Source of the DNA: an uncultured Alphaproteobacteria bacterium | Lineage (GTDB): Bacteria > Pseudomonadota > Alphaproteobacteria > Micropepsales > Micropepsaceae | Direction: 5' to 3' | Assembly (NCBI GenBank): GCA_902826695.1 | Contig: CADEFU010000011.1 | Location: forward strand, 1 to 64,000 | Length of the DNA: 64,000 nt | In this document: positions 1 through 64,000 of the stretch, piece after piece | Numbering within the stretch: position 1 is the first letter of the stretch | Layout: the number at the start of each line of letters is the position of its first letter | Program-made: the position numbers and the translations under genes | The notes under the pieces: model-generated | Told to the model about the DNA's origin: nothing | Seen by the model: only the letters and a program-made list of their open reading frames with translations | Database searches by the model: none

Positions 1-2294
1 CCGCTCGTCGCCGTGACGTTCGCCCCAACAACGATCTGATAAGTCTGTCCACTGGCGAGCGCCGGCAGCGCATAGCCCGCTTCCAGCTGTCCGATCGTCG
101 GTGTCGTACCGCCGGTGCACTGGCCCGGCGTGCCGGAGCAAACAACCGACGTCTTGCTCAGTCCGGCCACAGCGGCATCGGTGATCGTTGCACCGGTTGC
201 TGTCGAAGGCCCGTTGTTCGTGACGGTGATCGTGTAGCTCGTCGTGCCACCAGCGTTGACGCTGGCCACGCCGTCCGTCTTCGTGATCGCAAGATCGGCA
301 ATCGCTGTTACGGTGAACGAGCCCAAGCCCGAGTCGTTGCTGTCGCCCCCGAGGAAATCGGTCACGCTCGCCGTGTTCGAGACAACCGCACCGCCCGGCG
401 CACCACCACTCACCGTCTGCTGGAACGTGAATGTCTGCGTTTGCCCGTTCGCCAAGCCGGAGGGACAGGTGATGGTGTTCGCCGCGTAGCTACAAGCACC
501 CGCGGGCCCCGATGACGTGAACGACACGGGCGCTGAGACATCGATCGTCGGGGCCGTGTCGCTGACGATCAGCGGATTGGCCGCAGTCTCGTCCGGACCT
601 TCCATGTCGCCCGGACCGTTGTTTGTGACGTTGATCGTCCAGGTCACGGTCTGCCCGGCACCAACCGTCGGCGACGAGGGCGACTTCGTGACGGCGAGGT
701 CGTAGGGCAAGATCGAGACGGAAGCGCCGGCCGACCGGTTCGCATTCACGCCGATAATGTCCGTCGTGCCCGACGTCGAGGAGCGATCGACCGTTGATGC
801 GGTATTCGTGATGCTTGTCGCGGCCGCCGTGTTCGCAAAAATCTGTTCGTAGGTGATCGTCAGCGCTTCGCCGGCGTTCAGCCCGCGAACGCCGCCGCTG
901 GGCGCGCCAGGCGCCGACGGCGCACTATAAGGCCGCGAGCAAACGGTCGAAGCGGGCATCGAAGAGCCCACGCTGACGCCGGTACACGTCATTGCACCGC
1001 TACTGAGATTCGCGTTGCTGCCGCCGGCGGTGCCGATCGAAAGCACCCTGAACGTGGGCGCCGGCGAACCGATCGGACCCGAAGGCAGCGTGTCGGCGAG
1101 CGAAATCGTGTCGCCCTTCGTCATCGGGTCGGGACCGTTGTTCGTGACCGACACCGTCCAAACCGTCCGCGCGCCCGCATTCACCGGCGAGGGCGACGCG
1201 CTCTTCGCAACGCTGAGCTGGTAGACGCAAGGGACCCAGTCGATCGTGACCCCGCCGGACGCGCCATTCGCCGCGCCGATACCCGTCTGAGCGGCACCCG
1301 AGCCTGAGATTGCGCTTGGTGCCGTCGCCGAAACCGTCGGCGAAGTCGCTCGCACAAAGCTCGAGCCGCCGCCGCCACCGCCGCCGGTGCGCGCATCGGT
1401 CTGCGTAGCCGCACCACCACCGCCGCCGGTGTAGCCGCCACCGCCGCCGCCGCCGGAGTCTACGCCGTTGTCGGGCCCACCGTTGCCGCCTGTACCGGCA
1501 CCGATTCCCGACCCTGCAAGTCCGTTTCGGGCGGGTGTCGCGCTGTGGACACCGCCGGCACCACCGGCCGCGGCCTGCCCGCCCTGGCCGCCGCCGACGG
1601 TGACACTCGGTTGGGAGCCAACAACGCCACTAACGCCAACCGCGACCGTTCCGGCACCAATTCCGGCAAACCCGCCGCTGCCGCCGTCGCCCGCCGGTGT
1701 ATTCTGGTGCGCGCCGCCGCCGCCGCCACCACCACCGGCTTCGATAAGCTTGACCCCGCCGACGCTGATCGAACTGCTACCGCCACCGCCGCCGCCGCGA
1801 TGCCAAGGAGTTCCGGTGACGGTGCCACCGTTGCCGCCCGCCGCGGTCCCGGTCCCGCCGGACGAAACGCCGCCGCTCACGAGAGAGACGCTCCCGCCGG
1901 ACCCGACCGCGCCGGTGACCGCCTGCCCTGGCAACACCTGGAAAGTAGCGCCGATGATCGCGCCGCCAGCGCCGCGCCCACCCGTAATCGCCGCACTTGT
2001 ACCCGACGACGCGCCGCTGCCGCCGGTTACGGACGCTCTCATCGCGCAGACGCCGTCCGGTACCGTCGTCGAAACCGCCCCTGCCGTCGTCTGCGTGAAA
2101 CTCGGTGCATTCACTGCCGGATCGCCGATCGCCGAGCTGGCCAGGAGCGCATAGGCCGAAACGCCCGCGATCAGCGCCGCATTGCGCACACGGTGCCGCC
2201 GAACACGCTCGCCTTCGTTTGGCCCGCGCGCAGCGGCTCGCACGGCGGCATCTCTGCCTCCGTCGGTGTCGCCAGCGTAGTGAGCCTTCGTCAC
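1..2294 (-). CDS. Exported glycine-rich/DUF11-repeat surface protein, truncated by window edge
   Basis: The reading frame is open from a GTG at 2294 to the left edge, so the C-terminus is missing (about 765 residues visible). A GGAGG Shine-Dalgarno lies 9 nt before the GTG. After a basic N-terminus comes a hydrophobic signal-like stretch (about residues 40-60). A very glycine-rich block follows (about 88-315, with runs of 6-8 Gly) ending in GGGGGGGSSFV and, further on, SGGVTIDW. That pattern resembles the ALK/LTK-type glycine-rich domain. Three DUF11-like beta repeats then start near residues 357, 531 and 665, each with a [SAV]KS/TKT opening and a VTNNGP motif. DUF11 repeats are known from large bacterial surface proteins, so a secreted or cell-surface adhesin-like role is inferred. 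The anchor or sorting signal would lie beyond the window. Confidence 0.75.
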   Translation of the reverse strand, partial: MTKAHYAGDTDGGRDAAVRAAARGPNEGERVRRHRVRNAALIAGVSAYALLASSAIGDPAVNAPSFTQTTAGAVSTTVPDGVCAMRASVTGGSGASSGTSAAITGGRGAGGAIIGATFQVLPGQAVTGAVGSGGSVSLVSGGVSSGGTGTAAGGNGGTVTGTPWHRGGGGGGSSSISVGGVKLIEAGGGGGGGGAHQNTPAGDGGSGGFAGIGAGTVAVGVSGVVGSQPSVTVGGGQGGQAAAGGAGGVHSATPARNGLAGSGIGAGTGGNGGPDNGVDSGGGGGGGYTGGGGGAATQTDARTGGGGGGGSSFVRATSPTVSATAPSAISGSGAAQTGIGAANGASGGVTIDWVPCVYQLSVAKSASPSPVNAGARTVWTVSVTNNGPDPMTKGDTISLADTLPSGPIGSPAPTFRVLSIGTAGGSNANLSSGAMTCTGVSVGSSMPASTVCSRPYSAPSAPGAPSGGVRGLNAGEALTITYEQIFANTAAATSITNTASTVDRSSTSGTTDIIGVNANRSAGASVSILPYDLAVTKSPSSPTVGAGQTVTWTINVTNNGPGDMEGPDETAANPLIVSDTAPTIDVSAPVSFTSSGPAGACSYAANTITCPSGLANGQTQTFTFQQTVSGGAPGGAVVSNTASVTDFLGGDSNDSGLGSFTVTAIADLAITKTDGVASVNAGGTTSYTITVTNNGPSTATGATITDAAVAGLSKTSVVCSGTPGQCTGGTTPTIGQLEAGYALPALASGQTYQIVVGANVTATS

Positions 2295-2590
2295 GCGAGC
2301 CCGCCTCCACGCCCAGTCGGCGTGGTTTCCGATTCGTTACTTGGGCGACGCTAGGGCCAAATGGTTGATGAGAATTTTACTCTGACCCCGAAATAGCTAC
2401 TTTCGATCAAGGAGTTACCCCGACTCTCGCGACAGGTTTTGTGTCACTCGGGATTCAGTGCCGGTGCAAACTGGACGCAACATGTCCCCGATGGCCCCAG
2501 CGAAAGGAACTGGAAACAACTTGTACCGACGCGAAAGGAATTAGTTCCTGTGCGATTCGGGCGACGCCGCTTCAAGCGGCCCGGCCGCAC
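2295..2590. other. Intergenic region between surface protein and carboxyltransferase
   Basis: About 296 bp with no convincing gene. It is the 5' side of the surface-protein gene and the 3' side of the carboxyltransferase gene, both on the minus strand, so it should contain the promoter of the former. A perfect hairpin (CCGGCCG, loop CACTTA, CGGCCGG) at 2581-2600 spans the carboxyltransferase stop codon, and a weaker one (GCCGCT-tca-AGCGGC) lies just beyond it. Neither is followed by a T-run on the minus strand. No promoter hexamers are clear enough to call. Confidence 0.5.
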
Positions 2591-4138
2591 TTACGGCCGG
2601 TACGCTGTCGCTCGCATCCCCGGCGCGCGCAGCGGCGCGGCCAGGCTGGCAAACGCGCAAAGCACCTTGCGCGTATCGCGCGGATCGATGATCTCTTCGA
2701 TCCCGAACTTTTCGGCCGTGCGAAACGGCGAGCGCACGCGATTGAGCCGCTCGTCGATCTCTGCGCGCAGTTTCACCGGATCGTCCGCCGCCTCAAGGTC
2801 GCGCCGGTAGGCCGCTTCGATTCCGCCTTCGAGCGGCAAAGATCCCCAATCCCCGGACGGCCACGCATAGCGAAACGGCAACCGCGTCGCGTTGCTCATC
2901 GCCGCTCCCGCAACGCCGAATGCCTTGCGGATCAGGATCGTGCACCACGGCCCGCTTGCCTGATAAATTGCCGTCATCGCCCGTGCGCCGTGACGGATCG
3001 TGGCCGCCTGCTCCGACTCCAGCCCGATGCGGAACCCAGGAATATCGACGAGATGCACGACCGGCAGGTGAAACGTCTCCGCAAAATCGACGAAGCGTGT
3101 GACCTTCAAACTCGACTCCGCCGTCCACGCACCGCCATAGACGAACGGATCGCTGGCGAGAACCGCAACCGGCCACCCGTCGAGCCGTGCCAAGCCCGTA
3201 ATGGACGAGCGCCCGTGTCCGCGCCCGATCTCAAAGAACGAGCCCTTGTCGAACACCGCCTCGACAATGGCGCGCATCTTGTAGACCTGCCGGCGCGAGC
3301 GCGGCACGATCTTGATCAGCGTTTCTTCGCGCCGCGCGGGATCGTCGTCTTGCGGTCCCCGCGGCGGCACGTCGAATACCGACGACGGCAGATAGGACAA
3401 GAACCGCCGCGCCCGGGCGAACCCTTCGGCCTCGCTTTCGACCTCGTCGTCGATCGCACCGTTCTTCGTGTGGATCGCCGAGCCGCCGAGTTCTTCCTTC
3501 GTCAAATCTTCGCCGATCTGCTTCACCACCGGCGGCCCCGCGATGAACATCTGCGCGGTGCCTTTGACGATCATCGAATAGTGGCTCGTCACGGCGCGCG
3601 CGGCACCCAGGCCCGCGACGGACCCAAGCGCGAGCGAGACAACCGGCACCGTCGCCAAGTTCGCAACGACGTCGTCCCACGCCGGATTGGCCGGCACGTA
3701 GGTGAAGCCCGTCTGCTCGTAGGTCTTGACCGACCCGCCGCCACCTGAGCCGTCGATCAAGCGGATGATCGGCAGCCGAAGCTCGCGCGCCATCTGCTCG
3801 GCCACTTCCTGCTTGCGCTTGCCCGCCATATCGGCCGACCCGCCGCGCACCGTGAAGTCGTCGCCCGCAACCACGACCGGCCGCCCGTCGATCAACCCGC
3901 GCCCGAAAATGAACGGCACCGGCGTGAACGCAAGCATCTGACCGTCGGGACCATACTCCGCGGACCCGGTGATCGAACCCACCTCATGAAACGATCCGGG
4001 ATCGAGCAACGCGTCGACGCGCTCGCGCACGGTCAACTTGCCGAGCGAGCGGTGCTTCGTAACCCGCTCCTCGCCGCCCATCTCCTGCGCGAGCGCTTGG
4101 CGCCGGCGCAGTTCTTCGACGTCCTTCTCCCAGCTCAT
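2591..4138 (-). CDS. Acyl-CoA carboxylase, carboxyltransferase subunit
   Basis: 515 residues, the usual size of biotin-dependent acyl-CoA carboxylase beta subunits (propionyl-, methylcrotonyl- or geranyl-CoA type). These transfer CO2 from carboxybiotin to an acyl-CoA. Two crotonase-fold halves are visible. The N half carries LTVRERVDALLDPGSF and the oxyanion-type glycines GSGGGG and VAGLGAARA; the C half carries DIPGF, FGVAGAAMSN and a KMRAIV stretch. The substrate cannot be set from sequence. No biotin carboxylase subunit is in the window, so the partner must be encoded elsewhere. The ATG overlaps the stop of the upstream P450 gene as ATGA, indicating translational coupling. A link to oxidation of a branched or terpenoid acid is inferred. 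Confidence 0.85.
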   Translation of the reverse strand: MSWEKDVEELRRRQALAQEMGGEERVTKHRSLGKLTVRERVDALLDPGSFHEVGSITGSAEYGPDGQMLAFTPVPFIFGRGLIDGRPVVVAGDDFTVRGGSADMAGKRKQEVAEQMARELRLPIIRLIDGSGGGGSVKTYEQTGFTYVPANPAWDDVVANLATVPVVSLALGSVAGLGAARAVTSHYSMIVKGTAQMFIAGPPVVKQIGEDLTKEELGGSAIHTKNGAIDDEVESEAEGFARARRFLSYLPSSVFDVPPRGPQDDDPARREETLIKIVPRSRRQVYKMRAIVEAVFDKGSFFEIGRGHGRSSITGLARLDGWPVAVLASDPFVYGGAWTAESSLKVTRFVDFAETFHLPVVHLVDIPGFRIGLESEQAATIRHGARAMTAIYQASGPWCTILIRKAFGVAGAAMSNATRLPFRYAWPSGDWGSLPLEGGIEAAYRRDLEAADDPVKLRAEIDERLNRVRSPFRTAEKFGIEEIIDPRDTRKVLCAFASLAAPLRAPGMRATAYRP

Positions 4139-5472
4139 GCCGCGCGTTTCTTCTCAGGCGTGAATTCGACGCCAAGCTTGCGAATGGCGTGCACGAAATT
4201 GTTCGGCGCGATGTCGATCTCACCCGTCCAACGCATGTCCGGGAACCGCGCGAATATCTGCCGGTACACGGCCTCAAGCTGCATGTTCGCAACCCGCTGC
4301 CCCAAGCAGACGTGCGGTCCGATGCCGAACGCGACGTGGTCCTTCCCGTTCGCACGCGCCGGATCGAACCGGTCGGGATCGGGAAACACTGCCGGATCGC
4401 GGTTCGCCGCGCCGTAATACATGATCACCTTTTCGCCCTCGGCGATTTTCTGCCCGCGGATTTCGGTGTCCTTTGTGGCAGTGCGGCGCATGTACATGAC
4501 GGGCGACACCATGCGGATCGCCTCATCGACCATCGTCGGCAGCAACGCGAGGTTAGCCTGTACCCGTGCCTTCTCGGCTACAAACTCCGTGAGCAGCTTC
4601 ATCGTGCCCGAGATCGAGTTGCGCGTGGTGTCGTTGCCCGCGAACACGATGAGCAGCCACGAGCCGTCGAGATAATTGTCGGGCAACACATCGCCTGCGA
4701 CCTTCGCGTGCGCCAGCGCGGTCAGCAGGTCTTGCTTTGGATCCGCCCGCCGCTTCAACAAAATGTCCCGGCCATAGTCGAACATCTCGGCGACGTTGGA
4801 CATGAAGTCGCCGAAGAAGTTCGGATCGACCGCGCCAAAATTCTTCTCGGCCATCACATAGCCGGCGATCTCGAGATAGTGCATCCATCGCACGAGCTTC
4901 GGCCGGTCGCTCTCCGGGATGCCCAAGATCTCCGACAACGTGAACAACGGCAGTTCCGCCGACAGATGCTCGACGAGGTCGCACTTGCCCATCGGCGCTA
5001 TCGTGTCGAGCAGCGCCGTCACCTTGCCCTCAACCTTGACCTTCAAATCGGCGACATACTTCGGCGTAAAGAACGGCAAATGCTCGCGTCTCAGCTCGAA
5101 GTGTATGGGCTGATCCATGTTGATCAGCTGATCGAGCGACGCCCGGTGCAGCACCGGATGGCGTTGCGCCGGGTTGCCGTACGCCATCAAAATCCCGCCC
5201 TTCTGCGACGAGAACGTCTGCGGATCGAGCGACACCGCCCGCACGTCGTCGTAGCGTGTCAGCGCCCAGAACCCTGCACCCAGTTCCGCCGGCTCCTTGC
5301 ACCAGCAAACGGGCGCGTTTTCTCGCATCGCCTTGAATGCATCGAACGGCTGCCCGCCCGTAAACGCCGAGAAGTGTGCCAAATCGACTGGCGGATCGAA
5401 CGCGAACGTCCGCCCGAACTTCGGCTCCGGCGCATAGGTCTCGAGAATCTGGTCGGCAAGCGGTTTGAGCAT
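4135..5472 (-). CDS. Cytochrome P450
   Basis: Soluble bacterial P450 of 445 residues. Visible signatures are the heme loop FGIGPHVCLG with axial Cys389, the I-helix AGNDTTRN that activates oxygen, and the K-helix ExxR (EAIR). A TTG 15 nt upstream is in frame, but the ATG at 5472 has GGAG 9 nt before it and is preferred. The overall look (an early HFELRREH stretch and the AGNDTTRN I-helix) recalls the CYP124/125/142-like families that hydroxylate steroid or isoprenoid side chains; this is a resemblance only. It lies first in a two-gene unit with the carboxyltransferase, sharing an ATGA overlap. No ferredoxin or ferredoxin reductase is adjacent. Confidence 0.88.
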   Translation of the reverse strand: MLKPLADQILETYAPEPKFGRTFAFDPPVDLAHFSAFTGGQPFDAFKAMRENAPVCWCKEPAELGAGFWALTRYDDVRAVSLDPQTFSSQKGGILMAYGNPAQRHPVLHRASLDQLINMDQPIHFELRREHLPFFTPKYVADLKVKVEGKVTALLDTIAPMGKCDLVEHLSAELPLFTLSEILGIPESDRPKLVRWMHYLEIAGYVMAEKNFGAVDPNFFGDFMSNVAEMFDYGRDILLKRRADPKQDLLTALAHAKVAGDVLPDNYLDGSWLLIVFAGNDTTRNSISGTMKLLTEFVAEKARVQANLALLPTMVDEAIRMVSPVMYMRRTATKDTEIRGQKIAEGEKVIMYYGAANRDPAVFPDPDRFDPARANGKDHVAFGIGPHVCLGQRVANMQLEAVYRQIFARFPDMRWTGEIDIAPNNFVHAIRKLGVEFTPEKKRAA

Positions 5473-5585
5473 GGGCCACGTCTCCAACGGCGATAGCGAA
5501 TGCCGCCACCATCCGCCGCGCGAAGCACCCCGGTCAAGCCTCAGCCCCGATCTGGGCGCTCTCGTTCCATTTCTCGGCGCTCAAT

Positions 5586-6179
5586 CTACCGCCGGTTCCG
5601 CGGCAGGCTTCTCCACTTCGCAAGCGTTGCGTTGGGCGTTGCCGCACCGTCGACCGACGTGTTTACAAACGAGGGCGCGGCGGGCGCGTTGTTTGCGACG
5701 GTGTACTTTTTCATATGCTCCAGCAGCACAGCCGTTGCGCCCACGAATGACAAGAACTCGCTCTTGATCTGCGCTTTGCCGGACCCCTGCGACCACAACA
5801 CGCTACGTAACGACAGCAGCCCCTCTTTCTCAAACACGGCTTTGCCGACGACATATTCCGAATTGTAGGCATTCACGCCCTCAATTGTGTCGCTCGGTTC
5901 GGAGTCAAACGCGCTGATGTAGTGCAACATTTTGCAGCCCGCGGCCTTGTCCTCGCACAAATGGAAGTCGACGACGTACGTGAACTTCTCAAACTTGAAC
6001 GTAAGGCGCGGATCGCCTTGTATGAGCTCTGACTTCATCGCTGTCGCGCCCATCTCGTTGAAGAGCGCCATGACTGTATCGGCCTTGTAACCGGAAAGAG
6101 CATCCGGCGCATCGGCGGCTTGCGCCGGACCACCCGCAAGAAGCAACGCACCCGCAAGCGCGACATACTTGAACTGCAT
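5586..6179 (-). CDS. Exported protein, YbjN-like
   Basis: 197 residues from the ATG at 6179, which has GGGAGG about 8 nt upstream; a GTG 30 nt earlier lacks such support. Residues 1-21 form a signal peptide (hydrophobic core, then AQAAD). The mature part has an LFNEMG-type start, a central VDFHLCEDKAAGCKMLHY segment and a helix-rich end, which fits the YbjN family (putative sensory-transduction regulators and their periplasmic relatives) in which a CxxxxxC pair sits in the same place. The two cysteines could form a disulfide. The gene stands alone between P450 and a forward lipase gene. The function is unknown. Confidence 0.6.
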   Translation of the reverse strand: MQFKYVALAGALLLAGGPAQAADAPDALSGYKADTVMALFNEMGATAMKSELIQGDPRLTFKFEKFTYVVDFHLCEDKAAGCKMLHYISAFDSEPSDTIEGVNAYNSEYVVGKAVFEKEGLLSLRSVLWSQGSGKAQIKSEFLSFVGATAVLLEHMKKYTVANNAPAAPSFVNTSVDGAATPNATLAKWRSLPRNRR

Positions 6180-6303
6180 ACCCAACCCTCCCGCCCCAAC
6201 ACGCGGCACCCTAACATCGCCAATGCGGCGTCGTTAGCCTCTACGCCCATAGGCTGTGCCGCAGTCTTGCCGTACCCGCTGAAATGATTGCAGTATTCGC
6301 CCC

Positions 6304-7194
6304 ATGCGGATCGGCATAGCACTTGGCGGCGGCGGCGCGCGCGGATGGGCCCACATCGGCGTCCTCCGCACGCTTATCAAAGCGGGCTTCGAGCCCACAA
6401 TCGTGGCAGGTACTTCGATCGGCGCAATCGTCGGCGGCGCCTTCGCGGCGGGCAAACTCGACGAACTCGAAGAATTCGCCCTGGGCCTTGACCGCAAGGC
6501 AAGTTGGAAACTGGCCGACATGAACCTCGGCAAGGGCGGTGGCCTGATCAAAGGTGACAAGGTTGCCCAAGCGCTCCGCGAAATCGTCGGAGACCCCGAA
6601 ATCGGAAAGCTCAAGAAGAAGTTCACCGCCGTTGCGACCGAGCTCTTCACGGGCCACGAAATCTGGATCGAGGAAGGAAGTCTGATAACCGCGATGCGTG
6701 CGTCTTACGCGCTGCCCGGCATCATCGTCCCTGTAACGATCGAAGACCGTCCACTGATCGATGGCGGCATCACGAACCCGGTCCCCGTCTCCGCCTGCCG
6801 CGCGATGGGCGCCCAACTCGTGATCGCGGTCCCGCTGCCCGCAAGCCAAACCCCGAACCAGCGTTTCATCAAAGAAACGACAGAAGTCGATGGTTCTGCC
6901 TGGCAAAAAGCACTCGCTGTCTTCCGCGAGCCCGAGCGCTTCGTCGCGCGTCAACTGTTCGGCGACGAACCGGGCGAACTCACCACGGCAACGGTTTCGG
7001 TCGCCGCTCTCAATATTCTGCTCGACCGCATGACCCGCGTGCGCCTGGCCAGCGACCCGCCCGACATCACGATCAGCTCCGACATCGGCAAGATCGCCCT
7101 GCTCGAGTTCGACCGGGCCGAAGAAGCAATCGCGATCGGCACGGCGGCGACTGAGCGCATCCTCCCCGAGATCGAAGCGCGCTTGAAGGCGTAA
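6304..7194 (+). CDS. Patatin-like phospholipase (RssA type)
   Basis: 296 residues. The patatin serine hydrolase fold is shown by the oxyanion loop GGGGARG (residues 8-14), the nucleophile elbow GTSIG with Ser38, and the catalytic DGG with Asp153. Proteins of this class hydrolyse acyl-ester bonds in lipids using a Ser-Asp dyad. There is no signal peptide, so a cytoplasmic or membrane-peripheral enzyme similar to E. coli RssA is likely. The region after residue 180 is a helical extension without a recognised motif. It is a single gene, followed by tRNA-Gly on the other strand. Confidence 0.85.
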   Translation: MRIGIALGGGGARGWAHIGVLRTLIKAGFEPTIVAGTSIGAIVGGAFAAGKLDELEEFALGLDRKASWKLADMNLGKGGGLIKGDKVAQALREIVGDPEIGKLKKKFTAVATELFTGHEIWIEEGSLITAMRASYALPGIIVPVTIEDRPLIDGGITNPVPVSACRAMGAQLVIAVPLPASQTPNQRFIKETTEVDGSAWQKALAVFREPERFVARQLFGDEPGELTTATVSVAALNILLDRMTRVRLASDPPDITISSDIGKIALLEFDRAEEAIAIGTAATERILPEIEARLKA

Positions 7195-7265
7195 ACATGG
7201 ATGCCGGCCGCAAGGCGCAGCGACGCGCCGACGGCATCCTTGTCAGTGTCGGGAATGGAAAAATC

Positions 7266-7340
7266 TGGAGCGGGCGAGGCGATTCGAACGCCCGACCCTA
7301 ACCTTGGCAAGGTTATGCTCTACCCCTGAGCTACGCCCGC
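7266..7340 (-). tRNA. tRNA-Gly (anticodon GCC)
   Basis: Read on the minus strand, the acceptor GCGGGCG pairs with CGCCCGC. The D arm holds GCTC-AGGGGTA-GAGC. The anticodon arm is CCT-TGCCA-AGG around GCC, and the T arm holds the GTTCGAAT loop. The discriminator base is T and CCA is encoded. The length is 75 nt including CCA. Confidence 0.97.
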
Positions 7341-7513
7341 GCTCCGATTTAAGGCCGTGGGTTATGGCGTAACTGCGTCCGCGATGCAATACGGCCCGGG
7401 CGCTGCTTCAGAATGGGCGGATTACCGCGAGGGCCGGGCGATGTCCGAGCGCTTAAGGATTGCCGCGACCGCGGGGCGCCGGTCACAGGGTGCGCAGGCG
7501 ATGGAATCAGCGC

Positions 7514-8440
7514 TCAGTCCCCGAGCTCTTTCAGCCGCCTCTGGTACATCCCGGTCAGGCAGGCCACGATCGCCACGCCCCGGCATACCGCATCGCGCGC
7601 CTTGATCCATGTGCGCTGTTTATCCCGGATCGCCTGCCGCTTGGTGGCGTCGTCCTCCCAGTCGAACTTGGCCGCATAGGCCTCGCCCAAGTGCCGGTCC
7701 AACGTTGCGAGCCCGTGTGACGAGCAAATCGCCCGCTCAACCTCGCTGCGGGCGTTCCGGCAGTCGAAGGACGCCGCCGGCGCCCGCGGATCAGGCCGCA
7801 TGACGTCTCTAAGGTGCGCAAGCGGAATGCGCACCTCCTGCGGCCCCGCAGCATAGGCCGCCACCTGGTAAGCGTCGAACGTGATGACAAGCTCCCGGGG
7901 CAGAAGCGCGAACGATGCGAAGTTCCGCGCATTCGGGCCCGCACCGCGCTTGATCCAATCCATGTCGCCCATGCCGTCCGGTCCGCCGAGATCCTGCTTC
8001 AGCCGGGCGATGGCAATGTCGCTAACGCGCTGTACGCCCTTCGCGGTGAACACCTCCGCGAACTCGACGCGCCGCCCGTCCGGCAGAAGGAAGTTGAACG
8101 TCTCGGACGACGCATTTGGATGCGCTCCGCCCGTATAGTTGTAGTTCACGAATGAGACGACAACCATCTGCGCGTCGGCGCGCATGATCTCGTAGCTCAC
8201 CTCCACCGCCCAGGGGTTCGCAGCACCGGGTTCATCGTGCGCGATGCCGACGAAATCCCGGGCAATACCGCGCACCCACACCTCGATCTGACGGTCCATC
8301 GCCGCATGGCCGAGCCGAGGATACGAGATATCGACGTCGTAGCCCTTTCCCTTCTCCTTGATCGTGATCTTCTGTGGCTGAGCCGCAACCGCCGCACCGG
8401 CGAATACCAACACGAGTGCCAAAACTGCCAGTCCGCGCAT
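7514..8440 (-). CDS. Exported DUF3298/DUF4163 protein with C-terminal LprI-like domain
   Basis: 308 residues from the ATG at 8440 (GAGGG upstream). Residues 1-20 form a signal peptide ending AAVAA. A DUF4163/DUF3298 pair follows (about 25-210), with the family signature YTGGAHPN followed by NFLLPDGRRVE. This fold occurs in the RsiV lysozyme receptor and the PdaC deacetylase. The last 90 residues (SFDCRNARSEVERAICS, then KQRTWIKARDA and a late Cys) match the LprI N-terminal domain (DUF1311) found in lysozyme inhibitors, with four cysteines expected to form disulfides. A periplasmic lysozyme-binding or inhibiting role is plausible but inferred. It is a single gene. Confidence 0.75.
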   Translation of the reverse strand: MRGLAVLALVLVFAGAAVAAQPQKITIKEKGKGYDVDISYPRLGHAAMDRQIEVWVRGIARDFVGIAHDEPGAANPWAVEVSYEIMRADAQMVVVSFVNYNYTGGAHPNASSETFNFLLPDGRRVEFAEVFTAKGVQRVSDIAIARLKQDLGGPDGMGDMDWIKRGAGPNARNFASFALLPRELVITFDAYQVAAYAAGPQEVRIPLAHLRDVMRPDPRAPAASFDCRNARSEVERAICSSHGLATLDRHLGEAYAAKFDWEDDATKRQAIRDKQRTWIKARDAVCRGVAIVACLTGMYQRRLKELGD

Positions 8441-8625
8441 GCCCCAACCCTCAAAAACTCGCCCAGAAGCCCACAGCAAGCCGACTCCAAACGCAAGCCC
8501 ACCATCTTTTCTCAAAATCGCTTCAAACCCAACCGCCCCCGTTAACGCGGCCACCGCATCCTTGGCGCTAAGGTAGCAATCGCGTACCGTTTCCGAATCG
8601 CCTGTGTAAGGGAATTGCAGAAGTG

Positions 8626-9138
8626 ATGAGATCCATCGTCCCCGCGCTCGCGCTGTGTCTCGCGTTCGCCGCCGCAGCCGCGCCTGCCACAAAAAAAGAA
8701 GGGCAAATGCCCCCCGAAAACGCCGCCTTGGGCGAAGCAACCAAGGTGGTCGATGGCTTCCACGCAGCGTTGAAGAAGGGCGATCGCACGGCGGTTTTGG
8801 CGCTCCTCGACGACAACGTTGAGGTCTTCGAACAAGGCTCGGTAGAGCACTCAAAGGCCGAATACGTCGCCAAGCACCTCGACGCCGACATGGCTTTCTC
8901 TGCCACGACGAAGCGCACGCGCACCTCGCATGGCGGCGCGATGCTGGGCAACCTTGCCTACTTCACGAGCCAGAGCACCCTCACCGGCACGTACAAAGGC
9001 CAAGCCGTCAATTCGATCTCGATCGAAACCATCGTGCTGCACAAGGCGCCTTCCGGCTGGAAGATCCTGCACATCCACTGGTCCTCACGCGAACCGGCGC
9101 CGGCCGCCGCTAAAGGAACGCGCGGAGCTCAGCGATAA
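8626..9138 (+). CDS. Exported SnoaL/NTF2-like protein
   Basis: 170 residues from the ATG at 8626; a GTG directly before it (8623) is an equal alternative because AAGGGA lies 9-12 nt upstream. Residues 1-19 are a signal peptide. The mature part has the DUF4440/SnoaL layout: helix VVDGFHAALKKGD, then LLDDNVEVFEQG, and a final IVLHKAPSGWKILHIHWS beta meander. NTF2-like proteins of this kind bind small ligands or have minor enzymatic roles; no catalytic residue can be named. The 3' end overlaps the convergent hydrolase gene by 29 bp. Confidence 0.75.
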   Translation: MRSIVPALALCLAFAAAAAPATKKEGQMPPENAALGEATKVVDGFHAALKKGDRTAVLALLDDNVEVFEQGSVEHSKAEYVAKHLDADMAFSATTKRTRTSHGGAMLGNLAYFTSQSTLTGTYKGQAVNSISIETIVLHKAPSGWKILHIHWSSREPAPAAAKGTRGAQR

Positions 9139-9976
9139 ACCGCTCGAACTGATCGTGGTGCACCCAGTGCCCCGCGTTTTCGTACACGGCGATGCGCGCA
9201 TTCTTGAAATGCTTCGCGCGCCCATCCTTCTCGGGATTTGACGCCCAACTGTCCGCGCCATAGAGCAACAACGTCGGGCAGGTAATCGCAGCCCACAACG
9301 ACTCCTGCTCCGCCTGCGCCAGGTCGAACGGCGGAAACACGCGCATATAGGGATCGAACTTCCAAACATAGGTCCCGTCTTCGTTCTGACTGACGCCGTG
9401 CACGGTCAGATGCCGCGCCTGCTCGTCGCTCAAATGATGGTTCGCCTCTTTCATCCGCTTGAACGCATCGTCGAGCGTCGCATAGCGGTGCGGCAATTGC
9501 CCGGCGAGCTTGCGCTTCGCATCCACCCACTCCCGCAGACGTGACGCGATCGGCTTCGCAAGCCGTTCGGCGAGCATCTTGGGGCTCGGCCCCAAGCCTT
9601 CGATCGCGACAATCTTTTTCACGTTCTCAGGGTACGTCCCCGCATAGCGCAGTGCGATGTTCCCGCCATAGGAATGCGCCACGATCGTCACCGGCGCGAG
9701 CTTCAGCTGATGGATAAGCTGCGCGAAGTCGTAGAGCGTGGTTAGCCCGCCGTAATCCCCGCTCGGCGACCAGTCGCTGTCGCCATGCCCGCGCAGGTCG
9801 GGCGCAATGATGTGCCACTTGTCGCGCAACGCCTGCGCCGTCCAATCCCAGCTGCGCGAATGATCCCGCCCGCCATGCAGCAGGATCAACGGCGGCGCGT
9901 CCGGATTGCCCCAATCGACATAGCGCAGGCGAAGGCGTTGCGAGACATAGCTGTGCGAAGTCGGTCCCGTAATCAT
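9110..9976 (-). CDS. Alpha/beta hydrolase
   Basis: 288 residues. The alpha/beta-hydrolase fold is seen in LLHGG (oxyanion region, residues 32-36), the nucleophile elbow AHSYGG with Ser102, a late Asp in LLLYGADSW and the catalytic His in NAGHWVHHD. The residue order and spacing fit esterases, lactonases or C-C hydrolases; the substrate is not predictable. There is no signal peptide. The gene is translationally coupled to the preceding DUF1330 gene by an ATGA overlap (9973-9976), so the two proteins probably act together. Its 3' end runs 29 bp into the opposite SnoaL-like gene. Confidence 0.85.
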   Translation of the reverse strand: MITGPTSHSYVSQRLRLRYVDWGNPDAPPLILLHGGRDHSRSWDWTAQALRDKWHIIAPDLRGHGDSDWSPSGDYGGLTTLYDFAQLIHQLKLAPVTIVAHSYGGNIALRYAGTYPENVKKIVAIEGLGPSPKMLAERLAKPIASRLREWVDAKRKLAGQLPHRYATLDDAFKRMKEANHHLSDEQARHLTVHGVSQNEDGTYVWKFDPYMRVFPPFDLAQAEQESLWAAITCPTLLLYGADSWASNPEKDGRAKHFKNARIAVYENAGHWVHHDQFERFIAELRAFL

Positions 9977-10413
9977 GCAAACCCCTTTCCAACCTCAAGC
10001 GGCGCGAACCGGACAAGCCGGCTCGTCAGCACGCCAGCCTGGCGATGAACGACCGCCTGCTTGTAGTCGCTGTCGGTGATCATGGCGAGAAACGCCGCCG
10101 CACTCGGGTAATAGGCAATGAACCCAAGGTCCCATTGCTCGCCGGCGCCCGCAGGCCCCGTCACCATCGCCTCGAACTGGCCGCGCCAAATCGTTTTCCC
10201 GCCGACCCGGCTGAAGATGGGCTCGCTCGTGCGCCCGTACTCCGCATAGGCCTCGCGCCCGGTGAGCCCCCGCGGCTCGTGCGAATGCCCGGCCGGATAG
10301 ACCGCCCGCTCCCGATAGCGGATCAGGTTCAACATGTTGATCGGCGTATTGCGCGGCAGCGCCTTGAAAGCGTCGAAGTTCGCGCGGCTCGGATCGACGA
10401 AGAATTCTTCCAT
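9973..10413 (-). CDS. DUF1330 family protein
   Basis: 146 residues. The ferredoxin-like dimeric barrel family DUF1330 is suggested by PINMLNLIRYRERA, then EAYAEYGRTSEPIFSRVGG and IAYYPSAAAFLAMITDSDYKQA, which match the family's conserved strands and helices. Its members are small cytoplasmic proteins of unknown function, often beside hydrolases. It is first in a two-gene unit with the alpha/beta hydrolase. The 128 bp before tdh hold the divergent promoters. Confidence 0.75.
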   Translation of the reverse strand: MEEFFVDPSRANFDAFKALPRNTPINMLNLIRYRERAVYPAGHSHEPRGLTGREAYAEYGRTSEPIFSRVGGKTIWRGQFEAMVTGPAGAGEQWDLGFIAYYPSAAAFLAMITDSDYKQAVVHRQAGVLTSRLVRFAPLEVGKGFA

Positions 10414-10541
10414 AGAACGGCCTTAGGAGTTGGCAGAAATTTCTACATGCCGCGTTTGCCGTGGCCATGCAACGCCAAGTCGACAAGCCAAAGCGCTTGG
10501 CATAGGGTCCGCCGCCGAAAAAGACCGACCAGGAGACGTCC

Positions 10542-11573
10542 GTGAAAGCCCTCGTCAAATCCCGCGCCGCTGAAGGGTTGTGGCTCGAAGACGTGCCGAT
10601 GCCAACGATGGGGATCAACGACGTCATGATCCGCGTGCTCCGCACCGGCGTCTGCGGCACCGACCTGCATATCTACAACTGGGACGCCTGGGCGCAGAAG
10701 ACGATCCCGATCGGCCTGACCATCGGCCACGAATTCGTCGGCGTAATCGAGAAGGTGGGCTCGAACGTCACCGAATACAAACCCGGCGAAATCGTTTCCG
10801 GCGAGGGCCACATCGTCTGCGGCCGCTGCCGCAACTGCATGGCCGGTCGCTTTCATATGTGCGCGAACACGAGCGGCATCGGCGTCAACCGCAATGGCGC
10901 CTTCGCCGAATACATCGTGATGCCCATGACGAACATCTGGCACCACCACGAAGGCATCGACCTCGACGTCGCCTCGATCTTCGACCCGTTCGGCAACGCC
11001 GTGCACACCGCGCTGCAGTTCCCGGTCTTGGGCGAAGACGTGTTGATCACGGGCGCAGGCCCCATCGGCATCATGGCGGCAGCCGTTGTGCGTCAAGCGG
11101 GCGCCCGTTACGTCGTCATCACTGACCTGAACGAAGCGCGCCTCGATCTCGCGCGCAAAATGAAGGTCGACCTCGCCGTCAACGTGAAGGAAATGACCGT
11201 CGCCGACGCGCAGAAAAAGCTCGGCATGCGCGAAGGTTTCGACGTGGGCTTGGAAATGTCCGGCAACCCGGCCGCCTTCCGCGAGATGCTGAACAACATG
11301 TGCCACGGCGGCAAGATCGCGATGCTTGGCATCCCATCGACCGACATGGCGATCGACTGGAACAAGGTCATCTTCAACATGCTGACCATCAAGGGCATCT
11401 ACGGCCGCGAGATGTTCGAAACCTGGTACAAGATGTCGGTCCTCGTGCAATCCGGCCTCGACATCGGCCCGGTCATCACCCACCGCTTCGACTACAAGGA
11501 CTTCGAAAAAGGCTTCGCCGCCGCCAAAACCGGCTCGTCCGGCAAGGTGGTGCTAAAGTGGAGCGACCTCTGA
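10542..11573 (+). CDS. tdh: L-threonine 3-dehydrogenase
   Basis: 343 residues, close to E. coli Tdh (341). It oxidises L-threonine to 2-amino-3-ketobutyrate with NAD+. It is a zinc-dependent medium-chain dehydrogenase. Catalytic zinc residues are Cys38 (TGVCGTD), His63 and Glu64 (GHEF); structural zinc cysteines are 93, 96, 99 and 107. The NAD-binding GAGPIG is near residue 172. The start is a GTG with AGGAGA 5 nt upstream. The stop overlaps the kbl ATG by one base (TGATG), so the unstable ketoacid is passed to a co-translated partner. Confidence 0.95.
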
Positions 11574-12763
11574 TGTACGGCGCCGTCCGCGAGCACCTCG
11601 CCAAAACGCTGGCCGAGATCAAGTCGGCCGGTCTCGAGAAACCCGAACGCATCATCACGTCCCGGCAGTCGGGCCACATCCGCGTCGCCGGCGGCAAGGA
11701 GGTCCTGAACCTCTGCGCCAACAACTACCTAGGCCTCGCCAGCCACCCGGCCATCATCAACGCCGCGCGCGAAGCGCTCGACCGCTGGGGCTACGGCATG
11801 GCCTCGGTCCGCTTCATTTGCGGCACGCAGGAAATCCACAAACAACTCGAAGCCAAGATCAGCAAATTTCTCGGCACCGAAGACACGATCCTCTACTCCT
11901 CCTGCTTCGACGCGAACGGCGGCTTGTTCGAGACGATCTTGGGCGAAGAAGACGCCGTCATCTCCGACGAACTGAACCACGCCAGCATCATCGACGGCAT
12001 CCGCCTCTGCAAAGCGCAACGCTCACGCTACAAGAACGGCGACCTCGCCGATCTCGAAGCGAAACTGAAAGACGCCGCCACAGCCCGCTTCAAAATGATC
12101 GCCACCGACGGCGTCTTCTCGATGGACGGCTACTACGCCAAGCTCCCCGAGATCTGCGCGCTGGCCGAGAAGTACAACGCCCTCGTCATGGTCGACGACT
12201 CGCACGCCGTCGGCTTCACCGGCAAGCACGGCCGCGGCTGCCACGAGCGCGCGAACGTGATGGACAAGATCGACATCATCACCGGAACGCTCGGCAAAGC
12301 GCTCGGCGGCGCCAGCGGCGGCTACACGTCGGGCCGCAAAGAGATCATCACCCTCCTGCGCCAGCGCTCGCGGCCCTATCTGTTCTCGAACTCGATCCCG
12401 CCCGCGATCGCCGCCGCCTCCATAGCTGCGATCGATCTGCTCAAATCCTCAAGCGCGCTCATCGACCGCCTCGCCGACAACACGAAATTCTTCCGCGCCG
12501 AAATGACGAAGGCAGGGTTCAATCTGCTGCCCGGCGAACACCCGATCGTGCCGATCATGATCGGCGACGCAGCCTTGGCCGCCAAGTTCGCCGAAGCGAT
12601 GCTGACCAAGGGCATCTACGTGATCGCGTTTTCCTATCCCGTGGTCCCGCAAGGCAAAGCGCGCATCCGCACGCAAATGTCGGCGGCACTGACGCGCCAA
12701 GACTTGGAGTATGCCGTCGCCCAGTTCACCGCTGTCGGGCGCGAAATGAAGCTGATCGGCTAA
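11573..12763 (+). CDS. kbl: Glycine C-acetyltransferase (2-amino-3-ketobutyrate CoA ligase)
   Basis: 396 residues against 398 in E. coli. It is a PLP enzyme of the alpha-oxoamine synthase family that cleaves 2-amino-3-ketobutyrate with CoA to glycine and acetyl-CoA, finishing threonine catabolism begun by Tdh. The PLP-lysine is Lys242 in [10 protein letters not shown]; the cofactor-ring residues appear in [10 protein letters not shown] and in [10 protein letters not shown]. The ATG overlaps the tdh stop by one base. Its own stop touches the stop of the convergent small exported protein gene with no gap. Confidence 0.96.
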
Positions 12764-12964
12764 CTAGTCGACGATACGAACCTGCGTCGTCGGCTCGTAC
12801 TTCTGCGGAAAGCCCTCGACGAACGCTTCGGAGACATTGAGAATCTCGCTGACCGGCCGCGGGCGCTCCGCCGCGCTCGCCGGCGTCCACGCCAACATTG
12901 CCCCCGCCGCCGTCTGCGACAGTGCCGCGAATGTCCGAACGATCGTCTGCGTGAACTTGCCCAT
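12764..12964 (-). CDS. Small exported protein of unknown function
   Basis: 66 residues. A strong GGAGGGA site lies 6 nt before the ATG, which argues for a real gene. Residues 1-31 read as a signal peptide (MGKFTQTIVRTFAAL, hydrophobic core, ASAAE), leaving a mature peptide of about 35 residues with no cysteines. No family is recognised. The gene stands alone, ends exactly at the kbl stop and shares no strand with tdh-kbl. It could be a periplasmic micro-protein; the function is unknown. Confidence 0.6.
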   Translation of the reverse strand: MGKFTQTIVRTFAALSQTAAGAMLAWTPASAAERPRPVSEILNVSEAFVEGFPQKYEPTTQVRIVD

Positions 12965-13068
12965 GACGCTTCCCTCCGGAGCGCTCTTGGCGGCGCTCTT
13001 CGAGGGACAACGCTAAGGCGAGCAGGGTTTCGATCCCGCTAACGCATTCGTAACGAATCGCTAACGGC

Positions 13069-14817
13069 TCACGCGGGACAAATGCGCCCTTCGAACATTG
13101 TCCCCCAAATTCCAACGTCCTTGAGCCGGCTTGGATCGACGCTTAACGGATCGTCCTCCAGCACCGCAAGATTGGCGAGCTTACCCGGTGCGAGGCTACC
13201 CATCTCTTGATCGAGCCGCCACGACTGCGCTGCATCGATCGTGATCGCGCGCAGCGCCTGTTCAACGGAGATGCGCTGCTCCGGCCCCGCGACGCGCCCC
13301 GACACCGTCGTCCGTGTAACCGCGCACCAGGCATTGAACAGCGGCCGCGCCGGCCCAATCGGCATGTCCGAATGCAGCGACACCGTCACCCCTTCGCGAA
13401 CGCACGAGCCAAGCCGCGTCATCTGGTCTGCCCGCCCGGGCCCCAAACCCCAAGCCCCGTAAGCATCGGAGAACGCGGGTACGTAATACGGATTGGCGCT
13501 GACCACCGCACCCAGCCGCGCGATCCGCTTGACCTGATCCTCAGTCGAATTCGCAAAGTGCACGATCACACTGCGATGATCGTTGCGAGGCTTGGCAGCC
13601 AAGCCCGCCTCCATCGCGTCGAGCACCATGTCGAGCCCAAGATCGCCGTTCACATGCGTATGCGGCTGATAGCCGGCGTTCCAAAACATCGTCCACGCAG
13701 CCTTGAAGTTTTCCGGCTCCGTCATCCACTCGCCGCGATGCCCGTCGGTGTAGCCGTCCTTCATCTGCATCTTCTGCGAAACGATCGCGCCGTCGGCGAA
13801 GAACTTGATCTGCTTCGCCAGATAGCGAACCTTGCCCGCCGGCGCGGAGGCAATCGTCTGCGCCGTCGCCTCCAAGGCACGTTCGCCGTGCCGCTCGTAC
13901 ATCGTGCGCCCGTCGACGATCAGCGTGGTCGTAAACGGCGTGTCCTCCGCGCCAAGCACCGCCTGATAGAGCTTCAATTGCTCCGGCCCGATCTGCGCCC
14001 CTGGCTCGTTGAGCGCCGTCACGCCGGCGCGATGCATATACGTCTTGAGCAACGAAAGGCCGGCGACCATCCGTTGCGGCGCCGCAAACTCGCGCATCAG
14101 CGGCCCCAAGATGACATTGAGACCTTTCTCGAAGAAATGCCCACGCGCCCAATCCGCCTGCTCACTCGCAAGCCCGAGGCCCAACGTCATCGCCTCGGTG
14201 ATGCCGAGCGCGGCGAGCGCCGGAGTGTTCAAATAGAACTCATGGCATGACCGGTGCCACACCGCGATCGGCCGCGTCATCGAAATTGCATCGAGCGCCG
14301 CGCGCGAAATCTCGCCGTGCCAATATTGGTGATAGCCCCACGAAAAGAAGAAGTCGTTGCCCGCCCCTTTGGCGCGAACGGCCTCAGTCAACCGCTTGCG
14401 ATAATCCTCCGGCGACGTCGCGGCCTTGACGACGCGGTCCGGCAGCACCCATTCGTCGTTCGCTATAATCTCGCTCATGATCGAAAGCGCCGCCAGGATC
14501 GGATGCAAATGTTGCTCGATCAGACCGGGCATAAGCACCTTGTCGCGCAACGTCTCGTCCACCGCAAACGCTCGCGACCCAAGCGAAGCCTTTACCGCCG
14601 CGAGCGACCCAACGGCCACGATGCGCCCGCCCTCGACCGCGATCGCTTCGGCGACCGGCACACCCGCCTCCATCGTGATGATCTTCTTCGCGCAATAGAT
14701 CGTGATCGGCGCTTTCGCCGCAACTTTCGCAGTCGTCGTCGCCGTGCGTGCGCCGGCGGCACTTGCTACCGCCCCGACGGCAGTCGCCATAAACGTCCGC
14801 CGGCCCATCGAAGGCAT
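13069..14817 (-). CDS. Tat-exported amidohydrolase family 3 protein (YtcJ-like)
   Basis: 582 residues from the ATG at 14817. The frame is open further upstream to 14967, and the start is uncertain because no good ribosome site is seen; 14817 was chosen because GRRTFM, a twin-arginine signal with an AVGAVASAAGA core, follows at once. Metal-dependent amidohydrolase features are EQHLHP after the VLMPGLI strand, HVNGD, a HFANS strand and a late HSDMPIG with catalytic Asp. The order matches family 3 (YtcJ, N-substituted formamide deformylase). The substrate is unknown and a periplasmic location is inferred. A single gene; divergent from the PPOX protein. Confidence 0.8.
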   Translation of the reverse strand: MPSMGRRTFMATAVGAVASAAGARTATTTAKVAAKAPITIYCAKKIITMEAGVPVAEAIAVEGGRIVAVGSLAAVKASLGSRAFAVDETLRDKVLMPGLIEQHLHPILAALSIMSEIIANDEWVLPDRVVKAATSPEDYRKRLTEAVRAKGAGNDFFFSWGYHQYWHGEISRAALDAISMTRPIAVWHRSCHEFYLNTPALAALGITEAMTLGLGLASEQADWARGHFFEKGLNVILGPLMREFAAPQRMVAGLSLLKTYMHRAGVTALNEPGAQIGPEQLKLYQAVLGAEDTPFTTTLIVDGRTMYERHGERALEATAQTIASAPAGKVRYLAKQIKFFADGAIVSQKMQMKDGYTDGHRGEWMTEPENFKAAWTMFWNAGYQPHTHVNGDLGLDMVLDAMEAGLAAKPRNDHRSVIVHFANSTEDQVKRIARLGAVVSANPYYVPAFSDAYGAWGLGPGRADQMTRLGSCVREGVTVSLHSDMPIGPARPLFNAWCAVTRTTVSGRVAGPEQRISVEQALRAITIDAAQSWRLDQEMGSLAPGKLANLAVLEDDPLSVDPSRLKDVGIWGTMFEGRICPA

Positions 14818-14995
14818 ATGGGCCGCAAGCGACGCGTTCAAATCGCAGCAAACGCAGAAGGCGCCTTTCAGTCCTAACCCAGATTTTTTACCGCCGCCAA
14901 AATGCGTTTCCAACACCGGCATTCTCCTTGGCGGGCGCACCCGCTTGAGCCAAACTCCGCGGCACAACCTTAGCCACCTCAGGAACGACCCGCCA

Positions 14996-15547
14996 ATGGC
15001 GAAACTCTACGACGCGATCGACGACAAGCTGGCAGCTTTCATCGCCAAACAGAAGATGTTCTTCGTCGCGACCGCGCCGCTATCCGCGGACGGCCACGTC
15101 AACGTCAGCCCGAAGGGCTACGACGCCTTCCGCATCTTGGGCCCCAAGCAAGTCGCCTACGCCGACCTCGGCGGCTCGGGCATCGAAACCGTTGCGCACG
15201 CGCGTGAAAACGGCCGCATCACGATCATGTTCTGCGCCTTCGAAGGCCCCGCGTTGATCTTGCGCCTCTACGGCAAAGCAAGCGTCATGCAGTTCGACGA
15301 CCCCCGTTTCCACGAAGAACTGAAGAAGTTCCCGGGCTTCGAACGCGCCCGCAATATCGTCTTCGTCGACGTCGATCGCATTGCCGACAGCTGCGGCTGG
15401 GGCGTCCCCTTCTACGACTTCAAGGGCGAACGCGACCAACTCAAACGCGCGATCGACCACCACGCGCCCGATCAACTGACCGAAAAGCGCTTCACCGCGA
15501 ACGCCGAAAGCATCGACGGGCTGACGGGTCTCATACGGCAGCGCTAA
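14996..15547 (+). CDS. Pyridoxamine 5'-phosphate oxidase family (flavin-binding split-barrel) protein
   Basis: 183 residues from the ATG at 14996, with AGGAA 10 nt upstream. The split beta-barrel family is shown by KQKMFFVATAPLSADGHVN, SPKGYDAFRI and ARENGRITIMFCAFEG. The set fits the stand-alone cytoplasmic PPOX proteins that bind FMN, heme or F420. It lacks the C-terminal dimer region of true PdxH. The function is not defined. It is a single gene whose promoter lies between it and the Tat amidohydrolase gene. Confidence 0.75.
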   Translation: MAKLYDAIDDKLAAFIAKQKMFFVATAPLSADGHVNVSPKGYDAFRILGPKQVAYADLGGSGIETVAHARENGRITIMFCAFEGPALILRLYGKASVMQFDDPRFHEELKKFPGFERARNIVFVDVDRIADSCGWGVPFYDFKGERDQLKRAIDHHAPDQLTEKRFTANAESIDGLTGLIRQR

Positions 15548-15572
15548 CGCCGAGATCATCCTTCGTCGAGCG

Positions 15573-16448
15573 CTAGCCAGGCTCCCCCGCCCGGATCAAA
15601 GTGCAAACAACCTCGTTCAGCGGCACCGCAATGCCGTGCTTTGCTGCGAGCCGGAGCACCACTTCGTTTCGCGCCACCCACTCCGTCGGTTGGCCGTTCA
15701 AACGGTCGACCACGATCGACGGCGTATGCAAATGCGGCCCGCGCGAGATCATCGCATAAAGCCGTTCGCCAATATCCTCCGGCAGCTTCGCGCCTTCCGC
15801 GCGTGCGACTGCGACGACCTCCGCCGCAAGCGCCCGGTAAAGCCGCGCAATCCCCTCATCCTGCAACACCTCGTTGCCCTTGCGCGTCAGCACGCCGATC
15901 CCGCCGCCGACTGCATTGAGCACGAGCTTTCCCCACGCCGAGGTCAGCCAATCCTCAACGATCCTGACCTCCGCGAACGAGCCTTCGAAGACGCCCCTGA
16001 ACCGCACGCTCGCCGCACCCTGCGGAATGTCGAGTCGCGCCGGCCCCGTCACGTGGGCCACGCCCGGCGCCGTACGATCGCTCGGACACGCGACCATCGC
16101 CGGCACGATCTCAACCCCGCGCGGCACAAGCGGCTGCACGCGCGCCACATGCTCGACGCCGTTCTGCAACACGGCGAGCACGGTTCCCTGCCCGCACAGC
16201 GCCTTGAGCCACGGCGCGGCATCGGCGGTCTGATGCGCCTTCGTCGCCAGCATCACCACCGGAAAGGGTCGCGCCTCTGCGAGCGACAACACCCGCACAG
16301 CACCCTGAACGCGCCCGCCCGGATAGGTCACATCGAGCATCGCGAACGGCGTGCGCGAAGCGATCGAAACATCATGCCCGGCTTGGGCGGCCGCCGCCGC
16401 AAACGCACACCCGATCGCCCCGGGACCAATCACCGCAATGTCCGTCAT
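15573..16448 (-). CDS. 2-dehydropantoate 2-reductase family (PanE/ApbA-like)
   Basis: 291 residues. The Rossmann motif GPGAIG starts at residue 8, the NADPH/substrate strand has LATKAHQT followed by LQNGVEH, and the C-terminal helical domain holds a WGKLVLNAVGGGIGVLTRKGN segment with the family lysine and Asn, plus NEVV. PanE reduces ketopantoate to pantoate for CoA synthesis; many genomes carry paralogues with other 2-ketoacid substrates, so the symbol is withheld. It is a single gene, divergent from a membrane protein (57 bp apart). Confidence 0.8.
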   Translation of the reverse strand: MTDIAVIGPGAIGCAFAAAAAQAGHDVSIASRTPFAMLDVTYPGGRVQGAVRVLSLAEARPFPVVMLATKAHQTADAAPWLKALCGQGTVLAVLQNGVEHVARVQPLVPRGVEIVPAMVACPSDRTAPGVAHVTGPARLDIPQGAASVRFRGVFEGSFAEVRIVEDWLTSAWGKLVLNAVGGGIGVLTRKGNEVLQDEGIARLYRALAAEVVAVARAEGAKLPEDIGERLYAMISRGPHLHTPSIVVDRLNGQPTEWVARNEVVLRLAAKHGIAVPLNEVVCTLIRAGEPG

Positions 16449-16505
16449 CTCGCCGCCGCCTAAACTTGCAATGCCAAAACGACATTAGCAGCCAAGTGCC
16501 AGCCC

Positions 16506-16904
16506 ATGACAACTGACCTCGCCAAAGCCGTCGAACTCTACGCCGTCGTCCACTTCACGGTGATCGGCCTATCCCACGTGCTACAGCCCGCGGCTTGGGT
16601 GCGGTTCTTCCAACTGCTATGCGCGCACGGCACGACAGGCGCCTTCGCGAACGGCTTTTTGAGCCTGATGTTCGGCTCGATCATCGTCGCGTTCCACAAC
16701 GTCTGGGAAGGCGGCGCGATCGTGCTGACGCTCATCGGTTGGGCGCAGGTCGCAAAAGCGCTCGTGGCGTTCATCGCACCCGAGATCAGTCTGCGCGGCA
16801 TGAACCGCGTCTCCGCTGAGCGCCTCTGGGAGTTCCAATTCGCCGGAGCCCTATTCCTTGCCATCGCAGCCTGGCTTGCGTTCCGCCTTAGCCAAGGTAC
16901 GTGA
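16506..16904 (+). CDS. Small integral membrane protein
   Basis: 132 residues with about four hydrophobic spans: 10-32, 44-65, 71-93 and 108-128. The short loops have few charges. No catalytic motif is seen and no family is certain; it resembles small four-helix membrane proteins annotated as hypothetical in other Alphaproteobacteria. It has its own promoter region, divergent from the PanE-like gene. Confidence 0.65.
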   Translation: MTTDLAKAVELYAVVHFTVIGLSHVLQPAAWVRFFQLLCAHGTTGAFANGFLSLMFGSIIVAFHNVWEGGAIVLTLIGWAQVAKALVAFIAPEISLRGMNRVSAERLWEFQFAGALFLAIAAWLAFRLSQGT

Positions 16905-16930
16905 CGGCCGACATTCGGCACCCCTTTTTC

Positions 16931-16958
16931 TTGCCTAAGTTCACGTTATATTCTATAG
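16931..16958 (+). promoter_or_regulatory. Candidate sigma-70-type promoter in a 263-bp gap
   Basis: TTGCCT at 16931-16936 and CTATAG at 16953-16958 are separated by 16 nt, in an AT-richer patch of an otherwise GC-rich gap (16905-17167). It would drive transcription towards the prolyl-tRNA editing gene with a 200-nt untranslated leader, or a small RNA. No coding sequence with a ribosome site is seen in the gap. The match to consensus is moderate and the call rests on the sequence only. Confidence 0.35.
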
Positions 16959-17167
16959 TCTGTCGATATGCAACAGAGGAACCGATGGCTCGATGATTTT
17001 CGAAGACAGGGCCAGTACCCCGGGCTGGATAGGCACACCCGATTTTTGGGGCGCCCAAGAGCAATTTCACCTCTAACCTCCGGGTACATGGGGTTGTTCG
17101 TCGAATTTCCGCTGGGGTACCCCCTCCCAACCGGCCCCGTGACCCGCCCGCGCAAGACCTGCACCAC

Positions 17168-17697
17168 ATGAAATCGACGCCGAACGACCTCTTCGCCGAA
17201 CTCACCCGCTTGGGGCTCGCCCACGCAACGATCGCGCACCCGCCCGTCTTCACGGTCGAGGAGGCGAAACGACTGCGCGGCAAGATCGAAGGCGGACACA
17301 CCAAGAACCTGTTCGTGAAGGACAAGAAGGACCGGCTCTTCCTGGCCGTAACGCTCGAAGACGTCCCCGTGGACTTGAAGGCGCTCGGGCCCCTGATCGG
17401 CGCGCACGGCAGATTGTCGTTCGCCTCGCCCGATCTGCTGCGCGAGCACTTGGGCGTTGAGCCGGGTTCGGTGACGCCGCTCGCGCTCATCAACAACCGC
17501 ACCCTATCGGTGACCCCGGTCTTCGACGAGACGATGCTGGAGACGAACCCCTGAACTTCCACCCGCTTGAAAACACGGCGACCACCGCCATATCGAGCGG
17601 CGATCTGCTGAAATTCGCAAAAGCCCAGGGGCACGTGCCCCTGACCTTGCGCTTTCCGCGGCGCGCGGCAGGGTCTATAAGCGAGCCCGGGCAATGA
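17168..17697 (+). pseudogene. Prolyl-tRNA editing protein (ProXp/YbaK-like), frameshifted
   Basis: The first 128 residues match the YbaK/ProXp editing domain that deacylates mischarged Ala- or Cys-tRNA(Pro): AHPPVFTVEEA, then a GGHTKNLFVKDKKDRLFLAVT core and SVTPLALINN. The frame stops at 17554 right after a four-C run. One base over, the family's C-terminal end continues: NFHPLENTATTAISSGDLLK, then FAKAQGHVPLTLRF, to a stop at 17697. Restoring one C (17549-17552 region) would give a normal protein of about 176 residues. It is therefore either a recent frameshift or an indel error in the sequence. It lies upstream of the thioredoxin-TPR gene. Confidence 0.85.
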
Positions 17698-17727
17698 CTT
17701 ATCGGACAAAGGGCTAACAGGACTGCC

Positions 17728-18648
17728 ATGCAAATTCTCGGACAAAAGACGGGCGGCGCAACCACCGGCGCAGCCACGGGCGACCTGATCAAGGACTCAT
17801 CCGAACGCACCTTCGTCGCTGACGTCATCGAGGCCTCGCGCGAGGTGACAGTCCTCGTGGATTTCTGGGCCCCCTGGTGCGGCCCCTGCAAGCAACTGAC
17901 GCCCGTCCTTGAGAAGGTCGTCAAGGAAGCGAAGGGCGCAGTCAAACTCGTCAAGATCAACATCGACGAAAACAAGCGCATCGCGGCCCAAATGCGCATC
18001 CAATCGATCCCTGCGGTTTACGCGTTCCGAAACGGACAGCCCGTCGACGGCTTCATGGGCGCGCTACGCGAGTCCGAGGTGCGGGAGTTCGTGAAGCGCT
18101 TGGGCGGCGACGCCGGCCCCTCGCCCATCGACGAACTTCTTGCGATTGCAGCCGAAGCGATGAAGGCGAATGACCTCGGCACCGCCGCGCAAGCCTATGG
18201 GCAGATCCTGCAAGAGGATCCGCAAAACCCGGCGGCGCTTGGCGGCCTGGCGAAGTGCTACATGATGAGCGGCGACACCGAGCGCGCAAAGCAAGCGCTC
18301 GCCATGGTTCCGCCCGAGCACGCAAACCACGAATCCGTCACCGCCGTGCAAGCCCAACTCAAGCTCGCCGATCAAGCCGAAGCCGCCGGCGACATCGCCG
18401 ACCTCCACGCGAAAGTGCAGAAGGACCCGGCCGATCACCAAGCGCGCCTCGATCTTGCCACTGCCCTTGCCGCTCGCGGCCAATCGGAAGCCGCGGTGAA
18501 CGAGATTCTGGAATCGATCCGCCGCGACCGCAGCTGGAACGATGGCGCGGCCAAGAAGCAGCTGCTGACGCTGTTCGAAGCGCTCGGTGCCGCCGATCCC
18601 GCCGTGCAAGCAGGCCGCCGCAAGCTCTCTTCTTTGCTCTTTTCCTGA
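17728..18648 (+). CDS. Thioredoxin-TPR co-chaperone (CnoX/YbbN-like)
   Basis: 306 residues. An N-terminal thioredoxin domain (about 25-130) with an intact WCGPC active site and the cis-proline in SIPAVYAF is followed by a TPR-rich C-terminal half (about 135-300, A.A.LLA..PANP-like helices). This matches YbbN/CnoX, a holdase that hands redox-protected substrates to GroEL or DnaK; E. coli CnoX lacks a reducing CxxC, while alphaproteobacterial ones such as this keep it. The gene opens a compact forward cluster with the LON-domain gene 7 bp downstream, suggesting a protein-quality-control unit. Confidence 0.85.
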   Translation: MQILGQKTGGATTGAATGDLIKDSSERTFVADVIEASREVTVLVDFWAPWCGPCKQLTPVLEKVVKEAKGAVKLVKINIDENKRIAAQMRIQSIPAVYAFRNGQPVDGFMGALRESEVREFVKRLGGDAGPSPIDELLAIAAEAMKANDLGTAAQAYGQILQEDPQNPAALGGLAKCYMMSGDTERAKQALAMVPPEHANHESVTAVQAQLKLADQAEAAGDIADLHAKVQKDPADHQARLDLATALAARGQSEAAVNEILESIRRDRSWNDGAAKKQLLTLFEALGAADPAVQAGRRKLSSLLFS

Positions 18649-18655
18649 GGCAGTT

Positions 18656-19303
18656 ATGCCGAGCGTTCCGATCCCAAGCTTGGCCGACCTGCCGAAAACG
18701 ATCCCGGTCTTCCCGCTCGCGGGCGCGCTCTTGCTTCCCCGCGGGCGGCTGCCTCTCAACATCTTCGAGCCGCGCTACCTCGCAATGGTCGACACCGCGC
18801 TGCGCCAAACCCGCGTCATCGGCATGATCCAACCGGTGAACGAAGATGACCGCAAACCGAAGCTCTATCCCGTCGGCTGCCTCGGCCGCCTGACCGCATG
18901 GAGCGACACCGGCGACGGCCGCTTCTTCATTACACTTTCCGGGGTCATACGCTTTCGCGTCACGCAGGAACTGAAGACGTCCTCACCCTATCGCGAAGTT
19001 GAGCCGGACTTTGCCCCCTACGCCGACGATCTGAGAGACGACGAAGACGACAACTACGTTGACCGCAAACGCCTCGGCATCGGCCTTAAGAGCTACATGG
19101 CCCAAAAGCACATCGAAGCCGATCTCTCGCTGATCGACCGCGCCCCCGCTGAAACGTTGATCAACTCGCTGTCCATGATCTGCCCATTCGCGCCGGCCGA
19201 AAAACAAGCACTGCTCGAAGCCGGCACGCTCGCCGACCGCGCGCAGCTTCTGACCACGCTGATCGAGATGGCCGCGACAGGCCACGGAGGCACGCTGCAA
19301 TGA
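18656..19303 (+). CDS. LON N-terminal-domain protein
   Basis: 215 residues, start ATG at 18656. It consists of a Lon substrate-binding-like PUA domain ([32 protein letters not shown], then a GVIRFRV strand) and a helical tail. There is no ATPase or protease part. Such free-standing LON-domain proteins are common in Alphaproteobacteria and their role is unknown. It sits 7 bp after the CnoX-like gene and overlaps the Trm112-like gene by 4 bp (ATGA). Confidence 0.85.
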
Positions 19304-19497
19304 GCGACGACGCCAAGGTCGACCCGAAGCTCCTTGAAATCCTCGTCTGCCCGATGACGAAAGCACCGCTCGCCTACGACGCGGCGAAGCAGGAGCTGAT
19401 CTCGAAGTCCGCTCGCCTCGCCTACCCGATCAGGAACGGCATCCCGATCATGCTGACCGACGAAGCCCGCGAACTCACCGACGAAGAACTCAGATGA
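19300..19497 (+). CDS. Trm112-like zinc-ribbon-type protein (YcaR family)
   Basis: 65 residues, the family's normal size. [17 protein letters not shown] and a [11 protein letters not shown] ending are diagnostic of the UPF0434/Trm112-like family. Only one Cys remains of the usual zinc-ligand set (CPMT in place of CPxCKG), so it probably does not bind zinc as the archetype does. Related proteins help methyltransferases fold. ATGA overlaps exist at both its ends, with the LON-domain gene before and the DUF971 gene after. Confidence 0.85.
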
Positions 19498-19856
19498 GCA
19501 CTGCCCCGTGGGTCGTCGACCTGCACTACAAGAAGGATGCGCGCACGCTGACCGTCACCTTCGAAGACGGCACCAAATTCGCACTTCCCGCCGAGTACCT
19601 GCGCATCGACAGCCCCTCCGCCGAAGTTCAAGGTCACGGCGCCAGCACAAAAATCACGGTGGCCGGCAAACGCAGCGTTGGCATTAGCCGCATCGAGCAA
19701 GTCGGCCGCTACGCTGTTCGCCTCGTCTTTGACGACGGCCACGACACCGGCCTTTACACCTGGGACTACTTGCACCTCCTCGGACGCGACCAAGCCAAGC
19801 GTTGGTTCGAATACGACCAACGTCTGAAAGCAGCCGGCCTCACCCGCGATGCTTGA
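19494..19856 (+). CDS. DUF971 family protein
   Basis: 120 residues with the DUF971 (gamma-butyrobetaine hydroxylase-like N-terminal) fold: [19 protein letters not shown], then [24 protein letters not shown] and [10 protein letters not shown]. Related domains sit at the N-terminus of BBOX-type dioxygenases and in proteins tied to iron-sulfur biology, but a lone DUF971 protein has no assigned role. It overlaps the Trm112-like gene (ATGA) and by 8 bp the small membrane protein downstream. Confidence 0.85.
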
Positions 19857-20217
19857 AGCGTTCAACACGCTGTGGCCGTTCGTAGCGCTTCTCGTCGCCA
19901 TGATCGCCTGGCGCCTCTGGGGCGATCGCGTCACGCGCGCGGTCAAAGCGCACGACCAACGCCGCCTCGACGCCGACCTACAAGCCTACGCCGACCGCAT
20001 GAACCCGCACGCCCACTTCCGCCAGTCGGTCGACCAGATCAGCGAAGCCACCCCGCCCGTCGAACCGCAAAAGGACGGCACCGCCAAGTGGAACGGCCAA
20101 ACGTACGTGACCCGCGAGGACGCCGAAACCGCCAGGTGGCGTCACGTCATGACCGAGGCAAGGTCGTTCTACCAAGACGTAGACCGCGCCAACCGCGAAC
20201 GCCTCACCAGACGCTAA
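19849..20217 (+). CDS. Small single-span membrane protein
   Basis: 122 residues. One hydrophobic span (about residues 8-24) is followed by a basic, then polar cytoplasmic tail containing a GQTYVTREDAETARWRHVMTE segment. No known family or motif is seen. It is the last gene of the forward cluster that starts with the CnoX-like gene, and it overlaps DUF971 by 8 bp. Its stop overlaps the opposite UbiH-like gene by 4 bp. Confidence 0.6.
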   Translation: MLEAFNTLWPFVALLVAMIAWRLWGDRVTRAVKAHDQRRLDADLQAYADRMNPHAHFRQSVDQISEATPPVEPQKDGTAKWNGQTYVTREDAETARWRHVMTEARSFYQDVDRANRERLTRR

Positions 20218-21440
20218 CCCTGCATCAGCTTCGGCAGCGCGACAGCCCCATCACTCGCCTGTCGCATAAAGAAGCGCTTCAACGGCGCAATCGAGTCGAC
20301 GATATCGAGCCCCATCCGCCGAACCGCCGCGACCGGCGCAATATCGTTCGAGAACAACCGGTTCAACGCATCGAATGACGCGGTAAACAAAGCATTGTCG
20401 AGCCGCCGCCACGCCTGATACCGCGCGAGCGACGCCTCCGAACCGACATCAAGCCCAAGCGACCGCGCTTCGACAATCACTTCAGCCAGCGCTGCAGCAT
20501 CGCGAAGCCCTAGATTGAGCCCCTGTCCCGCGATCGGATGCACCCCATGCGCAGCATCCCCCGCCAGCGCAAAGCGCGGAGCCACATAGGACATCGCCAG
20601 ATGCATGGAGAGCGGATACGACCATCGCGGCCCCTCGAGCGACAAGCGCCCCCACTGATCGCCGAACCGCTGCGCCACCTCGGCCACGAAAGCCGCATCG
20701 TCGAGCTGCAAAAACGCCGGCGCCTGATCGGCCCGCTCAGACCACACGATCGACGAGCGGTTCCCCGTCATCGGCAAAATCGCGAACGGACCGGAACCGA
20801 AGAACAACTCGTAAGCGGTGCCGTCATGCGCTTTCTCATGCCCGATCGTGGCGACGATACCCGTCTGCTTGTACGACCACCCGACCGTCTTGATCCCAGC
20901 CGCCTCCCGCAGAGGCGACTCACGCCCGTCAGCGGCGACAACGAGGGCAGCCTTAAGCCGCCGGCCGGAACCGAGTGTCACGACGGAAAAATTGCCTTCA
21001 ACCCCAGCCGAAACGACGCGATCCGGCGCAATCAGGGTCAGCGTTGAAACACCCTCGATCCGGCGCTGCAACGCCATCCGAAAATGGCGGTTCTCGATCA
21101 TATGTGCGAGTGGCGCGTTGCCGATCTCGCGGTGATCGAAGTGCAGCAGCGCCGCCGAAGCCCCCTCCCGCACCGAACCATCGCCGACAATAATGTCGTA
21201 GACCGGCTGAGCCTGAGCCTCGACATGCGCCCACACGCCCAACGCATCGAGCAGCCGCCGCGACGCCGGCGAGAACGAACTCACCCGTCCGTCGAATTTC
21301 GCGTCAACCACTAAAGCCGGGTCGAGCCCGTCAACCACGGCGGTCTCAACCCCTTCCCGCGCGAGAGCCAGCCCAAGCGTGAGGCCGACCATGCCCCCGC
21401 CGGCCACCACAACGTCGAACTTCGCGCGCGTATCCGCCAT
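20214..21440 (-). CDS. UbiH/UbiF/VisC/COQ6-family FAD-dependent hydroxylase
   Basis: 408 residues from the ATG at 21440; another ATG 15 nt upstream (21455) is possible. Flavin-binding motifs of this monooxygenase family are all present: GGGMVG near the N-terminus (GxGxxG), DGRESPLR after residue 160, and GDAAHGVHPIAGQGLNLGL, the second FAD site. These enzymes hydroxylate the ubiquinone ring or side positions. The subclass (UbiH, UbiL or UbiM) cannot be set from motifs alone. It is a single gene opposite the CnoX cluster and upstream of glnK. Confidence 0.88.
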   Translation of the reverse strand: MADTRAKFDVVVAGGGMVGLTLGLALAREGVETAVVDGLDPALVVDAKFDGRVSSFSPASRRLLDALGVWAHVEAQAQPVYDIIVGDGSVREGASAALLHFDHREIGNAPLAHMIENRHFRMALQRRIEGVSTLTLIAPDRVVSAGVEGNFSVVTLGSGRRLKAALVVAADGRESPLREAAGIKTVGWSYKQTGIVATIGHEKAHDGTAYELFFGSGPFAILPMTGNRSSIVWSERADQAPAFLQLDDAAFVAEVAQRFGDQWGRLSLEGPRWSYPLSMHLAMSYVAPRFALAGDAAHGVHPIAGQGLNLGLRDAAALAEVIVEARSLGLDVGSEASLARYQAWRRLDNALFTASFDALNRLFSNDIAPVAAVRRMGLDIVDSIAPLKRFFMRQASDGAVALPKLMQG

Positions 21441-21580
21441 CTCGATCAAACACATAGGCTCGACCCCGGCCTGATCCAATCCCGCCAACGGCCGCATTGA
21501 CGCTGCTCAAATTAACGGCAATCCCGAGCAAAATCTGCCGAACCTTCAGGCAATACACGACAGCACCGCCCAGCCGATGA

Positions 21581-21958
<378 letters not shown>

Positions 21959-22005
21959 TGCCCGCGCACCCGATCAACGACAACGACGCCAACAAGAGAA
22001 CCGCC

Positions 22006-23538
22006 ATGCCCCGCACCAAAACGATGTCCCTTGAGCCCTTGCGCATCGCCGCAATGGCGCTAGCGCTCGCAACGATGCTCGCGATTTTCCTGCTAGCCGC
22101 ACCGGCCAAAGCGCAGCCCGTGCCGGAAGCAACGCCGCCAGCGACCGAGACGGCAGCACCGGCAAGCGAAGCTGCGCCCGCAACGGCAGATGCCGCGGCC
22201 GAAACACCCGCGACAACCCCTGCGGAACCTGCACCGGCAGAAGCACCTGCCGCGGCGGCGGAAGCGGAAAAACCCGCAGCCCCCGCCCTGCCCGCACACG
22301 CCGTCGCGCTCGCGCTCAACAGCGGCGACACGTCCTGGGTACTCACCTCCACGGCGCTCGTCCTCATGATGACGGTTCCGGGCCTCGCGCTTTTCTATTC
22401 GGGCATGGTGCGCAAGAAGAATATCCTGGCGACCGCGGCGCAAAGCTTCGCGATCACGGCGCTTGTCACCGTGCTCTGGGCGGTCATCGGCTACTCGCTC
22501 GCCTTTACCAACGGCGGCGACAATCAGTGGCTGATCGGCGGCATGGAACGCTTCATGCTCGCGGGCGTGGGCAACAACGAGGTCGCGCACTCTCTCGCCG
22601 CGTCGATTCCGGAATCGGTCTTCATGACGTTCCAGATGACGTTCGCGATCATCACCCCGGCACTCATCACCGGCGCCTTCGCCGACCGCATGAAGTTTTC
22701 GGCGCTTCTCGTCTTCATCACCGCCTGGCTGCTTCTCGTCTATGCGCCGATCGCGCATTGGGTGTGGGGCGGCGGCTTCTTGGGCGGTAAGGGCGTGCTC
22801 GACTTCGCCGGCGGAACGGTCGTGCACTTGAACGCGGGCATCGCAGGCCTTGTCTGCGCGCTCGTACTCGGCAAGCGCCACGGCTACGGCACCGAGAACA
22901 TGGCGCCGCACAATCTACTCTATGCGTTGATCGGTGCCTCGCTTCTGTGGGTCGGCTGGTTCGGCTTCAACGCGGGCTCGGCCGTCGCCGCGAACGCGCT
23001 CGCCGGTATCGCGATGGCGAACACGCAGATCGCCGCCGCCGCTGCGGCGCTGTCGTGGATGCTGGTCGAGTGGATCTTCCAGAAGAAGCCGAGCGTCCTC
23101 GGCATGCTCTCCGGCGCCGTTGCGGGTCTCGTCGCTATCACGCCGGCCGCAGGCTTCGTCGATCCCTCGGGCAGCCTCTACATCGGCCTGATCGCAGGTG
23201 TCGTTTGCTACGCGGGTGCCGTCTGGCTGAAGCACAAGATCGGCTACGACGACTCGCTCGACGCCTTTGGCGTGCACGGCATCGGCGGCGCCGTTGGCGC
23301 GGTCCTAACAGGCGTCTTCGCGCTCAAGAGCATCAACAGCCTGGGAAGCGGCGCCATCGACGGCAACCCAGGTCAAATCTGGACGCAGATCGAAGGCCTG
23401 CTCTACGCCGGCATCTACTGCGCGATCGCCACATACGTGATCTTGATGGCGATCAAATTCACGATCGGCCTGCGCGTCACGAAGGACGAGGAAGTCGAAG
23501 GCCTCGACCTCACCCAACACGGCGAACGCATCCACTAG
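22006..23538 (+). CDS. amtB: Ammonium transporter
   Basis: 510 residues from the ATG at 22006 (AAGAGAA upstream); an in-frame ATG at 21958 overlapping glnK cannot be excluded. A signal peptide (to about residue 35) is followed by an unusual Ala/Pro/Glu-rich linker of about 75 residues. Eleven membrane spans then begin near residue 110. Transport residues are visible: ADRMKF with the Asp, HWVWGGG, the twin-His residues in GGTVVHLNAG and FGVHGIGG. It is co-transcribed with glnK and closed by a strong terminator at 23568. Confidence 0.94.
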   Translation: MPRTKTMSLEPLRIAAMALALATMLAIFLLAAPAKAQPVPEATPPATETAAPASEAAPATADAAAETPATTPAEPAPAEAPAAAAEAEKPAAPALPAHAVALALNSGDTSWVLTSTALVLMMTVPGLALFYSGMVRKKNILATAAQSFAITALVTVLWAVIGYSLAFTNGGDNQWLIGGMERFMLAGVGNNEVAHSLAASIPESVFMTFQMTFAIITPALITGAFADRMKFSALLVFITAWLLLVYAPIAHWVWGGGFLGGKGVLDFAGGTVVHLNAGIAGLVCALVLGKRHGYGTENMAPHNLLYALIGASLLWVGWFGFNAGSAVAANALAGIAMANTQIAAAAAALSWMLVEWIFQKKPSVLGMLSGAVAGLVAITPAAGFVDPSGSLYIGLIAGVVCYAGAVWLKHKIGYDDSLDAFGVHGIGGAVGAVLTGVFALKSINSLGSGAIDGNPGQIWTQIEGLLYAGIYCAIATYVILMAIKFTIGLRVTKDEEVEGLDLTQHGERIH

Positions 23539-23567
23539 GTTCTTTCCTCCAGCCAATAAGCGAAGAA

Positions 23568-23600
23568 AAAGGGCGCCCCGAAAAGGCGCCCTTTGCTTTT
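23568..23600. terminator. Bidirectional intrinsic terminator
   Basis: The stem AAAGGGCGCC / GGCGCCCTTT (23568-23577 with 23585-23594) has loop CCGAAAA and is followed by GCTTTT on the plus strand. On the minus strand it is followed by TTTTTC. It thus ends amtB transcription and could end the reverse-strand NmrA-like transcript that arrives from the right. Confidence 0.9.
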
Positions 23601-23700
23601 GCGGAAAGCCCCGTCGGCGCCACCGGTTACTCCAAGGAAGGCAGCCAAGCGTAGCCCGACGGCCCCCGACGTCGACCACCAGCCACAATCCTACTGACGC

Positions 23701-24600
23701 CTAGAATCGATCGCGGTTGCGTCTTGCCCATTGTGCGAGTGTGACAGGCGGGCGGCCGAGCAGGCGTTCCGCCGTGTCGGTCACGGCGCCGATATGCGCC
23801 AGCCGGCCGTCGTAGATCTGCCGGACGTTCTCCACGACGCTGGCGGCGTAGTGCTTTTCGAACTTGAGCGCGAGCGCGAGTGTGCCCGCTGCAAGCGCGG
23901 CTTCGAGGGCGTCCGGCGGCGTGACGATCGCTTTGATGTCGCGCCCCAGCGCTTCAGTCAAGGCCGCGGCGGTGCCAGGGCCATCGAGAAGGTCGGTCGA
24001 GAGATAGTAGTTCTGCCTCGCATGAACGCTCGGTCCTTCGGCGAGCACCTTGGCCGCCACCTCGGTGAGGTCGTCGCCGGCGATCCAACCGACCTTTGCG
24101 TCGCCCATCGGCCAATAGAGTTTGCCGTCGACCGGGCGCTGCGAGTCGGTCAGGTTCTCCATGAACATGTTCGGGTGCAGGAAACACCACCCCGCGCCGC
24201 TGTATTGAATGTAGCGCTCGACAAGTTCGTGCCAGACGAAATGCGGATCGGTCTCGTGGCCGTTGCTGTAGACGCCCAGATGGACAAGGAAGCCGACGCC
24301 GGCATCAACCGCTGCATCGGTGATCGTCTTCACCTGATGCACCATCTCAATCGTGTAGGCACTCATCACGAACAGCCGGTCAATGCCGGCGAGCGCCGCC
24401 GGGAAGGTTCGCGCGTCGTTCATGTCGATGAGAACTGCGGCTTTGCCTTCGGCTTTCCACGCGGCGACTTGGCTCTCGCGCCGCGCCGCACGCACGACAT
24501 CGACGCGCGGATCGGCGTCGAGCAGCGCCGCCAGTGCACCGCCCGTGCCGCCGGTTGCACCGAGCACAAGGATGCGCGGATTCATATTTGTGTGTGTCAT
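23701..24600 (-). CDS. NmrA-like NAD(P)-binding oxidoreductase/regulator
   Basis: 299 residues. The N-terminal Rossmann motif is GATGGTGGAL, and a QVKTITDAAVDAGVGFLVHLG block fits the NmrA/HSCARG-like subgroup of atypical SDRs. The usual Tyr-x-x-x-Lys catalytic pair is not seen, so it may sense NAD(P) or reduce a quinone. It is coupled by a 4-bp ATGA overlap to the flavin oxidoreductase gene upstream. The substrate is unknown. Confidence 0.82.
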   Translation of the reverse strand: MTHTNMNPRILVLGATGGTGGALAALLDADPRVDVVRAARRESQVAAWKAEGKAAVLIDMNDARTFPAALAGIDRLFVMSAYTIEMVHQVKTITDAAVDAGVGFLVHLGVYSNGHETDPHFVWHELVERYIQYSGAGWCFLHPNMFMENLTDSQRPVDGKLYWPMGDAKVGWIAGDDLTEVAAKVLAEGPSVHARQNYYLSTDLLDGPGTAAALTEALGRDIKAIVTPPDALEAALAAGTLALALKFEKHYAASVVENVRQIYDGRLAHIGAVTDTAERLLGRPPVTLAQWARRNRDRF

Positions 24601-25913
24601 GTCGCCTGTCTCGATGGGTCAAGTGCGCGGGCCATTCGGCCGTCGCGCATCTGGGTGCTGATGAAGGCTTTCAGAAAGCCGAGCTTCGGGTCGGGGCGTT
24701 TGCCCCTGACGATTCGAATGATCTGCTCGTTGTACCAAGTGGCGCCGCCGGCGCCGGTGAGCGTGCGGATCATCTTGACCGGCGACTTGGGGCCGAGTGG
24801 GCCGGGGCCGAAGCGGAGTTCGGGTTGCGACAGATCAACCGGATCGCCGCGCAGTAGCCGTGCCGGTGCTTCGGGCGCAAGGCAGAGAGGCCGGGCGAGG
24901 CCGACAAGATCGAAGCCGTCATTGGTGATGGCATCCGCCATGCCTTGCGCCGTGCGAAAGCCGCCGGTGACCATGAGCTTCGCGCGCCTCAGGTGCTTGC
25001 GCATTTCCGGTCCGAAGCGAGCGAAGTAAGATTCGCGCGCCCTTGATGCCTTACTGACATAGGGATCGTGGGCGGCTTCGCCCGCGCCTTCGACATTCGC
25101 CATCTTGGGCTGTTCGTACGTGCCGCCGGAAATCTCGATCAGGTCGATGCTGGCGTCGTCGAGCCAGCCGGCGACGATCTGGCTGTCTTCGAAGCTGAAG
25201 CCGCCGCGCTGGAAATCGGCGGAGTTTAGCTTGATGCCGATGGGGAAATCCGCTCCGACCTTGGCGCGAACGGCGTTGACGGTCTCCAGCACAAAGCGCG
25301 CGCGGTGGGCGAGATCGCCGCCCCACTCATCGTCGCGGCGGTTGGAAAGCGGTGAGAGGAATTGCGAAAACAGATAGCCGTGTGCGCCATGCAACTGCAC
25401 GCCGTCGAAGCCGGTTTCGCGCGCAACGGCCGCCGCGTCGGCAAAGCGTTGGATCAACTCGACGATCTCGTCATGCGTCAGCGCAACCGGTGTGCCGAAC
25501 TTGATGCCGGGAATGGAAAGCGCGATGGCCGACGGTGCTTTGGGCGTTGAATTGACGAGCCGATGGGTTTGGCGGCCCGCGTGCGCAAGCTGCATCCAAA
25601 CGCGATTACCATGCGCCTTTGCGGCTGCCGACCAGTTGCGCAACGCCGTCAGTTGCTCGGCGCTCTGCCCGCCCTGAATAGCGACATTGCCTGGATGTTC
25701 GAGATTGCGATAGTCGACCTGCACATTGCCTGTGAGCATCATGCCCGGTCCGTTCTTAGCCCAAGTGCTGTAGAGCGCCACGTGCGCGGGCGTTGCCCGG
25801 TTGCGGGTGTCGGCCAATAGCTCCGTCATCGCGGCTTTAACGAGGCGGTTCGGCAGAACGGCGCCGCAGGGCAAGGTTAGAGGCGCGCTTAGCGTGTTTG
25901 CAGGTGTCGTCAT
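24597..25913 (-). CDS. NADH:flavin oxidoreductase (old yellow enzyme family)
   Basis: 438 residues. An OYE-type TIM barrel: LPNRLVKAAMTE near the start, QLAHAGRQTHRL, and GVQLHGAHGYLFSQFLSP with the catalytic His pair and FMN contacts, then RARFVLETVNAVRAKVG and a late MVTGGFRTAQGM. It lacks the 4Fe-4S cluster and second flavin domain of 2,4-dienoyl-CoA reductase. Members reduce activated C=C bonds. It is the first gene of a two-gene unit with the NmrA-like protein and probably belongs with the divergent TetR. Confidence 0.87.
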   Translation of the reverse strand: MTTPANTLSAPLTLPCGAVLPNRLVKAAMTELLADTRNRATPAHVALYSTWAKNGPGMMLTGNVQVDYRNLEHPGNVAIQGGQSAEQLTALRNWSAAAKAHGNRVWMQLAHAGRQTHRLVNSTPKAPSAIALSIPGIKFGTPVALTHDEIVELIQRFADAAAVARETGFDGVQLHGAHGYLFSQFLSPLSNRRDDEWGGDLAHRARFVLETVNAVRAKVGADFPIGIKLNSADFQRGGFSFEDSQIVAGWLDDASIDLIEISGGTYEQPKMANVEGAGEAAHDPYVSKASRARESYFARFGPEMRKHLRRAKLMVTGGFRTAQGMADAITNDGFDLVGLARPLCLAPEAPARLLRGDPVDLSQPELRFGPGPLGPKSPVKMIRTLTGAGGATWYNEQIIRIVRGKRPDPKLGFLKAFISTQMRDGRMARALDPSRQAT

Positions 25914-25937
25914 GAGCGCTCGTTCCGTTCTACGGGA

Positions 25938-26561
25938 CTAGTTTGAAATGGCCACGGCTTTCGCGGCGAATTGCTTCTTCTCGATGATGTCGAGCATGAA
26001 GGCAGCGGCGTCGGCGGTCGTGATCGTGTAGCCGGTGGTTCGACCCTGCGGCGATACTTTCAGTTTGTTGCGCGCGGGCTTTTCGTTGAGCGCGGCGAGG
26101 CGCACAGCGGTCCAGTCCAGGTTCGACGCGCGCAAGATCGCTTCCATCTTGATCTTCGCGTCTAGGATCGGAAGCAGCTTGCGCGCAAACAGCGGGACCA
26201 GAACCCAGCGAAAGAACAGTGCGCCCGATCCGGGGACACCGATATTGCTCGCGCAGACGAGGCGCCGCATCCCCTGCGCCTTCATATCTTCGACGATCAG
26301 CCGCGTTGCCTCAGGCACGAGATTGTTGGGCTTGCCGTCGCCCATGCCGCCGACGCCAAGACACTGAATGACCGCATCGGCGCCCTTGAGCGTTTCGCGG
26401 ATCGCTTTGGGGTCAAGCGCATCCCCCACGACGACGCGTGCGCCGGAGCCCGCGGCCTTTGCCGACCTCACCAAGTGCGTGACGTCATGCCCGCGGACCA
26501 GCGCGGCAGACAACACGGCTTTACCCATCATGCCGGTCGAACCGAGAAGAGCGAGTTTCAC
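25938..26561 (-). CDS. NAD(P)-binding atypical SDR (YwnB/NmrA-like)
   Basis: 207 residues from a GTG at 26561, with AGGAGA 10 nt upstream. The dinucleotide-binding motif is GSTGMMG, followed by GDALDPKAI and a VIQCLGVG strand. Its size and shape match YwnB-like putative flavin reductases or NAD(P)H-sensing proteins. It is divergent from the TetR gene across a 120-bp region with two candidate operators, and lies 25 bp upstream of the old-yellow-enzyme gene, so the three reverse-strand genes probably form one unit. Confidence 0.82.
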   Translation of the reverse strand: MKLALLGSTGMMGKAVLSAALVRGHDVTHLVRSAKAAGSGARVVVGDALDPKAIRETLKGADAVIQCLGVGGMGDGKPNNLVPEATRLIVEDMKAQGMRRLVCASNIGVPGSGALFFRWVLVPLFARKLLPILDAKIKMEAILRASNLDWTAVRLAALNEKPARNKLKVSPQGRTTGYTITTADAAAFMLDIIEKKQFAAKAVAISN

Positions 26562-26609
26562 GACGATAGAGTCTCCTACGAACGGGCAACTTCAAAAGTT
26601 AGATACTAT

Positions 26610-26636
26610 TTGGTATTCGAATGTCAATTGGTATTC
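26610..26636. promoter_or_regulatory. Candidate TetR operator: two direct TTGGTATTC repeats
   Basis: TTGGTATTC occurs at 26610-26618 and again at 26628-26636, start-to-start 18 bp, in the AT-rich divergent gap between the SDR gene and the TetR gene. Outer bases add partial dyads (GATAC upstream of the first copy, ATTCGAAT at its end). Two half-site arrays spaced about two helical turns apart are what a TetR dimer pair would use. The site is inferred. Confidence 0.5.
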
Positions 26637-26681
26637 TATTACGTTTCTGGCAGTCAGTCCGCTTCAACGAAGAGTGCCGCC

Positions 26682-27296
26682 ATGCGTCCCGCACGTCTGA
26701 CCCGCGCCGAACAACAGGCGCAGACCCGCGAACGGCTTTTGGCTGCGGCCGAGCGCGTGTTCGCGCGCCACGGCTACGGCGGCGCGTCGATCGATCTGAT
26801 TTCGGCGGAGGCCGGCTATTCGAAGGGCGCGATCTATTCGAACTTCGAAAGCAAGGAAGCGGTCTTTCTGGAGCTTGCGCGCGTCTACATGGGGCGCCGC
26901 ATGACGGAGTTGGAGCACGTCGTGGGCGGCGAGCCGTCAAAGCTCGCGGGGGCGCTGAGCCAATGGCTCCAGACCATGCAAGTCGATGGCGACTGCCTGA
27001 TGCTCGTCACCGAGCTTCAACTGCAGGCGCGCCGCAGCCCCGCATTTGCCGAGCAGTACTATGCGCTGCAGCAAAAACAAACGCGTGCCATGGCCGCGGT
27101 GTTGGAGCGGCTCTTCAAGGCGCTTGGGGTGCCGATGCCGATGGACCCCATCGATCTCGCCGATGCGATGCTGGCACTCACCCACGGCATCACCCTGCAA
27201 CGCCCGGAACCAAAATCCGGCACCCCCGCCGATGCCGGCCGGGTGATCGACAGACTGATGAAGACGTTCACGCGCACACAGATGGCGCGCAAGTAA
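26682..27296 (+). CDS. TetR family transcriptional regulator
   Basis: 204 residues from the ATG at 26682. The N-terminal helix-turn-helix is typical: TRERLLAAAERVFARHGY, ASIDLISAEAGYSKGAIYSN and FESKEAVFLEL. The C-terminal ligand domain is not assigned. It faces the SDR/OYE/NmrA set of redox genes across 120 bp, with repeated candidate operators, so autoregulation and control of that set are inferred. Confidence 0.93.
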   Translation: MRPARLTRAEQQAQTRERLLAAAERVFARHGYGGASIDLISAEAGYSKGAIYSNFESKEAVFLELARVYMGRRMTELEHVVGGEPSKLAGALSQWLQTMQVDGDCLMLVTELQLQARRSPAFAEQYYALQQKQTRAMAAVLERLFKALGVPMPMDPIDLADAMLALTHGITLQRPEPKSGTPADAGRVIDRLMKTFTRTQMARK

Positions 27297-27326
27297 ATTC
27301 GCATGCCTCCGCTACCCGCCAACGTC

Positions 27327-28427
27327 TCAGGCGGGCGGCAGATTGTCGATCAAGCGGTGCGCCTTACGCCCGCCGCGTTCGACCGCGACTGCCGGATCGG
27401 TCGCGAGTAGCCGTCGCGCCAGTTCGACGGCGCGGATGGCGAGGTGGCCGGCGCCTTCGTGCAGTTCCTTGGAATCGCGCACGGCTGCCACGTTGTTCTC
27501 CATGTCCTCTGCCGACCATCCACGCGAGTGAGCGATGTAGGGAAACTGCGGAAAGTGGAAGCCGAGCTCCGCGAAGAAACCAAGCATCTGGCCCGCCACG
27601 CCTTGCACGTTGTCCTGACCGCCGACGATGATGAAGCTCGCGACCTTGTTTTGGATCAACACGCGGTCGTGGGTTGTGACTTGGTTCTGAACGCAATTGA
27701 GCCGCTCGGCCATTTTGAAGTAGAGCGACGAGGCTTGCCCCCAACGGATCGGCGTCGCAATCAGCACGACATCCGCCCAGTGCACCAGGGCTTCATAGAC
27801 CTCCGTCAATTCGTCCTTGTCGTCCATCTGGGTAATCGAGCAGGGCCACGTGCAGGCGCGCGCCGACTTTGAGTAAAAGCCTTCACAGGCGCGGAATTGC
27901 AATTGACTGAGCTTGATGAGCTGCGTTTCGCAACCCTGCGCCTTCGCTGCAGCCAGCGCCGATTCCAAAAGGTGATGGGACCCGGAATAACGCGGCGCAT
28001 CCTTCTGCATCGCCGTCGTCGAGAGCCCGACGACCCGGACCGGACCTTCGGCACGTGACACTGGCCGCGCCAACGGGTGAGGCTGGTGCGGTTTCCTGGT
28101 GCGCTTCGTTGCTGCCTTGATGTTGACGAGGACGCGACCGTTCTCGACCTTGACCGGAAAAGAAGGCACGGCGTCGGCTTCGTATCCCGGCTCGCCGATG
28201 CCCGTCTGCCTATGAAATTTCCATTGGTGCCAAGGGCAGACGATGTAGTCCCCGGCAAGCGTTCCCTGTCCCAAGGGGCCACCGACATGATTGCAGGCGC
28301 TGTGCACCGCCCCGAACGTTCCGCCGACGCAAGACAGCGCAATCGGCACGGCTTCCGCCACAACACGCTGCAGCTCTCGCTCCGCGAGAACCTCCGCGCT
28401 GCCGACGTCGGTCCACTCTCCGTCCAT
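27327..28427 (-). CDS. Rieske-type ferredoxin fused to flavodoxin-like NAD(P)H:FMN reductase domain
   Basis: 366 residues with AGGAGA 7 nt before the ATG. An N-terminal Rieske domain (about 5-105) has CNHVGGPLGQG followed by CPWHQWKF, the complete CxH...CxxH set for a 2Fe-2S cluster. A basic Pro-rich linker (KRTRKPHQPHPLARP) leads to a flavodoxin-like reductase domain (about 130-330; VVGLSTTAMQKDAPRYSGS, VLIATPIRWGQASSLYFKM, FIIVGGQDNVQGV). The first part could pass electrons from or to the flavin. The pairing is unusual; no oxygenase partner is adjacent. It is probably a cytoplasmic redox enzyme; the substrate is unknown. Confidence 0.85.
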   Translation of the reverse strand: MDGEWTDVGSAEVLAERELQRVVAEAVPIALSCVGGTFGAVHSACNHVGGPLGQGTLAGDYIVCPWHQWKFHRQTGIGEPGYEADAVPSFPVKVENGRVLVNIKAATKRTRKPHQPHPLARPVSRAEGPVRVVGLSTTAMQKDAPRYSGSHHLLESALAAAKAQGCETQLIKLSQLQFRACEGFYSKSARACTWPCSITQMDDKDELTEVYEALVHWADVVLIATPIRWGQASSLYFKMAERLNCVQNQVTTHDRVLIQNKVASFIIVGGQDNVQGVAGQMLGFFAELGFHFPQFPYIAHSRGWSAEDMENNVAAVRDSKELHEGAGHLAIRAVELARRLLATDPAVAVERGGRKAHRLIDNLPPA

Positions 28428-28582
28428 GCTTTATCTCCTACGCTCATCGAGCCATATCCCAATGGCCGCGGTCAGCTCTATGAAAAAGTACCCGGTCGCT
28501 CCGGACGGGCGGACAGTCATTCCGTGCTAGTCTCTGCGGAGTCACAATGGCCGGCCCCGAGCGCCCGAACCCCCGAAGCACC

Positions 28583-29497
28583 ATGAGCGATCGCATCCCC
28601 GTTCTTCTCGACACCGACCCCGGCACCGACATCGATGACGCCATCTGCCTGGCCTATCTGCTGGCGCAACCGCGCTGCGAACTGGTTGGCGTGACCACGG
28701 TCAGCGGGCGCGATCCGCGGCAGCGCGCCAGCATCGTCGACGCGATCTGCCGTAAAGCCGGTCGCAGCGACATCCCAATCCACGCCGGTGTCTCGGTACG
28801 CTACGACGAAGGCACGGTGGTCCAGCCGGACGTGCAGCAGTACGGCGCCCTGACCAAGTACCCGCACCGCAAGGCGGAAGAGTTCCCGTCCAACACCGCG
28901 GTCGAATACCTGCGCCGCACCATCGACGAACGCCCGGGCGAACTCACCTTGTTGGCCGTCGGTCCGATGAGCAACCTCGGCGCCCTACTCGCCATCGATC
29001 CCGAGGTACCGAAAAAGCTCAAGGCCCTCGTGCTCATGTGCGGGGTGTTCACGAACCGTCTGCCCGGAGTCGGCCCGCGCGAGTGGAACGCCTTGCAGGA
29101 CTCAAGCGCTTGCCGCGCGGTCTACCGCGCACCAGTGGCGATGCACCGCTCAATCGGCCTCGACGTGACCATGCAGGTAAGGCTGAAGTACGCCGACGCC
29201 GTCGAAAGATTCCGCGCCGCCGGCGGCCCGCTCGACGTGGTCGCCGACTGCTGCGAGATCTGGCGCCAACATGCCGCCCGCGACGTCATCTTCCACGACC
29301 CCTTGGCGGCGGTGTCGATCTTCGATCCGCAGGTCTGCAGCTGGCAACGCGGCCGCGTCGAGGTCGAGCCCGGCCAAGGCCGCGCCGGCGGCATGACCCA
29401 CTGGAAGGCCGCGACCGACGGCCCGCACGAGGTGGCGATGGAGGTGGATGCGGACCGGTTCTTCCGCGAATACTTCGGCACGGTGATGCGGAAGTAG
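28583..29497 (+). CDS. Nucleoside hydrolase (inosine/uridine-preferring family)
   Basis: 304 residues from the ATG at 28583. The calcium-binding Asp cluster PVLLDTDPGTDIDDA is at the N-terminus. VGPMSNLGAL and RVEVEPGQGRAG, with a final Asp-bearing helix, complete the fold. The family hydrolyses the N-glycosidic bond of ribonucleosides for salvage. A specific nucleoside cannot be assigned. The gene has its own promoter region and is divergent from the Rieske fusion. Confidence 0.9.
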   Translation: MSDRIPVLLDTDPGTDIDDAICLAYLLAQPRCELVGVTTVSGRDPRQRASIVDAICRKAGRSDIPIHAGVSVRYDEGTVVQPDVQQYGALTKYPHRKAEEFPSNTAVEYLRRTIDERPGELTLLAVGPMSNLGALLAIDPEVPKKLKALVLMCGVFTNRLPGVGPREWNALQDSSACRAVYRAPVAMHRSIGLDVTMQVRLKYADAVERFRAAGGPLDVVADCCEIWRQHAARDVIFHDPLAAVSIFDPQVCSWQRGRVEVEPGQGRAGGMTHWKAATDGPHEVAMEVDADRFFREYFGTVMRK

Positions 29498-29572
29498 CTG
29501 ACTGCCGGCTGGGCTATCGTCTCGCTGAGTCTGCGCAGTTGCTTCGCCGACCTCCGCGCGCGAATATTCCCT

Positions 29573-30745
29573 ATGTCCCGCTTCGACGCCCTGCCCACCT
29601 CGCCCTTCACCCGCCTCAACAAGCTGCTCGACGGCGTCGCACCTGGCCAGCCGCCGATCCACATGCATATCGGCGAGCCGCAGCATCCGGTGCCCGCCTT
29701 CGTGGGTGAAATCCTCGCCAAGCACATCGCCGACTTTGGGCGTTACCCGCCGATCATCGGGCCCGATCATTTGCGCCAAGCGATCGCGGGCTGGCTCGGC
29801 CGCCGTTACAAACTCGGGCCCGCCGTTGACCCGGCGCGCCACATCCTGCCGCTCGTCGGTACGCGCGAAGGCTTGTTCAGCGCCGCCTTCATAACGGTCC
29901 CCGAAGAGAAGGCGGGCAAGAAGCCCGTCGTGCTGATCCCGAACCCCTTCTACCAATGCTACGCGGCGGCAGCGCTCTCGGCGGGAGCCGAGCCCGTTTA
30001 CGTCAACGCGACGCGTGAGACTGGTTTCCTGCCGGACTTCGCAAGCTTGCCCCGCGATACGCTCGCCCGCACGGCCGCCGTCTATATGTGCTCGCCGTCG
30101 AACCCCGAAGGCGGTGCCGCCAATGCCGACACGTGGTCGCGCTTGTTCGCGCTCGCCGATGAGTTCGACTTCACGATCCTCGCCGACGAATGCTATTCCG
30201 AGATCTACACCGCAACGCCGCCCACCGGCGCACTCGAAGTTCGCGGCAAGACGCACAAGGACTTCGACCGCGTGCTCGCCTTTCACTCGCTCTCGAAGCG
30301 CTCGAACCTGCCCGGCATGCGTTCGGGCTTTGTCGCGGGCGACGCAAACCTGCTCGCCCGATTCCGCGAATTCCGCAATGTCGCGGGGCCGCAGCTGCCC
30401 TTGCCCATCGCCGCCGTTTCAACGGCCGCATGGAGCGACGAGAAACACGTCGAAGCAAACCGCGGCCTCTACGCCGAAAAATTCGAGGTCGCACAAGCCA
30501 AAATTGGCAACCGTCTCGGCTTCCGAATTCCCGACGGCGGCTTCTTCCTGTGGCTCGATGTCGGCGACGGCGAACGGGCCGCGGAACGGCTTTGGCGTGA
30601 AGGAGGTGTTAGGGTTCTGCCCGGTCTCTATCTCGCCCGCGACACGATCTCCGGCAACCCTGGAAAATCGTTCATTCGCGTGGCCTTAGTTAACGACTCC
30701 GCAAGCACAACTGAGGCATTTGAAAGGCTCGCTCGCATCCTGTAG
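29573..30745 (+). CDS. dapC: Class I aminotransferase, DapC-like
   Basis: 390 residues. A fold-type I PLP enzyme: PNPFYQCY, the SPSNPEGG loop, ADECYSEIY and the PLP-lysine in HSLSKRSNLPGMRSGF, with a final Arg in FIRVAL that binds the substrate carboxylate. The sequence resembles N-succinyldiaminopimelate aminotransferases that work in lysine and peptidoglycan synthesis. The place before ftsK-lolA is also usual for that enzyme in Alphaproteobacteria. The exact substrate remains inferred. Confidence 0.75.
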   Translation: MSRFDALPTSPFTRLNKLLDGVAPGQPPIHMHIGEPQHPVPAFVGEILAKHIADFGRYPPIIGPDHLRQAIAGWLGRRYKLGPAVDPARHILPLVGTREGLFSAAFITVPEEKAGKKPVVLIPNPFYQCYAAAALSAGAEPVYVNATRETGFLPDFASLPRDTLARTAAVYMCSPSNPEGGAANADTWSRLFALADEFDFTILADECYSEIYTATPPTGALEVRGKTHKDFDRVLAFHSLSKRSNLPGMRSGFVAGDANLLARFREFRNVAGPQLPLPIAAVSTAAWSDEKHVEANRGLYAEKFEVAQAKIGNRLGFRIPDGGFFLWLDVGDGERAAERLWREGGVRVLPGLYLARDTISGNPGKSFIRVALVNDSASTTEAFERLARIL

Positions 30746-30794
30746 CCGCGCCCTTGCCAAGGCGGCCTGAGATGCGTCGCAAAGCGGGTGTCCC

Positions 30795-33209
30795 ATGAGC
30801 GAGCTGCAAACCGCCTTTGGCGTGTTCGGCCAGACCGAACGTATTCCCATTCTTCCCGAAGAATGGACGACCTGGCGTGCCGCCCTAGCGACTATGACGA
30901 GGCGACTTTTCGTGCGCGCAATCGGCCTGACATTCATCGTAGCCGCGATCGCAGTGGCGACATCCGTTGTCACCTACACGCCAACCGACCCGAGCTGGAA
31001 CAACGCGACCGGCGCCGTTGCCGAGAACGCGCTGGGTCTTTGGGGCGCCAATATCGCCGACACAATCTGGCAGAGCCTCGGCGTCGGCGCGTGGCTTATC
31101 GCCGTACCGCCGTTCGCGTGGGGCCTGTGGCTCGTCGACGGCCGTTTCGGTTTGAAGCTGGTGCGCCGTGCATTCGCGTGGAGCGCGGCAATGCTGCTTG
31201 CGGCCATGTTCTTCAGTCTGTTCCCGCCGCTGTTCTCAAGCACAGGCACCACCGGCATGGGCGGCGCACTTGGCGACGTCCTCTCCGCCGCCGCCACGAC
31301 ACAGCTTGAACCGCTCGGCGTGCCCACACCCAAGGCGGTCGCAGGCATCGCCGCCGGTGTCCTCGGCGTGATGCTCTACATCTGGGCCTTGGGCATGAAC
31401 CCGTTGAAGCTGACCCTGCCCGCTCTGCCGTGGGATGCGGTCGGCGCCGGAATCGGCGGCATGTTCGGCGCGCTCGGCCGCGCGATCGCACAACCATTCC
31501 GCCCGCGCGTGCGCGTGCTCCGCAAACGTGAACCGCGCATCGCCGACGAAGAAATCGACGTAGTCCCCGAGGTCCAAAGCGACGAGCCGCTCACGCTCCG
31601 CAAAGAACCGCGCGTGCTGCGCCCCACACCGGGCAAGCTGGGCAAACGCGAACAGCGTGATGCCCAACCGGGCCTGCGCCTCGAAGAACCCAGCGAGCAC
31701 CAACTCCCGCCCTTGACGCTGCTCGAGAAAGGCAAGGCTTCGAGCGGGCCGAAGGAATCGGACGAAACACTGGAACAGAACGCGCGCATGCTCGAGAACG
31801 TGCTCGCCGATTTCGGCGTGCGCGGCGCGATCACGCAAGTGCGCCCCGGCCCCGTCGTCACGCTCTACGAATTCGAGCCCGCCGCAGGCGTCCGCTCCAG
31901 CCGTGTCATCTCGCTCGCCGACGATATTGCCCGCTCGATGAGCGCGGTCTCCGCACGCGTCGCAGCCGTGCCCGGCCGCAACGTCATCGGCATCGAACTG
32001 CCGAACATGCGCCGCGACAAGGTCGTGCTGCGCGACATTCTCTCGACTCAGGAGTTCGAAAACCAAAGCGTCGAGCTCGTGCTCGCGCTCGGCAAGAACA
32101 TCGGCGGCGAAACCGTTTGCGCCGACCTCGCCCGCATGCCTCACCTGTTGATCGCCGGTACCACGGGTTCGGGTAAGTCGGTCGCCATCAACACGATGAT
32201 CCTGTCGCTGCTCTACCGGCTCACGCCCCAGCAGTGCAAGCTGATCATGATCGATCCGAAAATGCTGGAACTGTCCGCTTACGACGGCATTCCGCACCTG
32301 CTCTCGCCCGTCGTCACCGATCCGAAGAAAGCGATCGTCGCACTGAAATGGACCGTGCGCGAAATGGAAGATCGCTATCGCCGCATGTCGAAGCTTGGTG
32401 TGCGCAACATCAAGGGCTACAACGAACGCATCGCGCGGGCGGCCGCCAAAGGCGAAACGTTGAAGCGCACCGTGCAGACCGGATTCGACAGCCAGACCGG
32501 CGAGCCGATGTACGAGGAGGAAAACCTCCCCCTCGACCACATGCCCTACATCGTCGTCATCGTCGACGAAATGGCCGACCTCATGATGGTGGCGGGCAAG
32601 GACATCGAAGCGGCCGTTCAGCGCCTGGCGCAGATGGCGCGCGCCGCCGGCATTCACATCATCACGGCGACCCAGCGCCCGTCGGTCGACGTCATCACAG
32701 GCACGATCAAAGCGAACTTCCCGACCCGCATCTCGTTCCAGGTCACGTCGAAAATCGACAGCCGTACGATCTTGGGCGAGCAAGGCGCCGAGCAACTCCT
32801 CGGCCAAGGCGACATGCTCTACATGGAAGGCGGCGGCCGCATCCGTCGCGTTCACGGCCCCTTCGTCTCCGACGAGGAAGTCGAAACCGTCGTGAAATTT
32901 CTGAAGTCGCAGGGCGAACCGCAATACCTCGACGCGATCACCGAGGAACCGGAAGAGCCCGACGCCGGCTCGCTGCTCGACGGCGAAGAAGGCGGCGGCT
33001 CTGGCGACAACCTCTACGACCAGGCCGTGGCCGTCGTCGCGCGCGACCGCAAGGTCTCGACGTCGTACATCCAGCGCCGCTTGCAAATCGGTTACAACCG
33101 CGCCGCCCGCATCATCGAGCAGATGGAAGAGGAAGGCGTCATCTCTGCGCCCAACCATTCAGGCAAGCGCGAAGTTCTGGTCGGCGACCACTCGGGCCGG
33201 GGCGATTGA
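30795..33209 (+). CDS. ftsK: DNA translocase FtsK/SpoIIIE
   Basis: 804 residues, typical for alphaproteobacterial FtsK. About four N-terminal membrane spans (about 36-215) anchor it at the division site. A variable linker leads to a RecA-like motor: Walker A AGTTGSGKSVAIN near residue 455, Walker B VVIVDEMADL, and GTIKANFPTRISF. The C-terminal gamma winged helix VSTSYIQRRLQIGYNRAARI binds KOPS-like sequences and activates XerCD. It pumps and resolves the chromosome termini at division. It sits between the dapC-like gene and lolA. Confidence 0.96.
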   Translation: MSELQTAFGVFGQTERIPILPEEWTTWRAALATMTRRLFVRAIGLTFIVAAIAVATSVVTYTPTDPSWNNATGAVAENALGLWGANIADTIWQSLGVGAWLIAVPPFAWGLWLVDGRFGLKLVRRAFAWSAAMLLAAMFFSLFPPLFSSTGTTGMGGALGDVLSAAATTQLEPLGVPTPKAVAGIAAGVLGVMLYIWALGMNPLKLTLPALPWDAVGAGIGGMFGALGRAIAQPFRPRVRVLRKREPRIADEEIDVVPEVQSDEPLTLRKEPRVLRPTPGKLGKREQRDAQPGLRLEEPSEHQLPPLTLLEKGKASSGPKESDETLEQNARMLENVLADFGVRGAITQVRPGPVVTLYEFEPAAGVRSSRVISLADDIARSMSAVSARVAAVPGRNVIGIELPNMRRDKVVLRDILSTQEFENQSVELVLALGKNIGGETVCADLARMPHLLIAGTTGSGKSVAINTMILSLLYRLTPQQCKLIMIDPKMLELSAYDGIPHLLSPVVTDPKKAIVALKWTVREMEDRYRRMSKLGVRNIKGYNERIARAAAKGETLKRTVQTGFDSQTGEPMYEEENLPLDHMPYIVVIVDEMADLMMVAGKDIEAAVQRLAQMARAAGIHIITATQRPSVDVITGTIKANFPTRISFQVTSKIDSRTILGEQGAEQLLGQGDMLYMEGGGRIRRVHGPFVSDEEVETVVKFLKSQGEPQYLDAITEEPEEPDAGSLLDGEEGGGSGDNLYDQAVAVVARDRKVSTSYIQRRLQIGYNRAARIIEQMEEEGVISAPNHSGKREVLVGDHSGRGD

Positions 33210-33212
33210 CGG

Positions 33213-33836
33213 CTAGCCGCCCCGCCCTTCCCGCTGAATCAAATCGAACGCCGCCGAAAGGTTGGCGATCAACTCGTCGCTCCAGCACACGTCTTTAAAG
33301 CCTGCGACGCCGAGCGCGTCGAGCACATCGCAGAACTCTTTGTTCGCCGCGTGGAACATGTTTCGCGTCTGCGTCACGCGCCGCTCGATCGCCGCAAATT
33401 CGATATCCTCAGGGTGTGCCGCGATGTGCGCCCAATCGCGGATCGCGCGCAGCATGCGCATGTAATCGTTGACCTCGCGCGATATGTCGGCGGTCAGCGC
33501 ATAACCGAACAAGCTCGTCGCGAGCGGCACCGCACGAAAGGCGTGATCGACCGCATCCGCAGAGCGCGCCCGCGCCTCACCGGCGGGTGACCGCAGGAAC
33601 CGCGACAACGCGTCGCCGAATGCAACGTGAAGCAGCATCAGCTCCTGTCCGTAATTCAGCCGCGCAGGTTTCCACTTCCGCGCTTGCCTCATGTCGATCA
33701 CGACAGGGATCAAAATCGAAAAAACCAGCGCCCCCAGAATGAACCCGCCGAACTCCGCCACGACGTTCAAGAAGAATTCCGCGGTCAGCCCAAGCGGCCC
33801 CGCCGGATCGAACAACAATTTTGTGATGTCCCCCAC
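33213..33836 (-). CDS. Hypothetical protein with N-terminal membrane segment
   Basis: 207 residues from a GTG at 33836 preceded by a G-run. One hydrophobic segment (about residues 17-48, FFLNVVAEFGGFILGALVFS and the following ILIP) is followed by a helical domain with KWKPARLNYGQELMLLHVAF, then a C-terminal RNMFHAANKEFCDVLDALG helix. No family is recognised. It lies opposite ftsK and lolA, 3 bp past the ftsK stop. The role is unknown. Confidence 0.65.
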   Translation of the reverse strand: MGDITKLLFDPAGPLGLTAEFFLNVVAEFGGFILGALVFSILIPVVIDMRQARKWKPARLNYGQELMLLHVAFGDALSRFLRSPAGEARARSADAVDHAFRAVPLATSLFGYALTADISREVNDYMRMLRAIRDWAHIAAHPEDIEFAAIERRVTQTRNMFHAANKEFCDVLDALGVAGFKDVCWSDELIANLSAAFDLIQREGRGG

Positions 33837-33969
33837 CGGCAGCCCCCCAAAAGCTCACCAGGATTTAATGGCCCCACGCCCTACCCGTGCTATTCTGGAC
33901 CGGATCGAAGGCCGCGCGCCAGCGGCCAGTATCTTCATTTTGCCACACTCGCCCCCTACAGGCTTCCCC

Positions 33970-34596
33970 ATGCTTAAAACCCTCCGACAAATCGCCGTGA
34001 TTGCGGCTGTCTTTGCCCTCGGCACCACCGCCCAAACGGCGCCGATGAAGCCCCAAGATGTCACCGATTTGAACAAGATCTCGGCCTACCTCAACGCGAT
34101 CACCTCGATGCAGGCGAGTTTCGTTCAGGTCGGGCCGAACGGCGAACTCGATCAGGGCACGATCTACGCAAGAAAGCCTGGACGCCTGCGCTTCGAATAT
34201 GCGCCGCCGAGCCCGTACTTGATCGTCTCCGACGGTGTCACGATCGCAGTTGCGAACTCGAAGATGCGCACGGTTGATCGGTATCCTTTGGTTGACAACC
34301 CGCTGAGCCTGATCCTGCGCGAAGGCGTCGATCTGGCAAAGGACGCGCGTATCACCTCGGTTGAGCGCCAGCCCGGGATGCTGCGCATCACCGCGACCGA
34401 GAAATCGGGTCCGATGAAAGGCCAAGTAACCTTAATCTTCGGCCACCCGTCGACCGAGCTGCGGCAGTGGATCATCACCGACGCGCAAGGGTTGCAAACC
34501 ATGATCGCGTTGAAAAACACGAAGACCCAGCTGGAACTGTCGCCGCAGCTGTTCATCTTGCAAGACGTAGACAAATTCGGTCGTCGGAACGAGTAA
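33970..34596 (+). CDS. lolA: LolA-family outer-membrane lipoprotein carrier
   Basis: 208 residues from the ATG at 33970. A signal peptide (to about residue 23) is followed by LNAITSMQASFVQVGPNGE, GTIYARKPGRLRFEYAPPSP and SLILREGVDL, the LolA half-barrel pattern. LolA ferries lipoproteins from LolCDE to the outer membrane. The position after ftsK is common in Alphaproteobacteria, which often lack LolB. The length is close to the usual 200-210. Confidence 0.9.
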   Translation: MLKTLRQIAVIAAVFALGTTAQTAPMKPQDVTDLNKISAYLNAITSMQASFVQVGPNGELDQGTIYARKPGRLRFEYAPPSPYLIVSDGVTIAVANSKMRTVDRYPLVDNPLSLILREGVDLAKDARITSVERQPGMLRITATEKSGPMKGQVTLIFGHPSTELRQWIITDAQGLQTMIALKNTKTQLELSPQLFILQDVDKFGRRNE

Positions 34597-34630
34597 GCCT
34601 ACGATCTCGTTCACCTTGCCGCGGTCCTCG

Positions 34631-34652
34631 GGCCTCTGCTAGGCCAGAGGCC
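34631..34652 (+). promoter_or_regulatory. Perfect hairpin enclosing the puuD ribosome-binding site
   Basis: GGCCTCTG (34631-34638), loop CTAGGC, then CAGAGGCC (34645-34652) form a perfect 8-bp stem that ends 2 nt before the puuD ATG. The Shine-Dalgarno-like AGAGG is in the 3' arm. In the folded RNA the ribosome site would be buried. This may limit or regulate translation; the sequence does not show what would open it. Confidence 0.6.
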
Positions 34653-34654
34653 TT

Positions 34655-35386
34655 ATGCCAGCCCGTAAACCTATCGTCGGAATCCCATGCGACCTCCGCA
34701 TGATCGGACCGCATCCGTTCCATGCCGTCGGCGAGAAATACATCGTCGCCGTCCGTGACGGCGCGGGCGCGCTGCCGTTGCTGATCCCGGTCCTTGAGAA
34801 CCCGATCGATATCGACGAAATCCTCGACACGGTCGACGGCATCCTTCTCACCGGCTCGCCTTCGAACGTCGCGCCGAAGCGCTACGGCGGCCCGGCGCCG
34901 CGCGAAGGTGTGCTCCAAGACGAACGCCGCGATGCAACAACGCTGCCCCTCATCCGGCGCATCGTCGGCCATGGCACGCCGCTGCTCGCCGTCTGTCGCG
35001 GCTTCCAAGAGCTGAACGTCGCCCATGGCGGCACGCTCTATCAGCACGTCGAAGAAGTGCCCGGCCGCATGGACCATCGCGAAGACAAGACGGCACCGCT
35101 CGACGTCCAATACGCCCCGATCCACGATGTAACGCTCTCCGGCACGTTGGAGCGCATTGCCGGCGCACGCACGATCAAAGTGAACTCGCTGCACGGCCAA
35201 GGCATCGACAGGTTGGGGCAGGGCCTTGTCGCGGAAGCAATCGCACCCGACGGCCAGATCGAGGGCGTTCGCGTCACGGACGCTCGCGCCTTCGCGCTCG
35301 GCGTTCAATGGCACCCGGAGTGGCGTTTCTGGGAGAATGATTTTTCGGCGAGGCTTTTTGCGGCCTTTGGAGAGGCCATGCGATGA
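34655..35386 (+). CDS. puuD: Gamma-glutamyl-gamma-aminobutyrate hydrolase family protein (PuuD-like, peptidase C26)
   Basis: 243 residues. A class I glutamine amidotransferase fold: the nucleophile Cys in AVCRGFQELN, and the partners QWHPEW near the C-terminus. PuuD releases GABA from gamma-glutamyl-GABA in putrescine degradation. Pairing with a glutamine-synthetase-like gene that starts inside its stop (ATGA) supports this; PuuB and PuuC are not adjacent. The start is followed by the buried ribosome site described at 34631. Confidence 0.75.
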   Translation: MPARKPIVGIPCDLRMIGPHPFHAVGEKYIVAVRDGAGALPLLIPVLENPIDIDEILDTVDGILLTGSPSNVAPKRYGGPAPREGVLQDERRDATTLPLIRRIVGHGTPLLAVCRGFQELNVAHGGTLYQHVEEVPGRMDHREDKTAPLDVQYAPIHDVTLSGTLERIAGARTIKVNSLHGQGIDRLGQGLVAEAIAPDGQIEGVRVTDARAFALGVQWHPEWRFWENDFSARLFAAFGEAMR

Positions 35387-36732
35387 GTAAGATCGAGCTG
35401 AAGGAGTGGCTGAAAGAACGCCGCATCACCGAGATCGAGCTGCTCGTTCCCGACATGGCGGGCATCGCGCGCGGCAAGATTTTCCCGACGAGCAAGTTCC
35501 TCTCGGGCCTGGACAACGACACGCTGCGCCTGCCCGAAAGCATCTTCGGCCAGATGGTGACCGGCGCCGACTCCGACACCGAAAACTTGACGTATCAAGC
35601 CCCCGACATGATCCTCGTGCCCGATCCGGACACGATTTGCGTCGTGCCTTGGTACAAGGAGCCGACGGCGCAGATCGTCTGCGATTGCTCCGACCGGAAA
35701 GGAAAGCCGAACCCGGTTGCCCCGCGCCAGATCCTGAAGAACATCCTCGCCAAATATGAGGCGAAGGGCTGGCGCCCGATCATCGCGCCGGAACTTGAGT
35801 TCTTCCTCGCGCAAAAGAACATCGATCCCGACTATCCGCTGCTGCCACCGGCCGGCAAATCCGGCCGCCCGCAAACCGGCCGGCAAGCCTACTCGATCGA
35901 CGCGGTGAACGAGTTCGATCCGCTGTTTGAAGACGTCTACGATTACTGCGAAGCGCAAGAGATCGGCATCGACAGCCTGATCCACGAGGACGGCGTCGCT
36001 CAGGTCGAAATCAACTTCAACCACGGTGACCCGCTGGTGCTCGCCGACCAGACGTTCCTCTTCAAGCGCACCGTGCGCCACGCCGCCCTGCGGCACGACA
36101 TCTACGCGACGTTCATGGCCAAGCCCTACGAACAAGAGCCGGGCAGCGCCATGCACATCCACCAAAGCGTCGTCGACACGCACAAAGGCAGGAACCTGTT
36201 CTCGAACAAGGCGGGCAAGGACACGCGTCTGTTCCTCGCCTACATCGCCGGCCTGCAGAAATACCTGCCTGCTTCGATGCCTCTGATCGCACCTTACGTG
36301 AACTCCTACCGCCGCCTCGTGCGTTACCTCTCGGCGCCGGTGAACACGCACTGGGGCCACGAGAACCGCACGGTAGGTCTGCGCGTGCCCGAGTCCGAGC
36401 AAAAGAACCGCCGCATCGAAAACCGCGTGCCGGGCGCCGACGCAAACCCCTATCTTGCGATCGCAGCGACGCTCGCGTGCGGCTATCTCGGCATGACGCA
36501 AAACCTGATGCCGACGAAGCCCATGGAAGGCAACGCCTACGAGTCGATGCGCTATCAGCTGCCACGCCACTTGCTCGACGCCATTCAGCGCTTCCGCAAT
36601 TCGGCAGACATGCGCGAGTTGCTGGGCGAGGCGTTTGTCGACCTCTATTCGGACGTCAAATCCTCAGAGCACGACGCCTACCAGCAGGTGATCAGCCCGT
36701 GGGAACGCCAGCATCTCCTGCTAAACGTTTAA
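35383..36732 (+). CDS. puuA: Glutamine-synthetase-family enzyme, gamma-glutamylputrescine synthetase-like (PuuA)
   Basis: 449 residues with a glutamine synthetase beta-grasp N-terminus and the catalytic domain: the metal site APELEFFLAQ and the nucleotide/metal stretch VAQVEINFNHGDPL, then SAMHIHQSV and ENRTVGLRVP with the arginines that bind phosphate. It ligates glutamate to an amine (putrescine in E. coli) with ATP. The absence of the adenylylation Tyr context of GlnA and the coupling to puuD point to amine utilisation. It overlaps puuD by 4 bp. Confidence 0.82.
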   Translation: MSKIELKEWLKERRITEIELLVPDMAGIARGKIFPTSKFLSGLDNDTLRLPESIFGQMVTGADSDTENLTYQAPDMILVPDPDTICVVPWYKEPTAQIVCDCSDRKGKPNPVAPRQILKNILAKYEAKGWRPIIAPELEFFLAQKNIDPDYPLLPPAGKSGRPQTGRQAYSIDAVNEFDPLFEDVYDYCEAQEIGIDSLIHEDGVAQVEINFNHGDPLVLADQTFLFKRTVRHAALRHDIYATFMAKPYEQEPGSAMHIHQSVVDTHKGRNLFSNKAGKDTRLFLAYIAGLQKYLPASMPLIAPYVNSYRRLVRYLSAPVNTHWGHENRTVGLRVPESEQKNRRIENRVPGADANPYLAIAATLACGYLGMTQNLMPTKPMEGNAYESMRYQLPRHLLDAIQRFRNSADMRELLGEAFVDLYSDVKSSEHDAYQQVISPWERQHLLLNV

Positions 36733-36788
36733 GTGCAGCAGGGAATGAGCCCCGAACTCCGCAGCGTTCAACTCTGACAGGCCGAAAC

Positions 36789-38327
36789 TTAGGCCCAGGG
36801 CAGCGTCGCGCCAGCAAAGGCCTGCCAACGCTTTTCGAGCTTCTCGGCGCGATCCCGCAGATGCCCGACATGCCATCCGACAACGACGCCCGCAGCATAG
36901 GCAATCTCCTGCCCATCCGCCGCATTCGTGCGCGTGGCGAGAATGTCGGCGACGAGCGCCCGGGCAACGGCCGCGTCGTTCATTTCACCCAACACATCCT
37001 GCAAGGCACACAGGCGCTCGCGAAACGCTTCCGTGCGCCGCTTGGGCCACAACGACGCGAAGAAGTCGACGGCATAGCGAAGCTTCTTGAGCTTGATCCG
37101 CAGTTCATGCCGTTCTTTGTCGTCGAGTTTGCCGACGCGCTTTCCAATCTTACGCAAACGCGCATAGCGCTTGCTGAGCCGCGTGCGCGCGAACGTGGCG
37201 GCCGGCAGCAAGGCCTCGCCGCCGCCTGCACCGGCTTGAACCCACGGTCTGACCAGCGTCGTAGCCGATGTCTCGAAGACGAGCTGGCGGAACCGCTCCG
37301 ACCCGAGTGCGGATAAAAGATCCTCCCACGCCATCGCTTGGCGCTCACGCGCAAGCCCGGCAAGTGCGCGAAGCCGTGGATCGTCGCCGTGCGCCTCCGC
37401 TGCGGGCTTGAACACTTCGTCGAGCAGCACATCGAGATCGCGCGCGCGGCCAAGAACGCCACCGATCCAGCGCATCTCGTTCTCAAGCTGCGTCATGGCG
37501 GGCCGGAACGGTGTAGCGAAAAGCGAGAGCGCGCTCCTGAGCCGCCGCAACGCAACGCGCATCTGATGCACGCCCTCCGCGTCGCGCCTCTCGACAACCG
37601 CGACCCAATTCCCCATCAAATGACGCAAGCAATGCGCGACGATCGAACCGAACGCCTCATCGGCGTTGGCGCGCGGCGGAAGATGCACGCGCTCAGCCGA
37701 GACCGGAAGCATGGCCGCTTGTCGTACCTGCAAATACCCGCGTTCGGACTTTGCCTGCAGCGAGAGCACCAGGTCGGAGCCCGTCATCAACGTGCGCGCA
37801 CAAGCAACAAGCGCAGACGGGCGCCCGCGCAAGAGCTCCAACTCCACCTCGTTGATCGGAAGCCTCGTCTCGCCGCAGTTGATGGTACCGCTGTCGAACG
37901 CAACCTCGATCTCGCTGTCGGGCTCCGGCATCAACCGCAACGTCGTGCGTCGCGTCTCGGTAGCGAAGATCGGCCCAAGCTTGCGTCGCCGCAGAAGCTC
38001 AGCGATTTCGGCGCGCACGCGACCGTCGTCGATCGCCTTGATGTCAGGTCGCCGTTTGCGCAACACGGACTTAAGCTCCGTGCGTGTCGCAACGCTCTTG
38101 CCGTTCACGGTTTTGACAGTCTGAACGAACTGGCCGCCTTCGTCGCGCACGCGCAGCACATAGCCCGCCTTGCGCAGCGCCAGATCGTCGGTGTCGAAAT
38201 AGGTTGCCTTCAGCGCGCGCGTCCGCGCGTGCTCGACCTTGGAGTAGGCCCGCAGGGCAGGTGAGCCCTGCAGACGCGAAACCGCGTCTTCGGACCCAAC
38301 GAACTTGAGTTCCGTCTCGTGTCCCAT
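36789..38327 (-). CDS. CYTH-CHAD domain protein (triphosphatase-like)
   Basis: 512 residues. The N-terminal CYTH domain (1-200) carries the metal-binding ETELKF and many alternating Arg/Lys/Glu strands of the tunnel fold. The C-terminal CHAD domain (about 225-490) is helical and His/Arg-rich (HQMRVALRRLRSALSLF, VLGRARDLDVL and ERHELRIKLKKLRYAVDF). This layout matches E. coli YgiF, an inorganic triphosphatase; CHAD domains bind polyphosphate. A role in polyphosphate metabolism is inferred. A hairpin lies 8 nt before the ATG. Confidence 0.88.
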   Translation of the reverse strand: MGHETELKFVGSEDAVSRLQGSPALRAYSKVEHARTRALKATYFDTDDLALRKAGYVLRVRDEGGQFVQTVKTVNGKSVATRTELKSVLRKRRPDIKAIDDGRVRAEIAELLRRRKLGPIFATETRRTTLRLMPEPDSEIEVAFDSGTINCGETRLPINEVELELLRGRPSALVACARTLMTGSDLVLSLQAKSERGYLQVRQAAMLPVSAERVHLPPRANADEAFGSIVAHCLRHLMGNWVAVVERRDAEGVHQMRVALRRLRSALSLFATPFRPAMTQLENEMRWIGGVLGRARDLDVLLDEVFKPAAEAHGDDPRLRALAGLARERQAMAWEDLLSALGSERFRQLVFETSATTLVRPWVQAGAGGGEALLPAATFARTRLSKRYARLRKIGKRVGKLDDKERHELRIKLKKLRYAVDFFASLWPKRRTEAFRERLCALQDVLGEMNDAAVARALVADILATRTNAADGQEIAYAAGVVVGWHVGHLRDRAEKLEKRWQAFAGATLPWA

Positions 38328-38335
38328 CGCAGCAA

Positions 38336-38359
38336 AGGCGCAGCCAACAAGCTGCGCCT
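38336..38359 (-). terminator. Perfect 9-bp hairpin between the his genes and the CYTH-CHAD gene
   Basis: AGGCGCAGC (38336-38344) and GCTGCGCCT (38351-38359) enclose CAACAA. On the minus strand it lies downstream of hisF and 8 nt before the CYTH-CHAD ATG. There is no T-run after it, so it is either a weak terminator, a transcript-stabilising end, or a structure that affects the CYTH-CHAD start, which has no ribosome site between hairpin and ATG. Confidence 0.5.
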
Positions 38360-38540
38360 GTCCCTCCTGTCGTTATTGGCGGGAAGAAGCCTGCAACGCG
38401 CAAGCTTCATAAATTCGTCACAAACCGCCAGCCAGCCGTTACGGCTTGCAACCGGAGACGCCACACCCGCCCGGCCGGCCAGCACGATCGTGGAGCTTCC
38501 AATCGCGCCGCCCGCGGCGATCGAAGTCGGCATTCTGTTT

Positions 38541-39302
38541 TTAGGAGACGCGAACAGCGATCCCGGCGCGAGCCATATGAGCCTTGGCATCGCCGATCGT
38601 TGCCTCGCCGAAGTGGAAGATCGAGGCCGCGAGAACGGCGCTCGCATGCCCGTCGCGCACGCCGGCAACCAGGTGGTCGAGCGTCCCGACACCGCCACTT
38701 GCGATCACCGGAACATGAACGGCGTCGGCTACCGCGCGCGTAAGCTCGACGTCATAGCCTTCTTTGCTGCCGTCGCGATCCATCGAGGTCAGCAGGATTT
38801 CGCCGGCACCGAGTGTCACAACCTCGCGCGCGAACGCAACCGCATCGAGCCCGGTCGCCGTCCGCCCGCCGTGTGTGAAAATCTCGAACCGCCCGGGCGC
38901 CACGCGTTTCGCATCGATTGCGACGACGACCAATTGCGACCCGAACTTCTCCGCCGCCTCGCGCACGATCTCGCGCCGCTGCACGGCGGCTGTGTTCACC
39001 GAGACCTTGTCGGCCCCCGCAAGCAGAAGCGTGCGCATATCTTCGATCGTGCGAACCCCACCGCCGACGGTGAGCGGCATGAAACAAACATCCGCCGTAC
39101 GCCGCACGACATCGAGCAAAATCCCGCGCTTCTCGTGGCTCGCCGTGATGTCGAGAAAGCAAAGCTCGTCGGCGCCCGCCGCATCGTAGGCACGCGCAAT
39201 CTCAACCGGATCGCCCGCATCGCGCAGGTTCACGAACTGCACGCCTTTGACGACGCGCCCGTCCTTCACGTCAAGACAAGGGATGATCCGCGTCTTCAAC
39301 AT
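38541..39302 (-). CDS. hisF: Imidazole glycerol phosphate synthase, cyclase subunit
   Basis: 253 residues from the ATG at 39302. A (beta/alpha)8 barrel with catalytic Asp11 (PCLDVKDG) and Asp130 (VVAIDAKRV). With HisH it turns PRFAR and ammonia into IGP and AICAR. The barrel phosphate loops TVGGGVRT and VIASGGVG are present. It ends the unit hisB-hisH-hisA-hisF, one base after hisA. No hisE follows, unlike many Alphaproteobacteria. Confidence 0.97.
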
Positions 39303-39303
39303 C

Positions 39304-40032
39304 TCACGCAGCTCCCAACAAGGCCAACGCAGCTGCCGCCTCGACACGCCCGTCATAGAGGGCCCGCCCGCAAATGACGCCCTGGATGTTGGCATGCGCG
39401 CGTTGCTTCAACGCCTTGAGATCATCGAGAGATCCGACACCGCCACTCGCAATCACCGGGATCGACACGGCATCCGCGATCGCCGCCGTCTCCTCGATAT
39501 TGAGTCCAAGGCCGGTGCCATCGCGCGCGATGTCTGTGTAGATCAGCGCCGCCACACCCGCATCCTCGAACCGCCGCGCCAGATCGCGCGCCGCCACGTC
39601 CGTGACCTCGCCCCAACCGGAAACGGCGACACGACCCGCCTTCGCATCGATCCCAACCGCGACACGGCCCGGATGCGCCTGCGCCGCCTCGCGCACCAGC
39701 TCCGGCTGCTTCACAGCGACGGTGCCTAAGATTACCCGCGCCACACCCGCCTCAAGCCACCGCTCGATCCCAGCGCGATCGCGAATGCCGCCGCCAAGCT
39801 GAACGGGCAGGGCAGTGCGCTTCAAAATCTGAGACACAGCCGCCCCATTGCGCGCCCCGCCCTCGACCGCCCCGTCGAGGTCGACGATGTGCAGCCACGA
39901 AAATCCAAGCGCCTGAAACGACGCCGCTTGTGCAGCGGGATCGTCGTTGAAGACCGTCGCGCTCTCCATCTCGCCGCGCAGAAGCCGCACGCACTTGCCG
40001 CCTTTAAGATCGATCGCCGGATAAAGGATCAT
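39304..40032 (-). CDS. hisA: ProFAR isomerase
   Basis: 242 residues from the ATG at 40032; a GTG 9 nt earlier is less likely because this ATG overlaps the hisH stop (ATGA). The (beta/alpha)8 barrel shows catalytic Asp8 (PAIDLKGG) and Asp129 (VGIDAKAG), with phosphate loops LGGGIR and ASGGVG. It isomerises ProFAR to PRFAR in histidine synthesis. It is directly between hisH and hisF. Confidence 0.97.
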
Positions 40033-40682
40033 GGCCGCCACCGCGCGAAGTTCTGCAACAGCTGCAAACCCACGGCCTGGCTCTTCTCCGGGTGAAACTG
40101 CGTCCCGATCATGTTGTCGCGTCCGACGACCGCCGCGAACGCTCCGCCATAATCCGTCTCGACGATCACGTCACTCCGCCGCGCCGGCGCGACATGAAAG
40201 CTATGCACGAAGTAGGCATGCGTATCCTTCGCGCCGGCAACATGCGCGACCACGGGATGCGGCCGCAAAACGGAAAGCGTGTTCCATCCCATGTGCGGAA
40301 CCTTGAGCGCAGGATCGCGAGGCTCGATGCGCACGACATCGCCTTCGATCCACCCAAGCCCCTCATGAGTTCCATGCTCAAGCCCGCGCGAGGCCATCAA
40401 CTGCATGCCGACGCAGATCCCGAGGAACGGCACGCCGCGCCGCCTGACCGCGTCGGTGAGCACATCGGCCATCCCCGGCACAGCATTGAGGCCGCGCATG
40501 CAATCCGCAAACGCTCCGACGCCCGGCAGCACAATGCGCTCGGCCCGCCGCACGACGTCGGCATCCGCCGTGACCACGACAGTCGCACTGAGCCCGCCGT
40601 CACTGACCGCCCGCGCCAGCGCCTTCTCGGCAGAACGCAAGTTCCCCGACCCGTAGTCGATGATGGCGATAAGTCCGCTCAT
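40029..40682 (-). CDS. hisH: Imidazole glycerol phosphate synthase, glutaminase subunit
   Basis: 217 residues. Class I amidotransferase with nucleophile Cys90 in LGICVGMQ, an oxyanion VLPGVGAF strand and the partners in [10 protein letters not shown]. It hydrolyses glutamine and channels ammonia to HisF. It lies 33 bp downstream of hisB, and its stop overlaps hisA (ATGA). Confidence 0.97.
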
Positions 40683-40715
40683 GCGCGTCCAAATAGCAAA
40701 AGACGGGCAGGAGTA

Positions 40716-41309
40716 CTACGACCCCAAGCTACCCTTCGTGCTCGGCACCTGACCCGCATGGCGCGGATCGAGTTCGAACGCTTGCCGAAGCGCCCGGGCG
40801 CAAGCCTTGTAGCAGCTCTCGGCAATGTGATGGTTGTTCTCGCCGTAGAGGTTCTCGATGTGGAGCGTGATCCCGGCATTCTGAGCCAACGCCTGGAACC
40901 ATTCTTTGAAAAGCTCCGTGTCCATCTCACCAAGCTTGGCCCGGCTGAACGAGACCTTCCAGATAAAGTAGGGCCGCGCCGACACATCGACCGCGCAACG
41001 CGTCAAAGTCTCGTCCATCGGAATGAGCGACTGCCCGAACCGGCGGATGCCCTTCATATCGCCGAGCGCCTTGGCGATCGCGAGCCCGATCACGATGCCC
41101 GTGTCTTCGGTCGTGTGGTGAAAGTCGATATGCGTATCGCCTTTCGCCCGGACCTTAAGGTCGATGGACGAATGCTTGGAAAAGCTCTCAAGCATATGGT
41201 CGAGGAACCCGATCCCGGTCGCGATGTCGTATGCGCCCGTACCGTCAAGGTTCAGGCTCACGGAGATGTCGGTCTCGCGCGTCTTGCGATCGACGCTCGC
41301 CTTACGCAT
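40716..41309 (-). CDS. hisB: Imidazoleglycerol-phosphate dehydratase
   Basis: 197 residues, mono-functional (no histidinol phosphatase part). The duplicated metal-binding motifs [10 protein letters not shown] and ENNHHIAES, with FLDHMLESF, give the di-manganese site. It dehydrates IGP to imidazole acetol phosphate. First gene of the his unit, divergent from hslV across 86 bp. Confidence 0.97.
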
Positions 41310-41395
41310 GGAAGTCAGCCTTTCAAGCCCTTTGCGAACGGCAGGGGCGCCGTCATATAGCAGGGGTCAAAGTATGCGCGAAAAGGCACTTGTGA

Positions 41396-41947
41396 ATGGT
41401 TGACGAGACAAAAGGCGCCGAAATCTGGCGCCGGACCACGATTTTGTCGGTACGGAAGGGCGGGAAGGTCGTCATCGCCGGCGATGGCCAGGTGAGCCTC
41501 GGCCAGACGGTCATGAAGGGCAACGCCCGCAAGGTCAGGCGGCTAGGGCAGGGCAGGGTGATCGCAGGCTTTGCGGGCGCCACCGCCGATGCGTTCACGC
41601 TGTTCGAGCGCCTGGAAGGCAAACTCGAAACCTATCCCGGCAATCTGACACGCGCCGCCGTCGAACTCGCAAAGGATTGGCGCACAGACCGCTACCTGCG
41701 GCGCCTCGAAGCCATGCTCGCAGTCGCCGACAGCCAGACAAGCCTGATTTTGTCGGGCTCTGGCGACGTCGTAGAACCCGAAGACGGCCTAATCGGCATT
41801 GGCTCCGGTGGCAATTACGCCCTCGCCGCTGCCCGCGCTTTGCTACCGCTCGATTTCTCTGCCGAAGACATAGCCCGCCGCGCCATGAAGATCGCTGGCG
41901 ACATCTGCGTCTACACCAACCACGAAGTCACCCTGGAAAGCCTCTAG
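41396..41947 (+). CDS. hslV: ATP-dependent protease HslUV, peptidase subunit
   Basis: 183 residues. The threonine protease motif [10 protein letters not shown] starts at residue 14, so a 13-residue propeptide must be removed to expose the catalytic Thr. Later Gly-rich [11 protein letters not shown] and the Lys of VRRLG complete the active site. HslV forms the double hexamer of the HslUV heat-shock protease. hslU follows after 3 nt. The 86 bp shared with hisB hold a possible but poor heat-shock promoter (CATATAG at 41354 with CTTTG 17 nt upstream). Confidence 0.97.
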
Positions 41948-41950
41948 TTC

Positions 41951-43264
41951 ATGAGTGTTCTCTCACCCCGCGAGATCGTCGCCGAACTCGACCGCTACAT
42001 CGTCGGCCAAGCCGCCGCCAAGCGCGCCGTCGCAATCGCCCTGCGCAACCGCTGGCGCCGTCAGCAATTGACCCCGGAACTGCGCGAAGAAGTGCTGCCG
42101 AAGAACATCTTGATGATCGGCCCGACCGGCGTCGGCAAAACCGAAATCGCGCGCCGCCTCGCGCGCCTCGCGAATGCGCCGTTCCTCAAGGTCGAGGCGA
42201 CGAAGTTCACCGAGGTCGGCTACGTCGGCCGCGACGTCGAACAGATCGTGCGCGACCTCGTCGAAATCGGCATCGCCGCCGCCCGCGAACGCCGCCGCAA
42301 AGACGTGAAAGCTCGAGCACAACGCGCGGCCGAAGACCGTGTCGTCGAGGCGTTGGTCGGCGCCGGCTCGGCCGAATCCACGAAGGAAACCTTCCGCCGC
42401 AAACTGCGCGACGGCGAACTGGATGACAAAGAGATCGAACTCAACGTCGCCGACACCGCAAACCCGATGTCGCAATTCGAAATTCCCGGCATGCCGGGCT
42501 CGAACGTCGGCATGGTCAATCTGAACGACCTTCTCGGCAAGGCGTTTGGCGGCAGACAAAAGCTGCGCAAGATGAAGGTGGTCGACGCCTACGCACCGCT
42601 GATCGCCGAAGAGAGCGACAAACTCATCGACAACGAAGCGCTCGTCCAAGACGCGATCAAAACGGTCGAAAACGACGGCATCGTCTTCATCGACGAGATC
42701 GACAAGATCTGCGCCCGCGAAGGCTCGGCCCGCGGCGGCGCCGACGTCAGCCGCGAAGGTGTGCAGCGCGATCTGTTGCCGCTGATCGAAGGCACCACCG
42801 TGTCCACGAAACACGGTCCCGTGAAAACCGACCACATATTGTTCGTCGCCTCCGGCGCGTTCCACATTGCAAAGCCCTCGGACCTGCTGCCCGAATTGCA
42901 AGGCCGGCTGCCGATCCGCGTCGAACTGCAAGCGCTCACCCGCGACGACTTCCGCCGCATCCTGACCGAACCCGAGGCGAGCCTGATCAAGCAGTACAAG
43001 GCCCTCATGCACACGGAAGGGGTGACCCTGGAATTCACCGAAGACGGGATCGACGCCCTCGCCGATGCAGCCGCTGAGGTAAATGCCTCGGTGGAAAACA
43101 TCGGCGCGCGCAGGTTGCAGACCGTAATGGAACGAGTGCTCGAAGAGGTAAGCTTCCACGCCCCCGATAGTGCGGGTGCGAGGATCGTTGTGGACCGCAC
43201 CTTCGTGACCCGCGAAATCGGTGCTTTGACGAAGAATGCGGACCTCTCGCGCTTCATACTTTGA
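41951..43264 (+). CDS. hslU: ATP-dependent protease HslUV, ATPase subunit
   Basis: 437 residues, normal length. AAA+ Clp-type unfoldase with Walker [12 protein letters not shown], the I domain (about 105-235), Walker [10 protein letters not shown], and sensor 2 in [10 protein letters not shown]. The C-terminus ends in DLSRFIL, the tail that inserts into HslV. Heat-shock partner of hslV. Confidence 0.97.
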
Positions 43265-43450
43265 CGCGAGATTGCATCGAATCACACTCACGAGGAGAGT
43301 TCAGATAAACGAATAATAATGCGCTCTAACCGATTGGAAAATCTGGAACTCCCGCGCGAATCGAGCTAGCTTCCGCGTCAGCAGAGTAGCGTCACCGGGT
43401 CGAACCCACCCCCCCAGGGTTCACGGTAGGCGCGCCAGTTGGGGTCGCGG

Positions 43451-45505
43451 GTGTCTAAGCGGAACCTCTTTATTAGTTTTGCCGAAAGCGACGGCGGACA
43501 TTCCTATTTGGCAGCGCGGGCGATGCTCGAACCGGGCTCGATCGCGCATCTAATTTTCCGCAATACGGTTGCCGAGTCTCTCGAAGCCGTCGCCGCGGGC
43601 CAAGCAAGCTACGCCGTCGTCCCTTGCTACAATTCGATCACGCAGTGGGACGGCGCCACGATGAAGGCGTTGGCAAGCGGCGGTTACGAAATCTACGGCC
43701 AAGTTTGCATGCCCACGAGCTACGTTCTCGTCGCGCACAAAGAATACATGAGCGAGTTCCTGAGCACGTACGAGTCCGTGAAGGACCCGGGCCGCGAACT
43801 CACCGACGAAGAGAAAGCGAAGATCTACACGCGCTTCCTCTCGCGCATCTATGTCGGCGCACAGGCCGACGAACAATATCGCGGGCGACTGCTCCGTCCT
43901 GACATGACGCATGCATCCGTCGAGATCTCGCGCAATCCGCTGCGCGTACTCGAAGGCATCACGCGGTCCGACCTCATCAAGCAAATGACGAAGGCGACAA
44001 GCCGTCCGCAACAAACGCTACCCGGCAATGTTTCCGGCGGCAGCATTCTGGTTCAGTCGCAGTCCCAAGTGATCGTCGATACGCTCGAAGCTCCCGCCGC
44101 TCTTGTCGCCGCCGGTTTGCTCGACGCGCCGGGCGATCCGGAAGGCTGGGACCAACCGGGCTCGCTCGGCGAAATCGTCTCGCTTCTGCGCAATCTGCTT
44201 ATGCTCTTGAACGTCTATTCTTTCGGCTCGCCGGACCTGCCGGAGAACAAGACGTCGTACCTGCTTGTCGGCCGCCGCGGCGCAGGCGCTCCGCCCGCGT
44301 CAGCCCTGCGCTCACCGGCCGCGGCACCAACCCGCATTATGACGATGATCCGCCCGGCGAACAAAAAGTCGAGCGCTGACCTTTGGATGCGTCCCCGTAA
44401 CGACCTGGCGCGGCGCGCCCGCGATTTCGGCTTCGTCTTCGACCGCCCACCGGTGATGATCTCGCCCGGGAACAGCCGCGTCTTCCTGCTCGAAGGTGGC
44501 CGCCCGAAGGACGGCTTCACGGCAAGCCCGGCTGGAATGTTCGACTGGCTGCGCGATCTTATCGCGCCGCCTCAAGACACGAAGAACCAACCGGCTGGCG
44601 TGAAGGCCAAGGATAAGTCGCTCCGCAAAGCGCTTGAGAAAAAGCGCGACGGTGACACCAAGGACGACTCGCCCGCGAAGTACGACACCTACTTCCTCGG
44701 CCAGTACCCCACCTGGTGTCATGGGTTCGCCGACGATTCCTGCTGGTGCTGCGACGAAGCGCACTCCGATGCGGTGCCCGAGTCCGGCATCAACCTTGCG
44801 CCGTTGCTGCAGTTCCTGCTCGCAAGCCTCGTCGCACTGACGCTGCTTGCGCTCATCCTGGTGCCCGCCTACTGCGCGCTCACGGGCGCCTGCGGCTTCT
44901 TTACCGGCGACAATCCGCGCGACAACACAATTCTGCCGCCACCGATCAACCAACCGTTCGAACCGAACAAGATCGAGCCACAGGTGCCGCCGCCCTCGTC
45001 GTCGAACACCCAGCCCAGCGCACCGCCGCCGGCAGCCTACCCTGGCTATCCCGGCCTCGGCAGCGAGCAACCTAAAGCTACGCCGACTGACCCGAAGGCC
45101 GCGCCGGTCGGACCGAAGACATCCGCCGTGCAACCGCCGCCAACGCAACGCGTACGCACCGCGCCTTATCATGTGGCGTTTTTCCAAGGGAAAGGGAACC
45201 TGACCTCGGAATCGATGAACGCGCTCGCCGCCGCAGCCAGTCAAGCGATGCAGCTGAACCACCCGGCAACGATCCGCCTTGAGGCTTTGGGCCCGCGCGA
45301 ACACGACAGCGCTCTCTGGCAACGCCGCTTGCAGGCCGTCAAGGACGAACTCGTGCGAATGAATGTGCCGGCAAACCGCATCCGCCACGAAGGCACGGGT
45401 CCGTTCGTGATCAAAATCTCCAAGGACGTAGCCCCGCCGTCTGCCACCGGAAAGCGCGCATCGCTTGAGTTGGACTCGGTTCCGGACCCGTTGAGCGGCG
45501 ACTAA
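43451..45505 (+). CDS. Prephenate-dehydratase-like / single membrane span / OmpA-like fusion protein
   Basis: 684 residues from a GTG at 43451; an in-frame TTG at 43439 is an alternative and a stop at 43427 bars longer starts. Residues 1-275 read as a degenerate prephenate dehydratase: FISFAESDGGHSYLAARAM at the start, VVPCYNS (56-62, for the usual VVPIENS), and NKTSYLLVG (266-274) where the catalytic NxTRF motif lies, so Thr268 is kept but Arg and Phe are replaced by Ser269 and Tyr270. A basic linker, a Cys cluster (423, 431, 433, 434), a membrane span (about 452-480), a Pro-rich stretch and an OmpA-like domain (573-660) follow. The usual DAP-binding Asp is missing. A sensor linking cytoplasm to envelope is inferred. 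Confidence 0.7.
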   Translation: MSKRNLFISFAESDGGHSYLAARAMLEPGSIAHLIFRNTVAESLEAVAAGQASYAVVPCYNSITQWDGATMKALASGGYEIYGQVCMPTSYVLVAHKEYMSEFLSTYESVKDPGRELTDEEKAKIYTRFLSRIYVGAQADEQYRGRLLRPDMTHASVEISRNPLRVLEGITRSDLIKQMTKATSRPQQTLPGNVSGGSILVQSQSQVIVDTLEAPAALVAAGLLDAPGDPEGWDQPGSLGEIVSLLRNLLMLLNVYSFGSPDLPENKTSYLLVGRRGAGAPPASALRSPAAAPTRIMTMIRPANKKSSADLWMRPRNDLARRARDFGFVFDRPPVMISPGNSRVFLLEGGRPKDGFTASPAGMFDWLRDLIAPPQDTKNQPAGVKAKDKSLRKALEKKRDGDTKDDSPAKYDTYFLGQYPTWCHGFADDSCWCCDEAHSDAVPESGINLAPLLQFLLASLVALTLLALILVPAYCALTGACGFFTGDNPRDNTILPPPINQPFEPNKIEPQVPPPSSSNTQPSAPPPAAYPGYPGLGSEQPKATPTDPKAAPVGPKTSAVQPPPTQRVRTAPYHVAFFQGKGNLTSESMNALAAAASQAMQLNHPATIRLEALGPREHDSALWQRRLQAVKDELVRMNVPANRIRHEGTGPFVIKISKDVAPPSATGKRASLELDSVPDPLSGD

Positions 45506-46077
45506 CCGCGCTGCCGGCGTAGGTACACGTAGAACGCACCAGCGCCGCCGTGGCGCTGGTGAGCCGTCTGCAGTCCCGTCACCATCGACCGCATTTCTTC
45601 GAGCCAGCGCGGCACCATCATTCGAAGCACGCCGGCCTTTGACCGCTCTGGCATTACAAAGCCCAATGGTCCTTCCTCGCGCACGGGTGAGCCCTTGCCC
45701 GTAATCACAAGCAAGCAGCGGCTCCCAATCTCATGCCCATGCCGCACAAACTGTGAGAGCCGGGCGTGCGCTTGAGCCTGTGTCATCCCATGCAAATCAA
45801 GCGTCGCTTCTGGCGCGACCTTACCCCGCCTGAGCCGCTCCCCCGTCGCTCCATCGAGCCCAAAGGGCGCTGCACGTTTCACTGGCGCAGGCGCCGGGAC
45901 CTCGACAGGCCGCACGCGAACAGCTTTCGGTCGAACTGGCGCGCTCGCCTCCGCTTTAGGCGAAGTCTTCGCCTTCGCCGCGCTTTGAGCCCGCCGCGCA
46001 CGCGGCTTGCGCACGTCGCGCGTAACGAGCTCCCACAACTCGCGCTCGTCCTCGCGAAGATCGCGCTTGCGCACCAC
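45502..46077 (-). CDS. Smr-domain protein
   Basis: 191 residues from a GTG at 46077 (or 46074, its twin). A basic N-terminal region with many Lys/Arg/Pro leads to a C-terminal Smr domain (about 95-190): LDLHGMTQAQAHARL, LLVITGKGSP, and GAFYVYLRR. The LDLHG and TGKG motifs fit nuclease-type Smr proteins. It starts 2 nt after the mltA stop, so it is probably translated with mltA. Its 3' end overlaps the PDT-like gene by 4 bp. Nucleic acid is the likely substrate. Confidence 0.88.
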   Translation of the reverse strand: MVRKRDLREDERELWELVTRDVRKPRARRAQSAAKAKTSPKAEASAPVRPKAVRVRPVEVPAPAPVKRAAPFGLDGATGERLRRGKVAPEATLDLHGMTQAQAHARLSQFVRHGHEIGSRCLLVITGKGSPVREEGPLGFVMPERSKAGVLRMMVPRWLEEMRSMVTGLQTAHQRHGGAGAFYVYLRRQRG

Positions 46078-46079
46078 GG

Positions 46080-47276
46080 TCAGTTCAGCCGGGCAGCCAC
46101 AGACTTCGGCAGCAACACAAAGAGCCGTCCTCGGTGCGCCATACGCCCGGCGACGTTCTCCGCGCGTGCCCCAGCGCCCCAATAGACATCGCCGCGCACA
46201 GGCCCACGGATAGCGCCACCCGTATCCTGCGCCACGACAAGCCGCCGGAACGGAACGTCTTGGCCGCCATCGCTCGGGGCGTTCGCCTCGACCCACATCG
46301 GCGCGCCCAGCGCATGGAACTTAAGATCGACCGCCAAGCTCGCCTCCGGGATCAGCGGCACCCCCTGCGCGCCTTCCGCCCCGAGCGTCGGGTCGGCAAT
46401 CGGCTGCTCTTTGAAGAAAACGTAAGATGCATTCTCGTTCATGAGGCCCGCCGCCTTCGCCGGATTGGCAATGAGCCAGGCACGAATTCGCTGCATAGAC
46501 ATCTCTTCGCGCCGGACCTCACCGCGCTCGATCAAGATTTTCCCGATCGCCGTATAGGGATGCCCGTTCTGTCCGTCATAGGCGACGCGAATGATCTCGC
46601 CGTTCGCAAATCTCACGCGCCCAGACCCCTGCACCTGAAGGAAGAACGCGCCCACCGGATCGTCAACATACGCGACCACCGACGACCGCCCGCGAAGACC
46701 GCCCGCAACGATCTCCCCGCGCGTCAAATAAGGTACCAGCCGCCCGCCCTCGACGCGCCCTGCAATTCGCTCCCCGCGCAGCGCCGGTCGGAACGCGCCA
46801 AGCTCCGCCATCACGAGGTCGCCCGGTCGCGTCAGCAGCGGCGTCGCAAACCGGCCACTTGCCACGCGGCTTCCGGTAAGCTCCGGCTCATAGTAGCCGG
46901 TGAAGAGCCCGACTTCTTCATCCCGGTTCGACGCGATCGCCAGCTGAAAGAACGCTTCGAAGAACCGCCGCGGATCGCCACCGGCTTGCGGAGCCGCGGC
47001 ACAAGCGCCGCGCCACTCCCCAGCAGTGCCATAGGCAGCAACGCCGCCGAACCCATCGCTATCCGCACGCGCCTCAATCTTCCGGCAAGACGCAACGAAC
47101 GCCTTGAGCGCACCCGACAGGTCCGCAGACTGCCACCCGTCAAGCGTGGAGAATGCCGCGCGCCGCAGCACCAACTCGTCCGAAGGCGCGCCCTTGTCCG
47201 CTACGGGGCCGCTAAGCGGCGCACACGCGGCCAACAGAATCACTGCGACCGCGCTGATCGTTGGCGATATGCGCAT
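46080..47276 (-). CDS. mltA: Membrane-bound lytic murein transglycosylase A
   Basis: 398 residues. A lipoprotein signal (VAVILLAACAP, with the lipobox LAAC) anchors it. The MltA core has FTGYYEPELTGS, then SSVVAYVDDPVGAFFLQVQG and the 3D-domain end AQDTGGAIRGPVRGDVYWG with the catalytic Asp. It cleaves peptidoglycan glycan chains to 1,6-anhydro ends. It lies between the Tim44-like gene and the Smr gene, an arrangement conserved in Alphaproteobacteria. Confidence 0.95.
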   Translation of the reverse strand: MRISPTISAVAVILLAACAPLSGPVADKGAPSDELVLRRAAFSTLDGWQSADLSGALKAFVASCRKIEARADSDGFGGVAAYGTAGEWRGACAAAPQAGGDPRRFFEAFFQLAIASNRDEEVGLFTGYYEPELTGSRVASGRFATPLLTRPGDLVMAELGAFRPALRGERIAGRVEGGRLVPYLTRGEIVAGGLRGRSSVVAYVDDPVGAFFLQVQGSGRVRFANGEIIRVAYDGQNGHPYTAIGKILIERGEVRREEMSMQRIRAWLIANPAKAAGLMNENASYVFFKEQPIADPTLGAEGAQGVPLIPEASLAVDLKFHALGAPMWVEANAPSDGGQDVPFRRLVVAQDTGGAIRGPVRGDVYWGAGARAENVAGRMAHRGRLFVLLPKSVAARLN

Positions 47277-47304
47277 GAGAAAATTCGCTTCTTTGATAAA
47301 AGGC

Positions 47305-48003
47305 TTACGTGGCGCCGGCCGCCGTTGCCACAAGCTTCCAGTTAGGATCGGGCGAACGCGTGTCGCGTGCAAAGGTCCAAACATCGGTGACTTCGCGCAC
47401 GACACCTGCCGCACCGTCGATCACCGCGCCCGCCGCATCGCGCGTCGCGCTGATGAGCTCACTCACGAACCGCACGGTCACTTCCGCGATGCGCCCGCGC
47501 AGGCCTGCCTCTTCAAGCTTCGCCTGCTTCAAGCCAACAAACGAAAAGTCGATTTTGTGACCCGACCGCTCGCGCTCGCCGATCGCAGCCTCAAAGCTCG
47601 CATAGACGTCATCTTCAAGCAGCGGCTTCAGCGCCGCCCGATCACCCTCGGCAAACGCACGGGCGATCATCTCATGCGCAACCTTGGCGCCGCTAACAAA
47701 CCCGTCCGGATCGAACGAGCCGTCCGCCTGCCGCACCTGCTCCACACCAAGCGCCAAAGCCGACCCCGGCGCTACACCGGCCATCACGCTATCGCGCACG
47801 GCCGGCCGTGGCGGCATCTCGCGAGAGCGCGGCAGCGGCACAACGTTGTCCTCTTTTGCGCCCGCAGCCCGTCGCGGATCGACGCGCCGCGGATCAAGCG
47901 GCGGCTGTTCGTTACCCGTGCGCTTCCCCAAAACCTGAAACAGGCGGAAAAACACAAAGGCCGCAAAACCTGCCAAGACGATCAATTCCAAGCCCGAACC
48001 CAT
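47305..48003 (-). CDS. Tim44-like domain protein (TimA)
   Basis: 232 residues. One N-terminal membrane span (about 5-23, LELIVLAGFAAFVFFRLFQV), a basic Pro-rich linker, then a Tim44/TIM21-like domain (about 100-230; FVSGAKVAHEMIARAF, a DFSFVGLKQAKLEEAGLRG strand and the final VTDVWTFARD). The family has homology to mitochondrial Tim44 and is the inner-membrane protein TimA in Alphaproteobacteria; its cellular role is not fully known. It is upstream of mltA in the same direction. Confidence 0.88.
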   Translation of the reverse strand: MGSGLELIVLAGFAAFVFFRLFQVLGKRTGNEQPPLDPRRVDPRRAAGAKEDNVVPLPRSREMPPRPAVRDSVMAGVAPGSALALGVEQVRQADGSFDPDGFVSGAKVAHEMIARAFAEGDRAALKPLLEDDVYASFEAAIGERERSGHKIDFSFVGLKQAKLEEAGLRGRIAEVTVRFVSELISATRDAAGAVIDGAAGVVREVTDVWTFARDTRSPDPNWKLVATAAGAT

Positions 48004-48263
48004 GGACCGATCCGTTTCTCAAAAGAAGCCGCGCAACACCCACTCAACCGTTTGCCATATCTAGTGACATGTGCGGCAAACGGACAGCGCTCAAGGGTTA
48101 AACCCTACAGCCACAACCCTTTCCGGTCCATACCACACCGGCAAATTGGACAGCCGCCAGGGTTGCGCGACCCATCGGCCATCGACATTCGCTTGTACGT
48201 ATGGCCAAAGCCGTGATAGCCACCCGCCCTCACGAATTGCCAGCTTTTCTCGAAGGAAAGACG

Positions 48264-48755
48264 ATGACCGACACGCCCGCAAACGGTAGCGCTCCCCACG
48301 AAAACATGGAGTTGCCCACGGCGCAGCTCCAGGTGCTGGCGCAATACGTTAAGGACTTGTCATTCGAGAACCCGGCCGCTCCGATGAGCCTACAGGGCCA
48401 AAAGCCAGCGCTCGATGTCGGCGTTGACGTCCAAGCCCGCGGCCTGGGCGTTGACCAGTACGAGGTCTCGATCCGCATCCGCGCAGATGCCAAAGCCGCA
48501 AGCCAAACGATCTTCGTCTGTGAAGTCGTCTACGCCGGCGTCTTCGTCTTGAAGAACATCGCGCAGGAAAACATCCAGCCGATCCTGTTGATCGAGTGCC
48601 CGCGCCAGCTGTTCCCGTTCGCGCGCCGCGTCGTCGCCGACACGACCCGCGACGGCGGCTTCCCGCCGCTGATGCTCGACCCGATCGATTTCATGACGCT
48701 CTACCGCGCGCAGCTCGCTCAGCAAAAGTCGCAGCAGCCCCAAGCGGCCGTCTAA
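48264..48755 (+). CDS. secB: Protein-export chaperone SecB
   Basis: 163 residues from the ATG at 48264 with AAGGAAAG upstream. The SecB fold shows QVLAQYVKDLSFENPAAP, FVCEVVYAGVF and the LIECPRQLFPFARRVVAD helix, with GGFPPLMLDPIDF. It keeps precursors unfolded for SecA. The tail is Gln/Ala-rich. It is a single gene, convergent with dnaQ by one base, in the conserved order Tim44-like, secB, dnaQ. Confidence 0.95.
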   Translation: MTDTPANGSAPHENMELPTAQLQVLAQYVKDLSFENPAAPMSLQGQKPALDVGVDVQARGLGVDQYEVSIRIRADAKAASQTIFVCEVVYAGVFVLKNIAQENIQPILLIECPRQLFPFARRVVADTTRDGGFPPLMLDPIDFMTLYRAQLAQQKSQQPQAAV

Positions 48756-48756
48756 C

Positions 48757-49455
48757 TCAGTTCGCGATCCAAATCGCCGAAGCACCGAGGCTCGCGACCG
48801 CGGCCTCGTGGTGCGCGCGCTCGTCATCCGTCAACCGCGAGGGCAGGGGTTGAGCCCGAAGCGGCAACGGCTTGTGCGCCCCGGCGGCCGCGCGTCCGCC
48901 CGCCGCCCCATCCGTCGCCATCAACTCAAGCCCCGGCTGCCGTCCGCCCGACAGCTCCAAATAGACTTGCGCCAACAGCTCGACGTCGAGCAGCGCGCCG
49001 TGGCCCTTCGACTTGCGTTCCTCGAGCGAAATGTCGAACCGCCTGCAAAGCGCGTCGAGCGATGCCGGTGACCCCGGAAACTTCCGCCGGGCGATCAGCA
49101 TCGTATCGATGGCGCGCCCAGGCCCAAGCTTCGGTTTGTTCGCGCGCCCAAGCTCCGCATTCAAGAACTTGAGATCGAACTCCGCATTGTGGATGACGAG
49201 CGGACTGTCGCCGATAAACTCCAAGAACGCATCGACCGCATCCGCGAACAACGGCTTGTCGAGCAAGAACTCCGTCGAGAGGTTCGTGATGCGCTGCGAC
49301 TCTTCCGGCACGTCCCGCTCGGGGTTCAAATAGGTATGATAACGCCCGCCGGTGGGTGTCCGGTTCTTGAGCTCGATGCAACCGATCTCGATGATCCGGT
49401 GCCCTTGCGACGGCTCAAGTCCCGTCGTCTCTGTGTCCAGCACGATCTCGCGCAT
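48757..49455 (-). CDS. dnaQ: DNA polymerase III epsilon subunit
   Basis: 232 residues. 3'-5' exonuclease with DTETTG (Asp7, Glu9), the ExoII motif [16 protein letters not shown], and ExoIII with [11 protein letters not shown]. It proofreads replication in the Pol III core. The C-terminal tail (about 180-232) is the flexible alpha-binding end. The first 41 bp overlap the 3' end of coaE in another frame. Confidence 0.95.
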
Positions 49456-50077
49456 CGTCCGCCTGATTCGAAGTCCAAATCCGGCCGTGACGATGCTTCA
49501 GTGCCTCTATGATCGCAACGACTTGAGCCTCGGCATGCGCAAGCCCTTGCGCGCTATCAACAATAAAATCCGCCCGTTTGCGCTTTTCCGCGTCAGGCAT
49601 CTGCTTGTGCAGGATCGCGTCCAGCTTTTCGGGAGTCATGCCGGGCCGCTGCAACACGCGCCGGCGCTGCAATTCCGCCGGCGCCGAGACGACAACTACG
49701 ACATCCACGCGCTTCTCACCGCCGGTCTCAAGAAGCAGCGGAATATCCAACACGACGAGTTTCGCCCCACCGGCAGCCGCACGTTGAAGAAAATCGCGTT
49801 GCGCCACACCAACCAGCGGATGAACGATCGTCTCCAACCTCTTCATCGCCTCAGGCTTTCCCAACACCGCACGCGACAACAGCGCGCGATCGACGCGGCC
49901 ATCGACGACCGCTTCGGGAAACGCCCCGCCGATCGGCGCCACAGCAAGTCCACCACGCTCGTAAAGCGCATGCACGGTCGCATCAGAATCGCAAACGGGC
50001 ACGCCGTGCCGCGCGAACATCTTTGCGGTTTCCGACTTACCCATCCCGATCGATCCGGTCAGCCCGATGATCAGCAT
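49415..50077 (-). CDS. coaE: Dephospho-CoA kinase
   Basis: 220 residues from the ATG at 50077. Walker [13 protein letters not shown] is at the N-terminus, [13 protein letters not shown] in the lid region, and [13 protein letters not shown] follows. It phosphorylates dephospho-CoA in the last step of CoA synthesis. The ATG overlaps the aroE stop by one base (TGATG). The C-terminal 20 residues are charged and extend into dnaQ. Confidence 0.95.
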
Positions 50078-50922
50078 CACGCGCGCCCCTCAAGGATCGA
50101 AACGAGGTGCGACCGCAAACCCGCACTCAGCTGTGGCTCGACACCAAACCAAGCGGCAAAACCAGGACGCGCCTGGTGCAACAACATCCCAAGCCCGTCG
50201 ACCGCCTTCAAACGCTGTGCGCGCGCACGCGCAAGCAGCGGCGTCTCAAGCGGCTTGTACACGATGTCGGCAACAACGCCCCGCCGCATGGTTGCAAGAT
50301 CAATGTCGAGCGGCGGCTGGCCAACCATCCCAAGACTGGTTGTATTCACCAGAAGTCCCGCACCTGCGAGCAACGTCGGCAATTCCGCCCAAGCATGTGC
50401 CGCGACAGCGGACCCAAATTGCGCTGCAATCGCATGAGCTTTGTCGGCGGTTCGATTGACGACAAACACCCGCCGCGCGCCAAGCGACAGCAGCGCGCAA
50501 ACGACACCCCGCGCCGCACCTCCCGCGCCAAGCACGACCGCGGCCTGATCGGCAAGCGAGGCAACCCCGCCATCGCGCAGCGATTGCGCAAACCCAAACA
50601 CATCGCTGTTGCGCCCATGCGCCCGCCCGCCCTCGAACACGACGGTGTTCACGGACCCTGTCGCCTTCGCCGCCGCGTCATGCGTGTCGCACAACCTGTA
50701 CGCAGCTTCCTTGTGCGGCAGCGTCACGTTGATGCCGCGAAACCCGAGCTTGGGTAGTGCCGCAAACGTCGCCGCAAAATCGTCCGGTTTGATGGCAAGC
50801 GGCACGTAGGCCGCATCGAGCTTGTGCTCGCCGATCCAATACCCATGCAATGCCGGCGACAGGCTATGGCCGATCGGCCATCCCGCAACGCCTGCAAGCC
50901 GTGCCGCACCCGAGATCGTCAC
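50077..50922 (-). CDS. aroE: Shikimate dehydrogenase
   Basis: 281 residues. Substrate and catalytic residues Lys71 (VTLPHKE) and Asp107 (GRNSDVFG), the nucleotide motif GAGGAARG, and [10 protein letters not shown] at the start, which binds shikimate. It uses NADPH to reduce 3-dehydroshikimate. It overlaps maf by 4 bp (ATGA) and touches coaE. Cytoplasmic. Confidence 0.96.
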
Positions 50923-51515
50923 TGTTGCACCATGCCATGGGTTCGCAAAAAATCGAGCAAAGGTAGCATCGGCAATCCCTGGATCGTGAACGTATCGCCC
51001 TCGACCCTGGAAAACAGTTGAAGTCCCAGCCCTTCGACATGATAGCCACCGACGCTCCCCAAAATGTCCCCACCGGCTTCCGCAAGGTAGGACTCAAGAA
51101 AAGCGTCCGAGAACTCGCGCATCGTCAGCTGCGCTTCTTGAACAATCCTCCAAATGACCGATCCATCGCGCGCGACCGCAACCGCGGACGACAGCACGTG
51201 CGTCCGCCCGCGAAGCCGGCGAAGCTGTTCACGCGCGCCCGCAAGATTTCCAGGCTTTTGGAACAACTCTTTCCCCAAGCTCAAAACCTGATCCGCGCCA
51301 ACAACAAGCGCGCCGGGATGCCGCCCGCTCACCTGCAAAACCTTCAGCTCTGCAAGCAAATCCGCGACATCCCGCGGCCGCGCACCCTCAACTTGCAGTG
51401 ACTCGATGATCGATGCCTCGTCCACGCGCGCGGGATCGACCGTGACGGCAACGCCGGCCGACCGCAAAAGCCGCTGACGTGCCGCACTTCCGGATGCAAG
51501 GATAAGGCTACTCAT
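50919..51515 (-). CDS. maf: Maf family nucleoside-triphosphate pyrophosphatase
   Basis: 198 residues. ILASGSAARQRLL starts the Maf fold, VVGADQVLS follows, and GGYHVEGLG is at the C-terminal end. Maf proteins hydrolyse non-canonical or modified nucleotides. The exact subgroup (YhdE or YceF) was not settled. It overlaps the regulator gene by 8 bp and aroE by 4 bp. Confidence 0.92.
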   Translation of the reverse strand: MSSLILASGSAARQRLLRSAGVAVTVDPARVDEASIIESLQVEGARPRDVADLLAELKVLQVSGRHPGALVVGADQVLSLGKELFQKPGNLAGAREQLRRLRGRTHVLSSAVAVARDGSVIWRIVQEAQLTMREFSDAFLESYLAEAGGDILGSVGGYHVEGLGLQLFSRVEGDTFTIQGLPMLPLLDFLRTHGMVQQ

Positions 51516-52350
51516 CGGCCGCTTGCCGCGCGCGCGAATGGAGCGCTATCACGGCCGCCGCCGTCTCCTCGATCGACCGCCGCGTCACGTCAATGACAGG
51601 CCAGCCCTTTTCCCCAAAGAGCCGCCGCGCAAACGCGACCTCCGTACGCACCGTATCAAGATCGACGTACTCCGTTTCCGCCTCTTCATTCAGCGACAAC
51701 AGCCGGTTCTTGCGTATTTGGATCAACCGCTCCGGACTCGTCAGAAGTCCCACAATCAGAGGTCGCTTTATCGCATGCAGCTCGTCGGGCAACGGCACCC
51801 CAAGCACGATCGGAATGTTCGCAGCCTTGATCCCGCGGTTCGCAAGATAGATGCATGTTGGTGTCTTCGATGTCCGGCTCACCCCCACAAGCACCACGTC
51901 GGCCATGTCGAGCGTTGCCGCGCCTTGCCCATCGTCGTGCGCCATCGTGTAGTTGAGCGCATCAATCCGCGCGAAATACTTCGCATCCATCTCATGCTGC
52001 GCGCCAGGCCGGTGGCTGACCTCCACGCCAAGATAATTCCCGAGCAAGCTCATCACGGGATCGATTACCGCAAGCGACGGTTGTCCAAGCTCGCGGCAAC
52101 GCGCTTGAAGAAAATCCCTGAGTTCTTGATTGACCATCGTGTGCAACACCAACCCTGGCGAGGACTCGACTTCCACAAACGCCCGCTCAAGCTGTTTGCG
52201 CGTTCTGACCAGCGGATAGAAATGCTCAATCGGCCGCGAGATATCGAACTGCGCACACGCGGCCTTCGCGACCGCCGTCAGCGTTTCACCCGTCGAATCC
52301 GAAATCAGATGCAGGTGAAAAGATATCCCGATAGTCCGAGGTTTCTGCAC
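51508..52350 (-). CDS. Pyruvate, phosphate dikinase / PEP synthase regulatory protein (DUF299)
   Basis: 280 residues from a GTG at 52350. FHLHLISDSTGETL at the N-terminus and the P-loop-like GVSRTSKTPTCIYLAN are the signature of the bifunctional serine/threonine kinase-phosphorylase that switches PPDK or PEPS on and off by phosphorylating a Thr near the catalytic His. It is the counterpart of the Rickettsia gene RP001, which sits beside the origin in several Alphaproteobacteria. It starts a five-gene overlapping unit down to dnaQ. Confidence 0.93.
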   Translation of the reverse strand: MQKPRTIGISFHLHLISDSTGETLTAVAKAACAQFDISRPIEHFYPLVRTRKQLERAFVEVESSPGLVLHTMVNQELRDFLQARCRELGQPSLAVIDPVMSLLGNYLGVEVSHRPGAQHEMDAKYFARIDALNYTMAHDDGQGAATLDMADVVLVGVSRTSKTPTCIYLANRGIKAANIPIVLGVPLPDELHAIKRPLIVGLLTSPERLIQIRKNRLLSLNEEAETEYVDLDTVRTEVAFARRLFGEKGWPVIDVTRRSIEETAAAVIALHSRARQAADE

Positions 52351-52734
52351 GTCGCCCTGAGGATCACTATGTGAACAACCACCAAGATAAGACCGAGGAC
52401 GTTAAGGGGATGCAAGCGTCATCCCAGAACTCCCCTAACACCCCCGCCTCAACACCATAAGATCTCCACCATCAGCCGTCTCCCAAACCGATCTATCCCA
52501 AACTTTGGAGAACGTGCACGCGCCACAGCCCGTCCACACGGCACCTCACGCTCTTAGCCGCTAAACATCAATGCGAACGATCATCGTCCCCAAATGTGGA
52601 GGAACTTTCTCCCTGGGCATGACCCTGGGGACGCGGGTGACAGGGTCCTTTTGTCCCAATTCTCCACACGCCTATCATCTTCCTACATCCTCCTATCTCT
52701 CTATAAATGAATTGAAATATGGATTGAGAAGGCA
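52351..52734. other. Candidate chromosome replication origin (oriC)
   Basis: 384 bp without a gene, between divergent hemE and the DUF299 regulator. In Caulobacter oriC lies between hemE and the RP001 homologue. DnaA-box-like sites (consensus TTATCCACA) here: TTCTCCACA at 52660-52668 (one mismatch), TCCTCCACA on the minus strand at 52595-52603, CCGTCCACA at 52530-52538, TTCTCCAAA on the minus strand at 52504-52512, and ATCTCCACC at 52462-52470. An AT-rich stretch, about 52690-52727, lies near hemE and could be the unwinding element. A perfect inverted repeat GACCCTG-13 nt-CAGGGTC spans 52621-52647. The region also carries the promoters of both flanking genes. Confidence 0.55.
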
Positions 52735-53769
52735 GTGACCGATCGCCTCGAAAACCCGATCTTGCAGGTGCTTCGCGGCATACCCGTGGAGCCGAAACCG
52801 ATTTGGCTTATGCGCCAAGCCGGCCGCTATCTGCCGGAATACCGCGAGATACGCGCAAAGACCCCTGACTTCCTCAGCCTGTGCTTCACACCATCGCTCG
52901 CAACCGAGGTTACGCTCCAGCCAATTCGACGCTTCGGTTTCGATGCAGCAATCCTGTTCTCCGATATCCTGGTGATCCCTCACGCCCTCGGTCAACGCGT
53001 GTGGTTTGCCGAAGGCGAAGGTCCGCGCCTCGAGCCGATCGCGAGCGCCGCGCACCTGAAGCCTGACAGTGTCGTCGAAACGCTCTCGTCGGTCCTTGAA
53101 ACGGTTGCCTCGGTCCGCGCGAAACTTCCGGCTCAAACAGCGCTGATCGGTTTTGCCGGTGCTCCATGGACAGTCGCGACCTACATGTTCGCGGGACGCG
53201 GCGGGGATGACGGTCTCGCTGCACTGACCAAATCCTACGTTGCACCGGCAGACTTCGCCGCGCTCATCGACATGCTCGTCGAAGCAACGGCGGCCTACCT
53301 GATCGCTCAGATCAAAGCTGGCGCTCAAGCGCTGCAGATATTCGAAAGCTGGGCCGAAACAATCCCGGCTCAGTTCATCGATGCGTACTCGATCAAACCA
53401 ATCCAAACGATTATCGCGAAGATCCGCCGCGAGGCCCCGAACGTACCGATTATTGTGTTCCCACGCGGCGCCGGTCTGAGCCTACCGCGCTACGCGACGG
53501 ACACGGGCGCGAGCGCGATATCCGTCGATACCCACACCCAACTGGCATCGCTGCGCACAAAGCTTCCGCCGGCTCTGGCAACACAAGGAAACCTCGATCC
53601 GATTGCGTTGATCCAAGGTGGCGACGCGTTGCGCAAGAGCGTGCGCAACATCCTTGCCGCGACCGAAGGCACGCCGCACATCTTCAACCTGGGTCACGGT
53701 ATCCGTCCCGAAACGCCGATCGCCAATGTTGAGGAATTGATCCGCTTGGTCAGGAACCCCGCCGCATGA
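52735..53769 (+). CDS. hemE: Uroporphyrinogen decarboxylase
   Basis: 344 residues from a GTG at 52735 with AGAAGG upstream. The substrate motif PIWLMRQAGRYLPEYRE and the SDILVIPHALGQ and GFAGAPWTVATYM strands define UroD. It decarboxylates uroporphyrinogen III to coproporphyrinogen III. hemH overlaps its stop (ATGA). First gene beside the candidate origin. Confidence 0.97.
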   Translation: MTDRLENPILQVLRGIPVEPKPIWLMRQAGRYLPEYREIRAKTPDFLSLCFTPSLATEVTLQPIRRFGFDAAILFSDILVIPHALGQRVWFAEGEGPRLEPIASAAHLKPDSVVETLSSVLETVASVRAKLPAQTALIGFAGAPWTVATYMFAGRGGDDGLAALTKSYVAPADFAALIDMLVEATAAYLIAQIKAGAQALQIFESWAETIPAQFIDAYSIKPIQTIIAKIRREAPNVPIIVFPRGAGLSLPRYATDTGASAISVDTHTQLASLRTKLPPALATQGNLDPIALIQGGDALRKSVRNILAATEGTPHIFNLGHGIRPETPIANVEELIRLVRNPAA

Positions 53770-54806
53770 GGATCGCGGTCGTCATGTTCAACCTCGGAGG
53801 TCCAGGCTCGCTCGATGCCGTGGAGCCGTTCCTCTACAACCTGTTCAGCGATCCCGCGATCATCAGCGTCCCGAACCCGCTGCGCTGGCTTCTCGCCAAG
53901 TTCATCAGCAAGCGCCGCGCACCGATCGCGCGTGAGATTTACGCCAAGATGGGCGGCTCGTCTCCCATCTTGGGCCAAACCTACAATCAAGCATCCGCCC
54001 TCAAGAGCGCCCTCGCGAACGACGACGGCGACCACTACGAAACCTTCGTCGCCATGCGCTACACGGCACCGCACGCCTCTGACGTGATGGAGCAGGTGCG
54101 GCGCTATCGTCCGAACAAAGTCATCCTCTTGCCGCTCTACCCGCAGTATTCGACGACGACGTCGCGCTCGTCGTTTCGCGAGTGGGCGCGGCTCGCCTGG
54201 CGGCGCGAATTCAAGGCTTCGCAAGCGACGATCTGCTGCTATCCCCGCAACGAAGGCCTCATCGACGCCCAAGCAGCTTTGATTACCGAGAGCATCGCGG
54301 CCCTGCCGCCAAACGTTCGCTTCCGGCTGCTGTTTTCCGCCCACGGTCTTCCCGAACGGGTCATCAAGGGCGGCGACCCCTACCAGGCGCAGGTCGAACA
54401 AACCGCCAAGGCAATCGTCGATAAACTGGCACGCCCTCAACTCGACTGGCGCGTCAGCTACCAAAGCCGCGTCGGTTCGTTGAAATGGATCGAGCCTTAC
54501 ACGGACGAGGAAATCAAACGGGCCGGCGCCGAAGGCCTTGCCCTCGTCGTGGTGCCCGTCGCCTTCGTCTCCGAGCATTCGGAGACGCTCGTCGAACTCG
54601 ATATCGAATACGGCAAGCTTGCTGCCGAGCACGGTGTCATGCACTACGTCCGCACCCCAGCCGTCGGCACTCATCCGCGCTTCATCGATGGCTTGGCCGC
54701 GCTCGTCAAAGAAGCAGCCAAGCGCGACGGGACAAAACCCGGTGGCGGCGAACGCGTTTGCCCGAAGACCTGCCGCCAATGCGCGCTTGAAAGGAAATCC
54801 GCGTGA
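53766..54806 (+). CDS. hemH: Ferrochelatase
   Basis: 346 residues. It inserts Fe2+ into protoporphyrin IX. The catalytic His is in FSAHGLPERV, and SEHSETLVELDIEY contains the metal-guiding acidic residues. The C-terminus ends RVCPKTCRQCALE, with three close cysteines; some alphaproteobacterial ferrochelatases (Caulobacter) hold a 2Fe-2S cluster there. It overlaps hemE and hemJ by 4 bp on each side. Confidence 0.96.
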   Translation: MRIAVVMFNLGGPGSLDAVEPFLYNLFSDPAIISVPNPLRWLLAKFISKRRAPIAREIYAKMGGSSPILGQTYNQASALKSALANDDGDHYETFVAMRYTAPHASDVMEQVRRYRPNKVILLPLYPQYSTTTSRSSFREWARLAWRREFKASQATICCYPRNEGLIDAQAALITESIAALPPNVRFRLLFSAHGLPERVIKGGDPYQAQVEQTAKAIVDKLARPQLDWRVSYQSRVGSLKWIEPYTDEEIKRAGAEGLALVVVPVAFVSEHSETLVELDIEYGKLAAEHGVMHYVRTPAVGTHPRFIDGLAALVKEAAKRDGTKPGGGERVCPKTCRQCALERKSA

Positions 54807-55252
54807 GCGAAGCGCTGCTGCCGCTCTATCCGTGGCTCAAGGCCTTCCACATTATCGCGGTGATCGCGTGGATGGCAGGCATGCTCTACCTGCCGCGCCT
54901 GTTCGTCTACCATTGTGAAACCAAACCCGGCACGGCCGAGTACGAGCGTTTCAAGCTGATGGAACGCAAGCTCATGCGTATCATCATCAACCCGGCGATG
55001 ATCGCGACCTGGATCTTGGGCCTTACGTTGGCGCAGACACTCCACGTCTGGGACCAACCCTGGTTCCATCTGAAGTTCCTACTCGTGATCGTGCTCTCAG
55101 GCGTCCATGGCATGCTGAGCCGTTGGCGCCGCGACTTCGAACACGCCCGCAACACCAAGTCGCAACGCTTCTACCGCATCATCAACGAGGTACCGGCCAT
55201 CCTGATGGCGGGGATTGTCATCCTGGTGGTTGTGAAACCCTGGACTGGCTAA
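54803..55252 (+). CDS. hemJ: Protoporphyrinogen IX oxidase HemJ
   Basis: 149 residues from a GTG in a GTGA overlap with hemH. Four membrane spans (about 8-30, 52-76, 82-102 and 122-146). The conserved FHIIAVIAWMAGMLYLPRLF holds the heme-ligand His and the Arg. HemJ oxidises protoporphyrinogen in Alphaproteobacteria that lack HemG and HemY. It follows hemE-hemH as a three-gene unit. Confidence 0.93.
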   Translation: MSEALLPLYPWLKAFHIIAVIAWMAGMLYLPRLFVYHCETKPGTAEYERFKLMERKLMRIIINPAMIATWILGLTLAQTLHVWDQPWFHLKFLLVIVLSGVHGMLSRWRRDFEHARNTKSQRFYRIINEVPAILMAGIVILVVVKPWTG

Positions 55253-55551
55253 AGCCGCAGGATTCAGGCCAAAAATTGCCCTCAAAGCCCCTTCTCAGCC
55301 GCCCTCACCTGCGCTACATATTGGGCCACCTCCGAAAACGTCCGGAAATTGTCCACCAACGGAGCCGGTGCGTCGCGCAATAGCGCAAAGCATCTAAGGC
55401 CCCCCAGACGGACCGGCGCCACGTAGGCGCTGCAGCAGCTTCCGAACGAACATCGATCTCCCTTCCTGAAGGCCTCGGTTCAGCTTTTGTCCGCGAACCG
55501 ATTCCCCTCCCGCAGCCTGCCCTATCCAAAGTCACGAAAGAGTAGATTCCC
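55253..55551. other. Leader region upstream of rho
   Basis: 299 bp with no credible gene. It must hold the rho promoter and untranslated leader. In several bacteria rho is autoregulated by early termination in a leader of this size, but no defined structure is seen here. A short dyad (CCTTCCTGAAGG, around 55461) is the only repeat noticed. Confidence 0.45.
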
Positions 55552-56826
55552 ATGTCGCTTCAAGACGTTATGAAGCTCCAAGACCTAAAGACGAAATCCC
55601 CGGCCGCCCTGCTTGAGCTCGCCGAGGAGCTGAAAATCGAAAACGCCTCAGCGATGCGCAAACAAGACATGATGTTTGCGATCCTGAAGCAACTCGCCGA
55701 GCAAGAGGTCGAAATCACCGGCTCCGGCGTCGTGGAGGTTCTGCCCGACGGTTTCGGCTTCCTTCGCGCACCGGAATCGAACTACCTGCCCGGCCCGGAC
55801 GACATCTACGTCAGCCCCACTCAGATCCGTCGCTTCGCGCTGCGCACCGGCGACACGGTCGACGGCCCCATCCGCGGCCCCAAAGACGGCGAGCGCTACT
55901 TTGCGCTGCTCAAGGTCAACAAGATCAATTTCGAAGACCCCGAAAAGCAGAAGCACAAGGTCCACTTCGACAACCTGACGCCGCTCTACCCCGACGAGCG
56001 CCTGCGCATGGAGCTCAACGATCCGACGGTGAAAGATCGCTCAGGGCGCGTCATCGACATCGTGGCGCCGATCGGTAAAGGCCAGCGCTGCCTCATCGTG
56101 GCGCCGCCTCGCGTCGGCAAAACGATCCTGCTGCAAAACATCGCAAAGGCCATCGCCGCCAATCACCCTGAGTGCTTCCTGATCGTTCTCCTGATCGACG
56201 AGCGCCCGGAAGAAGTCACCGACATGCAGCGCACCGTGAAGGGCGAGGTCGTCTCCTCGACATTCGACGAGCCCGCATCGCGCCACGTCGCTGTCGCCGA
56301 AATGGTTATCGAAAAGGCCAAGCGTCTGGTCGAGCACGGCAAGGACGTCATCATCCTGCTCGACAACATCACCCGCCTCGGCCGCGCCTACAACACCGTC
56401 GTTCCTTCCTCGGGTAAGGTCTTGACCGGCGGCGTCGATGCGAATGCTCTGCAACGTCCCAAGCGGTTCTTCGGTGCGGCGCGTAACATCGAAGAAGGCG
56501 GCTCGCTCACGATCATCTCGACCTCGCTGATCGACACCGGCAGCCGCATGGACGAAGTCATCTTCGAAGAGTTCAAGGGCACGGGTAACTCCGAAATCGT
56601 CCTCGACCGCAAGGTTGCCGACAAGCGCGTCTTCCCCGCGATCGACATTTTGAAGTCCGGCACCCGCAAGGAAGAACTGCTGACCGATAAGGTCACGCTG
56701 CAAAAAATGTACGTACTGCGGCGCATCCTGAACCCGATGGGCGCAACGGATGCGATCGAATTCCTGCTCGACAAACTCAAGAGCACGAAGACGAACAGCG
56801 AGTTCTTCGACGCGATGAACACGTAA
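55552..56826 (+). CDS. rho: Transcription termination factor Rho
   Basis: 424 residues. An N-terminal helical part ([20 protein letters not shown]), a cold-shock RNA-binding motif with DGFGFLR, then the RecA-like helicase with Walker [12 protein letters not shown] and [12 protein letters not shown], and [20 protein letters not shown] (the R loop) near the end. It ends untranslated transcripts. Normal length for the family. Confidence 0.97.
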
Positions 56827-56839
56827 TAAGGGGCGGGGC

Positions 56840-57391
56840 TTGGCGACGTTCGATCACTACGAACCAGCCACGCTCCGCATGCCCGGCCTGACACTGGAAC
56901 CGCTGCGTGTTGCGCATGCGGCGGAGACGTTCGGCCACCTCTGCGACCCCAGCCACTATCGGTTCATCCCGCAAAGTCCACCGGACTCGGTCGAGATCGT
57001 ACGGCAGCGCTACGCGCGGCTGGAATCTTGCCGCTCGCCAAACGGCGAGCAACTCTGGCTGAACTGGGCCATCCGCGTCTCGACTGGCGAGGCAGCAGGC
57101 CTAATCCAAGCGACGGTACTTCCCGAGCGCCGCGGCATCCTGGTTTACGAGCTCTTCAAACCGTTTCAAGGGCGGGGCGTTGCGACCGACGCTTTGCGCA
57201 CGGTACTCCACCACCTGACGGCCAAAGCCGCGCTCACGGCCGCGACCGCGCGGGTCGATACGCGCAATCAAAAGTCGATACGGCTCCTCGAGAGATTGGG
57301 CTTTGATCGCAAGCGTCTCATAAAGGACACTGGAGTCTTCAAAGGCACAACGAGCGACGAGTACGAGTACGAACGAATCTTGGCGTCATGA
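56840..57391 (+). CDS. GNAT-family N-acetyltransferase
   Basis: 183 residues from a TTG at 56840 that has AAGGGG upstream; an ATG at 56879 (MPGLTLEPLRV) is an alternative start. The RimJ/RimL-like GNAT layout is seen: TLEPLRVAHA, then YELFKPFQGRGVATDALRTV, which is the acetyl-CoA P-loop (QGRGVA), and NQKSIRLLERLGF. The substrate is not known. It overlaps yjbQ by 4 bp (ATGA). Confidence 0.85.
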   Translation: MATFDHYEPATLRMPGLTLEPLRVAHAAETFGHLCDPSHYRFIPQSPPDSVEIVRQRYARLESCRSPNGEQLWLNWAIRVSTGEAAGLIQATVLPERRGILVYELFKPFQGRGVATDALRTVLHHLTAKAALTAATARVDTRNQKSIRLLERLGFDRKRLIKDTGVFKGTTSDEYEYERILAS

Positions 57392-57801
57392 AACTCACCA
57401 CCACGACCATCGCCGTCCGCACCAAAGGCCCTGGCCTCACCAACATAACCGCCGAGGTCGCGCGCGCGCCTTCAGGCGGAAGTGATGGTCAAATCACGCT
57501 GTTCATCCGCCACACCTCGGCCTCGCTCACGATCCAAGAGAACGCAGACCCCGACGTCCTCGCCGACCTTGAAACATTCATGAAAAAGCTCGCGCCCTGG
57601 GACGAGCGCCTCTACCGCCATAGAACGGAAGGCGCGGACGATATGCCGGCCCACATCCGCGCCGCCCTAACCGCAACCACCCTGACAATTCCCGTTGTCG
57701 CCGGCCGCCTTGCGCTGGGTACCTGGCAGGGCATCTACGTCTGGGAACATCGCGCCGAACCGCAAAATCGCGAGGTTGTGTTCCAGCTTCTCCAGGCGTG
57801 A
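57388..57801 (+). CDS. yjbQ: YjbQ family protein (UPF0047)
   Basis: 137 residues, typical. TLFIRHTSASLTIQENADPD and DMPAHIRAALTATTLTIPV, then LGTWQGIYVWEHR, are the YjbQ signature. E. coli YjbQ has weak thiamine-phosphate synthase activity; its physiological role is not settled. It overlaps the GNAT gene by 4 bp. Confidence 0.92.
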   Translation: MKLTTTTIAVRTKGPGLTNITAEVARAPSGGSDGQITLFIRHTSASLTIQENADPDVLADLETFMKKLAPWDERLYRHRTEGADDMPAHIRAALTATTLTIPVVAGRLALGTWQGIYVWEHRAEPQNREVVFQLLQA

Positions 57802-57865
57802 CTATGACCGGCCGTCTCGGCTAATTTGCCCCCCTGGGCTGGCTCACTTGGAACCCGCAAACCTC

Positions 57866-58714
57866 ATGCGCACACTACTCGCAACCGTCCTGTGGCTGAT
57901 CGTATCGTTCTCTGCCCATGCCGACGCAATCTCGAAGGAACGCCAAGCCTATCTCGAGGGCGTGTGGAGCGGCATCTCGACCGAAGTGAACGCCAACAAG
58001 CTTTGCTCACGCACCGAACCACCCGCCGAGGCAACCGCCCTCGCAATCGAGTTCCTGCGCTCGGGCGGCGTAGCCTTCATCGACGATGGCACCGAGGCCG
58101 CTTCGCGCAGCGCCATCTCCGCGATGTCCGAAGAGAACGGCATTGTCTCGCTGACCATCAACGGTCAAGCCTGGCGCTTCCGTGCGGACACAAAGGACGT
58201 GATGTACCGCGTCCGCTCGTCCGCTTCGCTTGGCGGCGACGTCGATACGATGGTCTTCAAGCGCTGCAAGCCTGCAGCCGATCGCAGCGCCATTTCACTC
58301 GATGAGCCGGCGCTTAAATTCTTTGCGGCCGACCTTCCGGGCGACGAAGCGTTCTTCATTGACGAACGCCATGCCGCCAAAAGCGGCAACCGCTGCAGCG
58401 TCCAAGAAACGCAGTACCTGTTTTTCGTACTGATCGGACCGTCCGAATTCCGCGTCAGCCGCTGGAACAGCTTCGCCATCGCAGACAAGCTCGCCGTCAA
58501 GAAGCCGGTCAAACTTCCGCTTGATCGTGTGGCGGACTGGTTGATCGAAGAAGCCAGCGGCGACAGCAACAAGCTCGTCATCCGCATGCGCGACTACGAA
58601 GACGAAAAGGCCAAGGCGGTAACGATCACCCTCGAAGCTAGGGCCGACAGCATCACGATCCCGGAGTGGAAACGCACCTATATCCGCTGCAAAGGTTTCC
58701 AGTCCCGCAGCTAA
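57866..58714 (+). CDS. Exported protein of unknown function
   Basis: 282 residues from the ATG at 57866. Residues 1-19 are a signal peptide (LLATVLWLIVSFSAHAD). The mature part has three or four cysteines (NKLCSRTEP, FKRCKPA, GNRCSVQE, YIRCKGF) that may form disulfides and several beta strands, with no family motif. A periplasmic location is inferred. It lies 64 bp after yjbQ and 18 bp before the sorbosone-dehydrogenase-like gene. Confidence 0.65.
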   Translation: MRTLLATVLWLIVSFSAHADAISKERQAYLEGVWSGISTEVNANKLCSRTEPPAEATALAIEFLRSGGVAFIDDGTEAASRSAISAMSEENGIVSLTINGQAWRFRADTKDVMYRVRSSASLGGDVDTMVFKRCKPAADRSAISLDEPALKFFAADLPGDEAFFIDERHAAKSGNRCSVQETQYLFFVLIGPSEFRVSRWNSFAIADKLAVKKPVKLPLDRVADWLIEEASGDSNKLVIRMRDYEDEKAKAVTITLEARADSITIPEWKRTYIRCKGFQSRS

Positions 58715-58732
58715 CGCCGACGGGAGCATCCA

Positions 58733-59851
58733 ATGCACAAGGCCATCAGCCTCGCCGCAGTCCTACTGCTCGGACTAACCGCCGCTTGCGCGCAAAGCGA
58801 ACCGCAAGCAACCCAATCCAGTACAGGCGCCCTCAACGTCCAAGAGCTCGCCCGCGGCCTCGACCACCCATGGGGTCTGGCAGCCTTGCCCGATCGCCGC
58901 CTGCTCGTCACGGAACGGGCCGGCCGCCTGCGCATCCTGGGTACGGACGGAAAGCTCTCTGCGCCCCTCGAAGGCGTACCAGCCGTGCAAGCCAGAGGGC
59001 AGGGCGGCCTTCTCGACGTTGCCCTGGATCCGGATTTCAGAGCGAACCGAACGATCTACCTATCGCTCGCCGAACCGGGTGAAGCCGGCAGCTCGACCGC
59101 ATTCGTTCGTGGCACCTTGGGCGACGGCCGCATCGACAACGTAAAGCTCCTCTTCCGTCAGCAACCGAAGGTCTCAGGCGGCGGGCACTACGGCGGCCGC
59201 ATCGTCTTCACGAACGACGGCCGGCACATCTTCCTGACAACCGGTGACCGGCAGAAACTCGATCCCGCCCAAGACCTCCAAAGCCACCTCGGCAAAGTCA
59301 TCCGCCTGAACCGCGACGGTTCCGTTCCAAAGGACAACCCCTTCGTCGGTCGCGCCGACGCGAAGCCTGAGATCTGGTCCTACGGCCACCGCAACATCCA
59401 AGGCGCCGCGATCGAACCCACAACCGGCAAGCTCTGGACGATCGAGTTCGGCCCCGCCGGCGGCGACGAACTGAACACGCCTGAGCGGGGCAAGAATTAC
59501 GGCTGGCCACTCGTCAGTTGGGGCAACCACTACAGCGGCGCTGACATCCCAGACCCGCCCACGCGCCCAGACCTCGCCGACGCGGTGAAGTACTGGAACC
59601 CGACGATCGCCCCCTCTGGCATGATCTTCTACACCGGCAGCATGTTCCCAAAGTGGAAGGGCAACATCTTAGTCGCGGGTCTGGGCACACTCGGACTTGT
59701 CCGCCTCACGATCGAAAACGGCAAAGTCACAAGCGAAGAGCGCATCGAACTCGGCCGCCGCATCCGCGACGTCGAGCAAGCCTCCGACGGCGCGATCATC
59801 GTTGCGACCGACGACGACGACGGCCGCCTTTGGCGCCTAACGCCGAACTAG
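58733..59851 (+). CDS. PQQ-dependent glucose/sorbosone dehydrogenase-like lipoprotein
   Basis: 372 residues. A lipoprotein signal (LLLGLTAACAQ) is followed by a six-bladed propeller of the soluble aldose sugar dehydrogenase family (YliI/GdhB): LDHPWGLAALPDRRLLVTER, GLLDVALDPDF with the Asp, GHRNIQGAAIEP, GPAGGDELN, and NYGWPL in the later blades. Such proteins bind PQQ and oxidise aldoses in the periplasm. Whether this organism makes PQQ is not known from the window. Confidence 0.88.
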   Translation: MHKAISLAAVLLLGLTAACAQSEPQATQSSTGALNVQELARGLDHPWGLAALPDRRLLVTERAGRLRILGTDGKLSAPLEGVPAVQARGQGGLLDVALDPDFRANRTIYLSLAEPGEAGSSTAFVRGTLGDGRIDNVKLLFRQQPKVSGGGHYGGRIVFTNDGRHIFLTTGDRQKLDPAQDLQSHLGKVIRLNRDGSVPKDNPFVGRADAKPEIWSYGHRNIQGAAIEPTTGKLWTIEFGPAGGDELNTPERGKNYGWPLVSWGNHYSGADIPDPPTRPDLADAVKYWNPTIAPSGMIFYTGSMFPKWKGNILVAGLGTLGLVRLTIENGKVTSEERIELGRRIRDVEQASDGAIIVATDDDDGRLWRLTPN

Positions 59852-59853
59852 GA

Positions 59854-60657
59854 TCAGCGAGCGGTCATCCCGCCGTCCACGACGATCTCAGAGCCTGTCA
59901 TGAAGGCCGCGTCGTCCGACGCCAAGAACACGACCGCGCTCGCAATGTCTGCAGGCACACCCAACCGCCCCAGCGGATGCAGCGCGATTACGTTTGCCCG
60001 CACCTCGTTCGCGCCCCCGTTGCCGGCAGCGACGAAGTCGTCCATCACCTGCTGACCCATTTTCGTTTCGATCACGCCTGGATGGATCGAGTTCACGCGG
60101 ATCTTGAGTCCGAGCTGCGCGCACTCGAGCGCGGCACCCTTGGTCATCAACCGGACCGCACCCTTTGACGCGTTGTACGGCACGGCAAACGCAGCACCCG
60201 TTAACCCGGCGACGGACGACAGGTTGATGATCGACCCGCCACCTCCCCATTGCTGGGCGCGCTTGCCGATCGCTGGCAGCGAGGTCTTCATGCCCAAGAA
60301 CACGCCCTCGACGTTGATCGCCTGCATGTTCCGGAACTCTTCAATTGTCGTCGCGGTCATCGGCTTCAGGGAAAAGATACCCGCGTTGTTGAGCAAGATG
60401 TCGAGCCCGCCGAACCGCCGCTCTGCCTCCGCGACGACGGCCTTCCACTGCGCCTCGTCGCGCACATCGTGGTGCATATAGCCCGCCCGCGCGCCCGTTG
60501 CCGCGATCGCCGCCGCGGTCGCTTCACCGTCTGCATCAAGCACGTCGGTGATCAACACGGCTGCGCCCTCGGCCGCCAGCGCCGCTGCGGATGCGCTGCC
60601 TAGCCCCCGCGCACCACCTGTCACCAGCGCGACCCGTCCCTTGAGTTTCCCAGCCAT
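59854..60657 (-). CDS. Short-chain dehydrogenase/reductase
   Basis: 267 residues, a classical SDR: nucleotide motif TGGARGLG, NNAG, and the catalytic Ser in LSSVAG, with Tyr and Lys in PYNASKG. The late PLGRLGVPADIASAVVFLAS segment is typical of FabG-like or hydroxysteroid-type members. The substrate is unknown. A 20-bp inverted repeat lies in the 126 bp upstream, shared with the divergent HD-domain gene. Confidence 0.9.
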   Translation of the reverse strand: MAGKLKGRVALVTGGARGLGSASAAALAAEGAAVLITDVLDADGEATAAAIAATGARAGYMHHDVRDEAQWKAVVAEAERRFGGLDILLNNAGIFSLKPMTATTIEEFRNMQAINVEGVFLGMKTSLPAIGKRAQQWGGGGSIINLSSVAGLTGAAFAVPYNASKGAVRLMTKGAALECAQLGLKIRVNSIHPGVIETKMGQQVMDDFVAAGNGGANEVRANVIALHPLGRLGVPADIASAVVFLASDDAAFMTGSEIVVDGGMTAR

Positions 60658-60707
60658 GTTTCAATCCTCCGCGTGTTTCACCACTGTTCCCGCGTTTTTG
60701 GCGCAAG

Positions 60708-60727
60708 GTCAAACAAACTGATTTGAC
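60708..60727. promoter_or_regulatory. Inverted repeat GTCAAA-8 nt-TTTGAC, candidate operator
   Basis: GTCAAA at 60708-60713 and TTTGAC at 60722-60727 form a perfect dyad with an 8-nt spacer in the divergent region between the SDR gene (start 60657, minus) and the HD-domain gene (start 60784, plus). The geometry suits a dimeric regulator acting on both. No regulator gene is next to it. Confidence 0.45.
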
Positions 60728-60783
60728 GCCGCCGTGGAGTCCGGTCACGCTAACCCAACTGTGAAATTGGGAGAGCCACGAGC

Positions 60784-61386
60784 ATGGACGGGGAATCGCA
60801 AGACCGCGCCAAATACCACGCGATGACGGACAGCACGCGCGAAGACTGGCAGATCATCACGAAGCACGCGGCCCCGTTCCAGAAGGAACTGCCGAACCGC
60901 ATCGTCGCTCACCTGAACCTGCTCAAAGGCGATTGCGGTGGCTACGCGGTAGACCGCCTCGAGCACTCGCTCCAAACCGCGACCCGCGCCCATCAGGCGG
61001 GACAAGACGATGAGTACGTTGTCTGCGCGCTCGTGCACGACATTGGCGACACGTTGGGCCCGGCAAATCACGCTGACATCGCGGCCGCGATCGTAAAGCC
61101 GTACGTGTCGGAGCGAAACCACTGGATCGTCCAACACCACGGCATCTTCCAGGGCTACTATTTCTTCCATCACCTCGGTCTCGACCGGAACATGCGCGAC
61201 CAGTTCCGCGGCCACCCGGACTTCGAACCATGCGCCCAATTCTGTCACCTCTACGACCAAAACTCTTTCGACCCGGCATTCAAGTCGATGCCGTTGGAGG
61301 CGTTCGAGCCAATGATTCACCGCGTCTTCGCGCGGCCGAAAAACTCGATCTACCTGCGCAAGGACAAGCAAGCCGCCGCCGAATGA
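60784..61386 (+). CDS. HD-domain protein, PhnZ-like
   Basis: 200 residues. EHSLQTATRAHQAG and ALVHDIGDTLG, then NHADIAAAIV and HWIVQHHGIFQ, provide the His/Asp ligands of the diiron HD-domain oxygenase-like branch (as in PhnZ and TmpB), rather than the cNMP phosphodiesterase branch. PhnZ cleaves a phosphonate C-P bond; no phn gene is nearby, so the substrate here is unknown. It is followed by a small membrane protein. Confidence 0.78.
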   Translation: MDGESQDRAKYHAMTDSTREDWQIITKHAAPFQKELPNRIVAHLNLLKGDCGGYAVDRLEHSLQTATRAHQAGQDDEYVVCALVHDIGDTLGPANHADIAAAIVKPYVSERNHWIVQHHGIFQGYYFFHHLGLDRNMRDQFRGHPDFEPCAQFCHLYDQNSFDPAFKSMPLEAFEPMIHRVFARPKNSIYLRKDKQAAAE

Positions 61387-61402
61387 GGACGGCCCGCCCA
61401 AT

Positions 61403-61657
61403 ATGACGTTGATCTTCTTCGATGTACTAACGATCGCATTTGCGCTCTTTGCGGCTTGGCTGTGGCTGCAATCGAGCCGCACCAGACACCGGCGCATCTC
61501 TCGTCATGAGCAGCTCGATGCCGGCGACCTCAACCGTATCATCGTCGCCATGAACCGCTCGCAGATCGCAAATCAGCGAGCCGCGCTGGCAACTGCGGCA
61601 AGCGCCTTTACGCTCGCGCTACGCCTGCTCTTGGACCTTTTGCTGCGCTTCGACTAG
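61403..61657 (+). CDS. Small membrane-anchored protein
   Basis: 84 residues. One N-terminal span (about 3-22, IFFDVLTIAFALFAAWLWL), then a basic, then helical tail (RIIVAMNRSQIANQRAALAT, with an ALRLLLDLLLRFD ending). It overlaps the quinone oxidoreductase gene on the other strand by 4 bp. No family is recognised. Confidence 0.5.
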   Translation: MTLIFFDVLTIAFALFAAWLWLQSSRTRHRRISRHEQLDAGDLNRIIVAMNRSQIANQRAALATAASAFTLALRLLLDLLLRFD

Positions 61658-62631
61658 CCCGGGATCAAAACCAACGATCCCGTCGTCTGCCGGCTCTCCA
61701 GCGCTTGGTGAGCCTCGGCCGCCTGCGCCAAAGGAAACCGCTTCGGTTCGCTTTTGCGGATGACATTGCGCGCCACGAGATCGAAGAGCTCGCCCGCCGC
61801 CGTATCCAACTCCTCAGGCGTGGTCACATAGTTCGCCAGTGTTGGCCGCGTGAAGTACAGCGAACCCTTTTGCGCAAGCAACGCACCATCGAACGGCGGC
61901 ACTGGCCCACTCGCGTTGCCGAAGCTCACGAACATGCCCAGCGGCGACAGCGAATCCAACGTAGCCATAAACGTGTCGCGCCCGACGGAGTCGTAGACGA
62001 CCGGCACGCCCTTGCCCCCCGTGATCTCGCGAACCCGCCCCGCGATATTCTCGCGTGACGAGACGATCACATGGTGGCAGCCCAACCGCCTCGCGAGTTC
62101 GACTTTGTTGTCGCTCCCGACTGTCCCGATAATCGTGGCGCCAAGCGACCGCGCCCACTGAATGGCGATCATCCCAACGCCACCGGCAGCCGCATGAAAC
62201 AGGATCGTCGTCCCCGGCTCGACCTTGTAGGTGCGCCTGAGCAGATAGTGCGCCGTGAGCCCCTTGAGCAGGATCGCCGCTGCCACGTCGTCGCCGACCC
62301 CGTCGGGAATCTTAACCGCGCGGTTCGCAACGATGTTGTGCGCCTCGCTATAGGCGCCGATCGGCCCCGACGCATACGCAACCCGGTCGCCTTCGCGAAA
62401 GCGGGTGACCCCCGCGCCCACGCTCTCCACGACCCCCGCCGCCTCCAGGCCAAGGCCTGAGGGCAGCGGCACTTTGTAGAGTCCGGTGCGATGGTAGATG
62501 TCGATGAAGTTCACGCCGACTGCCGTGTGGCGCACGCGCACCTCGCCATCGCCCGGCGCCTTGAGAGCGATCTCCTGAAATGACAGGACATCGGGACCCC
62601 CCGTGCGTTCGAAGCGGATGGCGTGCGTCAT
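61654..62631 (-). CDS. Quinone oxidoreductase (zeta-crystallin-like, QorA)
   Basis: 325 residues. NADPH-binding AAAGGVGMIAIQWA, the GVNFIDIYHRTGLY stretch near the start, and GLGLEAAGVVESVGAG define the zinc-free quinone reductase group of the MDR family. It reduces quinones with one electron using NADPH. Single gene. Confidence 0.92.
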   Translation of the reverse strand: MTHAIRFERTGGPDVLSFQEIALKAPGDGEVRVRHTAVGVNFIDIYHRTGLYKVPLPSGLGLEAAGVVESVGAGVTRFREGDRVAYASGPIGAYSEAHNIVANRAVKIPDGVGDDVAAAILLKGLTAHYLLRRTYKVEPGTTILFHAAAGGVGMIAIQWARSLGATIIGTVGSDNKVELARRLGCHHVIVSSRENIAGRVREITGGKGVPVVYDSVGRDTFMATLDSLSPLGMFVSFGNASGPVPPFDGALLAQKGSLYFTRPTLANYVTTPEELDTAAGELFDLVARNVIRKSEPKRFPLAQAAEAHQALESRQTTGSLVLIPG

Positions 62632-62687
62632 GATACCCTCAACAGTTTTCTGGTAACAGCAAAACGAACCGCCACGTCTCCAAACGT

Positions 62688-64000
62688 TTAGGCACGCTGC
62701 GTCGGCTGCCCCTCATCCACGAATCGCGTTTTCAGCCCCATCTCGAGAGAAGCCGGATCGACGAAAGGTAGTGAGCAGGTTTGGCTCGAACACAAATAGG
62801 CGGTGACGCGGTTGTTGACTTGACCCTTGCCCGCGGCCGGATGGTTCGGCCGAAGGGCCTCGCCGGGCGCAACAATGGTGATGATCTTGTTCGGCGCACT
62901 CATGCGACGGAACACGTCGCGGAATGCGTTCACGCCCGCTTCGTTCCGCTGACCGATGATCACGATCTGCTGTGCGCGCAAAACAAAGTCGAAGCCGTTG
63001 AAGAACGTCCCGGATGAGGTCAGCTGCCGGCGGGCGTCTTCGGCGAACGCTTGCGTGAGCACGCTAAACCGCTCTGCGTAATCGATGTCGCCGGTAAACG
63101 CATTCAGCCGCACCAGCACGTGCATCATTGTGCCGTTTGCGGAAGGCGTCGCCCCGTCAGTCACCGTACGCACGCGCACGATCAAGTTCTGGGCGTCAGC
63201 TGGCGTCAGCGTGTAGCCGCCGATGTCGGTGCGCCAGAACTTGTCGTTGAGCGTTTTTGTCCACGTAAGCGCCTTGTCCAGATAGGGCTGGTGGCCCGTA
63301 ATCTCGTAGAGCGCGAGTGCAGCCCGCGCCATGTTCGCATAGTCCTCGGCGACGCCTGGCGTGCCCACCCTGCCCGCGCGATAGCTGTGCGCGAGCGTGC
63401 CCTCGCTTCCCATCGTGTCAGCGACAAACCAGAAAGCCTTCACCGCCGCGGCCTGCCAATCGGCGCGGCCGAGCGCATCGGACGCCTGCGCCAACGCGTA
63501 GATCATAAGCCCGTTCCAATCGGCGAGTACCTTGTCGTCGCGTTTCGGCTTCACCCGCTTCTCGCGCGCCAGAAACAACTTCTCGCGCAGCGCGTTCAGC
63601 TTGCCTTCCTGCACAGCCGGCAGAGGGATGGGCGCGCGGAGCCGGTGGAGGATGTTCTTGCCTTCCCAGTTCCCGTTAGCTCGCACGTCATAGACCTGCG
63701 CGAAGAGCTCCGCGTCTTTGCCCAGCAGGCTATCGATCTCGGCCTTGCTCCAAACGTAGAACTTCCCTTCTTCGCCCTCCGAGTCCGCGTCAATCGATGA
63801 AGCAAACGCGCCGCCCTCGGCCAGCATCTCGCGCAACGTCCAGCCGACGGTCTCCTCGATGCGCGCGCGATAGGTCGGGTTGCGCTGCTGCAGCCAGACG
63901 TTTGTCAAGATGTCGATCATCTGCGCGTTGTCGTAGAGCATCTTCTCGAAGTGCGGAACGAACCAACGCTCGTCCGTCGAGTAACGTGCATAGCCGCCGC
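62688..64000 (-). CDS. YyaL/SSP411-type thioredoxin-domain protein, C-terminal part
   Basis: The frame is open to the right edge, so the N-terminal thioredoxin domain and start lie outside. About 437 residues are visible: GGYARYSTDERWFVPHFEKM and MLYDNAQM at the 5' end are typical of the glycosidase-like part of the DUF255/YyaL family, followed by WNGLMIYALAQASDALGR and GVAEDYANMARAALALYE (six-hairpin glycosidase-like helices). Late Cys residues (AYLCSSQTCSLP) are conserved in the family. The function is unknown. Confidence 0.85.
   Translation of the reverse strand, partial: GGYARYSTDERWFVPHFEKMLYDNAQMIDILTNVWLQQRNPTYRARIEETVGWTLREMLAEGGAFASSIDADSEGEEGKFYVWSKAEIDSLLGKDAELFAQVYDVRANGNWEGKNILHRLRAPIPLPAVQEGKLNALREKLFLAREKRVKPKRDDKVLADWNGLMIYALAQASDALGRADWQAAAVKAFWFVADTMGSEGTLAHSYRAGRVGTPGVAEDYANMARAALALYEITGHQPYLDKALTWTKTLNDKFWRTDIGGYTLTPADAQNLIVRVRTVTDGATPSANGTMMHVLVRLNAFTGDIDYAERFSVLTQAFAEDARRQLTSSGTFFNGFDFVLRAQQIVIIGQRNEAGVNAFRDVFRRMSAPNKIITIVAPGEALRPNHPAAGKGQVNNRVTAYLCSSQTCSLPFVDPASLEMGLKTRFVDEGQPTQRA

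Follow-up and report, generated by a model that had tools for sequence, protein, structure and literature searches.

The locus described here lies in a window of 64,000 nucleotides (the whole stretch of DNA that was analysed) and centres on a forward-strand gene set between hslU and an Smr-domain gene. The gene starts with a GTG codon at 43451, ends with a stop codon at 45503–45505 and encodes 684 amino acids, which confirms the reading frame, strand and coordinates (43451–45505, +) given in an earlier note on this DNA. Orthologues share the start site and an N-terminus of the MSKRNLF type in the alignment, and thereby support the start of the 684-aa open reading frame (ORF). The features of the locus are as follows, with residue numbers referring to the 684-aa protein and PDT standing for prephenate dehydratase.

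41396–41947: hslV, adjoining hslU on its upstream side.
41951–43264, + strand: hslU, the conserved upstream neighbour.
43451–45505, + strand: the whole gene (684 aa and stop), comprising PDT-like and ACT-like domains, a membrane span, a Pro-rich linker and an OmpA-like domain.
43463–43771, + strand: first PDT-like lobe, residues 5–107, with GGHS (15–18) and VPCYNS (57–62); identified by PF00800 and hhalign (probability 98.1).
43772–44281, + strand: second PDT-like lobe, residues 108–277, with EQY (141–143), SRNPLR (160–165), NKTSY (266–270) and a variable loop at about 181–214; identified by hhalign (probability 75), alignment and AlphaFold/Foldseek.
44327–44725, + strand: ACT-like domain, residues 293–425, with an insert at about 353–388; identified by the model and structure alignments, with weak support from sequence alone.
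44717–44764, + strand: Cys-rich stretch between the ACT-like domain and the span (C423, C431, C433, C434, H438), from the alignment.
44807–44869, + strand: single predicted membrane span, residues about 453–473 (Kyte–Doolittle peak 2.65).
44918–45166, + strand: Pro-rich linker, residues about 490–572, from sequence and alignment.
45167–45430, + strand: OmpA-like domain, residues about 573–660, in which GHTD is missing and the Arg of RRxxAV is kept.
45502–46296, − strand: Smr-domain gene, the conserved, convergent downstream neighbour, with a provisional start.

The stop codons of the 684-aa ORF and of the convergent Smr-domain gene overlap. We take the surrounding order of hslVU, smr, mltA, secB and aroE to be an ordinary conserved one and drew no functional clue from it; a scan for promoters and terminators upstream of the gene yielded nothing useful. 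An ORF arising by chance or artefact was ruled out by orthologues in 11/11 genomes of the genus, free of internal stops, as well as by dN/dS values far under 1 and by the presence of PDT in every member scanned. Assembly fusion of two genes was likewise ruled out, since nine further assemblies, each read over its full length, have the identical junction. An antisense ORF was set aside as a real gene, given the dN/dS of the + strand ORF.

The N-terminal part of the protein is a true PDT domain. In a Pfam profile search, PF00800 matched residues 14–99 with an E-value of 2.9e-7 and 30.9 bits, above its curated cut-off of 25.2 bits, and the PDT model matched all 12 homologues scanned. A profile built from these 12 homologues retrieved the solved prephenate dehydratases 3mwb (E 3.6e-10) and 2qmw (E 3.7e-7), with the NKT region lining up with the TRF region of the solved enzymes at a level below significance on its own. 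When the lobes were compared with the PheA profile as isolated segments (hhalign), each matched only its own PheA counterpart, the first with a probability of 98.1 and the second with 75.2. The prephenate dehydratase plan that the earlier note had read from the N-terminus is therefore borne out by profile (PF00800, E 2.9e-7) and by structure (Foldseek, E 9e-9), and VVPCYNS and NKTSYLLVG do fall at the PxENS and NxTRF positions when aligned with the PheA proteins of the same genus.

That note had the PDT likeness spanning the N-terminal 275 residues; the assignment stands but the end point does not, as the likeness runs on into an ACT-like domain (residues about 293–425). An AlphaFold model of residues 1–442, made with 12 sequences (pLDDT 61 on average, and mostly 70–84 in the core strands and helix of ACT), contained the PDT elements followed by a strand-helix-strand-strand-helix-strand order at 294–423. 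The first twelve Foldseek matches of this model were all prephenate dehydratases or PDT-like entries, with full-length alignments and a best E-value of 9e-9. VIA, an in-house structure aligner, scored PDT entries at Z 11.7–15.4, compared with 8.8 for the next fold, and aligned 258 of the 278 residues of 2qmx (Z 14.5, rmsd 4.8). Its alignments to PDT+ACT structures extended to residues 420–437, and the ACT domains of SerB2 matched residues 293–424 (Z 7.2–7.3). The ACT-like domain ends in FLGQYPTW, resembling the LGxYPx end of PheA, and this LGxYPxW end carried the hhalign score of the ACT segment alone against PheA (18.5, compared with 13.1 for the best of 20 column shuffles). At a probability of 3%, that sequence comparison is not proof in itself and the ACT claim rests on the model; the full-length hhalign probability of 98.8 was obtained in global mode and so adds no independent support for the ACT domain. 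Inspection by eye of the homologues' ACT-like region, where the alignment is uncertain, revealed neither of the Phe-binding motifs GALV and ESRP. Judged from the model, the cytoplasmic part most plausibly represents an entire, though diverged, PheA (PDT+ACT) and not a PDT domain alone.

Beyond the ACT-like domain, the protein has one hydrophobic peak only (residues 453–471), with a counterpart in 12/12 homologues, and the linker comes after it, in agreement with the earlier description of one membrane span followed by a Pro-rich stretch. The charges flanking the span leave its orientation unsettled, the positive-inside rule being uninformative here. We infer that PDT+ACT is cytoplasmic and the OmpA-like part periplasmic, because the protein has no signal peptide and OmpA-type domains are periplasmic elsewhere. 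The Cys-rich stretch with its His, CHGFADDSCWCCDEAH, is possibly metal-binding; only some members of the genus conserve it.

The C-terminal part resembles OmpA-type domains, as had been proposed, although the PF00691 cut-off was not reached: against the 684-aa protein this profile gave a sub-threshold E-value of 0.12 and 13.2 bits, compared with a curated cut-off of 27.2 bits. The likeness is supported instead by the NCBIfam OmpA model (E 4e-4), by a profile of 10 tails that found solved OmpA-type domains (best E 3.9e-4) and by a six-frame search in which the part resembled porin tails in the genus, down to E 1.5e-10. A structure model of this part (pLDDT 77.5) had the order strand-helix-strand-helix-strand-strand, and its top Foldseek matches were OprF and Pal (probability 0.99, E 0.04). 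VIA listed IF3-type folds at the top at about Z 7 and OmpA types at about Z 6, a tie within tool error. The tails of the genome's own OmpA porins and the fused tail were 30% identical over 101 columns and had the FxVxF start and the RRxxAV helix in common; the simplest way to read these sequences is that the domain came from such a tail. The GHTD motif with the peptidoglycan-binding Asp was missing from 10/10 aligned fused tails, consistent with the absence of the DAP-binding Asp reported before, and the RR of RRxxAV, with the peptidoglycan-binding Arg, was invariant in the same 10/10. The loss that the note named in the OmpA part is real, but the retained Arg had been overlooked.

The fusion was present in 11/11 genomes of the genus, in one of which (G007) it was split over two contig ends, and the named records among its carriers were uncultured alphaproteobacterial metagenome-assembled genomes. 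The domain order and the fusion itself thus recur well beyond one genome, and the conservation in several genomes by which the earlier note proposed to check it extends to the whole genus; neither of the two outcomes that the note would have taken as refuting it was seen. What that note missed is a form without the OmpA-like domain: in two other genera, proteins of 527 aa (G016) and 621 aa (G018) at the same hslU–smr locus consist of PDT, ACT and the span. Matches in the remaining 83 genomes sampled from the order did not rise above the level of PheA, and no further family member was found in the 385 class and 398 phylum genomes sampled, the class-sample matches being PheA frames of 281–302 aa. 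In two g6 genomes from a related genus (G015 and G020), the hslU–smr interval held other genes and no PDT-like gene was seen. This interval measured about 8 kb and contained frames that, by eye, resemble gamma-glutamyltransferase, M13 peptidase and TIR sequences. Roughly one in three family genomes gave no strong HslU match, hslU seemingly being missing from many.

Phylogenetic analysis placed the family on one branch (support 100/99), in which G018 and G016 fall outside the genus on long branches of their own, and a long branch separated the PDT part from all PheA sequences. Every genome of the genus also carries a canonical PheA, so the second copy was free to diverge. Mean identity within the genus was highest in the pocket-bearing segments of PDT (76–78%), followed by the OmpA-like domain (59%) and the linker (34%). 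The dN/dS ratio was 0.12–0.22 for PDT+ACT and 0.08–0.31 for the OmpA-like part; both ends are under purifying selection and are maintained.

We compared the active site in an alignment of 12 family members with 21 PheA proteins. Eight residues (G15, P58, N61, Q142, E241, D262, N266 and T268) were invariant in 12/12 family members and invariant or nearly so in the 21 PheA proteins, S18 was invariant in the family, and E141 and P163 were new invariants there. The four catalytic residues of Escherichia coli PheA we take to be N160, S208, Q215 and T278. The counterparts of the catalytic Asn, Gln and Thr (N61, Q142 and T268) were kept in all 12 family members. At the position of the catalytic Ser, seven residues before the Gln, all 12 had V, T or G, compared with S in 21/21 PheA proteins. 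Two acidic positions also changed: the Glu of PxENS, found in 21/21 PheA proteins, was present in 0/12 family members (Y, H or T instead), and the Asp of DTA, likewise 21/21 in PheA, was lost (L, H, I or W). The Arg of TRF was absent from 11/12 homologues and kept in G018 alone. The catalytic Arg is missing much as the earlier note had stated, but the invariance of the Asn, Gln and Thr had escaped it. Because three of the four catalytic residues are invariant, the cleft looks retooled rather than dead. With these residues kept but the substrate-binding acids gone, the protein is unlikely to act as a normal prephenate dehydratase; its binding cleft is likely to be a retooled one and still seems fit to bind a small acid. 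The G018 homologue, the most diverged, combines a canonical TRF triad (NTTRF) with a segment, GHPWSFEQC, much like the one in PheA. By its sequence, this homologue may be nearer to an active enzyme.

The explanation that we favour, tentatively, is that the protein is a repurposed, neofunctionalised PheA paralogue, anchored in the membrane and coupled to the envelope, whose cytoplasmic part binds a small anionic metabolite. Its PheA-like part is probably no longer a normal dehydratase and would serve for binding or sensing instead. We suggest that an ancestral PheA paralogue (PDT+ACT) gained a C-terminal membrane span at the hslU–smr locus and that later, in one genus only, a Pro-rich linker and a C-terminal domain like that on the genome's OmpA porins were added. 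The cytoplasmic PDT+ACT cleft would bind a small anionic metabolite, not necessarily prephenate, and either the closing of this cleft or a shift in oligomeric state brought about by ACT could then be relayed through the single span to the OmpA-like domain, which would dock to the periplasmic face of the envelope. The sequences themselves show the domain order, its conservation, the purifying selection on both ends and the altered pocket residues; we infer the order in which the parts were gained, ligand binding, the loss of dehydratase activity, which way a signal would run and the partner in the envelope. A sensing role, as the earlier note had suggested, is a reasonable hypothesis. A stronger claim, about which we are doubtful, is that the protein acts as a one-component transmembrane metabolite sensor, in which a whole PheA (PDT+ACT) forms the cytoplasmic ligand module, drives or reads the OmpA-derived periplasmic domain and so conveys the level of an aromatic-pathway or related metabolite to the envelope.

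An unlikely alternative, though the best of those that we weighed against the favoured repurposed paralogue, is that the protein is still an enzyme, anchored to the membrane and with altered chemistry in the PDT cleft, for instance as an amide hydrolase of the GqqA kind or as a dehydratase acting on another substrate. GqqA of Komagataeibacter europaeus is a PDT-fold protein that hydrolyses acyl-homoserine lactones, with Y16, S17 and T174 as proposed contacts, and it complements an E. coli PDT mutant (PMC8192741). These contacts would correspond to H17, S18 and T268 in the fused protein, 7am0 (GqqA) was among the best structural matches, and the invariance of N61, Q142, T268 and S18 also speaks for this alternative. 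As a PDT+ACT protein with a second function (PDB 7alz, 7am0), GqqA moreover provides a precedent for the repurposing of PheA. However, E159 and E232, reported to be important for substrate binding in the E. coli enzyme, are kept in GqqA as E55 and E127 (PMC8192741), whereas their counterparts are replaced in the fused family, and the loss of the TRF Arg from 11/12 members also counts against altered catalysis. No span or OmpA-like part has been described for GqqA.

Still less probable, in our judgement, is a pseudo-subunit that joins canonical PheA at the ACT/PDT interfaces and holds phenylalanine synthesis at the membrane. The two copies do occur together in each genome of the genus, and PDT-type proteins form dimers whose interface includes the ACT domains, as in the GqqA structure (PMC8192741), but the ACT-like part is highly diverged and the long branch in the tree sets the PDT part apart from all PheA sequences. 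We give least credence to a mainly structural role as an envelope tether or scaffold, with the OmpA-like domain bound to peptidoglycan or an outer-membrane protein and PDT+ACT as a ligand-free rigid cap: the retained Arg of RRxxAV and the purifying selection on the OmpA-like domain agree with it, but GHTD and its peptidoglycan-binding Asp are missing, the G016/G018 form has no OmpA domain at all and conservation is greatest in the PDT segments that carry the pocket.

Each domain of the protein is known, and we found no description of the combination of PDT+ACT, span and OmpA-like domain in the literature searched, nor any account there of a PDT(+ACT) protein that carries either a membrane span or an OmpA-like domain, which does not prove its absence elsewhere. 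With PheA (PF00800 + ACT; PDB 3mwb, 2qmx and 6vh5) the fused protein shares the fold, the order of a two-lobe PDT and an ACT domain and the G, P, N, Q, E, D, N and T positions. It differs in the pocket Glu, Ser, Asp and TRF Arg (the last in 11/12), in having no recognisable GALV or ESRP, and in its long inserts, membrane span and OmpA-like tail. With the C-terminal domains of OmpA porins, Pal and OprF (PF00691) it shares a similar strand-helix order, the FxVxF start, the RRxxAV helix and a Pro-rich lead-in, the nearest of these domains being the porin tails of its own genome, whereas its tail lacks GHTD, falls below the Pfam cut-off and sits on a span and a PheA-like part rather than on a barrel or lipid anchor. 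Enzymes of the Phe pathway moved from their usual place are also seen in exported chorismate mutase–cyclohexadienyl dehydratase fusions, which are rare and are reported as active exported enzymes, the dehydratase there being a cyclohexadienyl dehydratase (PMC10520331).

If the favoured explanation is correct, an enzyme of primary metabolism with its own allosteric domain would have become a membrane protein that possibly links cytoplasmic metabolism to the envelope. The stages of this change would still be visible as soluble PheA, the span-anchored PheA-like form and the OmpA-fused form. Because a single bacterial family contains all three forms today, the order in which the anchor and the envelope domain were gained is directly testable.

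Elsewhere in the same genome, five OmpA-porin-type genes stand in tandem at C1:527.8–532.0k (G000:C1:525000-535000), with further copies at other places, and TonB-receptor-like frames lie beside some of them.
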